Shown in pieces: positions 1 to 43,316 of a stretch of DNA of 43,316 nt; within the stretch, counting starts at the first letter, position 1; each line of letters opens with the position of its first letter. The DNA is from an uncultured Caryophanales bacterium. GTDB lineage: Bacteria; Bacillota_I; Bacilli_A; Acholeplasmatales; Anaeroplasmataceae. The DNA lies in assembly GCA_946626345.1 (NCBI GenBank), contig CAMOUB010000003.1, positions 1 through 43,316 of the forward strand. Direction: 5' to 3'. The notes under the pieces are model-generated. The model was given only the letters and a program-made list of their open reading frames with translations, was not told where the DNA came from and ran no database searches. A program made the position numbers and the translations under genes.

Positions 1-256
1 CTTCTTTTGTAGATGGTCCACCAGTTAGGTGAGCTAATGGTTCTATTCCCATTTCTTTAATATGACCAGCTATTTCAGTATTATTTTTTCTATTTGACCC
101 ATTTGCACCACATGTTACAGAAATAAAATCTGGATTATATTTCTTTAATGCATCTATAGTCTCATATAATTTATCTATTTCCTCGTCATATTTTTTAGGT
201 GGAAATACTTCAAATGATAAAGTTCTTTTAGTATCTAATATTTTAGATATTTTCAT
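1..256 (-). CDS. metF: 5,10-methylenetetrahydrofolate reductase, N-terminal part (truncated by window edge)
   Basis: Not in ORF track. Minus-strand translation from ATG at 256: MKISKILDTKRTLSFEVFPPKKYDEEIDKLYETIDALKKYNPDFISVTCGANGSNRKNNTEIAGHIKEMGIEPLAHLTGGPSTKE; FEVFPPK, SVTCGA and HLTGG are typical of MetF. Confidence 0.88.
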   Translation of the reverse strand, partial: MKISKILDTKRTLSFEVFPPKKYDEEIDKLYETIDALKKYNPDFISVTCGANGSNRKNNTEIAGHIKEMGIEPLAHLTGGPSTKE

Positions 257-299
257 AACCATCAACTCCCTTTTGTAATTAATTATAATCCTATTTAGT

Positions 300-350
300 C
301 ATAGTTTAAAAATATAAATAAACTATAGTTTGCTATAGCTTAAAACTATC
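300..350. promoter_or_regulatory. Cluster of MET-box-like palindromes upstream of metF
   Basis: CATAGTTTAAAAATATA (300-316), AAACTATAGTTT (320-331), TATAGCTTAAAACTATC (334-350); resemble TATAGTTTnAAACTATA. Confidence 0.6.
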
Positions 351-1242
351 TTGAAATATATTTTTTTAGTGAATCGATATAATATTTTGCCATATCTGAT
401 AACAAGATATTTTTATGAGTAATTATAATAATATTCATATAGTCATCAACATTTAGAGGAATTCCTATAATTCCACTATTTAAATTTTGATCTAATACAC
501 CTGATGATATAGTATAACCATTTAATCCTATTGCAAGATTAAATAGTGTTGCTCTATCTCTAACTCTAATATTTTTATTCTTTTTAATATATGATAATAT
601 TTCTTCTGAGAAATAAAATGAATTATTATCTCCTTGTTCAAAAGACAAATATGGATAATCCTTTAAGTCATCTAATGTAACATATTCTTTTTTAGCTAGT
701 GGATTATCAACAGATGTAAAGATATGAGGCTTCGCTCTAAATAATAATTTATAATCAATATTTCTTTCATCTAAAGTCTTTAGAATAATATTTTTATTAT
801 AATCATTAATATATATTACTCCAACCTCACTTTTAAGCTTAGCAACATCATCAATAATTTTATATGTTTCAGTTTCCTTAATTGAAAAATCATATTTTTC
901 CGAATCATATTTTTTAATAAAATCTACAAATGCATTAACACAAAATGAATAATGCTGACATGAAACAGAAAATAATACCTTTGATGCATTTGATTTATAT
1001 CTTTCATCTAGCATATTAGATTGTTCTAAAACCTGTCTTGCATAGCCTAAAAATACTTCTCCATCTTGTGATACAATAATTCCTTTATTTGTTCTTGTAA
1101 ATATTTTTATATTATATTCATTTTCTATTTCATGAATTTGATTTGTAAGTGATGGCTGTGAAATAAATAATTTATTAGCTGCTTTTGAAATACTTCCTTC
1201 TTCTGCAACTGTAATAACATATTTTAAATGTTGTAAAGTCAT
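346..1242 (-). CDS. LysR family transcriptional regulator (MtaR/MetR-like by context)
   Basis: N-terminal HTH 'MTLQHLKYVITVAEEGSISKAANKLFISQPSLTNQIHEIE' typical of LysR; lies directly upstream of metF. Confidence 0.9.
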   Translation of the reverse strand: MTLQHLKYVITVAEEGSISKAANKLFISQPSLTNQIHEIENEYNIKIFTRTNKGIIVSQDGEVFLGYARQVLEQSNMLDERYKSNASKVLFSVSCQHYSFCVNAFVDFIKKYDSEKYDFSIKETETYKIIDDVAKLKSEVGVIYINDYNKNIILKTLDERNIDYKLLFRAKPHIFTSVDNPLAKKEYVTLDDLKDYPYLSFEQGDNNSFYFSEEILSYIKKNKNIRVRDRATLFNLAIGLNGYTISSGVLDQNLNSGIIGIPLNVDDYMNIIIITHKNILLSDMAKYYIDSLKKYISR

Positions 1243-1252
1243 ATAATCCTCC

Positions 1253-1269
1253 CATAGTTTAAAACTATA
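1253..1269. promoter_or_regulatory. MET-box-like palindrome upstream of lysR
   Basis: CATAGTTTAAAACTATA: perfect ATAGTTT-A-AAACTAT palindrome (1254-1268) between lysR and the divergent lipoprotein gene. Confidence 0.65.
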
Positions 1270-1356
1270 CCCATTATAGCATATTTAGTCAAATTTTACA
1301 TAATTAAAAAATAATGATATAATGAAATAAATTTTCATATTAGGGAGGAAATAGTT

Positions 1357-2085
1357 ATGAAAAAAGTTTTAAAAACAATGGGAGTATTAGGATTATCTAT
1401 TTTTGCATTAAGTGCATGTACTAATTCAAATACTAATACAAATACAATATCCACTTCTATAATAGAAGAATCTAAAACAGAAGAGATTGAAACAACTGCT
1501 GTTATTGATGATTCTAAATATCAAGTTTCAAAAGAAAATTTGGCTAAAGCATTAAACACTTATGAAATTAATAATTTTGTTGCAACAACTACTTCTTATA
1601 CTAATGAAAGGCTAAATGGTACTTCAAAATCATATAAAAATGGAAATTATTTAAAAATGGAAACAAATTTAGTTTATCCTGAAAAATCAGAACAAACTAT
1701 ATATGGTTATCTTGAAACTGATAAACTTACTGAATTTACATACTCTGATGATGTTTGGAATAAAGAAGTTACTGAAATTAGCTATATCAAACAAGAACAA
1801 ATAAAAACAATTGATTCTATAATTTATGATGAAACAACTCATTCATATAAAATGGAAAATTCTTCTACAATGGGTGAAGGTACAGAATATGAAAGTACTG
1901 CTACAATAAGTCTTGAATATTTTTTTGAAAATAATAAACTTATAAAATATATATCTATCACTGCAATAACATATAAAAATAACCCAGAACAAAATATAAA
2001 TGGAATGAAAACAATTACAGAATTTGAATACGATAAGGCACCTGAGATAATATTCCCAGATGAAGTCCTAAATCTTCTTAAATAA
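1357..2085 (+). CDS. Putative lipoprotein
   Basis: Lipobox 'MKKVLKTMGVLGLSIFALSACTNSN'; GGAGG Shine-Dalgarno upstream (agggaggaaatagttatg). Confidence 0.8.
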   Translation: MKKVLKTMGVLGLSIFALSACTNSNTNTNTISTSIIEESKTEEIETTAVIDDSKYQVSKENLAKALNTYEINNFVATTTSYTNERLNGTSKSYKNGNYLKMETNLVYPEKSEQTIYGYLETDKLTEFTYSDDVWNKEVTEISYIKQEQIKTIDSIIYDETTHSYKMENSSTMGEGTEYESTATISLEYFFENNKLIKYISITAITYKNNPEQNINGMKTITEFEYDKAPEIIFPDEVLNLLK

Positions 2086-2123
2086 GAAAAAATGACTATC
2101 ACAACCGATAGTCATTTTTTCTT
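2084..2123. terminator. Bidirectional intrinsic terminator between convergent genes
   Basis: AAGAAAAAATGACTATC-ACAACC-GATAGTCATTTTTTCTT, 17-bp perfect stem. Confidence 0.9.
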
Positions 2124-3621
2124 AGTCTAATTTAGGAAGCATTCCTATATATTCAGATTCATTAGAATTTTTCTTTGGAGTTTCTTTTTGGCTTAAAGCA
2201 ACCATTGATTTAGCTTTATTAGGTGAAGTAATTGTACCAGCACCTGATACACATCCCATAGGACATGCCATACCTTCAAGTAAATATCCATCATATTTAC
2301 CTTCTACTGCATCTTTTAGCATCTTTCTACAATTATCTAAGCCTTGTGCAGCAAATACCTTTACTTCTCTTTCTGGTGCTATCTTTTGGCAAGCATTAAC
2401 AACTGCTTGAGCAACACCACCCATTACAGCAAATCCTCTACCATCAGCTGATGTTTCATTCTTTAATTCAGCTTGTTTTAATTTAGCAAAATCAACATTC
2501 TTAGCTGTAAACATACCATTTAATTCTTCAAATGTTAATACAAAATCAACATCAGATCTAACTGATTCTCTAGATGCTTCAAGCTTCTTTGCAGAACATG
2601 GTCCTACAAATACAATCTTACAATCTGGATGCATCTTTTTAACTAATCTTGCAGTATATACCATTGGTGTTAAGGCCATTGATATATTTTCTCTATGTTC
2701 AGGATATTCCATCTTTGCCATAACACTCCATGCAGGGCAGCAAGATGTAGCCATGAATTTTAATTTATTAGGAACATTCTTTAAATAATCCTCTGCTTCT
2801 TCAATTGTACATAAATCAGCACCAATTGAAACTTCATATACACCATCAAATCCTAATTGCTTAAAAGCATCTTCCATTGTTTTTAAATTAACCTTAGGAC
2901 CAAATTGACCCATAATTGCAGGAGCAACTATAGCATAAATTGGTTGACTTGATTTAATTGTTTGAATAACTTGGAATATTTGTGATTTATCAGCAATTGC
3001 ACCAAAAGGACAATTAACCATACACATACCACATTTAACGCATTTATCATAATTGATAACTGCCCTACCTTTTTCATCAGATTCAATTGCGTGCATTCCA
3101 CAAGATGCAGCACAAGGACGTTCTCTATGAATAATTGCATGATAAGGACATGCATTTAAGCATCTACCACATTTAATACATTTATCTTGATCGATAACTG
3201 ATTTACCATTAACAGTTGTAATTGCCTCTTTAGGACATACATTTTGACATGGGTGAGCAAGACATCCTTCACAAGCATTTGTTATAAAATATGACTCAGT
3301 AGGACATGCATTACATGCAAAATCAATAATATTAATTAATGGTGCCTCATAAAATCTTTCAGTCTTAACAGCCTCTTCAATTCCCTTTGAAATAGGCTCG
3401 TTATTGTTTTCACCTCTAAATGGAAGACCAATAGCTAATCTAATTCTTTCACCTACTATTGCTCTTTCAAGGAATATAGAGCTTCTACCTACAGATTTTT
3501 CACAAATCTTATATGGTAAGTATTCAATTCTTTTATAATCTCCACCCTCATAAGCAAGGCGAGCTACTTCTTCAAATACTTTTCTTCTTATTTTGTTTAT
3601 TTTTGCATATTGGTCAAGCAT
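2122..3621 (-). CDS. Monomeric [FeFe]-hydrogenase with 4Fe-4S ferredoxin clusters (possibly group B)
   Basis: CxxCxxC...CP ferredoxin motifs; H-cluster motifs TSCCPAW, GPCSAKKLE, EGMACPMGCVSGAG. Confidence 0.88.
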   Translation of the reverse strand: MLDQYAKINKIRRKVFEEVARLAYEGGDYKRIEYLPYKICEKSVGRSSIFLERAIVGERIRLAIGLPFRGENNNEPISKGIEEAVKTERFYEAPLINIIDFACNACPTESYFITNACEGCLAHPCQNVCPKEAITTVNGKSVIDQDKCIKCGRCLNACPYHAIIHRERPCAASCGMHAIESDEKGRAVINYDKCVKCGMCMVNCPFGAIADKSQIFQVIQTIKSSQPIYAIVAPAIMGQFGPKVNLKTMEDAFKQLGFDGVYEVSIGADLCTIEEAEDYLKNVPNKLKFMATSCCPAWSVMAKMEYPEHRENISMALTPMVYTARLVKKMHPDCKIVFVGPCSAKKLEASRESVRSDVDFVLTFEELNGMFTAKNVDFAKLKQAELKNETSADGRGFAVMGGVAQAVVNACQKIAPEREVKVFAAQGLDNCRKMLKDAVEGKYDGYLLEGMACPMGCVSGAGTITSPNKAKSMVALSQKETPKKNSNESEYIGMLPKLD

Positions 3622-3675
3622 AATTTTTCCTCCTTAGAAAATACTAAAACATTTTACTCTAAATGGCATTTTAAA

Positions 3676-4152
3676 TCAAGACTTTATTTGCTTTTTAGTA
3701 TCGTTATTAGTATCGGTATCGTTTTCAAAATACTTTTTAACTGATTCTCCTATAGTTTTATCTATAGTTTCATTAATTTTATTCATAGAAGCAACAAGCT
3801 TATTAATCTTTGCCATATTCTCATTATAGTTCTTTTTCATAACTCTTCTTTTTTTAAATATAGAACCTTCTACTAATTCAGGAGGTGTCATATTAAAAAA
3901 ATCTACACATTTTTCACTAAATTCAATAATGGAATCAACAAAATCTAATTTATTATTTAATAAAAATACAAATCTTTCATATTGATTTAATGCTCTTATA
4001 AGGTTAGATGAAAATTCAGTTAAATAATGCTCTAAGCCTAATTTTTTAGTTAATTCAACATTAATTCTTGCAACTAAATTAACATTTTCCTTATAGACAA
4101 TCATTCTTTTATTAATTTCTTCATTTTCTTTTTTTAATTCTTCATCAGTCAT
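3676..4152 (-). CDS. Hypothetical protein, probably helical/coiled-coil
   Basis: ORF 4 nt downstream of the SNF2 gene; Lys/Glu/Asn-rich, no recognised domain. Confidence 0.7.
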   Translation of the reverse strand: MTDEELKKENEEINKRMIVYKENVNLVARINVELTKKLGLEHYLTEFSSNLIRALNQYERFVFLLNNKLDFVDSIIEFSEKCVDFFNMTPPELVEGSIFKKRRVMKKNYNENMAKINKLVASMNKINETIDKTIGESVKKYFENDTDTNNDTKKQIKS

Positions 4153-4156
4153 AATA

Positions 4157-7100
4157 CTACCTCAAAATATAATTAATATCTTCTAATGTAAATCCTGTAA
4201 TAGATGAATCATCTTTTGCAATAACTCTATCTACTAAATCCTTTTTAATATTTTGTAATTCAATGACCCTTTGTTCAATTGAATCATCACATACAATTTT
4301 AATTACCTCAACTGTTTTAGTTTGTCCAATTCTATGTGCTCTATCTGTTGCTTGATTTTCAGCACTTATATTCCACCAAGGATCCATATGAATTACTGTA
4401 TCAGCACCAACTAAATTTAAGCCTGTACCTCCAGCCTTTAATGATATTAAAAAAACCTTTATAGAATCATTTTGGTTAAATGAATCAACTAAACGTAATC
4501 TTTCTTTAGAATCTACATCACCAGTTATTTTATAATAATTAATTCCTTCTTTAGCTAAATTAACCTCAATGATATTTAAGGCTTGAACAAAGCTTGAAAA
4601 TATTAAAATCCTATGTCCATTATCTATATATTCTGAAATCAATTTTAAAATTTCATTAGTTTTACCAGATCCACCCTCATAATTTTCAATATATGTTGAA
4701 GGATCAACACATATTTGGCGTAGCCTTGTAATATATGGTAACATCTCAAATGATGAACCACCATTTTTAATAGCTTGATTAGCTTCTAATTTATATGCAT
4801 CATATAATTTACGTTGCATATTTGTCATATCTACAGATATAATACGCTCAATCTTAGGAGGTAAGTCCTTTAATACATCTTCTTTTTTTCTTCTTAAAAT
4901 GAATGGTTGAACCTTCTTTTTAACAATTTCAACATATTCATCACTTGCTAAATATTTAGATTTAAATTCTAAAATTGAATCTAAATATTCAGGCATAATA
5001 AAATCAAAAATACTCCATAAATCAATTATATTATTTTCAATAGGTGTACCTGTTAAGGCAAATTTATGTAATCCATCTAGCTGCTTAACACTCTTTGTTT
5101 TATTTGCAAATGTATTTTTAATATATTGTGCTTCATCTAAGATTATATAATTAAAACTAATATTTGACAAATATTCTAAATCGTTACTCAATGTATTATA
5201 GCCAATAATATATATTGTTTTATCTTCTTTTATATTTGATTCTATTTTATGACGTTCATTAATAGAACCTACTAAGCATTTAATATTTTTAAAATCACTA
5301 AATTTTTCAAATTCATTTAACCAGTTAAATATTAAGCTCTTAGGACATACAATTAAACTTGGCTTAGCTAAATTATCACTCAAAAGTAAAGTAATAATTT
5401 CTAATGTCTTACCAAGCCCCATATCATCAGCTAATATTCCGCCAAGACCATAATTTGATAATATCTTTAAGAAATTATATCCTTCCTTTTGATATTCTCT
5501 AAGTGACCCATTTATCTTAGGTACTATAAAATTAGCATTTTTAAAATTAGTTAATTCATTTATCATATTTTTAATAAAATCATCAATACTACAATTAGCC
5601 TCATGACTTAAAGCCTTTATAGCTTGATATGTAGGTATTTGTTTTTTAGTTAATAAATGTTTTAAATCTAATTTTAAATCAACTACTGTATCATAAAATT
5701 CCTTTGATTCATTATTATTAATATCAATTATTCTATCATTACTTAATAATACATATTTCTTTCTCTTTTTTATTGCAGATAATATTTGATATAATTCATC
5801 TTCTGAATAAATAGATTCCTCTAAAAAAGCATCCATTAAGGTACCTGTATATATAATTCTAATATTAGCCATATTCATTTTAGAAATAGTCTTATTTTTT
5901 AATGAATCAGATAAAAATACATTAGCTAATTCCTTTAATTCCTTAAAATCCATAATTAAGAAATTATAAATATCATCTTCTTCTTTTATTTTATTATCTT
6001 CAAATCCTAAATTTCTAATATATTTTTCAAATCTATCAAGCTTAGCCTTATCAGCTATATTCATATCTATTTCTTGATTCTCTTTATATATTTTAGTATT
6101 TATAGTAATGGCTTTTCCATCAAAATCAAAATATGCATCTATAATTAATTCTGATAATTTAAAATCATTCTTTAATGAATCAGAAATAATTATTTCATTA
6201 GGAAATCTAGAATAAATATCATTTTTAAATTTATCTAAAACTAAATTTGTATTCATTCCATTATTGTTAATTAAAAATGAATATAATTTAATATTATCAC
6301 CAGTAGATATTACTTTTAATATTGATTTATCAATATCATTAATATAATAAATATTATTTGGAGTAATAATAGTATTTTTATTGTCAATGTTACAATTTAG
6401 GATATAATTATCATCTATTTTAGCTTCTAATTTAAATTCATTTAAAGATAATAAATAATCATTATTATTAATAGTTATTATGGAATCTTTATATATTTCA
6501 AATAATTTTTCTAATACATATCCATTTAAAGGAATATATCTTGGATTTAGATATCTTATTTCATCATTATTAGATTCAATTAATAATAATAAATTAATTA
6601 AATCCTTTGATTTTGAATCAAAATTATTAATATGATGATTGAATTCTAGACTCTTTCCATATTTAAAAATATCATGATTTTTAATTGAATCTAATAAAAT
6701 AGGAAGACTCTTTATTACATAAAATTTATCTCTACCTATTTTTAATTCAAGCTTTAATTCTTTAGTATCATAATAATATATTATTTCAGGCTTTAATGTT
6801 ATTAAGCCTGTTTTATTATATGATTCATATTCTAAATTTTGATTTAATAGATCTATTGAATCATTATATTTTTTAATCATTAATATATTTTTCTTATTAG
6901 CTATTTTTTTATTTATAACATCCAATTTAATATTAAAATCATCAAATTGATATAAAATTTTCTTTATTTCAATTGGTAGCTTTTTATCCATATATAAATG
7001 TGATATTGAAGAATCAAAATATACTTTATCTATACTATTATCTAAATACGATAAAGTCATTAAATGTATTTCACCTAAATAGATGCTTAAATCTATTTTT

Positions 7101-8479
7101 AATGAATCAAAATAATCATCAATGTTATATTTAAAATCAAAATATTTAAAATCATCCATATTATAATTTTCAAAATATTTTTTATTTATTAATATATCTA
7201 TTATGAAATTTGTATTATCAATTCTTTCTAATAATTCTTTAGCAATAAGCTTATAATTTTTAGACGCAAATTGATATAAGGTATATAGACTAATTGCTAA
7301 TTCTTTATTATTAACATTAATTAATTCATTAAAATTATTATCTAGATATTTAATAGCACTATCAGCTGATCTAAAATTTCTTATTAATTTAATTTTAGCA
7401 TCATTTGGTAATAAATCTATTTCATCTTCTCCTAAATTTAGGTCTAAGCCTAAATATAGATATACCTTTATTTTAGTTTCTTGATTTGCATTTTTTAAGA
7501 TATTTTTAACAAATAAATTTAAGTCATTATCGTATGAGAATTTCTTAGAATAATTATTTAAAAATAAATCAATTAATTCATTAGATGGTTCTATTAATGT
7601 AGATAATTTAGGTAATAATTTAGAAAATCTTTTAAAATTATATTCACTTGATAATATTAATTTTAAAGCATAATAATAATCATCATTTAATAAATAATAA
7701 ATTATTTTTATGAAATCATTAATATCATCAAGAAAATCCTCTATTTGTGATTTAGATGAAATTATTGATTTATATATACCTAAAGATTTTAAATTATATG
7801 ATATATCAGGTAATAATCTATTTATTCTATCATTAAATGCTAATAAATAAATTAGTGAATCCATATTATATCTAACATGGTTTTTATTCATAAATTCTAA
7901 GCATTCTTCTACATCAAATACAGTTTTAATCAAATCTTTTATAACTAATACCTGTAATAATCCCTCAGATAATGTTTTAGTATATTTATAGGCATCTAGG
8001 GCTTGTTTTAGGGTGTTATTAGATTCAAAGCTTGAATCTGATATTAAATCATTCATTTTAGATGATATTAAAGCTATGACTGCAACAACATGCTTACAGC
8101 CTTTTCCTACAGGACATGAACAAGAATTAATAAAATGTCCCTTTTCATATCTAATATTTTGGGTATAATTATTATTCTCTTGCCCTTTTACTTTACCAAC
8201 TATAGTATCTCCTACTAAATAGAAATTTCTTACATTTCCTAAATTAAAGTAATCAATACCACGTTCAAGTGAGCTATATTTAAAAAAAGATTCATACTTC
8301 TTTTCTAATAGATTAGATGCTAATTTAGGATCAATAAATTGAAAAGAAAATTGGTTAGCATCTTCTATAATTTTATTTTCATATTTAATTTTATATAAGT
8401 TATCTTTTTCTTCTAATATTAAACCAATTCCATAGTCCATACTGAAGACAAAATTATATTCCAATGAAACCATCCCCAT
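4157..8479 (-). CDS. SNF2 family DEAD/DEAH-like helicase with N-terminal SWIM zinc finger
   Basis: SWIM motif CSCPVGKGCKH; Walker A 'LADDMGLGKTLE'; DEAQ; 'LTGTPIENN'; C-terminal 'GGTGLNLVGADTVIHMDPWWNISAENQATDRAHRIGQ'. Confidence 0.95.
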   Translation of the reverse strand: MGMVSLEYNFVFSMDYGIGLILEEKDNLYKIKYENKIIEDANQFSFQFIDPKLASNLLEKKYESFFKYSSLERGIDYFNLGNVRNFYLVGDTIVGKVKGQENNNYTQNIRYEKGHFINSCSCPVGKGCKHVVAVIALISSKMNDLISDSSFESNNTLKQALDAYKYTKTLSEGLLQVLVIKDLIKTVFDVEECLEFMNKNHVRYNMDSLIYLLAFNDRINRLLPDISYNLKSLGIYKSIISSKSQIEDFLDDINDFIKIIYYLLNDDYYYALKLILSSEYNFKRFSKLLPKLSTLIEPSNELIDLFLNNYSKKFSYDNDLNLFVKNILKNANQETKIKVYLYLGLDLNLGEDEIDLLPNDAKIKLIRNFRSADSAIKYLDNNFNELINVNNKELAISLYTLYQFASKNYKLIAKELLERIDNTNFIIDILINKKYFENYNMDDFKYFDFKYNIDDYFDSLKIDLSIYLGEIHLMTLSYLDNSIDKVYFDSSISHLYMDKKLPIEIKKILYQFDDFNIKLDVINKKIANKKNILMIKKYNDSIDLLNQNLEYESYNKTGLITLKPEIIYYYDTKELKLELKIGRDKFYVIKSLPILLDSIKNHDIFKYGKSLEFNHHINNFDSKSKDLINLLLLIESNNDEIRYLNPRYIPLNGYVLEKLFEIYKDSIITINNNDYLLSLNEFKLEAKIDDNYILNCNIDNKNTIITPNNIYYINDIDKSILKVISTGDNIKLYSFLINNNGMNTNLVLDKFKNDIYSRFPNEIIISDSLKNDFKLSELIIDAYFDFDGKAITINTKIYKENQEIDMNIADKAKLDRFEKYIRNLGFEDNKIKEEDDIYNFLIMDFKELKELANVFLSDSLKNKTISKMNMANIRIIYTGTLMDAFLEESIYSEDELYQILSAIKKRKKYVLLSNDRIIDINNNESKEFYDTVVDLKLDLKHLLTKKQIPTYQAIKALSHEANCSIDDFIKNMINELTNFKNANFIVPKINGSLREYQKEGYNFLKILSNYGLGGILADDMGLGKTLEIITLLLSDNLAKPSLIVCPKSLIFNWLNEFEKFSDFKNIKCLVGSINERHKIESNIKEDKTIYIIGYNTLSNDLEYLSNISFNYIILDEAQYIKNTFANKTKSVKQLDGLHKFALTGTPIENNIIDLWSIFDFIMPEYLDSILEFKSKYLASDEYVEIVKKKVQPFILRRKKEDVLKDLPPKIERIISVDMTNMQRKLYDAYKLEANQAIKNGGSSFEMLPYITRLRQICVDPSTYIENYEGGSGKTNEILKLISEYIDNGHRILIFSSFVQALNIIEVNLAKEGINYYKITGDVDSKERLRLVDSFNQNDSIKVFLISLKAGGTGLNLVGADTVIHMDPWWNISAENQATDRAHRIGQTKTVEVIKIVCDDSIEQRVIELQNIKKDLVDRVIAKDDSSITGFTLEDINYILR

Positions 8480-8487
8480 TTATTTAA

Positions 8488-8913
8488 TTATACTTTAATA
8501 TTTAAAACTAATAAATATAAATATTTATTTTTAGAAATATAATCTAATACCTTATTCTTTATTTCTACAGGTAAATTATAGTCAATATTATATATATTTT
8601 TTAAGACTAGATATGAAAATGAATATGCATCTATTTCTATTTCGTATGATAAATAATCTATCATTTTATAATTATCCATTTCATATTTCCATTTTTCAGA
8701 TATAAAATCATTATTATTTTTAATATAGATATCTTGATAATAATGTCTTAGTTCATGGATAGATAAAAATAATAGCTTATATCTATTAGTTATTCTTTTT
8801 AAATAAATAATACCATCTAAATATGAAAAGCCTAATGAATCATTAAATATAATAGTTGGTTCTTTTATATTTAATAATTTTGATATTCTTTTTATTTCAG
8901 TTTTAATATTCAT
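8488..8913 (-). CDS. Small putative metalloprotease-like protein (HELRHYYQ motif)
   Basis: 'LSIHELRHYYQ' zincin-like HExxH-type motif. Start revised to internal ATG at 8913 because the called N-terminus is encoded by a terminator hairpin. Confidence 0.6.
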   Translation of the reverse strand: MNIKTEIKRISKLLNIKEPTIIFNDSLGFSYLDGIIYLKRITNRYKLLFLSIHELRHYYQDIYIKNNNDFISEKWKYEMDNYKMIDYLSYEIEIDAYSFSYLVLKNIYNIDYNLPVEIKNKVLDYISKNKYLYLLVLNIKV

Positions 8914-8920
8914 AAAAACA

Positions 8921-8947
8921 AAAAATACGAAAAAATATTTCGTATTT
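8921..8947 (-). terminator. Intrinsic terminator-like hairpin
   Basis: AAATACGAAA-AAATA-TTTCGTATTT followed, in the minus direction, by a T-rich tract. Confidence 0.65.
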
Positions 8948-9005
8948 ATGTACAATCAGTTAGTGGGTATATTTATTATAATCTATAATTTTAAAAATAT
9001 AAATA

Positions 9006-9929
9006 TTATTTTGTAAATAATGAAGTAAATGTAGCTGGTACTTTAGATTCTATTTTAATTATTTCATCTTTAAAAGGATGCTTGAATTCTAATTTAGATG
9101 CATGAAGCATTAATCTTTTAAATTGACCCTTTTCACTATATTTATCATCACCACATATTGGGCATCCTAAATGATTTAAGACAACTCTAATTTGATTTTT
9201 TCTTCCTGTATCAATTAATACTTTAACTAAAGAAAGACCATTTTTTTGAGATAGTACTTCATAATTTGTTATTGCTTTTTGTCCATCTTTATTAGATACA
9301 AAAACCATGTTATTTTTATCCTCTAATAAATTACAAATAATAGTATCTTTTTTCTTTGGTAATTGACCATTACATACTGCATAATATTCTCTTGTTATAA
9401 CAAAATCATTCCAATTTAATCTAAGCTTTGATTGTATTACAGGTGATTTTGCAAAAACTAATACACCAGAGGTTTCTTTATCAATTCTATGAATAACATA
9501 TGGTCTTAATGTTTTAGATTCTGCTTGCATAAATTGTAATACATAATTAAATGCTGATTCATTATCTTTATCACTTTCTACAGATAATAATCCATTAGGC
9601 TTATTAATTGCAAAAAAGTCATCATCTTCATAAATTATATCTATTTTAGGTAATCTCTTTTTAGGCTGTCCTGGTCTTTTAGAATTATCTATTACAGGTC
9701 TTTTAGAGATTTTAACTTCATCTTCTTTAGCTAAATTAAAATTATATTGACTAACAACACTACCATTGACTAATACCTGGTGGTTTGATAATAAATTTTT
9801 AACATTATTTCTAGATGTATTTAATTTTTCTAATAAAAATGGTAATAATTCATTTTGGTATTTAACCTTAAATACATTTGTATATTCAATTTTAGGCTTA
9901 TTGTCAAAAGATTTTCTATTATTTTTCAT
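9006..9929 (-). CDS. RluA-family 23S/tRNA pseudouridine synthase with S4 domain
   Basis: 'YVIHRIDKETSGVLVFAKS' catalytic motif; N-terminal S4-like 'LLEKLNTSRNNVKNLLSNHQVLVNG'. Confidence 0.93.
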   Translation of the reverse strand: MKNNRKSFDNKPKIEYTNVFKVKYQNELLPFLLEKLNTSRNNVKNLLSNHQVLVNGSVVSQYNFNLAKEDEVKISKRPVIDNSKRPGQPKKRLPKIDIIYEDDDFFAINKPNGLLSVESDKDNESAFNYVLQFMQAESKTLRPYVIHRIDKETSGVLVFAKSPVIQSKLRLNWNDFVITREYYAVCNGQLPKKKDTIICNLLEDKNNMVFVSNKDGQKAITNYEVLSQKNGLSLVKVLIDTGRKNQIRVVLNHLGCPICGDDKYSEKGQFKRLMLHASKLEFKHPFKDEIIKIESKVPATFTSLFTK

Positions 9930-9941
9930 ATATACCTCTAT

Positions 9942-9968
9942 AAAAAAAGCCTCATATTAAAGGCTTTT
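9942..9968 (-). terminator. Intrinsic terminator
   Basis: AAAAGCCT / AGGCTTTT hairpin followed by T-run on minus strand; overlaps the macro-domain stop codon. Confidence 0.75.
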
Positions 9969-10497
9969 ATCTAATAATTTTTTTAGCTAATTTTTCATAT
10001 ATCATTTTTGTTTCATCATCATAACAAACAAAAACTATCTTAGTAAAATAATCAGGATGAGCTTTTAAATAATCCATAACTACTGTAATAGCTGTTTTAG
10101 CAGCTGGCTCTTTTGGAAAATGATATGAACCAGTTCCAAGTGCAGGAAATGCGATTGAATGCACATCCATTCTTAAGGCTAAATCTAAAACAGATTTGTA
10201 GCATGATTCTAATATTTTCATTGATTTTGAATTCTTATATACTTCAGGTACTGCATGAAATACTCTTTTACAAGGTAATTTATAGCCATTTGTGATTCTA
10301 CAATCACCTGGTTCACATCCTGTATATAATAAGCATTCTTGGTTCATTCCAAGTCCTGCAGCTTTAAATATTGCAGTATCTATTCCTCCACCGCCAAGTA
10401 GAGTTTTGGGTGCTGAATTAACAATAGCATCAACGCCCCAGTTAGATACAATATCTCCTTTTTCTATTTTAATTAATTCATTAAGATCTTGCTTCAT
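9967..10497 (-). CDS. Macro domain (ADP-ribose binding) protein
   Basis: 'GDIVSNWGVDAIVNSAPKTLLGGGGIDTAIFKAAG' and 'AFPALGTGSYHFP'. Confidence 0.92.
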   Translation of the reverse strand: MKQDLNELIKIEKGDIVSNWGVDAIVNSAPKTLLGGGGIDTAIFKAAGLGMNQECLLYTGCEPGDCRITNGYKLPCKRVFHAVPEVYKNSKSMKILESCYKSVLDLALRMDVHSIAFPALGTGSYHFPKEPAAKTAITVVMDYLKAHPDYFTKIVFVCYDDETKMIYEKLAKKIIR

Positions 10498-10568
10498 AAT
10501 TTTTTTCTCCTAAACAATACTATTTTATTAATTATTGTTCATTTTGTCAAATTAGATATATTTTATGC

Positions 10569-11132
10569 TTATTTAGTCTTTTTTACACTATAGCCAAATT
10601 TACCAATATATTTTCCAAGTGAATAGTATTCACCATGACTATATGATATTAAATTTGCCTTCTCTAAATGAAATCTATTTGTTTCATCCATATATTTTTT
10701 ATCTACAGTTACACCTAAAATATCAGCAAGTATCATATCATGGCTTCCAAGCTTTATTACTTCTTTTACCTTACATTCTAAAGATACAGGAGATTCTTTA
10801 ATAGATGGGGCACTTACATATTTTGATTCAATTGGAGTTAAATTTAGTTCTTTAAATTTATCATGATCCCTACCTGATTTAACTCCACAATAATCACAAG
10901 CATATGTTAGATTTTCATTGACTAAATTAACAACAAATTCTTTAGTATCTAAAATCATATTATATGAATATCTTTCAGGTCTAACTGATATATATAATAT
11001 TGGTGGATTAGTGCATACATTACCACACCAGGCAACTGTAATTATATTTAGTTTTCCATCTTTTCCTTTTACACTTACCATTACTGCAGGTAATGGATTT
11101 AGCATATTTCCTGCCTTCCAATATTCTTTCAT
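10569..11132 (-). CDS. Flavin reductase-like / flavoredoxin family protein
   Basis: 'PLPAVMVSVKGKDGKLNIITVAWCGNVCTNPPILYISVRPERYSYNMI' typical of FMN-binding split barrel. Confidence 0.88.
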   Translation of the reverse strand: MKEYWKAGNMLNPLPAVMVSVKGKDGKLNIITVAWCGNVCTNPPILYISVRPERYSYNMILDTKEFVVNLVNENLTYACDYCGVKSGRDHDKFKELNLTPIESKYVSAPSIKESPVSLECKVKEVIKLGSHDMILADILGVTVDKKYMDETNRFHLEKANLISYSHGEYYSLGKYIGKFGYSVKKTK

Positions 11133-11168
11133 ATTAGTCCTTTCTAATTAAAAATAAAAGATAGTAGG

Positions 11169-12254
11169 TTATTTTGCATTTATGTATTTATCTACTTTCG
11201 TTTTTTTCTTTTCAAAATACATTGCTTGATCTGCATCATATAAAGCATCATGAAATGATTTATTTTCTATTAGCGAATAACCAAAAGCACATGAATATGA
11301 AGTCTTTTTCAAGCACTCTTTCATATGATTAATATTTGATACAACGTCCTTTTCAGTAACATTTGTATATAATATTTCAAATTCATCTCCACCAATTCTA
11401 TAGGCTATACCATGTTCTCCACATTCTTTAGCTAGAATTTCTGCAACAGTCTTTAGTGCCTCATCACCTTTTAGGTGACCATATGTATCATTAAAATATT
11501 TTAAGTCATTCATATCTATTGATACTACTGCACCTTTTTTAGAGGCAATATACTTTGCATCCTGGTAAAAATTTTGTCTATTATTTAATCCTGTTAAAGA
11601 ATCTGTGCCTGATTTATAAATATATGTAAAAGTATAATACAATAATAATGCTGTTGCATAAATTGGTGAATAATCTTGGTTATGAGAGAATATAAAATAC
11701 AATATAACTCCTAAAACAGATGTTGATAAAATGAATATTACAACAAGCTTACTTTTTGAAGTATTATTCTTTAAATATTTTACATTTTGTATAGAGAAAA
11801 CAATTATATAAAATGCTTCAATAACATAAGGCAAATATCTTAAAGGACCACCGAAATATTTATTATCATTTGAAAAATAACAAACGATATGTGTCCACTG
11901 AGATGTAAAATAAAAAGGAATAGATAATGTTGCAGGGATAGTTAATATAGCAAATAATATTTTATTTTCTTTAGAAATAGGTGATATTATTTGCATACAT
12001 AAAATCATTACAATAGGATATAGTGAATATTTTAATGCTGTAAGCATTGGTCTTGCTAGAGATAGTTTTTCAAATGATTGAGTCCAAAGCTCAACATAAG
12101 TAGCTATTGACACAATTAATAATAATACAGCAGCAATTCTTGTCATTTTTTTAGTTGTATCATTTAAATGAGTACTAATTAATGATATTAAAAATAAACC
12201 ACTAACTTCAAAGATTAATATATAATTTTCTAAAACATAATCTATAAAACCCAT
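11169..12254 (-). CDS. Membrane-anchored GGDEF diguanylate cyclase
   Basis: N-terminal TM segments; 'DSLTGLNNR...YRIGGDEFEILY'. Confidence 0.92.
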   Translation of the reverse strand: MGFIDYVLENYILIFEVSGLFLISLISTHLNDTTKKMTRIAAVLLLIVSIATYVELWTQSFEKLSLARPMLTALKYSLYPIVMILCMQIISPISKENKILFAILTIPATLSIPFYFTSQWTHIVCYFSNDNKYFGGPLRYLPYVIEAFYIIVFSIQNVKYLKNNTSKSKLVVIFILSTSVLGVILYFIFSHNQDYSPIYATALLLYYTFTYIYKSGTDSLTGLNNRQNFYQDAKYIASKKGAVVSIDMNDLKYFNDTYGHLKGDEALKTVAEILAKECGEHGIAYRIGGDEFEILYTNVTEKDVVSNINHMKECLKKTSYSCAFGYSLIENKSFHDALYDADQAMYFEKKKTKVDKYINAK

Positions 12255-12330
12255 TATATCCCTCCTTTATTTGAAAAAACAAACTATTTCCCGTTTTTGA
12301 TTATAACATATAATACTATGTATAATAAAT

Positions 12331-12378
12331 AAAAAAGCTACATATTCAATGTAATAAACATCATTTATGCAGCTTTTT
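12331..12378 (-). terminator. Intrinsic terminator of the mscS-like gene
   Basis: AAAAAGCT...AGCTTTTT imperfect hairpin just after the stop codon. Confidence 0.65.
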
Positions 12379-12385
12379 CAATTAT

Positions 12386-13306
12386 TTACTTATTTGTAAT
12401 ATTTACATCTAATTGGTTATAAGGAATTTGAATATGATTTTCATCTAATACATCCTTAAAATCCTTTAATAATTGGAAATTAACTGTCCAATAATCAGTA
12501 TTTTTAACCCAACATCTACATGTTATATTTATACTACTATCAGCATATTCTGATACTTCTGCAAAAATAGGTTGATCTTTTAATACTAAATCATTATTAT
12601 TCATACATTTCTTTAGAACATTCTTAGCTAAATCAACATTTGAATCATATGATACAGACATTATTATATCTATTCTTCTTGTTTCTTTTAATGAATTATT
12701 TACGATAACACCATTAGCTAGGCTACCATTAGGAATATATACAACTCTATTATCTGGAGTTCTTAATGTTGTATAAAATAATTTAATATCTTCTACTGTT
12801 CCTTTTTCACCTTGTGCAACTATAAAATCATCTAGCTTAAATGGGCGCATTACAATTAAGATTACACCACCAGCAAAATTAGATAATGTACCTTGTATTG
12901 CAAGACCAATTCCCACTCCTGCAGAAGTTATAACAGCTGCAATAGACGATGTTTGGACTCCTAAAAATCCTACTAAGCATAAAACAATTAATATTTTTAA
13001 AGATAATCTAGTTACATTTACTAATACTCTAGATAATGTAGCATCAGCATTTTTTCTTTCTAATCTTTTTGTTATTTTTTTAGAAATTAAATTAATAATT
13101 TTAAATGAAACAATTAAAATAATAATCGCTAAAATTATCTTAATACCTGTATTAACACACCATTCAACAACTACCTGCCAAACGTGGTTCCAATCAATTC
13201 CATTTGAGGCTTGTTGAGCTGTAGTTGATTCAATAGTTTCTACAGTACTTATAGTTTCTTCTAAATCCATTTTAAACCTCCAACCAAACAAGAGATATTT
13301 TATCAT
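12386..13306 (-). CDS. mscS: Small-conductance mechanosensitive channel (MscS family)
   Basis: 'GVGIGLAIQGTLSNFAGGVILIVMRPFKLDDFI...VYIPNGSLANGVIVNNS' pore and beta-domain signature. Confidence 0.93.
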   Translation of the reverse strand: MIKYLLFGWRFKMDLEETISTVETIESTTAQQASNGIDWNHVWQVVVEWCVNTGIKIILAIIILIVSFKIINLISKKITKRLERKNADATLSRVLVNVTRLSLKILIVLCLVGFLGVQTSSIAAVITSAGVGIGLAIQGTLSNFAGGVILIVMRPFKLDDFIVAQGEKGTVEDIKLFYTTLRTPDNRVVYIPNGSLANGVIVNNSLKETRRIDIIMSVSYDSNVDLAKNVLKKCMNNNDLVLKDQPIFAEVSEYADSSINITCRCWVKNTDYWTVNFQLLKDFKDVLDENHIQIPYNQLDVNITNK

Positions 13307-13356
13307 TTTATGATAAATCTATCAAGATTAAAAAATATATTTTATATTATTAAATC

Positions 13357-13560
13357 TTATTTTGCTTCGTATCCAGCATCAATAATTGATTTTACTAAAT
13401 CTTCTCTAGCTACATTTTTTGTTACACTTACAGTAACATTTTTCTTATCAAGGTCAGCATTTGCCTCACTAACTCCATCAATCTTTAAGCATGCATCCTC
13501 TACATGCTTTTTACAATGCATACACATCATTCCATTAACATTAATTACTATTTTTTCCAT
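13357..13560 (-). CDS. copZ: Nested in-frame CopZ-like metallochaperone (67 aa), inside copA 3' end
   Basis: In-frame ATG at 13560 preceded by CTAATAAGGAGGAAAATAAT (strong SD, 8-nt spacing); product MEKIVINVNGMMCMHCKKHVEDACLKIDGVSEANADLDKKNVTVSVTKNVAREDLVKSIIDAGYEAK is a full HMA domain. Confidence 0.7.
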   Translation of the reverse strand: MEKIVINVNGMMCMHCKKHVEDACLKIDGVSEANADLDKKNVTVSVTKNVAREDLVKSIIDAGYEAK

Positions 13561-15891
13561 ATTATTTTCCTCCTTATTAGTAATTACATTTTTTATAAAT
13601 AATAAATCTTCTTCTTTAATTTTTCTATTATTTTTATGCTTATTAGCATCAAATAAATTTAAGCGTAAGGCATTTAATACTACAAATATACTTGAAAAGC
13701 TCATTGCAAGTGCACCATACCATGGCTTTAAGCTTACTAAATATTCATTATTTGTAAAATAAAATATACCAAATGCGATAGGTATCATTATTAAATTATA
13801 AAAGAATGCCCAGAATAAATTTTGTTTAATATTTTTTACTATTTCTCTTGATATTCTAATTGTTTTAACTAAATCATTTAGGCTTGATTTTACAAGTACA
13901 ATATCTGCTGAATCAATCGCAATATCAGATCCAGCTCCAATTGCAATGCCAATGTCTGCGCTAGTTAATGCTAAGGCATCATTAATACCATCGCCAACCA
14001 TTATAGTACTTCCATTTTTCTTTATTTTTTCAACTATATCTTTTTTATCTATTGGTAATACATCTGAAATAAAATAATCGATTTCTACCTCTTTTGCAAT
14101 AGATGAGGCTGTAATATGATTATCGCCTGTTAGCATTATAGGAATCAATCCTAATTCCTTTAGATTTTTTATAGCAATTTTAGAATCTTCTTTTATTTTA
14201 TCTGCAACAGCAACTATTCCTATTAATTCATTATCTAAAATAAATATTAATGGAGTTTTACCTGATTGGGCAATATCATTAATTATTTCTAATTTTGAAT
14301 CATCTATATTAATTAATTCTTTAGCATATTTTAAATTAATACCATATGCTAATTTATTATCAATAATTCCAGATACTCCTTTTCCACCTATTTCTTTAAA
14401 ATCTTTTACTTCTTTTTTCTCATAGCTACATTTATATTCGTTTATAGCACTAGCAAGTGGATGACTTGAATTTTCTTCTAATGATTTAATAATTGATAAA
14501 AATTTTGCTTGATCAATAAATGGAACTATACTATATACCTTAGGCTTACCCATTGTTATAGTTCCTGTTTTATCTAATATTACATATTTTGCATCCTTTA
14601 TATTTTCAATAGATAATGCATTTTTAAATAATATTCCATTTTTAAATGACAATCCAGAACCAACCATTATTGCAACAGGTGTTGCAAGGCCTAAAGCACA
14701 TGGGCATGATATAACTAAAACCATTACTGCTCTATTAATTGCATATGTTAATATTGTTTCATTTATATCTAGATTAATTACATTACCAAGTATAAACCAA
14801 TATGTAAATGCTAAAAGTGATATAAGCATAACAACTGGCACAAATATTGCTGCAACCTTATCAACTAATCTTTGAATTTTAGGCTTAGTTTGATTTAGGT
14901 CATATACCATTTTTATTATTTTAGATAATGAAGTATCTTCACCAACTGATTTAGCTTCACATTTTAAAATACCATTTAAATTTATAGTACCACTATAAAT
15001 ATTATCGCCTATTGTTTTATCAACAGGCATTGATTCTCCTGTTAGCATATTTTCATCTACTGATGATATACCATCAATTATTTTTCCATCTACAGGAATT
15101 GAATCTCCTGCCTTAACTATAAATATATCACCTATTTTAATATCAGATGCTTTTACTCTAACTTCTTTTCCATCCTTTATTATTGTTCCTTCTTTTGGTG
15201 CTAAATTCATTAATGATTTTAATGCATTTGTAGTTTTTCCTTTAGAATATTCTTCTAACATTTTTCCAATTGAAATTAATGTAGGAACCATACCTGCAGT
15301 TTCAAATGTTAAATTCATTGCATATTTCATAATCATATGATCATCATTTTTATAATAAGCCATAATAAATAATATAACTATAGCATATATAAATGATACC
15401 ATTGAACCTAAGGCAACTAATGTATCCATATTAGGACTTCTATTGATTAAAGCTTTAAATCCTGATATATAAAATCGTTTATTTAATAACATTATAATAG
15501 CTGATAAAATCATTAATATTAATCCCAATATTAAAGGATTTTTATCTAAATTAAATATATAAAAATGCATCATAAATCCCATTGATAAATAGAATAATGG
15601 AATTAGAAAAATTATTGAAAAAATTAATCTAATTATAAGAGGTTTAATCTTATTTTCTTCTTTTTCAAAATTTTTAGAGTTTATACCTTTAGCATTACTT
15701 TCATATCCTGCCTTTTTAATTGCCATATTGATTTCATCAATTCTTTTTGGATCATCGATATTACAATCCATTGTATTAGTTAATAAATTAACTTCAACAT
15801 CTGATACTCCATCAACACTTTTAGCAGCTTTACTAACATGAGATGCACATGCAGCACAGGTCATTCCTTTTATATCAAATCTTTGTTTCAT
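13357..15891 (-). CDS. copA: Copper-translocating P1B-type ATPase with N-terminal and C-terminal HMA domains
   Basis: MTCAACASH HMA; SCPCALGLATP; DKTGT; GDGINDALALTSADIGIAIG; C-terminal GMMCMHCKKH HMA. Confidence 0.96.
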   Translation of the reverse strand: MKQRFDIKGMTCAACASHVSKAAKSVDGVSDVEVNLLTNTMDCNIDDPKRIDEINMAIKKAGYESNAKGINSKNFEKEENKIKPLIIRLIFSIIFLIPLFYLSMGFMMHFYIFNLDKNPLILGLILMILSAIIMLLNKRFYISGFKALINRSPNMDTLVALGSMVSFIYAIVILFIMAYYKNDDHMIMKYAMNLTFETAGMVPTLISIGKMLEEYSKGKTTNALKSLMNLAPKEGTIIKDGKEVRVKASDIKIGDIFIVKAGDSIPVDGKIIDGISSVDENMLTGESMPVDKTIGDNIYSGTINLNGILKCEAKSVGEDTSLSKIIKMVYDLNQTKPKIQRLVDKVAAIFVPVVMLISLLAFTYWFILGNVINLDINETILTYAINRAVMVLVISCPCALGLATPVAIMVGSGLSFKNGILFKNALSIENIKDAKYVILDKTGTITMGKPKVYSIVPFIDQAKFLSIIKSLEENSSHPLASAINEYKCSYEKKEVKDFKEIGGKGVSGIIDNKLAYGINLKYAKELINIDDSKLEIINDIAQSGKTPLIFILDNELIGIVAVADKIKEDSKIAIKNLKELGLIPIMLTGDNHITASSIAKEVEIDYFISDVLPIDKKDIVEKIKKNGSTIMVGDGINDALALTSADIGIAIGAGSDIAIDSADIVLVKSSLNDLVKTIRISREIVKNIKQNLFWAFFYNLIMIPIAFGIFYFTNNEYLVSLKPWYGALAMSFSSIFVVLNALRLNLFDANKHKNNRKIKEEDLLFIKNVITNKEENNMEKIVINVNGMMCMHCKKHVEDACLKIDGVSEANADLDKKNVTVSVTKNVAREDLVKSIIDAGYEAK

Positions 15892-16187
15892 TATGAAAAC
15901 CTCCTAAATAGATCTACTATTTCATCAAGCTTTTCATAATCGCCATCTTTAATTCCATTTAATACACATGAATGCATATGATTATCTAAAATTACTGATG
16001 CTAATGATTTAATAGCCTTATCTACTGCTGATAATTGAATTAAGATATCAGCACAATATCTATCATCATTTATCATTTTTTTAATACCATCTAATTGTCC
16101 TGTAATTCTATTTAATCTTGACAATAATTTATTTTTATCATCATCACTTCTATTAACTTTAATATCTTTATTACAATTACATGCCAT
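15891..16187 (-). CDS. csoR: CsoR-family copper-sensing repressor
   Basis: DUF156 fold; Cys-x24-His-x3-Cys arrangement (YCADIL...NHMHSC) matches CsoR Cu(I) ligands; stop overlaps copA start (TAATG). Confidence 0.93.
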   Translation of the reverse strand: MACNCNKDIKVNRSDDDKNKLLSRLNRITGQLDGIKKMINDDRYCADILIQLSAVDKAIKSLASVILDNHMHSCVLNGIKDGDYEKLDEIVDLFRRFS

Positions 16188-16204
16188 ATTTCATCACCAC
16201 TTAT

Positions 16205-16233
16205 ATAATATACCCCCATAGGGTATATGTCAA
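16205..16233 (-). promoter_or_regulatory. csoR-copA promoter with embedded CsoR operator
   Basis: Minus strand TTGACA-TATACCCTATGGGGGTA-TATTAT: -35, 17-bp spacer, -10; spacer is the inverted repeat TATACCC-N5-GGGTATA (16209-16227). Confidence 0.8.
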
Positions 16234-16268
16234 TGATAAAAATATGTTAAAATATGTTAGGTGATATT

Positions 16269-16919
16269 ATGCGACTTTTAAATTATGTTAAGATATTTTA
16301 TGGCATTACTAGATTAGAACTTCTAGAGCTTGATAAAAATGATTTAGTATTAGTAAATAATAAAAAAGAAAAATTAACATATAAATTAAAAGAATCTGAT
16401 ATCGTTACTATTAATGGAAAGATAATAGAAAAATTCCCGTTTTCATATTATATGTATAATAAACCTAAAGGCATATTATCTATGATATCTAATAATAATG
16501 ATAGTTATATTAATAATATTAATATTGATAAAAAATTAATGGTTGCCGGAAGATTAGATAAAGATAGTGAGGGCCTATTACTATTATCTAATGATCCTGA
16601 ATTTATTAATTCTATAATGGGTGAAAAATCAATTATTGAAAAGGAATATATAGTTACTACTTTTAATAAAATTAATACTGAATTTATTAATAAAATGAAT
16701 GGAGAATTTATTATAAGAGGACACTTATTAAAGCCTGTTAAAATAAAAATAATTGATGATTATAATTTTAGTATTATATTAACTGAAGGAATATATCACC
16801 AAATTAGAAAAATGGTTATAGAATCAGGAAATAGAGTTAAAAATTTAAAAAGAATTAGAATTGGAAAATATAAATTAAATGACCTAAAAACTTCATCTAT
16901 TATAGAAATTAAACCCTAA
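16269..16919 (+). CDS. RsuA-family (16S rRNA) pseudouridine synthase
   Basis: 'YNKPKGILSM', 'MVAGRLDKDSEGLLLLSND', 'GIYHQIRKM'. ORF track starts at 16254; ATG at 16269 has the better SD (taggtgatattATG). Confidence 0.88.
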   Translation: MRLLNYVKIFYGITRLELLELDKNDLVLVNNKKEKLTYKLKESDIVTINGKIIEKFPFSYYMYNKPKGILSMISNNNDSYINNINIDKKLMVAGRLDKDSEGLLLLSNDPEFINSIMGEKSIIEKEYIVTTFNKINTEFINKMNGEFIIRGHLLKPVKIKIIDDYNFSIILTEGIYHQIRKMVIESGNRVKNLKRIRIGKYKLNDLKTSSIIEIKP

Positions 16920-16920
16920 G

Positions 16921-16955
16921 AAAAAAGAATGAGACGACTCATTCTTTTATTTTTT
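16921..16955. terminator. Bidirectional intrinsic terminator
   Basis: AAAAGAATGAG-ACGA-CTCATTCTTTT, flanked by A- and T-tracts, between convergent genes. Confidence 0.85.
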
Positions 16956-17724
16956 ATTTTTTCTTTTGACTTCTTAAATAATAACCTATAACAAATTTAG
17001 TAGTTACAAATTTCATTATAAAATTAACAAATTTAACATTAAATCCATATGTAGATACTATTTTAGATCTTCTATATAAATCACGGTAAGCTCTTTTTAC
17101 AATTACATCTGCTTCATAGATTTTTCCATAATATCTAACCTTATCATTTTGTTTGGTATCAGCCCTTGATATAAATTTAGTATTAACCCAGCTTGGGCAT
17201 AATGCCATTATTCTTATACCTCTAGGCTTTAATTCTGCATATAATGACTCAGTATAGCCTTTTACAAAGGCTTTTGTGGCTTGATATGTTGCCATATAAG
17301 GAATAGGTTGGAAAGCCGCACGAGAGGCAACCTCTAATATTTTAGCTCCACTTGACATATATTTTGAAACATATCTAGTTAATAATACTAATGCTTTTAC
17401 ATTTAGGTCTATCATACCTAAATCATCTTCTAAATCAATTTTATCGAAATCACCAAATTTAGCATAGCCTGCATTATTAATTAATAATTTAACATCAGGT
17501 GATTCTTTTTCTAATAATTCATTAATTTTAGATATAGATTTTTCTTTGGTTAAATCTAAAGGAATTATTCTTAATGGTATATTAGTTATTAATTTTAATT
17601 CCTCTAATGATTTTTCATTTCTAGATATAACCCAAATTTCATCTACATTTACCCATTTATTAGCTTGAAATAGAAATTCTCTTCCAAGGCCAGATGAGGC
17701 ACCTGTAATGATTGCAATTTCCAT
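16954..17724 (-). CDS. Short-chain dehydrogenase/reductase (SDR)
   Basis: 'ITGASSGLGREF', 'LLINNAGYAKFGDF', 'YMATYQATKAFVKGYTESL'. Confidence 0.93.
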   Translation of the reverse strand: MEIAIITGASSGLGREFLFQANKWVNVDEIWVISRNEKSLEELKLITNIPLRIIPLDLTKEKSISKINELLEKESPDVKLLINNAGYAKFGDFDKIDLEDDLGMIDLNVKALVLLTRYVSKYMSSGAKILEVASRAAFQPIPYMATYQATKAFVKGYTESLYAELKPRGIRIMALCPSWVNTKFISRADTKQNDKVRYYGKIYEADVIVKRAYRDLYRRSKIVSTYGFNVKFVNFIMKFVTTKFVIGYYLRSQKKK

Positions 17725-18275
17725 TATTTTATACCTAATCCATCTTTAAATGCATGACCAACAATTTCAGATACTAATAAATAATTATTATTACATGGAT
17801 CAAATGAAATTGCTTCTAACTTCTTAGGATCAATTTTATCATTTGTTAAAATAGATTCATCAACTGAAACATTAATAATCTTTCCAACTAATCTTCCATC
17901 CTCTCCAAGGCTTATCATTTCACACTCAATTGAAAGAGGATATTCTTTAAATAAAGGGGCATTAACGAATTCTGATTTAAAATGATGGAATCCTGCTTTT
18001 TCTACCTTATTATATGTTTTTTTTCCTGATACAATTCCAAAATAATCAGATTCTTTTACAGTTGATTTAGTTGCGATACTTAATGTAAAAGCTTTTGTTT
18101 TTAATAAATTATCAGTAGTCTTATGACTTGCAAGATTAACTTCTACCTTATCATAATCATAAATTCCACCCCATGCTGCGTTCATTAAATTTGGCATACC
18201 CTTTTCATCGTATGTACCAAGCATTAATACAGGTTGTGGATAAATCCAAGTTTTTACTCCAAAATTTTTTCTCAT
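17724..18275 (-). CDS. Flavin reductase family protein
   Basis: 'KTWIYPQPVLMLGTYDEKGMPNLMNAAWGGIYDYDKVEVNLASHKTTDNLL'; 1-nt coupling (TAATG) to SDR. Confidence 0.85.
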   Translation of the reverse strand: MRKNFGVKTWIYPQPVLMLGTYDEKGMPNLMNAAWGGIYDYDKVEVNLASHKTTDNLLKTKAFTLSIATKSTVKESDYFGIVSGKKTYNKVEKAGFHHFKSEFVNAPLFKEYPLSIECEMISLGEDGRLVGKIINVSVDESILTNDKIDPKKLEAISFDPCNNNYLLVSEIVGHAFKDGLGIK

Positions 18276-19438
18276 TTTTTATATTCCTCCTTATATAAAT
18301 TGATTCCTTTTAATAATCTATTTAATCCTTCTGTTACATTTTCTTTAGATGTAGCTAAATTAATTCTAATAAATGTTTTAAAGTTAACGCCATATTCTTC
18401 TCCATATGAAAAATATACCTTAGCCTTATCTTTTAAATATTCACATAAAAATTTTGTATCATCTGTAATTCTTTTACAATCAACCCAAGCTAAATATGTT
18501 GCATCTCCAAAATGATAATCTAATTCCTTTAAATTTTCATTTAAGAAATTTCTTAATATCTTTTTATTATTATAAACATATTTGTTCATTTCATCTAGCC
18601 AAGCTTCGCCTTTATTTAGGGCTACACTAAATGCATCATATACAAATGCGTTACCTTCAGCAACCTCATCTGTATTTAAGCCTCTATTTACAAGCTTTCT
18701 AATCTTTTCATTAGGAATAACTACACATGCACCTTGAAGTCCTGCTAGATTAAAGCATTTAGATGCTGATATACAAGTGATAGATATTTGTTTATTTATA
18801 TCATTAACTGAAGCAAATGGAATATATTCCATACCTGGTGTAACAATGTCACAATGTATTTCATCAGATAAGACTACAACATTATTTTCATAACAAATCT
18901 TACCTATTCTTTCTATTTCTCCTCTTGACCAGATTTTTCCTACAGGATTTTGAGGATTACATAATATTAGCATTCTTACACCATTTTTAATTCTTGCTTC
19001 AAAATCCTTCCAATCTATTTTGTATTCTTTACCATCATAGATTAAATCTGATTGAGAAACCTCTCTATGATTATTGATAATTGAATTAAAGAAAATATTA
19101 TATGTAGGAGTTAAAACCAAAACTCTATCATTAATTTTAGTTACTCTTCTTACAATACTAGATATTGCAGGTACAACACCTGTTGAAAATATCATCCATT
19201 CCTTTTTAAAATCAACATGATGACGCTTAATCCAAAAATCTCTAAATGCATCAAAATAATAATCTGGTGTATTAGTATAGCCTAAGGCACCTAAATCAAC
19301 TCTTTTTTTAATTGCATCCTTAACAATATCTAATGTGTCAAAATCCATATCAGCAACCCACATAGGTAAGACATCAGGATACATCCATTTTAAAGAGCTA
19401 GTTTCTAATCTATTAGCTGTTTTGTCAAAATTATACAT
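18272..19438 (-). CDS. PatB/MalY-type PLP-dependent aminotransferase / C-S lyase
   Basis: 'LPMWVADMDFDT', 'LCNPQNPVGKIWSRGEIERI', 'VVLSDEIHCDI', 'ISASKCFNLAGLQ'. Confidence 0.93.
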   Translation of the reverse strand: MYNFDKTANRLETSSLKWMYPDVLPMWVADMDFDTLDIVKDAIKKRVDLGALGYTNTPDYYFDAFRDFWIKRHHVDFKKEWMIFSTGVVPAISSIVRRVTKINDRVLVLTPTYNIFFNSIINNHREVSQSDLIYDGKEYKIDWKDFEARIKNGVRMLILCNPQNPVGKIWSRGEIERIGKICYENNVVVLSDEIHCDIVTPGMEYIPFASVNDINKQISITCISASKCFNLAGLQGACVVIPNEKIRKLVNRGLNTDEVAEGNAFVYDAFSVALNKGEAWLDEMNKYVYNNKKILRNFLNENLKELDYHFGDATYLAWVDCKRITDDTKFLCEYLKDKAKVYFSYGEEYGVNFKTFIRINLATSKENVTEGLNRLLKGINLYKEEYKK

Positions 19439-19440
19439 AG

Positions 19441-20283
19441 CTACTCCTTAATAACAATTGTTGTTTTTTTAGGATCAATCATTTTTTCATCTAAAATAAT
19501 TTCTCCAATACCCTTTGCTTCTATTCTACCATTAATTGGATTTTTAACTGAATCTATTTTTGATTGTATAATTGCATCTACATCCTTACATAATTCAAAT
19601 GATAGGTCTGTATTTAATAATTTACAATTAATCATTTTGATTCCATCCATGTAGCACATACCTTGATTTGAATCAATAGTACAATTAATTAATGTAATAT
19701 TTTTTGAATTCCATCCTAAATATTCACCTATGATTGTTGAATCATAAATTGTTACATTTTCGCAATTCCAAAATGAATCCTTAGAATTTAATCTCGCATT
19801 ATGTATTTCTATATTTTTAGCTCCATCAAATGCGTAATTACCAGATAATGTAAAATTATCAATTTTAATATTTTCTGAATTCATTAAAAAATAATTACCT
19901 CTTGCTTGAACATTTTTTAATGTTACATTCTTACAAGTCCATAAAAATTCTTCTGCGTTAGGAATCATTGTATTTTCAATTGTTATATTAGAAGATCTTC
20001 TAAATTGCTTAGGAGCTTCAATAAATGAATCTTTAATATAAATATTATCTGTATACCAAATACCAGATCTTGCTGTATCTAGCCATGTTGTATTAAATAC
20101 CTTTATATTTTTAGAATACCATAAAGGATACTTCCATTTAAATATACAATTATATAATTCTATTTCACTTGATTCCTTTAATGGAGATTCTCCATCAGCA
20201 AATGTTGTATCATAAAATTTTGCATCATGTGTATTATATGCAGCTCTTTCTCCTGTTAAAAGTTCTTGTCTAAATTCTTTCAT
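19441..20283 (-). CDS. DUF3737 family right-handed beta-helix protein
   Basis: 'MKEFRQELLTGERAAYNTHDAKFYDTTFADGESPLKES' start typical of DUF3737; ~20-aa repeat 'xxSKNIxxxN'. Confidence 0.82.
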   Translation of the reverse strand: MKEFRQELLTGERAAYNTHDAKFYDTTFADGESPLKESSEIELYNCIFKWKYPLWYSKNIKVFNTTWLDTARSGIWYTDNIYIKDSFIEAPKQFRRSSNITIENTMIPNAEEFLWTCKNVTLKNVQARGNYFLMNSENIKIDNFTLSGNYAFDGAKNIEIHNARLNSKDSFWNCENVTIYDSTIIGEYLGWNSKNITLINCTIDSNQGMCYMDGIKMINCKLLNTDLSFELCKDVDAIIQSKIDSVKNPINGRIEAKGIGEIILDEKMIDPKKTTIVIKE

Positions 20284-20857
20284 CTTTTACCTCCATAAAT
20301 GGGAACAATAAATTATATACATCTACATCTATTCTTTTATCATTAATATCAATATTTCCGCCATTCATTATCCAAATTAGCATTAATCCATATAAAATTG
20401 TTATTATTCTATATGTTAATGAATCAACATCAGTCTCCTTTTTTAATTCATTATTTTTAATTGCATCATTAATGATATTAGAGATAGTATTATAATCATA
20501 TTCAAGCTTACATCTACAATTTAGATTATTTTGAAGCCATGATTTTGTAATTAAAACACCTAAGCTAAAAACACCTTCTTTATATCTTTTAAAATAATAA
20601 TCAAGCTTACTTATGATATCTAGATTACTCATTTTTTCTAATTCTTCATTAATATATCTAAATTCAAGACACCCTATATCAGATATAATATCTTCTTTTT
20701 TCTTGTAATAAACATAAAATGAACCCTTAGCAACTCCAGCAAGCTTAGTTATATCATCTACTGATACATTCTCAAGTCCTTTTTCTCTTACTAGAGTCCT
20801 TGCAGCTTCTACTATTTTAGTCTTTGTTTGATTAGCCTTCTCTTCTCTTTTTCCCAT
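20270..20857 (-). CDS. TetR/AcrR family transcriptional regulator
   Basis: 'KTKIVEAARTLVREKGLENVSVDDITKLAGVAKGSFYVYYKKKEDII' TetR HTH. Confidence 0.93.
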   Translation of the reverse strand: MGKREEKANQTKTKIVEAARTLVREKGLENVSVDDITKLAGVAKGSFYVYYKKKEDIISDIGCLEFRYINEELEKMSNLDIISKLDYYFKRYKEGVFSLGVLITKSWLQNNLNCRCKLEYDYNTISNIINDAIKNNELKKETDVDSLTYRIITILYGLMLIWIMNGGNIDINDKRIDVDVYNLLFPFMEVKDERI

Positions 20858-20878
20858 TTTATCACTTCCTTAGTTTAT

Positions 20879-20919
20879 ATTATATCAATTAATGACTATT
20901 AGTCAATGACTTTTGGTCA
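20879..20919 (-). promoter_or_regulatory. TetR operon promoter with tandem operator palindromes
   Basis: TGACTATTAGTCA (20893-20905) and TGACTTTTGGTCA (20907-20919); minus-strand -35 TTGACT and -10 TATAAT (16-bp spacer) overlap them. Confidence 0.75.
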
Positions 20920-20936
20920 ATTTCACATAATTTAAA

Positions 20937-20959
20937 ATGGCAATCACAAAGATTGCCAT
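20937..20959 (-). terminator. Intrinsic terminator-like hairpin
   Basis: ATGGCAATC-ACAAA-GATTGCCAT after the stop of the 20964-23081 gene. Confidence 0.6.
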
Positions 20960-20963
20960 AATT

Positions 20964-23081
20964 TTAAAGTGTAAATGAATATGAATTTGAGCCGTTAGTT
21001 ACACTATATGATCCAGATTGAAATGAATCTGAAACTAAATATAAAGATGTATAAGTTGAGGCTAAATCAAAATTAAATATTTCATTATTACTTGAGTCTA
21101 ATACTTGATATTTACCACTACTAAATGAATATGAGCTTGATGATTGTGAAAATCCTCCAAATCCTCCACCCATTTGACTTACACTTCCAAATAATTTATT
21201 TTTAAGGCTTGTTGAAGGTTGTTTTTCAATTAGACCTGCTAAAATACAAGTTCCACCTGTAATACTTATTGTTGAATCACAATCTAAGGCACCAGCACCT
21301 CCGCCTTGTGCTCCTGTTCTTGCAATAACAAAGCCTCCTGTTTGAGTATATGTACCATTAGAATCAATTCCATCAGTATCACCTGAACCAACTGTTACAT
21401 CTACATAGCCACCTTTAATTAATATTGTTTTAGCTAAATATGATCCACCTGCGTTTATTCCATCATCATTTGCTTGTAGTTTAATATTACCATTATTTAT
21501 ATTAATTTGATTTCCTTCTATTCCTTCATGTGATTCATTAATTATTATATTTCCACCATCAATATTTAAAATATAATCCGAATGAATACCATCATCCTTT
21601 GAACTAATATTTAAATCTCCACCATTAATATTTACATTACCAACACCAGTTTCACCATTTTCTAATGTTTCACCTCTATTAGCATGTATTGCATCATCAG
21701 TTGATTTAATATTAATTATTCCGCTATTTATTTCAATATTATTATTACTCTTAATACCTTTAGCTGAATAATCAAGCTTTTCAGAATTAGTTTGTTGCAT
21801 ACCACCTGGCCCTGGCATTTGACTTGTCATTTGATAATTAGTCCAACCAAGGTTAATTATGCCATTTGAAATAGATGATATTTGTAATGTATCATATGTA
21901 CTATTTATTACACCACCATCAGATACAGCATAATAATTATCTAAAGAATTTTCTGTAGTAGATTTGTCATATGCAAATAATTTTACATTTTTATAATTAA
22001 AATTATAGTTAGTTTTGTAATAATAGTATGATTGACGTCCTTGCATACTTACAGAATCATATTCTAGGTTTTGGAACTCGCCACTATTAATATCATCATT
22101 ATAATAATATAGGGCATATCTATAATTTGTGTATGTAGATGTCATTTTTAAATACATATTTGTACTACTTTTTTCAATACTTGAATTAGAATATGATGAA
22201 TAATTTGCAGTATAAATTGTAAGTGTTGGCTTATCAATTCCTTCTGTTTCATCAATAATAAAATCATATGCTGCATCTATTCCATCACAAGCTGCATAAA
22301 TATCAATTATTCCACCTAATATATTTATATTTCCTCTTTGATTACCTTTAGATGAAATATCAGAATTTGAAGTTTTTAATCCATCAGAATTTTTAGATAT
22401 AGCAATAATATTTCCTGATTCAATAGTTAATGAATCATTTCCCTTTAATCCATTATTATAAGCATCTACTTTTAAAGTTAAATTCTTTATTTCTAAATCA
22501 TCCTTAGAATGAATTCCATTATTTGATTTACTAGAAATATATAAGCTTCCCTTACCCTTTATTTCTAAATCAGAATTAGAATAAATTGCAGCACTGCCTT
22601 CTGTCTCATCATTTTCTTCTTCTCTATTATCAATAATTTCATTATAAGTATCCTTATTGGCCTTAATTTCCACTTTTGATGCATCATTAACATAAATACA
22701 AGAATTAATACTAGAAGTTAAAGAAACGCCATCTAAATCCAAAATTACCTTTTGATCTATAGCATCAACCTTTATGATTCCATTTTCCAATTTTCCTTTT
22801 AATATATATTCTCCTTCTTCAGAGATTATATATTCGTTATTAACTGGTTCAATCTTTAAATTAGTTTGTGCGTTAATCAATTCAAAATCCCCTGTTATCT
22901 CAACCTTATTTTCTTCAGCATCTTCTGCCTTTGCGGTTGATGTATCAGATGGTTCATCTGATGAAGATAAAGTTACATTACTAAAATCTGTACTATTACT
23001 TATTTTTTTAGAATTAACACACCCTGATAAAAAAAGGCATGTAATCATCATTATTCCATATAATAAATTTTTCTTTTTCAT
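20964..23081 (-). CDS. Secreted lipoprotein, Cthe_2159-like carbohydrate-binding beta-helix protein
   Basis: Lipobox 'LFLSGCVNS'; repeated 'DGIxxxxxLxIxGGxIxI' coils, e.g. 'SKDDGIHSDYILNIDGGNIIINESHEGIEGNQININNGNIKLQANDDGINAGG'. Confidence 0.78.
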   Translation of the reverse strand: MKKKNLLYGIMMITCLFLSGCVNSKKISNSTDFSNVTLSSSDEPSDTSTAKAEDAEENKVEITGDFELINAQTNLKIEPVNNEYIISEEGEYILKGKLENGIIKVDAIDQKVILDLDGVSLTSSINSCIYVNDASKVEIKANKDTYNEIIDNREEENDETEGSAAIYSNSDLEIKGKGSLYISSKSNNGIHSKDDLEIKNLTLKVDAYNNGLKGNDSLTIESGNIIAISKNSDGLKTSNSDISSKGNQRGNINILGGIIDIYAACDGIDAAYDFIIDETEGIDKPTLTIYTANYSSYSNSSIEKSSTNMYLKMTSTYTNYRYALYYYNDDINSGEFQNLEYDSVSMQGRQSYYYYKTNYNFNYKNVKLFAYDKSTTENSLDNYYAVSDGGVINSTYDTLQISSISNGIINLGWTNYQMTSQMPGPGGMQQTNSEKLDYSAKGIKSNNNIEINSGIINIKSTDDAIHANRGETLENGETGVGNVNINGGDLNISSKDDGIHSDYILNIDGGNIIINESHEGIEGNQININNGNIKLQANDDGINAGGSYLAKTILIKGGYVDVTVGSGDTDGIDSNGTYTQTGGFVIARTGAQGGGAGALDCDSTISITGGTCILAGLIEKQPSTSLKNKLFGSVSQMGGGFGGFSQSSSSYSFSSGKYQVLDSSNNEIFNFDLASTYTSLYLVSDSFQSGSYSVTNGSNSYSFTL

Positions 23082-23151
23082 TTTTATCCACCTCTACTGT
23101 AAGTATAGGCAAGAAACCTTAATTAAAACTAAATTAAAATATAACTTTAAT

Positions 23152-23178
23152 AAAAAAAGCTCCTACAATGTAGAAGCC
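23152..23178 (-). terminator. Intrinsic terminator overlapping the S41-like gene end
   Basis: Minus strand GCTTCTACATTGTAGGAGCTTTTTTTA. Confidence 0.7.
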
Positions 23179-24773
23179 TTACTTACAACATCTGATAAAA
23201 CATCTTTATCATATATGTCATCATAATCTATTTCATAATCAACATCTATTCCAAGTTCAATAAGCTTATCATTTTCATCAAATAAGCCATTTAAACTACT
23301 TGCACATATAAGCATACCTGTTGGTGTAGTAAATGGATATATAGCACATCCTCCACCACCAGATTTTTTGCCAATTATTTTAGCAAGATTATATTCTTTA
23401 CAATAATTTACAAAATCATTAGCACAGCTAAATGTATATTCTGATGATAATACAAAATAATTAAAATCATATGCATCATCATCAGTATATGAGCCATCTC
23501 TATTGGCATCTACTTTAAATGTTTCAGTTGCTATTTGACCAGATTTTGTATTTTTGAATTCAAAGTATATATCATCATTAGTTATTAATCCTAAAATTTG
23601 AGCTAAGCTAAATGTATCTCCACCACCATTTAATGTTACATTAAAGATTATATTTTTATAATTATTCTCTTTAGCATAATCTAAATATCCTTTTATTTTG
23701 GAATCTATTCCATCTTCTAATTCAACTTCAAATTCATTAAATGTTATCATTAATGTATTAGAATCTATAATCTCACAATCACTATAATTTTTAGATGAAA
23801 AATCTTTTTTTAGCATACGATGAACATTCCAAAAATTTCTTTCTCTATCAGAATATGGTGCATACTCATTTATATTTTCATTAAACATATCAGTTTTTAA
23901 AATATATGTATGCATATCAGATAATGAGCTTATAAATGAATCAACACCAAAAGATGTATGGTCTTGATTCATAATATCAGTCTTATATAAAGCTAAGTTA
24001 TCAGATGTTTTAAAATCAAAATAATTATTTAAGCCATATAATTCATTAAATGTAAAATCTAAAAAATCATAGTTATATTGCATAAATTCTTTTGTAGGCG
24101 TAAATGTAGGAGTAACATTTATATAATAATTATCATATGAATTTCCTATATATTTATCCCCTAAATAATATAGATAATAATATGATTCTAATGAGAATAT
24201 TGAATTAACAACATGAAAAGGTATAACATTTTTATTTTCTACTTCTTTTATATCAAAATTATATTTAGAAATATCTATTACATCAGGTTTTGAATTATCT
24301 CTAATTTCAGTTGATATCATTAATAAATTTTCATGATATTCTGGAATTTCATCATAGTCTTTATCATCTATAGAATAATAATTGTAATTATTAACAGTAA
24401 TTGTATCTTTATCTGAATCAACTACAAATTTATAATCATATTCACCTTTCATCATTGTATAGATATTATCATTAACACTTACTTTATTTGGATAATAACC
24501 TATATTATTTATATAATCATCTATTGAAACATAAGGTATTACTGAATTATCAAAAAAATATGTATCAATATATGAATCCTTGATAGAAAAATTTTTATCA
24601 GCATTACTAAATGGTAATTTTTTCTTAATAACCTCATTATCTTTTTCAGTAATAGTTATTTCCTCTACAGGCTTTGATTCAGTTATTCTATTAGTTTTTG
24701 TATTTGAATTGTTTTTACAGCTTACAAGAGCTAATGTAAAAGCTGATGCAATAATTAAGAATCCTTTTCGCAT
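23163..24773 (-). CDS. S41-family peptidase-like lipoprotein
   Basis: Lipobox 'ALVSCKNN'; 'NVTLNGGGDTFSLAQILGL', 'YTFSCANDFVNYCKEYNLAKIIGKKSGGGGC' resemble S41 (Ctp/TSPc). Confidence 0.72.
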   Translation of the reverse strand: MRKGFLIIASAFTLALVSCKNNSNTKTNRITESKPVEEITITEKDNEVIKKKLPFSNADKNFSIKDSYIDTYFFDNSVIPYVSIDDYINNIGYYPNKVSVNDNIYTMMKGEYDYKFVVDSDKDTITVNNYNYYSIDDKDYDEIPEYHENLLMISTEIRDNSKPDVIDISKYNFDIKEVENKNVIPFHVVNSIFSLESYYYLYYLGDKYIGNSYDNYYINVTPTFTPTKEFMQYNYDFLDFTFNELYGLNNYFDFKTSDNLALYKTDIMNQDHTSFGVDSFISSLSDMHTYILKTDMFNENINEYAPYSDRERNFWNVHRMLKKDFSSKNYSDCEIIDSNTLMITFNEFEVELEDGIDSKIKGYLDYAKENNYKNIIFNVTLNGGGDTFSLAQILGLITNDDIYFEFKNTKSGQIATETFKVDANRDGSYTDDDAYDFNYFVLSSEYTFSCANDFVNYCKEYNLAKIIGKKSGGGGCAIYPFTTPTGMLICASSLNGLFDENDKLIELGIDVDYEIDYDDIYDKDVLSDVVSKASTL

Positions 24774-25975
24774 TTTAATTCATCTCTTTCTTTATTTAAT
24801 TTAGCATATATCTTATCTGCTTGATTCATTAGAATTGTTGATGCTTTTAATATCTTAACCTGATTCTTTTTAAAGCATTCAATAACAGGTAAAGATAATT
24901 TATTATTTGTAGCACTTTCTTCTAATATTGAAATAGTTTTTTCAATACTCCATGCTTCTTTATAGCTTCTTTTAGCAATTAGGGCTGATATTACATCAGC
25001 AACCTGTAATATTTGTTGATCAATAGTTAAATTTTGACCTTTAATCTTATTAGGGTAGCCTGAACCATCCATCCTTTCATGATGTCTATAAGCTATTTCA
25101 ATAATATCATAGTCCATTTTAAATGTTAGTATTTCTTTAGTAAACTCAACATGTTTTTTCATTCTGTTATATTCTGTATCGGTTAGCTTATCAGGCGTTT
25201 CTAATATCTTAAGAGGAATACATACCTTACCTAAATCATGAGCTAGACCTGCAACATATATCTTTTTACATCTAACATTTTTAATTTTCATATATTTAGC
25301 TAATTTATATGCAATTATAGCTGTAACCTTTGAATGATATAGTGTCTGAGCACTATACATTTCAAATAGAGACGATAGCATTGTAAAGAATTCAGTTTTT
25401 TCACGTCTATTAAACATCATTTTAGATATGTATTTATAGATTATAGTTTTATAGTGCATTGAATTAATTTCATAAAAAATATCTGTTGTTTTAACTAATC
25501 TAGATAGAGCATAAATATCTAAATGGTTATATTTATTCTTCTCTTCTAATATTTTATTTAATGCTTCATCTTTATCATTTAATTTAAATAAATATTCTGT
25601 ATATTTTTTAATTAAAGCACATTTAATACCATCAGAATATTGAATTGATAATTTCATCTTTTTATTTTCATATAGTAATATTTCAGCATAGTTTTTAAGT
25701 GGTGAGAAATATTTTAAAAATAAATAAGTTTCATTTTTAATTGTTTCTTTATTAGTATCATCATATAGTTTTCCACAATCATTAAAGCAAGCTAAAAAAA
25801 CATATTTTTTAATTGTTTTATTAGGTATACTTTGGATTTTTGCAAATCTATATAAAATAAATGCGTATTTTAGATTAAATTCCATTAATTTTGTGTCTAT
25901 CTTAGACATAAAATCAATTGCTATTTCCCATAAATTTTTAGAAGGTACAATACTTCTACAATTTGGCTCTCTCAT
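24755..25975 (-). CDS. HD-GYP domain protein (putative c-di-GMP phosphodiesterase)
   Basis: 'AHDLGKVCIP', 'YRHHERMDGSGYPNKIKGQNL', 'ADVISAL'. Confidence 0.9.
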   Translation of the reverse strand: MREPNCRSIVPSKNLWEIAIDFMSKIDTKLMEFNLKYAFILYRFAKIQSIPNKTIKKYVFLACFNDCGKLYDDTNKETIKNETYLFLKYFSPLKNYAEILLYENKKMKLSIQYSDGIKCALIKKYTEYLFKLNDKDEALNKILEEKNKYNHLDIYALSRLVKTTDIFYEINSMHYKTIIYKYISKMMFNRREKTEFFTMLSSLFEMYSAQTLYHSKVTAIIAYKLAKYMKIKNVRCKKIYVAGLAHDLGKVCIPLKILETPDKLTDTEYNRMKKHVEFTKEILTFKMDYDIIEIAYRHHERMDGSGYPNKIKGQNLTIDQQILQVADVISALIAKRSYKEAWSIEKTISILEESATNNKLSLPVIECFKKNQVKILKASTILMNQADKIYAKLNKERDELKCEKDS

Positions 25976-26037
25976 AATAAAACATCACCCTTTAAATTCT
26001 ACAAATATTATAACAAATTATATACCTCTATGCAAAA

Positions 26038-26061
26038 TAAAAAAGCAGTTTTAAACTGCTT
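26038..26061 (-). terminator. Intrinsic terminator
   Basis: AAGCAGTTT-T-AAACTGCTT with T-run on minus strand; overlaps the last codons of the 26051 ORF. Confidence 0.75.
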
Positions 26062-26467
26062 GATTATTTTGTCTATTTAACGCAACTAAACCTAAGATTC
26101 CACCAACGATTAATACAGCTGTAATAGAAAGTGCACCTAAAATGATATCTACAATAAATAATGCTTTATTTTTAGAACTATTAATACAGATAGCATACGT
26201 ACCTGCAATTGCACCTGCAATAGCGAAATACATTAATACAGAAAAATATATCATATACATTAACTGTACTTGAGTTGCTTGTTCTTCTGGTGTACCAGGA
26301 AATGATGAATGTAAGTTTCCATTCTTTAAGGCTTCTACAGTGTAATTGTAATATGATTCAGAAGTCCCCATATCCTTAAATATGAAACCTACACCTAATA
26401 ATACTAATGATGTAACAATCGTAATAATTCCACCAACAATTAAAATGATTTTACTAGCTTTTCTCAT
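26051..26467 (-). CDS. Small predicted membrane protein
   Basis: Several hydrophobic segments (IILIVGGIITIVTSLVLLGVGFIF, MIYFSVLMYFAIAGAIAG, IILGALSITAVLIVGGILGLVAL). Confidence 0.72.
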   Translation of the reverse strand: MRKASKIILIVGGIITIVTSLVLLGVGFIFKDMGTSESYYNYTVEALKNGNLHSSFPGTPEEQATQVQLMYMIYFSVLMYFAIAGAIAGTYAICINSSKNKALFIVDIILGALSITAVLIVGGILGLVALNRQNNQAV

Positions 26468-26489
26468 ATAATTTCTCCTAAAGAATTTA

Positions 26490-27233
26490 TTATTCTTGTG
26501 TATATTTTAAATTCTCAGCTAATATGTATGTATTCATTGCTGATAATTCTTCTAAATCATCTCCAATACCTGCAAGTAATAATCCTGCTGCATATACTGA
26601 ATATCTTTGTGCGAAATCTACTGTAACTGTAATTCTTGATGCATAATCAACGATAACTTCTTTATCTCCTTGATCTGCATCATAGAAATTGAATCCAAAG
26701 AAACCATCAATTTGATTACAATAGCCACCTATTTTCATCATAATTGTAATATCTTCTTTCTTTGCAAATTCAGAAATTTTATCCTTATATGCGCCAATAA
26801 ATTCGAATAATGTTTTAACAACATCATTATATGGTAAGAAATAGAAAACTACATCGTCATCCTTAATTTCTTTATAAGGCTTTGCTTCTTTTTTCATAGT
26901 TTCTACATCTTTAGAAATTGCCTCAATTGTTTCTTTTTGTTTTTGGAATAAATCTTTTTTTCTTTCATAGTCGATACAAGCATTTTCTAAATGGAAATAA
27001 TTTCTATCACCTAATACTTTAAATCCATTTTCTTTTAAGAATGCTTGATATGCATCAGCTGAATCCTTATCAATTGTTACTTCTAATACAACTTCTTTTC
27101 TAGCACTTAGTGGTGCAGAAGGTACATATTCTTGTTCATGTGAAGCAATTGAACTGAATGCACGTCTTAAACCTTTTTTATTATAAATTTTTGCATTTCT
27201 TTCGAATAATGCAAGATTGATTTCCTTTGCCAT
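26490..27233 (-). CDS. Conserved-looking protein of unknown function
   Basis: Long ORF, no recognised motif; central Lys/Glu-rich helix; directly upstream of the membrane protein gene. Confidence 0.72.
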   Translation of the reverse strand: MAKEINLALFERNAKIYNKKGLRRAFSSIASHEQEYVPSAPLSARKEVVLEVTIDKDSADAYQAFLKENGFKVLGDRNYFHLENACIDYERKKDLFQKQKETIEAISKDVETMKKEAKPYKEIKDDDVVFYFLPYNDVVKTLFEFIGAYKDKISEFAKKEDITIMMKIGGYCNQIDGFFGFNFYDADQGDKEVIVDYASRITVTVDFAQRYSVYAAGLLLAGIGDDLEELSAMNTYILAENLKYTQE

Positions 27234-27300
27234 TTTTAAAACCTCTCATACATAAAAATCTTTTAAAATTATTATACCAATTATTTGGCTTACAGTCAAT

Positions 27301-27325
27301 AAAAAAGGAAGTCTTAAAGACTTCC
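27301..27325 (-). terminator. Intrinsic terminator
   Basis: GGAAGTCTT-A-AAGACTTCC, then T-run on minus strand. Confidence 0.8.
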
Positions 27326-27329
27326 TATT

Positions 27330-29462
27330 CTATAAAATTTTCTTAGATATTTTGAATGTTCCGTTTTCGATTTTTTCTTCAAATTCGGCAAGCTTAAATG
27401 GCTTACCATATAGATAGCCTTGTAATCTTCCACAGCCTACATCCTCTAAGAATTTAGATTGTTCTTTTGTCTCTACACCTTCGGTTAATGTTTTCATACC
27501 AAGTTTTGTAGCTAATTGAATAATGCAATCAATAATATCTTTAGTTTTATCATTATGTTCAAAATTAGATAAGAATTTCATATCAATTTTAATAACATCA
27601 AATACGAAATCTTTTAATACATTTAATGATGAATAACCAGAACCAAAATCATCAAGCCAAATTGCATAACCATCATTTTTAAGAGATGCTACTGTTTTTG
27701 ATAATGTTTCTACATTACTAGATAATGCACTTTCAGTTATTTCAACGTGAATATAATTTCTATCAATATTATATTTTAATATTGCATCCTCTAATTCCTT
27801 TTTAACATCCATTAATTCAAAATCTAATCTAGAGAAATTAAGTGATACAGGCACAATTGGTCTATCACTATCTAATGATTCTCTTAAATTTTTACATACA
27901 TAATTAATTATAGCCTTATCAAGCTTATGTATTAATCTTGTATTTTCTAATACAGGAATGAAATCTGCAGGTGATAAGAATCCATGTGTTGGGTCAATCC
28001 AACGAGCTAGGGCTTCTGCACCACATAACTCATGGTTTTTAGACCATACAACTGGTTGATAATATGCAACAATCCAACCCTTTTCAATAGCTTCATCTAT
28101 ATGGTTAATTATATATTGACGCTTATTAAATGCCTCATCCATTTCATCATCATATTCTCTATATAAAACACCATATTCGTGCTTAATAATTCCACAAGCA
28201 TATCTTGCCTTATCAATTGCTCTATTAGGGTCTTCGTCTTTCTTTGGCTTATATCCACCAACCTTTAATAAAACAAATAGACCGTCAGCTAATTCTTTTA
28301 CTATTTCATCTAATCTATTAATCTTTTCTTCAAATGTATTTATAGATGTATATACAACAAAGTGATCATCTGATTGTCTTGCTATTAAATCTTTACTAAA
28401 TGTTTCTTCTATTTTTTTTGCAAAATTAATTAAAAATTCATTTCCGCCATCAAAGCCTCTATGTTCATTAATAGCTCTAAAGTTTGTTAAATTTAAAAAT
28501 AAGAATATCTTATCTTTATTGTCATAATATACTTTAACTGTAGATGTAATAAATTTAACATTTGTAATATTTGTTAAATGATCATGATTTGCTTCATAAA
28601 TTAACAATTCATCTTTCTTTGCTTCTGCAACACGCTGCTGATAAATACTTATCGCAATCATTGTTAATGATATTAAGAAGGTAATATAATTTATTTTATC
28701 TCCGTCTAAGAATTCTCTATTTGGATACGTATCAAGGAAATAATAAAATAACATAAATACACCTGATAATATCAAAATTGAAATATATGGCTTCCAAATT
28801 AATAAGCATGCTACAAAGATTATCATTGTTAAAAAGCATGTTATCATCTTAGGTCTAGATTTAGAAATAAAGTCTGAATATCCAACCTTTATACCGAAAA
28901 GTAAACAAACAAGTGCAAAGCATATAATTATTATCATAGATAATACTGTATTATTTACTCTATATTTTCTTCTATAAATTGTATGTGCTAATATAGATGC
29001 ACCAAGTAATGGCATAGATGCATATAATAAAATAGTTGTAATCCTATTAATATCTGTTCCTACTATATGCTCTGCAAATAATAAAAACGGCCATAATATA
29101 CATATTGATGCAATTATTATATTTGCTATGAATAATGCCTTACTATTACTCTTTTTTAAGAATGTTATTGCAAATATTATTATCGCAATTGAACAAACAA
29201 TAAACAATACATAAAAAGACATAAATCCAAATATAAAATCTAAATTAGATGTATAAGGAGCCTGAAAATTATCAATTCCAGGAATAATGTACTCTCTTAT
29301 TTGTCTTATAATCATCCATATCTCAAGTACTATGATAATAGATGACATATAAATACTACTTTTTATATTTGCTTCATTTAAATATGCTTTAACATATTTA
29401 GAATTTCTTTTAAAACCGAATAATTCTAATAAAAAATTGAAAAAAGGTTTTAACTTGGACAT
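27330..29462 (-). CDS. Membrane protein with degenerate GGDEF and intact EAL domain (c-di-GMP phosphodiesterase)
   Basis: GGDEF position reads RQSDDHF; 'GAEALARWIDP', 'EITESAL', 'LDDFGSGYSSL', 'IKIDMKFL', 'TEGVETKEQ'. Confidence 0.92.
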   Translation of the reverse strand: MSKLKPFFNFLLELFGFKRNSKYVKAYLNEANIKSSIYMSSIIIVLEIWMIIRQIREYIIPGIDNFQAPYTSNLDFIFGFMSFYVLFIVCSIAIIIFAITFLKKSNSKALFIANIIIASICILWPFLLFAEHIVGTDINRITTILLYASMPLLGASILAHTIYRRKYRVNNTVLSMIIIICFALVCLLFGIKVGYSDFISKSRPKMITCFLTMIIFVACLLIWKPYISILILSGVFMLFYYFLDTYPNREFLDGDKINYITFLISLTMIAISIYQQRVAEAKKDELLIYEANHDHLTNITNVKFITSTVKVYYDNKDKIFLFLNLTNFRAINEHRGFDGGNEFLINFAKKIEETFSKDLIARQSDDHFVVYTSINTFEEKINRLDEIVKELADGLFVLLKVGGYKPKKDEDPNRAIDKARYACGIIKHEYGVLYREYDDEMDEAFNKRQYIINHIDEAIEKGWIVAYYQPVVWSKNHELCGAEALARWIDPTHGFLSPADFIPVLENTRLIHKLDKAIINYVCKNLRESLDSDRPIVPVSLNFSRLDFELMDVKKELEDAILKYNIDRNYIHVEITESALSSNVETLSKTVASLKNDGYAIWLDDFGSGYSSLNVLKDFVFDVIKIDMKFLSNFEHNDKTKDIIDCIIQLATKLGMKTLTEGVETKEQSKFLEDVGCGRLQGYLYGKPFKLAEFEEKIENGTFKISKKIL

Positions 29463-29528
29463 ATTAAATTCATCTCCTAATAGATAAAAGGTAATTTACA
29501 AGATAATTATAACACAATATATAAAAAT

Positions 29529-29572
29529 AAAACTAAGTTAATTTTATCGTATAGACAAATTAACTTAGTTTT
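29529..29572 (-). terminator. Intrinsic terminator overlapping nspC stop codon
   Basis: 16-bp perfect inverted repeat AAAACTAAGTTAATTT ... AAATTAACTTAGTTTT. Confidence 0.8.
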
Positions 29573-30768
29573 CCTAATCTGTATTTAAAATCATTGTATC
29601 CAAAATCTGTTAATTTAATAAAAGAATTATCTTCTTTTAAAACATAAATATCAGGTAGTGGCATACCATTAAAGGTATTGTTTTTACAAGATGTATATAA
29701 TGCCATATCTCCAAATATTAATAAATCATTTTCTTTAGGTTTATCAATGAACATATATTTACCAATATTATCACCTGATAGGCATGTAGGTCCACCTAAT
29801 CTAACTTCTACTTTATTTCCTTCTAGGTTTGCTAAATAAAGTGGTGGTAAATAAGGCATTTCTACAACATCAGGCATATGGCATGCAGCAGATGTATCAG
29901 TTATTGCAAAAATTTTATTATTATTTTCAAATACATCTAATATATGAGTTAATAAATATCCTGCATCTAATACTACACCTTCACCAGGTTCTAAATATAC
30001 TTCTACATTCCATTTTTTCTTTGCAAATTCAATACATTCAATTAATAAATCAATATCATAATCAAATCTAACTATATGATGTCCTCCACCAAAATTAATC
30101 CATTTGATGTTTTTGAAATATTTAGAGAATTTTCTATCAATTTCATCTAATGTTATTTTTAAGTCATCTGAATTTTGTTGACATAGGGTATGGAAATGAA
30201 TTCCATCTATTAGATTTAATAATTCAGGAGTTAAATCTCTTTCTAATGTTGAAATAGGTATACCAAGTCTTGATTCACTAGAACATGGGTCATAAATTGC
30301 AGGACCCTTTTGAGTAGAAATTTCAGGATTAATTCTTATTCCTACGCTTTTACCATTTGCTTTTGCAATAGGACCAAATTTTTTTAATTGATTTAATGAA
30401 TTAAATACAATATGATCACTATATTTTAGTAATTCATCAAATTCATCATCCCTATATGCACCACAAAAGACATGTACTTCTTTATCCTTCATTTCTTCTT
30501 TTCCAAGTCTTGCTTCATATAATCCTGATGCCTCAGTACCAGCAAGATATGGCTTTAATGTGTCATATAGATTAAAATTAGAGAATGCTTTTTGAGCAAG
30601 TAAAATTTTACAGCCTGTTTTATCTTGTATTTCTTTTAATATTTTTCCATTATATTTTAAGCTCCATTCATCTATTACATAACACGGAGTTTTTAACCCT
30701 TTAAATAATTCATAAGGATTTAAATCCTTAAATCTTTTAAAAGGTGGTCTTAAATCCTTATTTATCAT
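29560..30768 (-). CDS. nspC: Carboxynorspermidine/carboxyspermidine decarboxylase
   Basis: 'TPCYVIDEWSLKYNGKIL...KILLAQKAFSNF', 'GTEASGLYEARLGKEEM', 'WINFGGGHHI', 'EPGEGVVLDAGYL'. Confidence 0.92.
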   Translation of the reverse strand: MINKDLRPPFKRFKDLNPYELFKGLKTPCYVIDEWSLKYNGKILKEIQDKTGCKILLAQKAFSNFNLYDTLKPYLAGTEASGLYEARLGKEEMKDKEVHVFCGAYRDDEFDELLKYSDHIVFNSLNQLKKFGPIAKANGKSVGIRINPEISTQKGPAIYDPCSSESRLGIPISTLERDLTPELLNLIDGIHFHTLCQQNSDDLKITLDEIDRKFSKYFKNIKWINFGGGHHIVRFDYDIDLLIECIEFAKKKWNVEVYLEPGEGVVLDAGYLLTHILDVFENNNKIFAITDTSAACHMPDVVEMPYLPPLYLANLEGNKVEVRLGGPTCLSGDNIGKYMFIDKPKENDLLIFGDMALYTSCKNNTFNGMPLPDIYVLKEDNSFIKLTDFGYNDFKYRLGKLS

Positions 30769-30769
30769 A

Positions 30770-32029
30770 TTATTTCACCATTATAGGATTATAAGATTCT
30801 CTTTTTGGTAATCCATATTTATCTAGTGCTTCAATAAATGGATCTGGGTCATATATCTCAAGGGTATTTGCACCTGGTGTAGTCCAGATTTTCTTTAATA
30901 TAAGCATTGCACCACACATTGCAGGAACACCAGTTGTATAGCTTATTGCTTGGCTTCCTACTTCTTTATATGATTCTTGGTGATCACATACATTATAGAT
31001 ATAATATGTTTTTTCCTTACCATCTTTTATTCCTTTAAAGATACAACCAATATTAGTCTTACCAACTGTTCTTGGGCCTAAAGATGCAGGATCTGGTAAT
31101 AATGCCTTTAAAAATTGAATAGGAACTATCTTTTTACCTTCATATTCAATAGGTGTAGTTGATAACATTCCAACATTTTCTAAGCACTTCATATGTCTAA
31201 TATAGCTTTCGCCAAATGTCATATAAAATCTAATTCGTTTGATTTCAGGATAATTTTTAGCTATTGATTCTATTTCTTCATGGTGTAATAAATAAATATC
31301 TTTTTCACCTACACCATCGAAATTATATTTAGAATGGATACTCATTGCAGGAATAGAATGCCACTTGCCATCCTCATAATATGCTCCTTCAGATGATACC
31401 TCTCTTAAATTTATTTCAGGGTTAAAATTAGTTGCGAATGGATAACCATGATCTCCACCATTACAATCTAGGATATCAATTGTATCAATTCTATCAAATT
31501 CATGCTTTTTTGCATATGCAACATATGCTTGTGTTACACCTGGGTCAAAGCCACATCCAAGTAAGGCAATTAATCCTTTCTTTTCAAATTTATCTTTATA
31601 TTCCCATTGATAGCTATAATCAAAATATGCACTAAAGCCTTTTTCCTTTACTCTCTTTTCATAATTCATTCTCCATGTAGGATCATCAACATCCTCTGGT
31701 TCATATGCAGCTGTATCAAGATAATGACAATTACATTCCAAACATGCATCCATAATAATTAAATTTTGGTATGGCATACCTAAATTCATAACTATTTCAG
31801 GCTTATATTCGTTAAATAATTTTACTAATGCATTAAAATCATTTGCATCTATTTGCTTTGTAGTTATGTTTGTTTTAGTTTTATTTTGTAGTTCTTCTTT
31901 AATCTTATCGCATTTAGATTTTGTTCTAGATGCAATACATAAATCTGTAAATACAGAATCTAATTGACAACATTTGTGAATTGCAACTTGGGCAACTCCT
32001 CCACATCCTATAATTAACGCTCTACTCAT
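30770..32029 (-). CDS. Carboxynorspermidine dehydrogenase / saccharopine dehydrogenase family
   Basis: 'MSRALIIGCGGVAQVAIHKCCQ' Rossmann start; ORF track begins at TTG (32044) but ATG at 32029 has GGAGG 8 nt upstream. Confidence 0.9.
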   Translation of the reverse strand: MSRALIIGCGGVAQVAIHKCCQLDSVFTDLCIASRTKSKCDKIKEELQNKTKTNITTKQIDANDFNALVKLFNEYKPEIVMNLGMPYQNLIIMDACLECNCHYLDTAAYEPEDVDDPTWRMNYEKRVKEKGFSAYFDYSYQWEYKDKFEKKGLIALLGCGFDPGVTQAYVAYAKKHEFDRIDTIDILDCNGGDHGYPFATNFNPEINLREVSSEGAYYEDGKWHSIPAMSIHSKYNFDGVGEKDIYLLHHEEIESIAKNYPEIKRIRFYMTFGESYIRHMKCLENVGMLSTTPIEYEGKKIVPIQFLKALLPDPASLGPRTVGKTNIGCIFKGIKDGKEKTYYIYNVCDHQESYKEVGSQAISYTTGVPAMCGAMLILKKIWTTPGANTLEIYDPDPFIEALDKYGLPKRESYNPIMVK

Positions 32030-32046
32030 AATAAATACCTCCAAAA

Positions 32047-32580
32047 TTAAAAGTTAGGTGGGCATGAAACCCAAATAATCTTTGAACCACATTTACATTT
32101 ATTTTTTATATAATGATTTTTATTTGCTACAAAATAAAAAGACTCACCTTTTTTACAAACGAAAGTCTTATCATCATATATTACTTCAATTTCTCCTTCG
32201 ATAACATATCCAAATTCTTCTCCAGAATGAGGATAATCATGGAATGTTTCTCCATTTTCTTTTAAAGAAACATAAATTGGTTCCATTTGATGCTCTTGCG
32301 CTGTAGGAACTAACCATGTCTGAATATATGAATCAAATTCCTTTTCGTATTGTTCTTCTTTTGTAAATATTATTTTTTCATCAGTAACATCCTTAAAAAA
32401 ATCACTTAATGAAATTCCTAATACATCTAATATGATTTCTAGTGTTTCAAGTGATGGTGAAACTGAATCACTTTCAAGCTGTGAAATATAGCCTTTGGTT
32501 AATTCACATCTATTAGCTAATTCCTGTTGGGTTAGCTGTAATAATACTCTTCTTTGCTTAATTTTATTACCAAGATTCAT
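32047..32580 (-). CDS. XRE family regulator with C-terminal cupin domain
   Basis: 'KIKQRRVLLQLTQQELANRCELTKGYISQLESD' HTH; 'HSGEEFGYVIEGEIEV' cupin. Confidence 0.92.
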   Translation of the reverse strand: MNLGNKIKQRRVLLQLTQQELANRCELTKGYISQLESDSVSPSLETLEIILDVLGISLSDFFKDVTDEKIIFTKEEQYEKEFDSYIQTWLVPTAQEHQMEPIYVSLKENGETFHDYPHSGEEFGYVIEGEIEVIYDDKTFVCKKGESFYFVANKNHYIKNKCKCGSKIIWVSCPPNF

Positions 32581-32600
32581 ATAATCACCTTCTTTTTTTT

Positions 32601-32637
32601 GTTTGAAATTCCTAATCTTTAAGTTTGAAATTCCTAA
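32601..32637. repeat. Two 15-nt direct repeats upstream of XRE-cupin gene (putative operators)
   Basis: GTTTGAAATTCCTAA at 32601-32615 and 32623-32637, 22-nt centre spacing. Confidence 0.8.
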
Positions 32638-32681
32638 ACTCGACTAAGTCTATTTTATACTAAAATATAAAATAAAGCAAT

Positions 32682-32715
32682 AAAAAAATTGACCATAAAT
32701 TATATAGGTCAATTT
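32682..32715 (-). terminator. Intrinsic terminator
   Basis: AAATTGACC ... GGTCAATTT with T-run on minus strand. Confidence 0.75.
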
Positions 32716-32724
32716 ATAAATTAA

Positions 32725-33609
32725 TTATCTTATTTTTTTAATCTTAGCTATAAAAAAGCCTTCGAAATATTCATTTGGTTTTATTGTTAAAACCTCATTA
32801 TATAAAGATGGTAAAATATTAGATTTATCAATATTGATATTAATTGGCTCTAATACAATATTTTTATTTAATATTTCTTTTAAAACTAATTCATTTTCTT
32901 CTTTCAAAATAGAACATGTTGAGTAAATCATTGTATGTCCTGGTTTTAAAATTTCAATTGCTTTTTTTAATAATTTCTTTTGAATGATACTAGAATTTTT
33001 AACTAATAATAAAGAAAAGTTTTTTAAATCCTTTTCATTACATAAATTAATAGTTCCAGATCCAGAACATGGGGCATCTAATAAGATAGTATCAAATCTA
33101 AAGAATGAATCTAGTTTAGAGGCATCAGCTACAATAACATTTGCTTTGGCATTTAAATGATTTAAATTATATTTTAATTTTTCTGCTCTAATTTTATTGA
33201 ATTCTACTGCCATTATTTGCTTTTGATTATTAGTTAAATCAGCAATTAAAGATGTCTTACCTCCTGGTGCTGCACACATATCTAAAATATCAAATGAATC
33301 ATCTAAATCAAGATATAATGGAGGTATTTGGCTTGATAATGATTGTAAATATATTTTACCTTCATTAAATAGATTTGAATCATAAAAATTATAATTAGAT
33401 TTTATGATATATGCATCCTTATAAAATGAAGATATTTCATATTCAATATTATTTATATTTAAAAAAGACTCAATTTCTTCTTTATTTGATTTTAAGTTAT
33501 TAATTCTAAGCGTCTCATATCTTTTTTTAGTTAAGCCATTAATAATTTCATCAAATTCAAAAGGATATTCTTTTTTTATTAATTCAATAAAATCATCTTT
33601 TGTTATCAT
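32725..33609 (-). CDS. RsmB/RsmF-type (NSUN) rRNA cytosine-C5 methyltransferase
   Basis: 'ILDMCAAPGGKTSLIADL', 'LLDAPCSGSGTI', 'MIYSTCSILKEENE'. ATG at 33609 preferred over the ORF-track start at 33729, which overlaps the upstream gene. Confidence 0.9.
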   Translation of the reverse strand: MITKDDFIELIKKEYPFEFDEIINGLTKKRYETLRINNLKSNKEEIESFLNINNIEYEISSFYKDAYIIKSNYNFYDSNLFNEGKIYLQSLSSQIPPLYLDLDDSFDILDMCAAPGGKTSLIADLTNNQKQIMAVEFNKIRAEKLKYNLNHLNAKANVIVADASKLDSFFRFDTILLDAPCSGSGTINLCNEKDLKNFSLLLVKNSSIIQKKLLKKAIEILKPGHTMIYSTCSILKEENELVLKEILNKNIVLEPININIDKSNILPSLYNEVLTIKPNEYFEGFFIAKIKKIR

Positions 33610-33616
33610 ATTACAC

Positions 33617-34477
33617 CTATTGCTTCTTTTTCTTATATATTGGAAATAACATTCTTGTTTCACTTTTATAAATATCAAAACCAGGCTTTCTATCTCGTTG
33701 ATGATTTTCAGCAAGTGGTATTGATACAAAGATAAACATTAATGTATTAACTATTGCTCCTATAATTAAAAAGTAATAATTATTTAATGCAAATATTGCA
33801 AGTAAAGCTATATTTAACCACATTAATATCTCACCCAAATAATTAGGATGTCTTGAATATTTCCATAATCCATTTCTATTAAATGTACCATTTTTATTTT
33901 TTCTATATTTATGCATTTGTAAATCAGCGATACCCTGTAATACAAATGAGAATATCGCAAATATAAAGAATATTAATACAAATATATTAAATGAAACATC
34001 ATAATTATAAATAAATAGAACAGGTAATAAACATAAATAAACTACTAATGTAGGGAATAAATGAATACCTAAAAGATTAATTAAAGGATAGAAAAATCCA
34101 GTTTTTTCTTTTAATAATTTATAGCGCCAATCTTCCCATTTTAAATTATCAAATGTATAAATCCAATTGATTGTTAATCTTAAACCCCAGCCTATAACTG
34201 CGATTGATACTAAAATTCTTACTAAATTTAATGGCTTAGTAAATAATAATAAAATAGTAATTGAAAGTGGAGCTACACTCCAATATGGATCATAACATGA
34301 AGCGTTATTTAATATTAAACTAAATATAAATATTATAATTGTTGATGTTACATCTGCAATTAAAAAATTTAAATAAAATTCAAATGGTAAATTCACATAT
34401 AAAAAATATCCACATATTCCCGCAACAACATAAAAACAAGTAATTAATAAAATACTAAATATTTTATTCTCTCTCAT
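33617..34477 (-). CDS. DUF1295 / steroid 5-alpha-reductase-like membrane protein
   Basis: Multi-TM; 'NGLWKYSRHPNYLGEILMWLNIALLA' signature of isoprenylcysteine methyltransferase/DUF1295 type. Confidence 0.85.
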   Translation of the reverse strand: MRENKIFSILLITCFYVVAGICGYFLYVNLPFEFYLNFLIADVTSTIIIFIFSLILNNASCYDPYWSVAPLSITILLLFTKPLNLVRILVSIAVIGWGLRLTINWIYTFDNLKWEDWRYKLLKEKTGFFYPLINLLGIHLFPTLVVYLCLLPVLFIYNYDVSFNIFVLIFFIFAIFSFVLQGIADLQMHKYRKNKNGTFNRNGLWKYSRHPNYLGEILMWLNIALLAIFALNNYYFLIIGAIVNTLMFIFVSIPLAENHQRDRKPGFDIYKSETRMLFPIYKKKKQ

Positions 34478-34500
34478 ATAGTCCCCATATTTTTATATAA

Positions 34501-35262
34501 TTAATAATTTTTTAAATATTTTTTTCTAATTTCTTCTTTTTTAATTTTATCAATACCACACATTTGTTCTAAAAAGCCATCCATATTTCCATATGTATCA
34601 TTTATATAATCTAATGCTGCAGTTAAATATTCTTTTCTTGCAGTAAATAATTCCATAAATTCTTTTCTTAATTTTTTTAAAAGAAATACCCATGATATTA
34701 ATTTATATTTAAATGGAGTAGCTAAGCTAGTATTTGTAAATAAGTAATCATTCATTATTTCATCTAAAGATAAGCCAAGTGTATATTCTAATATTGCAGC
34801 TAAAATACCAGTTCTATCTTTTCCTTGCTGACAGTGCCATAATATGGCTCCATCTTCATTTTCATATATTACACTAAATATTTTAGTCCAATATTCCTTT
34901 TTATCCTTTGCTACTAATAATCTATAATATTCACATAAATTAGGGAAAATACCATTTTTATGTTTTCTTGCTTTTTTATCAGGATTAGATTTTAATTCTT
35001 TATAATTTTTAAAAGGAATTTCTATATATGTTACATCAGGTATAACTTTATCCTTTACCTTTTTTTCTTTTTTCATTCTTAAATCAATAACATATTTTAG
35101 ATTATATTCATCCTTTAAAATAGAAATATCTTTATCTGTTAGCTTAGATAAATCTTCTGATCTAATTAATCTCTTTTCCTTTATATTATTTGATTGAGAA
35201 ATATCTCTTGCATTAATTAAACCATCAAAAACTAAATTTTTCAAAATACCCACTCCAAACAA
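34501..35262 (-). CDS. Tyrosine-protein phosphatase (IphP-like)
   Basis: Cx5R loop 'WHCQQGKDRTGILAAI'; 'YVIDLRMKKEK'. Confidence 0.9.
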   Translation of the reverse strand: MFGVGILKNLVFDGLINARDISQSNNIKEKRLIRSEDLSKLTDKDISILKDEYNLKYVIDLRMKKEKKVKDKVIPDVTYIEIPFKNYKELKSNPDKKARKHKNGIFPNLCEYYRLLVAKDKKEYWTKIFSVIYENEDGAILWHCQQGKDRTGILAAILEYTLGLSLDEIMNDYLFTNTSLATPFKYKLISWVFLLKKLRKEFMELFTARKEYLTAALDYINDTYGNMDGFLEQMCGIDKIKKEEIRKKYLKNY

Positions 35263-35296
35263 ATATATTATAATATATTTTATTTTATAAATAAAG

Positions 35297-35316
35297 AAAA
35301 TCCCAAACGGGATTTA
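35297..35316 (-). terminator. Intrinsic terminator
   Basis: AAATCCC-AAAC-GGGATTT next to the MATE stop codon. Confidence 0.65.
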
Positions 35317-36672
35317 ATTTATATAACCTATTAATCTTTTCCATCTTCCATATTTGTATGCAGATATTGAAATAATCATTCCAACAAGCCATCCAATTGG
35401 CCATGATAAAAATATTCCTAGAAGTTTAAATTCATTTGGTAATGTATATGCAAATAAATAAGATAATGCTACTCTAATTATTAAATCAGCAAATGTTGCA
35501 ATCATAAATGATCTCATATCTCCTGCGCCCTTTAATACTCCATCACATGGAATTTTTATACATAAGAATATATAAAATGGAGCAACACAATAAATGAATT
35601 TAACTCCTACATTAACTACTTCTATACTTGTATTTTCATTACCAAATATTTTTAATAATTCCTTTGGTATTAATAAAAATATTATTGTAGCAACTAAGGT
35701 AATTAATCCGCAAATTAAAAGTCCGGAATAAAAGCCTTTTTTGATTCTTCCATATAATTTAGCACCAGCATTAGTTGATGTAAATGTTGATATTGCATTA
35801 GACATAACTGTATATATATTTACAATAACATATACTATTTTATATGCTGCACCATATCCTGCAGTAGTTTCTGAACCAAATGTATTAATTAAAGATTGAA
35901 TGAATACTCCACCAATTGAAATTATTGAGCCTTGAATAATTGATGGTACTGCAATTTTTAAGATATTATTTAATAATCTTTTATCAAAGATTTTTCCTTT
36001 TTCATTTAATACTTTTTTAGAATAAATAAATAATATGATAAATGAAAATATAGAAACTATGATAATTGATATTAAAGTAGCTATAGCTATTCCTTTAATA
36101 TTCATACCTAAATTTACAAATAAAATATCTAAAAATATATTTAGTACTGTAGAGAATATTAATAAATATAATGGGATTCTTGAATTACCCAATGCTTGAA
36201 ATAATGAAGTTATTACATTATATAAAAATAAAAAGATAATACCTATTGTATAGAATAATAAATATGTATAGGCTAAAGAATAATATTCCTTATCGTATAC
36301 ATTTAATAGCATTAATAAAGGATTTAATAATAATATACCTAATAAACCTACTACAATACCTATTATAGATATTGTTATTAAAGATGTATTGATTGCCGAT
36401 TTAGCATTAAAATAATCCTTTTGTCCTATAAGCCTTGATGTAATAATATTCGCACCAACCCCAAATCCTACAGCGATTGCAAGATATACAACTGTTATAG
36501 GATATGTTGCAGATACTGCAGATAGGGCACTATCAGATATCATTTTACCTGCAATCATACTATCACATATATTATAAAATTGTTGTAATGTTACTGATAA
36601 TATCATTGGTATTGAAAACAATAATAATGTCTTAAATGGATTACCAGAAACTAATTTAACACTTTTATTCAT
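35314..36672 (-). CDS. MATE family efflux transporter
   Basis: 'FSIPMILSVTLQQFYNICDSMIAGKMISDSALSAVSATYPI'; 12-TM pattern. Confidence 0.93.
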   Translation of the reverse strand: MNKSVKLVSGNPFKTLLLFSIPMILSVTLQQFYNICDSMIAGKMISDSALSAVSATYPITVVYLAIAVGFGVGANIITSRLIGQKDYFNAKSAINTSLITISIIGIVVGLLGILLLNPLLMLLNVYDKEYYSLAYTYLLFYTIGIIFLFLYNVITSLFQALGNSRIPLYLLIFSTVLNIFLDILFVNLGMNIKGIAIATLISIIIVSIFSFIILFIYSKKVLNEKGKIFDKRLLNNILKIAVPSIIQGSIISIGGVFIQSLINTFGSETTAGYGAAYKIVYVIVNIYTVMSNAISTFTSTNAGAKLYGRIKKGFYSGLLICGLITLVATIIFLLIPKELLKIFGNENTSIEVVNVGVKFIYCVAPFYIFLCIKIPCDGVLKGAGDMRSFMIATFADLIIRVALSYLFAYTLPNEFKLLGIFLSWPIGWLVGMIISISAYKYGRWKRLIGYIN

Positions 36673-36728
36673 AATTTCACCATATCTATTTATATTACTT
36701 TTATTTTATTTTTCAAGTATAAAATATA

Positions 36729-36752
36729 AAAAATGGTCACAAGACCATTTTT
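36729..36752 (-). terminator. Intrinsic terminator
   Basis: AAAATGGTC-ACAA-GACCATTTT. Confidence 0.8.
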
Positions 36753-36756
36753 AAAT

Positions 36757-38088
36757 TTATTCTTTAGATACTTCTATAAATTTATCCTCTACAGTTTTAA
36801 ATATTTCAACTAGGTTTGGATCAAAATGTGTACCTGCATCTTCAATTATTATATTAATTGCTTTATCAACAGGCATTGGTTTTTTATAAACTCTTTCTGC
36901 AACAAGAGCGTCAAATACATCAGCTATTGCCATTATACGAGCAGGAAGAGGAATATCAGTACCAGCTAAATTTTGTGGATATCCTTTTCCATTCCATTTT
37001 TCATGGTGGAATGTGGCAATATCATATGCTACATTTAAGAAATCTTCATCTCCTAAGTCCTTTAAAATATTTTTAATTATATCTCCACCCTTAGTAGTAT
37101 GAATTTTCATTTTATCAAATTCTTCATCTGTTAATTTACCAGGCTTACATAATATTAAATCTGATACAACTATTTTACCAATATCATGTAATGGTGCTGC
37201 ATTTATGATATTATCACAATATTTATCAGTTAAGATATCTTTATATTTATCATTATTTTTCATTACATCAACTAAAATAGTAACATATTTTTTAGTTCTT
37301 TTAATGTGCTCTCCTGTTTCAATATCTCTAGATTCAATGATATCTGCTAAATCTTCAATCACTGATTTTTGCATTTCAGATTTTTTTCTGATTTCTTCAT
37401 TTACCTTATCATTTAATTTGACTTGCTCAAAAATCATATTTGATGTTCTACCATTAATTATTATGGCAATAAAATCAATTACACTTATACAAACCATTCT
37501 AGGTAAAACATAATGGAAAAATACTTCAAGCATTCTTTTTGGTGTTGCTATATTTAATCTATTTTGAATACCATATACAACATCATTTGCTTCTTCTTGA
37601 GTTAATGGCTTTAATAAATTAGCATCATATATACCATAGAAATATGATGCATATGTTACAAATGGAATTGATAATAATGTTATAGTTAATAAAACTAGAA
37701 ATACGCTTCTTTTCGTTTTATATTGTGCTGCAAATAATGGTGGTATTGCAAGTAATAATACAGCTTGGAATGAAAATACAATACAAATATCTATTATTGA
37801 AAAATAAGAAAATATTATAATTAATACCTTGAAAAAAGGCATTTCAAGTACTGATTTTTCTTTTTTCAATATCTTATCATGAATTATAAATATTAAAAAT
37901 GGAATAATATCTGTAGTGATTAATCCAAACATTGAAAATCTTGTGATTGCTTTATCTTGAGTGAAAATACCAACTTCATTAAGTATTAAAGATAAAAATG
38001 CTAAAAAACACATTGCAAGTAAACAATACATATTAAATCTATTAGCTTTTTTCTCGGCATATAAATAAATATAATCATTTTGACTCAT
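36757..38088 (-). CDS. Membrane HD-GYP protein (putative c-di-GMP phosphodiesterase)
   Basis: 'HDIGKIVVSDLILCKPGKL', 'TFHHEKWNGKGYPQNLAG', 'ADVFDALVAERVYKKPM'. Confidence 0.93.
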   Translation of the reverse strand: MSQNDYIYLYAEKKANRFNMYCLLAMCFLAFLSLILNEVGIFTQDKAITRFSMFGLITTDIIPFLIFIIHDKILKKEKSVLEMPFFKVLIIIFSYFSIIDICIVFSFQAVLLLAIPPLFAAQYKTKRSVFLVLLTITLLSIPFVTYASYFYGIYDANLLKPLTQEEANDVVYGIQNRLNIATPKRMLEVFFHYVLPRMVCISVIDFIAIIINGRTSNMIFEQVKLNDKVNEEIRKKSEMQKSVIEDLADIIESRDIETGEHIKRTKKYVTILVDVMKNNDKYKDILTDKYCDNIINAAPLHDIGKIVVSDLILCKPGKLTDEEFDKMKIHTTKGGDIIKNILKDLGDEDFLNVAYDIATFHHEKWNGKGYPQNLAGTDIPLPARIMAIADVFDALVAERVYKKPMPVDKAINIIIEDAGTHFDPNLVEIFKTVEDKFIEVSKE

Positions 38089-38216
38089 ACAATCACTCTC
38101 CTACTTAAATTACTTCTATTATACTAGAAATAACTTTCTATTCATATATTACGCCTCACATAGTATTATGTCAAGCATAATATCAAAAAAATATTTAGTT
38201 CATTTTTATTTATAAT

Positions 38217-38260
38217 AAAAAGTCTACTTTAATAAACCAATAAGATTTTTAAGTAGACTT
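38217..38260 (-). terminator. Intrinsic terminator
   Basis: AAGTCTACTT ... AAGTAGACTT with T-run on minus strand. Confidence 0.75.
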
Positions 38261-38263
38261 ATT

Positions 38264-39475
38264 TTATGCTCTTTTTAATTCTGTTTTATTATCATACATT
38301 AATTTATCAGCACGTCTAAATACATCATTAAATGAATTATCAGTTAATTCATATTTAGCAATACCTAAAGCGATTATTGGATCAAATTTAGATTTAGGCT
38401 TTTTCATTTCATCAATAAAACCTCTTTCTAAATCTTCACTTTTATTATAATCATCATCTATTAAAAAGGCCATAAATTCATCTCCGCCAATTCGATAGAT
38501 TTTTGAATTATTGAAACAATTTTTGATGATATTAAATGAATCAATAATATATTTATCACCATTTTTATGACCATATAAGTCATTAATTACTTTTAAATTA
38601 TTTACATCAAATATAGCTATTTTAAAATCTTTAACTGTATTTTGTCTAATTTGAATATCTATAATATCTTCTAATTCATTATATGCAACTTTACTTTTAG
38701 CACCAGTTAGAGCATCTGTATATGCTAAATCCTTTGCTCTTTTTAAATCAGCAAAATGCTTAGTTTCTCTTAGGAATGCTTCTTCTAATTCTCTTTTATA
38801 TTCTTCTTTTTCATCATTTATAACAAATGTATGTAATAAACAAGTACCCATCATATATGCCATTGAGAATATTGGTAATAATGGAAAGAAAATTTGAACA
38901 ATTAAAAATATAGACATAATTATTCCAAATAATCCTATAGTTCTATATCTTTTTCTAATTTGTCCATAGCTATTAATAATTGATACAAATGTATAAATTG
39001 AAATAGATGATAAAAGTAAAATTTGGGCTATTAATATTACAAATCTACCCCATAATGCCCTATATTCACATTCTTGAGTAAGACTAAATAATATAGGAGT
39101 GAATAAATTAATTATAGAAATAATTATTACAAAAGCGAAAAATATATAACTAAAAATATTTAAGATTTTACTTCTTTTATTTTCACCTAAATAATTAACA
39201 GTAAATCTAGACCATAATAATAAACCTGATCCCATAGCAATAAAATAAAGGACTGTATCTATATATAATGCAACATATAACTTTTGGGATTCTAATATAC
39301 CCCACAATATATCTGTAATATAATAAACGATTACAGCAATTAAGAATAATTTATAGCTTTTCCATTCTTTAACTTTATCTATATTTTTAATTTTATTAAA
39401 TAAAATATCATAGTTCTCTATGACTAATACTAATAGAGCTATTAAGCCTATTGCAGCATAATACATATATAACAT
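38264..39475 (-). CDS. Membrane GGDEF diguanylate cyclase
   Basis: N-terminal TM region; 'TDALTGAKSKVAY...YRIGGDEFMAFL'. Confidence 0.92.
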   Translation of the reverse strand: MLYMYYAAIGLIALLVLVIENYDILFNKIKNIDKVKEWKSYKLFLIAVIVYYITDILWGILESQKLYVALYIDTVLYFIAMGSGLLLWSRFTVNYLGENKRSKILNIFSYIFFAFVIIISIINLFTPILFSLTQECEYRALWGRFVILIAQILLLSSISIYTFVSIINSYGQIRKRYRTIGLFGIIMSIFLIVQIFFPLLPIFSMAYMMGTCLLHTFVINDEKEEYKRELEEAFLRETKHFADLKRAKDLAYTDALTGAKSKVAYNELEDIIDIQIRQNTVKDFKIAIFDVNNLKVINDLYGHKNGDKYIIDSFNIIKNCFNNSKIYRIGGDEFMAFLIDDDYNKSEDLERGFIDEMKKPKSKFDPIIALGIAKYELTDNSFNDVFRRADKLMYDNKTELKRA

Positions 39476-39571
39476 CTCCCATAATAAAATTAAAATTTTA
39501 TTACCATATAAATATATTACTTTTATATTTATTTTGCAACAAAAATTATAAAAATGTTGTTTTAATAAACT

Positions 39572-39594
39572 AAAAAGATACCCATAGGTATCTT
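39572..39594 (-). terminator. Intrinsic terminator
   Basis: AAGATACC-CATA-GGTATCTT followed by T-rich tract on minus strand. Confidence 0.75.
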
Positions 39595-39595
39595 C

Positions 39596-40639
39596 TTAGT
39601 TAAATACAAATTTAGTTTTTTTAACTTTATCTCCATAAATTGTTTTGAAATCATCTTTCATGGAAATAACATTATAGCCACTCTTAATCCATTCATCTTT
39701 TAATTTTGCTGCCTTATCTAGATTTGCATAATCATCTTCAGCATCGTCAGCAACAAGCATGAATGTGGCAGTCTTATATTTTTCATTTGACATACAATAA
39801 TTATGCATTGCAGAATCTCCACCTGAATTACCAAAAGATAATACAGGTACCTTACCTATTTCTTGTGCTATTTGTTTTACCTTATTAGTCTTTAAATTCT
39901 TAATGATTAACTCATCTGTTCTAATAAGCTTTTCATTTGATTTCATTGTATAAGATACACCATCAGTATCTTGTTCAGTTGATTTTAATACAACATCCAT
40001 ACCTATTACTCTATTAGGTTCGATTCCTAAAGAATCAACTAATGCTCTACAAATAAATCTATCTGAACCTGAAACTACATAATATGTAAAATCATATGCT
40101 TCTAAAAATTTAAACACTTCAAGCATTGGCTTATAGAATGATTCAGCATAAGTCATACCTTCAAATCCATTAACATCTTTTCTAGCATAATCTTTAACAT
40201 ATGTATCAAATTCTTTTAAAGTCATACCTGAATATGCTTTTGCAGCTGCATATGCATGCTTCATATCAAAATGATCAGGTAATGCTACATTATTTCTGAC
40301 AAATTCTCTAATATTAGTCGCTGTTTCAACTACATCAGCAGGAGCTTTATCCTTATATGTAGGGTCATCTAATACTCTATATTCTAATAGATTATATTCA
40401 AAATATGTTGGATATAATTCACCAACGAATGTACCATCCATATCGAATGTAGCAATTCTATCTTCAACAGGAATATAGTTTTTAGATTTTTTATTAGTTA
40501 CATCAGCAACATAATCTTTTAATACATTAAGTGAATTACAATCATTCCATAACTTAAAATAATTCTTTTTATTAGTGCATGATGCAAGTGAAATTATTGT
40601 AAATAATGAAAATAATATAAATAAGATTCTCTTTTTCAT
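39596..40639 (-). CDS. HAD-superfamily phosphatase-like lipoprotein
   Basis: Lipobox 'SLASCTNKK'; HAD motif I 'ATFDMDGTFVG', motif II 'YYVVSGSDRF', motif IV 'SFGNSGGDSAM'. Confidence 0.87.
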   Translation of the reverse strand: MKKRILFILFSLFTIISLASCTNKKNYFKLWNDCNSLNVLKDYVADVTNKKSKNYIPVEDRIATFDMDGTFVGELYPTYFEYNLLEYRVLDDPTYKDKAPADVVETATNIREFVRNNVALPDHFDMKHAYAAAKAYSGMTLKEFDTYVKDYARKDVNGFEGMTYAESFYKPMLEVFKFLEAYDFTYYVVSGSDRFICRALVDSLGIEPNRVIGMDVVLKSTEQDTDGVSYTMKSNEKLIRTDELIIKNLKTNKVKQIAQEIGKVPVLSFGNSGGDSAMHNYCMSNEKYKTATFMLVADDAEDDYANLDKAAKLKDEWIKSGYNVISMKDDFKTIYGDKVKKTKFVFN

Positions 40640-40705
40640 AAATAATACCTTAACCTTTCAAACTTATTTTATCATATCTTTTTATAAAATTAATAATATC
40701 TAATA

Positions 40706-41215
40706 TTATTTTAAATAAAATGTAGCTGTTATAGAATCAACGTTTAATATATTTTCTAATGCTTCTTTATCTAAATTAATATGTCCAAGCTTAGTATATG
40801 ACCACTTACTTTTATTATAAAAAATAGATATCTGATTTGAATTATATAAAACTATATCACCAGGTATAACATTTAATTCAGAATCATTTGAGCTAATAGT
40901 TTTACCAATCATACCAGTTTGTTCAAATCCACCATATTCATGCATATTAATAATTAATGTATCTTTTGAGATTCTTTTTAAATCAGAAACTGAATTATTA
41001 TCTAACCAATTTATATCTAGTTCTTCATTTCCTATTTTTAAACATAAAATTTTATCCATATAATCATCCCCTATATTTGAAGTTGTGCCTTTTGATATAT
41101 CATTTGTATTTAAAGATATAGTATTTGTAACTTTCTTATTATTTTTACAAGATGATAAAGATATTATTAATATTAAAACACTAATTATTAAAAATAATCT
41201 TTTCATAACAATCAC
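40706..41215 (-). CDS. Cyclophilin-like domain lipoprotein
   Basis: Lipobox 'SLSSCKNN'; 'NMHEYGGFEQTGMIGKTI...VIPGDIVLYNSNQISIFYNKSKWSYTKLGHI'. Confidence 0.8.
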   Translation of the reverse strand: MIVMKRLFLIISVLILIISLSSCKNNKKVTNTISLNTNDISKGTTSNIGDDYMDKILCLKIGNEELDINWLDNNSVSDLKRISKDTLIINMHEYGGFEQTGMIGKTISSNDSELNVIPGDIVLYNSNQISIFYNKSKWSYTKLGHINLDKEALENILNVDSITATFYLK

Positions 41216-41288
41216 ACCTTTTAAAATAATTATAGCAATAATTGTAAATGAATTCTAGAAAATATACTTTTAAAGTCTATTTAAAATT

Positions 41289-41316
41289 AAAAAAAGCTTA
41301 ATACATATAGTATTAA
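41289..41316 (-). terminator. Putative terminator downstream of the methyltransferase
   Basis: TTAATAC-ATATA-GTATTAA; minus strand continues GCTTTTTTT. Confidence 0.55.
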
Positions 41317-41362
41317 ACCCTATTTTACTATTCTGGCAAAGGTATACAATTTTGATACAAAA

Positions 41363-41435
41363 CGTTTGCCACTAGGCTCAAATCGTTTGCAACCTAGTTT
41401 AAATCGTTTGCCACTTGTTATAATCGTTTGCCACT
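41363..41435. repeat. Four ~21-bp-spaced direct repeats, core CGTTTGCCACT
   Basis: CGTTTGCCACT 41363, CGTTTGCAACC 41384, CGTTTGCCACT 41405, CGTTTGCCACT 41425; phase 21/21/20. Confidence 0.85.
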
Positions 41436-41478
41436 GGCTATAAGCCATTGCCTTTGATTTATATTAACAGTGACTATT

Positions 41479-43299
41479 TTAATCTATTTTAATATCGTTA
41501 TATAATCTACCTGATATTGATCTTGCATCAGAGGAACATTTTATATATATTTTTACTCCTTTTCTTATAAAAGCATTAAAAATATTATCTATTGTGTCTT
41601 TAGTCAAAGGATTATCATTAGAATCTCTTGAAACATAATTAATGTGTCCATCAAAAAGAGGTTGTTTTTTTTCACCCCAAGGTGTCATTAACATTCCAAC
41701 TTTTGCAAACATAGATTTTGTGTTATCCCTCGTTGCTAAAAAATAATCAGACCAAGTATATTCTCCAACTCTAAATATACCCACATCAAATGTGTTATTT
41801 TGAATTCTACTATTATATGAAGAAGCAGAATTAATAGCACTTTGAATTTCAGGTCTCATAAAATATTGATAAAATAAGGGATATTGAGTTCTAATAACAT
41901 TTAAACTCATCGGCTCTTTAGAGCCGTGACTATATGGGAAAATACAATAATATTTAGATGAAGTAATTTCAGAATCATTAATATCTGGAGTCTTTATAAA
42001 AGGATAAACAATATCAGTCTCTAATTTGATTGTATCATTAGATTTCTTCAAACTGCCACCAATTTTTTCATAGTGATAGAATTCTGAAATTTTATCAGAT
42101 ATCTTTTGTTTAAATTCGAGTTGATAGTATCCTCCCTTAACTAAGCTAATTCCACTTCTAAAAACTAAATCATTATGTCCCAAAACTGATAATACTTCGT
42201 TAAACTCTAACTTAGTTAATATACTATAATGATTATTGAATGAATCTGGGTTTCTAAAAGCAATCTTGTTTTCACCATCTTTTCTATCAAAAACCTCAAT
42301 TTTAGATGGTTTTTTATAACTAAAAAAATATTCTCCAAAGTCTAAACTAACAGGATCAAATGGCCTTTCATTTGGATTATTCCATCTAACTACTTTATTC
42401 AAATAATATTGTCTTCCATCAGAAAATTTAAAGTTTCTAAAACCTTCAAAAGATTTATTGAATAACAATGAATCAGGCATTATAAACCCTAAGCACCCAT
42501 TATTATTCAATCTCTCTCTTACTGTTATAAACGCTATCAATGCTGCAATGTTTAAATCAACCCCACCGCTATTTGTATCATTTGAAAAAATTCCATCAAT
42601 TCTACAGTTATTCTTTATTAGAAGTTTATAAGTATCTGGTAAATTAGACCATCGTACCCAAGGTGGATTTCCGGTTATACAATCCATATTTCTTAATGAA
42701 CCTGTTTTTAAATAATTTCCAATTATTTTTAACCAAATTGAATTTAAATTCCTTTTTTCTAAATCAATAAGTGTATTAATTAATTCATCGTATTTTATTG
42801 ATAATTCAGAATAGTGAAAATTTGGATAACTTTTTATAACATTTATGGCCATTGCAAAATTTTTATTTTGAATTTGTACTTCAATTTCATCTAGAATCTC
42901 AAAGAACTTTAACTCGTTAACTATGTCTTCAGCAAATACAAATTTAATTGATTGGCAATCATGAATTGATGTTGTAAGTTCATATGTGAAACAGCTAATG
43001 CCATTATAAGTTTCAAGTGATGGAAAATATGTGGAATCACCCAAATATATAGGTATTTCCACTGGACTATCTAAATTAAAATTATTAAGCAAATAATTGA
43101 TTTTTGATGTTAGAACTGCTAACGGATTGATGTCTATTCCATACACGTTTTTTATTCCTCTATTTAGCGCATATATAAGGAATATTCCGCTGCCACAAGT
43201 TGGATCTAATAATTTAATATTACCATCTGTTTTAGCAATTTTTAATGTATTTTCAACAACATGTCGAGTAGACCGGACTCGACTTTCACACCCTTTCTA
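41479..43299 (-). pseudogene. N6-adenine DNA methyltransferase (Eco57I-like), open frame without usable start at 5' end; possibly disrupted
   Basis: Motif I 'LLDPTCGSGIFLIYALNRGIKNVYGIDINPLAV' lies upstream of the called GTG start (43146); motif IV 'GNPPWVRW'; in-frame TAG at 43297-43299 and no ATG/GTG/TTG before motif I. Confidence 0.65.
43263..43283. repeat. GC-rich perfect inverted repeat
   Basis: GTCGAGT-AGACCGG-ACTCGAC, 7-bp arms, 7-nt loop, inside the 5' end of the methyltransferase frame. Confidence 0.85.
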
Positions 43300-43316
43300 A
43301 AGTGTATTTATCTACC

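Follow-up and report, generated by a model that had tools for sequence, protein, structure and literature searches.

The window, that is, the whole stretch of 43,316 nucleotides that was analyzed, carries on its minus strand a copA gene with a csoR-like gene directly 5' of it (Table 1). The csoR stop and the copA start overlap by one base (shared position 15891). The copA product consists of an N-terminal HMA, a P1B ATPase core, and a C-terminal HMA in one frame, with Pfam matches to E1-E2_ATPase, Hydrolase, and two HMA stretches, and it is above the cut-off for TIGR01525 and TIGR01511 (543 bits against a cut-off of 397 for the latter). The criterion for CopA, a DKTGT motif and a CPC transmembrane site in the same sequence, was met. 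By these core motifs and models the gene is classed as coding for a Cu(I) P1B-type ATPase, with copper transport and tolerance being inferred. The separate N-terminal HMA is an addition to the description given in an earlier note on this DNA. The promoter-like match upstream of csoR is likely the operon promoter, on weak evidence, and promoter-like sites in the region were no more numerous than in shuffled sequences.

Table 1. Features of the copA region of the window, with coordinates, strand, and basis.
Feature	Coordinates	Strand	Basis or remark
Promoter-like TTGACA-17-TATTAT 5' of csoR	16205..16233	minus	Consensus match 11/12
csoR-like gene, predicted copper-sensing repressor	15891..16187	minus	PF02583 E 3.6e-29; RicR model E 1.3e-20, below cut-off
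copA, predicted Cu(I)-exporting P1B-type ATPase, 844 aa	13357..15891	minus	Single uninterrupted frame
N-terminal HMA with CAAC site, the pump's own metal-binding domain	15700..15879	minus	PF00403 E 8.1e-15
C-terminal HMA with CMHC (chaperone-like CxHC) site	13366..13548	minus	PF00403 E 1.3e-13
Putative nested copZ, 67 codons plus stop, in frame with copA and sharing its stop (MEKIVINVNGMMCMHC...)	13357..13560	minus	ATG at 13560
Shine-Dalgarno (SD) AAGGAGG, 8 nt 5' of the internal ATG	13569..13575 (read 13575-13569)	minus	Direct reading

Anatomy of the nested frame

The earlier note had reported an in-frame ATG with a near-ideal SD inside the 3' end of copA, followed by 67 codons for a full, CopZ-like HMA domain with a CxxC site, and both observations were confirmed. 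At the junction the DNA reads CTAATAAGGAGGAAAATAATATG, and the A of the ATG falls at 13560; the codons ATT ACT AAT AAG GAG GAA AAT AAT ATG GAA AAA ATA there translate as I T N K E E N N M E K I. The gap between GGAGG and the internal ATG is 8 nt, and the duplex energy of the internal SD is -12.2 kcal/mol. As is required of a nested gene, the SD and start codon lie inside the longer gene and in frame with it. The SD stretch AAGGAGGAA can be recoded synonymously as AAAGAAGAA with the residues unchanged, and a free CopZ is predicted to begin with the peptide MEKIVINVNGMMCMHCK.

The nested frame matches HMA with an E value of 4e-14 (PF00403, 53 bits) and meets the criterion for a CopZ-type fold (an HMA of about 70 aa with MxCxxC), having 67 aa and the motif GMMCMHC. 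It also matches the solved CopZ structures or chains 2qif, 1k0v, and 6ff2. The NCBIfam cut-off for a CopZ equivalog or exception model was not met, the best model being NF047957 (E 2e-16, 60 bits against 85). The nested product is thus CopZ-like by fold and lies outside the curated CopZ models, and its existence as a free protein is inferred from the start signal.

The source genome is a metagenome-assembled genome (MAG) of 76% completeness, and a stop codon lost in sequencing or assembly therefore had to be weighed. No stop or indel was found between the ATPase and the C-terminal HMA in the window copA. The pump was present in 23 of the 27 genomes of the genus, nearly all with the same fused frame at 44–58% identity, and the same fused frame was found in the family of 55 genomes. 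An indel that fused two genes was rejected on the ground that the frame is open in essentially every relative, and it is very unlikely, as judged from these sequences, that an assembly error removed a stop. The sole broken copA was that of genome G008, with the break in mid-gene. There (G008:C48:5594-8142; L010 and L027) copA is split into two frames near residue 487 by a frameshift, real or of assembly, and the nested copZ with AAAGGAGG and the ATG is intact.

Conservation of the internal start signal

An in-frame start with an SD ahead of the C-terminal HMA was observed in 164 of 176 scored fused copA genes: 37 of 44 in the organism's own family, 51 of 53 elsewhere in the class, and 76 of 79 in named genomes. 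The class survey used a profile of the CopA tail plus the C-terminal HMA and recovered fused genes in many families. Seven further class loci without the anchor motif were left unscored; a start with an SD is present in five of them and absent from G219 and G161. The scan of named genomes gave 80 loci, 79 of them scored, in Clostridia, Negativicutes, Tissierellia, two Treponema MAGs, and others. Cultured hosts with the nested layout include Ruminococcus albus, Butyrivibrio sp., Acetatifactor muris, and Hornefia butyriciproducens. This set was found with the fused-gene profile, so it gives the frequency of the signal among fused genes and not the frequency of fusion. Two apparent exceptions, G313 and G324, were dismissed, both having an internal SD and ATG farther upstream or before a later HMA.

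The internal start usually lies 8–9 codons 5' of GMxCxxC. The 37 own-family genes have an in-frame ATG or GTG 6–10 codons before GMxC with SD energies of -4.9 to -13.4 kcal/mol. Over all scored genes the start codon is ATG in most cases and GTG or TTG in a few, and the spacing from SD to start is 5–11 nt with a mode of 8 nt.

In a null in which the same residues were recoded using the codon usage of each gene, the mean energy was -4.7 to -6.0 kcal/mol, as against about -9.4 to -10.8 for the internal SD (z -12.5 to -14.9; own family -10.8 against -5.1, z -14.9). The codons AAG, GAG, and GGA were enriched among the SD codons. The SD core occurred in all three codon phases, encoding KEE, KGG, and others, which indicates that the DNA and not the peptide is conserved, and a protein constraint on the K-E-E linker was rejected because phase and residues vary and the DNA motif is constant. 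Selection on the SD was thus observed at the nucleotide level. The second criterion for a nested gene, an initiation signal kept beyond protein constraint, was met by the synonymous null and the three phases.

A chance SD was rejected by these nulls together with controls at other in-frame ATGs. Within the family, an SD of at least -8 kcal/mol strength was found at 34 of 37 internal starts and at 2 of 830 other in-frame ATGs; across the sets, 0.2–2.2% of other in-frame ATGs reached -8. The linker leading into a second N-terminal HMA, which served as negative control, reached -8 in 0 of 26 genes and -4.5 in 1 of 26. The internal SD is stronger than the SD of the copA start itself (own-family means -10.8 and -7.0). 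The local mRNA structure around the internal start is weak (-3.3 kcal/mol against -11.3 elsewhere in copA), in part owing to base composition, the linker being A-rich.

SD-like codons within genes have been proposed to pause ribosomes, although this is disputed. A pause after the last transmembrane helix would let the pump insert or fold before the C-terminal HMA is made, without any free CopZ, and the SD site does lie just after TM8, where slowing could help. A start codon is superfluous for such a pause, but an in-frame ATG, GTG, or TTG comes 5–11 nt (mode 8) after nearly every SD, and no such site is present in the linker of the second N-terminal HMA. A pause also does not predict that start codon and SD are lost together where a stand-alone copZ is gained, as described below, and this explanation is regarded as very improbable.

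Free CopZ might also come from a separate internal transcript, or from out-of-frame termination and re-initiation, in place of direct initiation on the copA mRNA. A promoter-like match at 13627-13599 would fit the former, but promoter-like sites are no more frequent than in shuffled sequences. The latter could draw on a TAATAA that lies in another frame 5' of the internal SD in the window. Out-of-frame stops before the internal start, however, are not enriched (25 and 27 of 37, against about 72% elsewhere in copA), and re-initiation after such stops was rejected for this reason. Little credence can be given to either route, and direct initiation at the internal ATG remains the preferred reading.

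Stand-alone copZ genes and the history of the fusion

Seven of the 44 own-family fused genes lack the signal, six having no start codon and one having an ATG without an SD. A stand-alone copZ (about 70 aa) was found directly downstream of copA in 7/7 of these and in 0/37 of the genes with the signal, and a separate copZ is thus observed to replace the lost signal (Fisher p = 2.6e-8, a value inflated by relatedness). The downstream check was limited at loci on contig ends, such as L009 with only 30 bases downstream. On the family tree each trait changed 5 times, always concordantly, and the independent pairs on well-supported branches were in the expected direction in 4 of 4. With only 4 (starred) or 5 independent contrasts, a sign test cannot reach 0.05. 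In the same seven genes the C-terminal HMA has lost the CxHC histidine, which is kept in 32 of the 37 others.

Several small HMA genes were considered as exceptions or as the missing CopZ and were set aside. The HMA downstream of copA in G052, which also has the nested start, is of a type linked to ZIP transporters. Of two small HMA genes in the source genome, the one on G000:C12 is of the same ZIP-linked type and the one on G000:C91 belongs to a Zn/Cd ATPase. A recurrent small HMA protein, GMxCxMCEAHVNDIVRK...KSSHKK, was seen at L121 (G000:C12:15237-15413), L122, L123, and L124, and in the frame after copA in L028; at L121-L123 its gene sits after a ZIP (ZupT-like) transporter gene, and it is apparently a distinct family.

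Outside the family, two signal-less genes (G236 and L309) were accompanied by a separate CopZ-like gene. G236 was accordingly dropped as an exception, its 65-aa CopZ-like frame lying elsewhere in the genome. No separate CopZ was found for the signal-less G238, G219, and G161, and L310 has neither the signal nor a strong separate CopZ. A Bacteroidetes MAG (L281) has a fused copA with an ATG but no SD before the C-terminal HMA, and otherwise only an exported HMA protein. The Bacteroidetes phylum rarely uses the SD, so its absence there might be expected. Acetobacterium tundrae has the nested start and a stand-alone CopZ together, and Megasphaera massiliensis has another HMA protein besides the fused copA. 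The mutual exclusion of nested start and stand-alone copZ is an observation of the own family, looser outside it, and not a law.

The earlier note had asked whether relatives have separate genes, and sister families within the same taxonomic order do have copA and copZ separate and adjacent (L052-L062); in some of them the SD falls within the end of copA, and stop and start overlap as ATGA. At four loci of family f4 (L055, L058, L059, and L061) the copA stop and copZ start overlap as ATGA, and the copZ SD, AAGGAGG, lies inside the coding end of copA. A single base change could interconvert the fused and separate states. The note had further suggested that the fusion arose when the stop between copA and a downstream copZ was lost. 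This is not established as an event of the lineage of the window, since the fused nested layout is found throughout the family, in much of the class, and in Clostridia and Negativicutes and is therefore old. The joining is in no case recent in that lineage, and its polarity is unresolved. A tree of 170 genes showed 3 fused/separate changes and 10 changes of start state, and could not resolve the ancestral state (fusion or fission) because sampling had favored fused genes. Own-family copA genes fell into two distant groups in this tree, that of the window being nearer to class and Clostridia sequences, a pattern which suggests horizontal exchange of copA.

A history of joining implies that the signal could be an unused relic of a once-separate copZ, and the separate copA-copZ pairs of the sister families do place the SD identically. 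An unused relic would decay, whereas the signal is kept over families and classes, with synonymous selection in genes diverged to 45% identity and in three codon phases, and within the own family its losses are mainly in genes accompanied by a separate copZ. That the signal is a mere relic can hardly be maintained.

A probable two-product gene

Very probably, copA is a two-product gene that gives both a CopA-CopZ fusion and, by internal initiation, free CopZ. The proposal that the copZ initiation signal is still active was already made in the earlier note, and the support for it is strong but comparative only: the conservation in 164 of 176 genes, the synonymous selection, and the loss of the signal in precisely those own-family genes that have a stand-alone copZ next to copA. 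Internal initiation itself, the amount of free CopZ, and its copper targets are inferred, there being no ribosome or protein data. Ribosomes starting at the copA start would make the 844-aa pump with a CopZ domain tethered at its C-terminus, and other ribosomes would bind the SD within the coding sequence and begin at ATG 13560, making a free 67-aa CopZ of about 7 kDa, both products most likely coming from one mRNA. The tethered domain could load the pump in place. Elsewhere CopZ hands cytosolic Cu(I) to the pump (PMC7558416); the free form here may likewise scavenge cytosolic Cu(I) and pass it on to the pump, with the CsoR repressor as a further possible recipient.

In E. coli, CopZ arises from copA through a programmed -1 ribosomal frameshift (Meydan 2017 and Drees 2017, via PMC7558416 and PMC9548414). 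In both systems the copper pump and a free chaperone of CopZ type and HMA fold come, or in the window would come, from one copA gene. The contrast drawn in the earlier note, of another mechanism and another position, is correct: the E. coli product is the N-terminal HMA, released by early termination after a frameshift at a slippery site with a pseudoknot, whereas the internal start of the window copA precedes the C-terminal HMA and would be a second in-frame initiation. The window copA would thus do the job of the E. coli frameshift from the other end of the gene.

The operonic copZ-copA genes of Gram-positive bacteria (E. hirae, B. subtilis) and the separate genes of the sister families (L052-L062) resemble the window in CopZ fold and size and in the operon with a copper repressor, the sister families also in gene order and in the SD inside the copA end. 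In both, a stop codon lies between copA and copZ, whereas in the window frame and stop are shared, so that every full translation of copA would also yield a tethered CopZ. In type III secretion, SctQ/HrcQ/Spa33 has an internal in-frame start from which the C-terminal domain is made separately (PMC8553256, PMC6925163). The likeness is in-frame internal initiation giving a C-terminal domain as a second protein; the family and function are different, and the SctQ-type product assembles with the full-length protein and is not a metal carrier. In-frame internal initiation itself is thus already known, and what is new is a chaperone hidden in a pump gene by this means, and its breadth. No earlier description of a CopA/CopZ internal start was found in the open-access literature, subscription papers being mostly outside the scope of the search.

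It is probable, with less assurance than for the window gene, that copA genes with a C-terminal HMA routinely code for two proteins throughout the Bacillota, as well as in a few MAGs labelled Treponema or deltaproteobacteria. The nested copZ would then be old, widespread, and unannotated, with the ratio of tethered to free CopZ set by the internal SD, and lineages regaining a separate copZ would lose the nested start while the tethered domain diverges. The chaperone would have stayed hidden from annotation because its frame and stop are shared with copA. If this is true, it is a second route to a copper chaperone without a copZ gene, independent of the E. coli frameshift and used in a large part of the gut Bacillota. 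The prediction is directly testable in cultured gut species, and the five losses in one family, each accompanied by the gain of a separate gene, would offer a natural experiment on how nested genes are kept and resolved.

Variants of the C-terminal region were seen in family f17. Four copA genes (L205, L201, L208, and L232; 911–1006 aa) have two or three C-terminal HMAs in one frame with an SD and ATG before one of them, and several nested products are possible. Three other loci of this family (L313, L314, and L315) encode proteins of about 122 aa in which an N-terminal membrane helix and a CC motif, resembling FeoB-associated Cys-rich proteins, are fused to an HMA.
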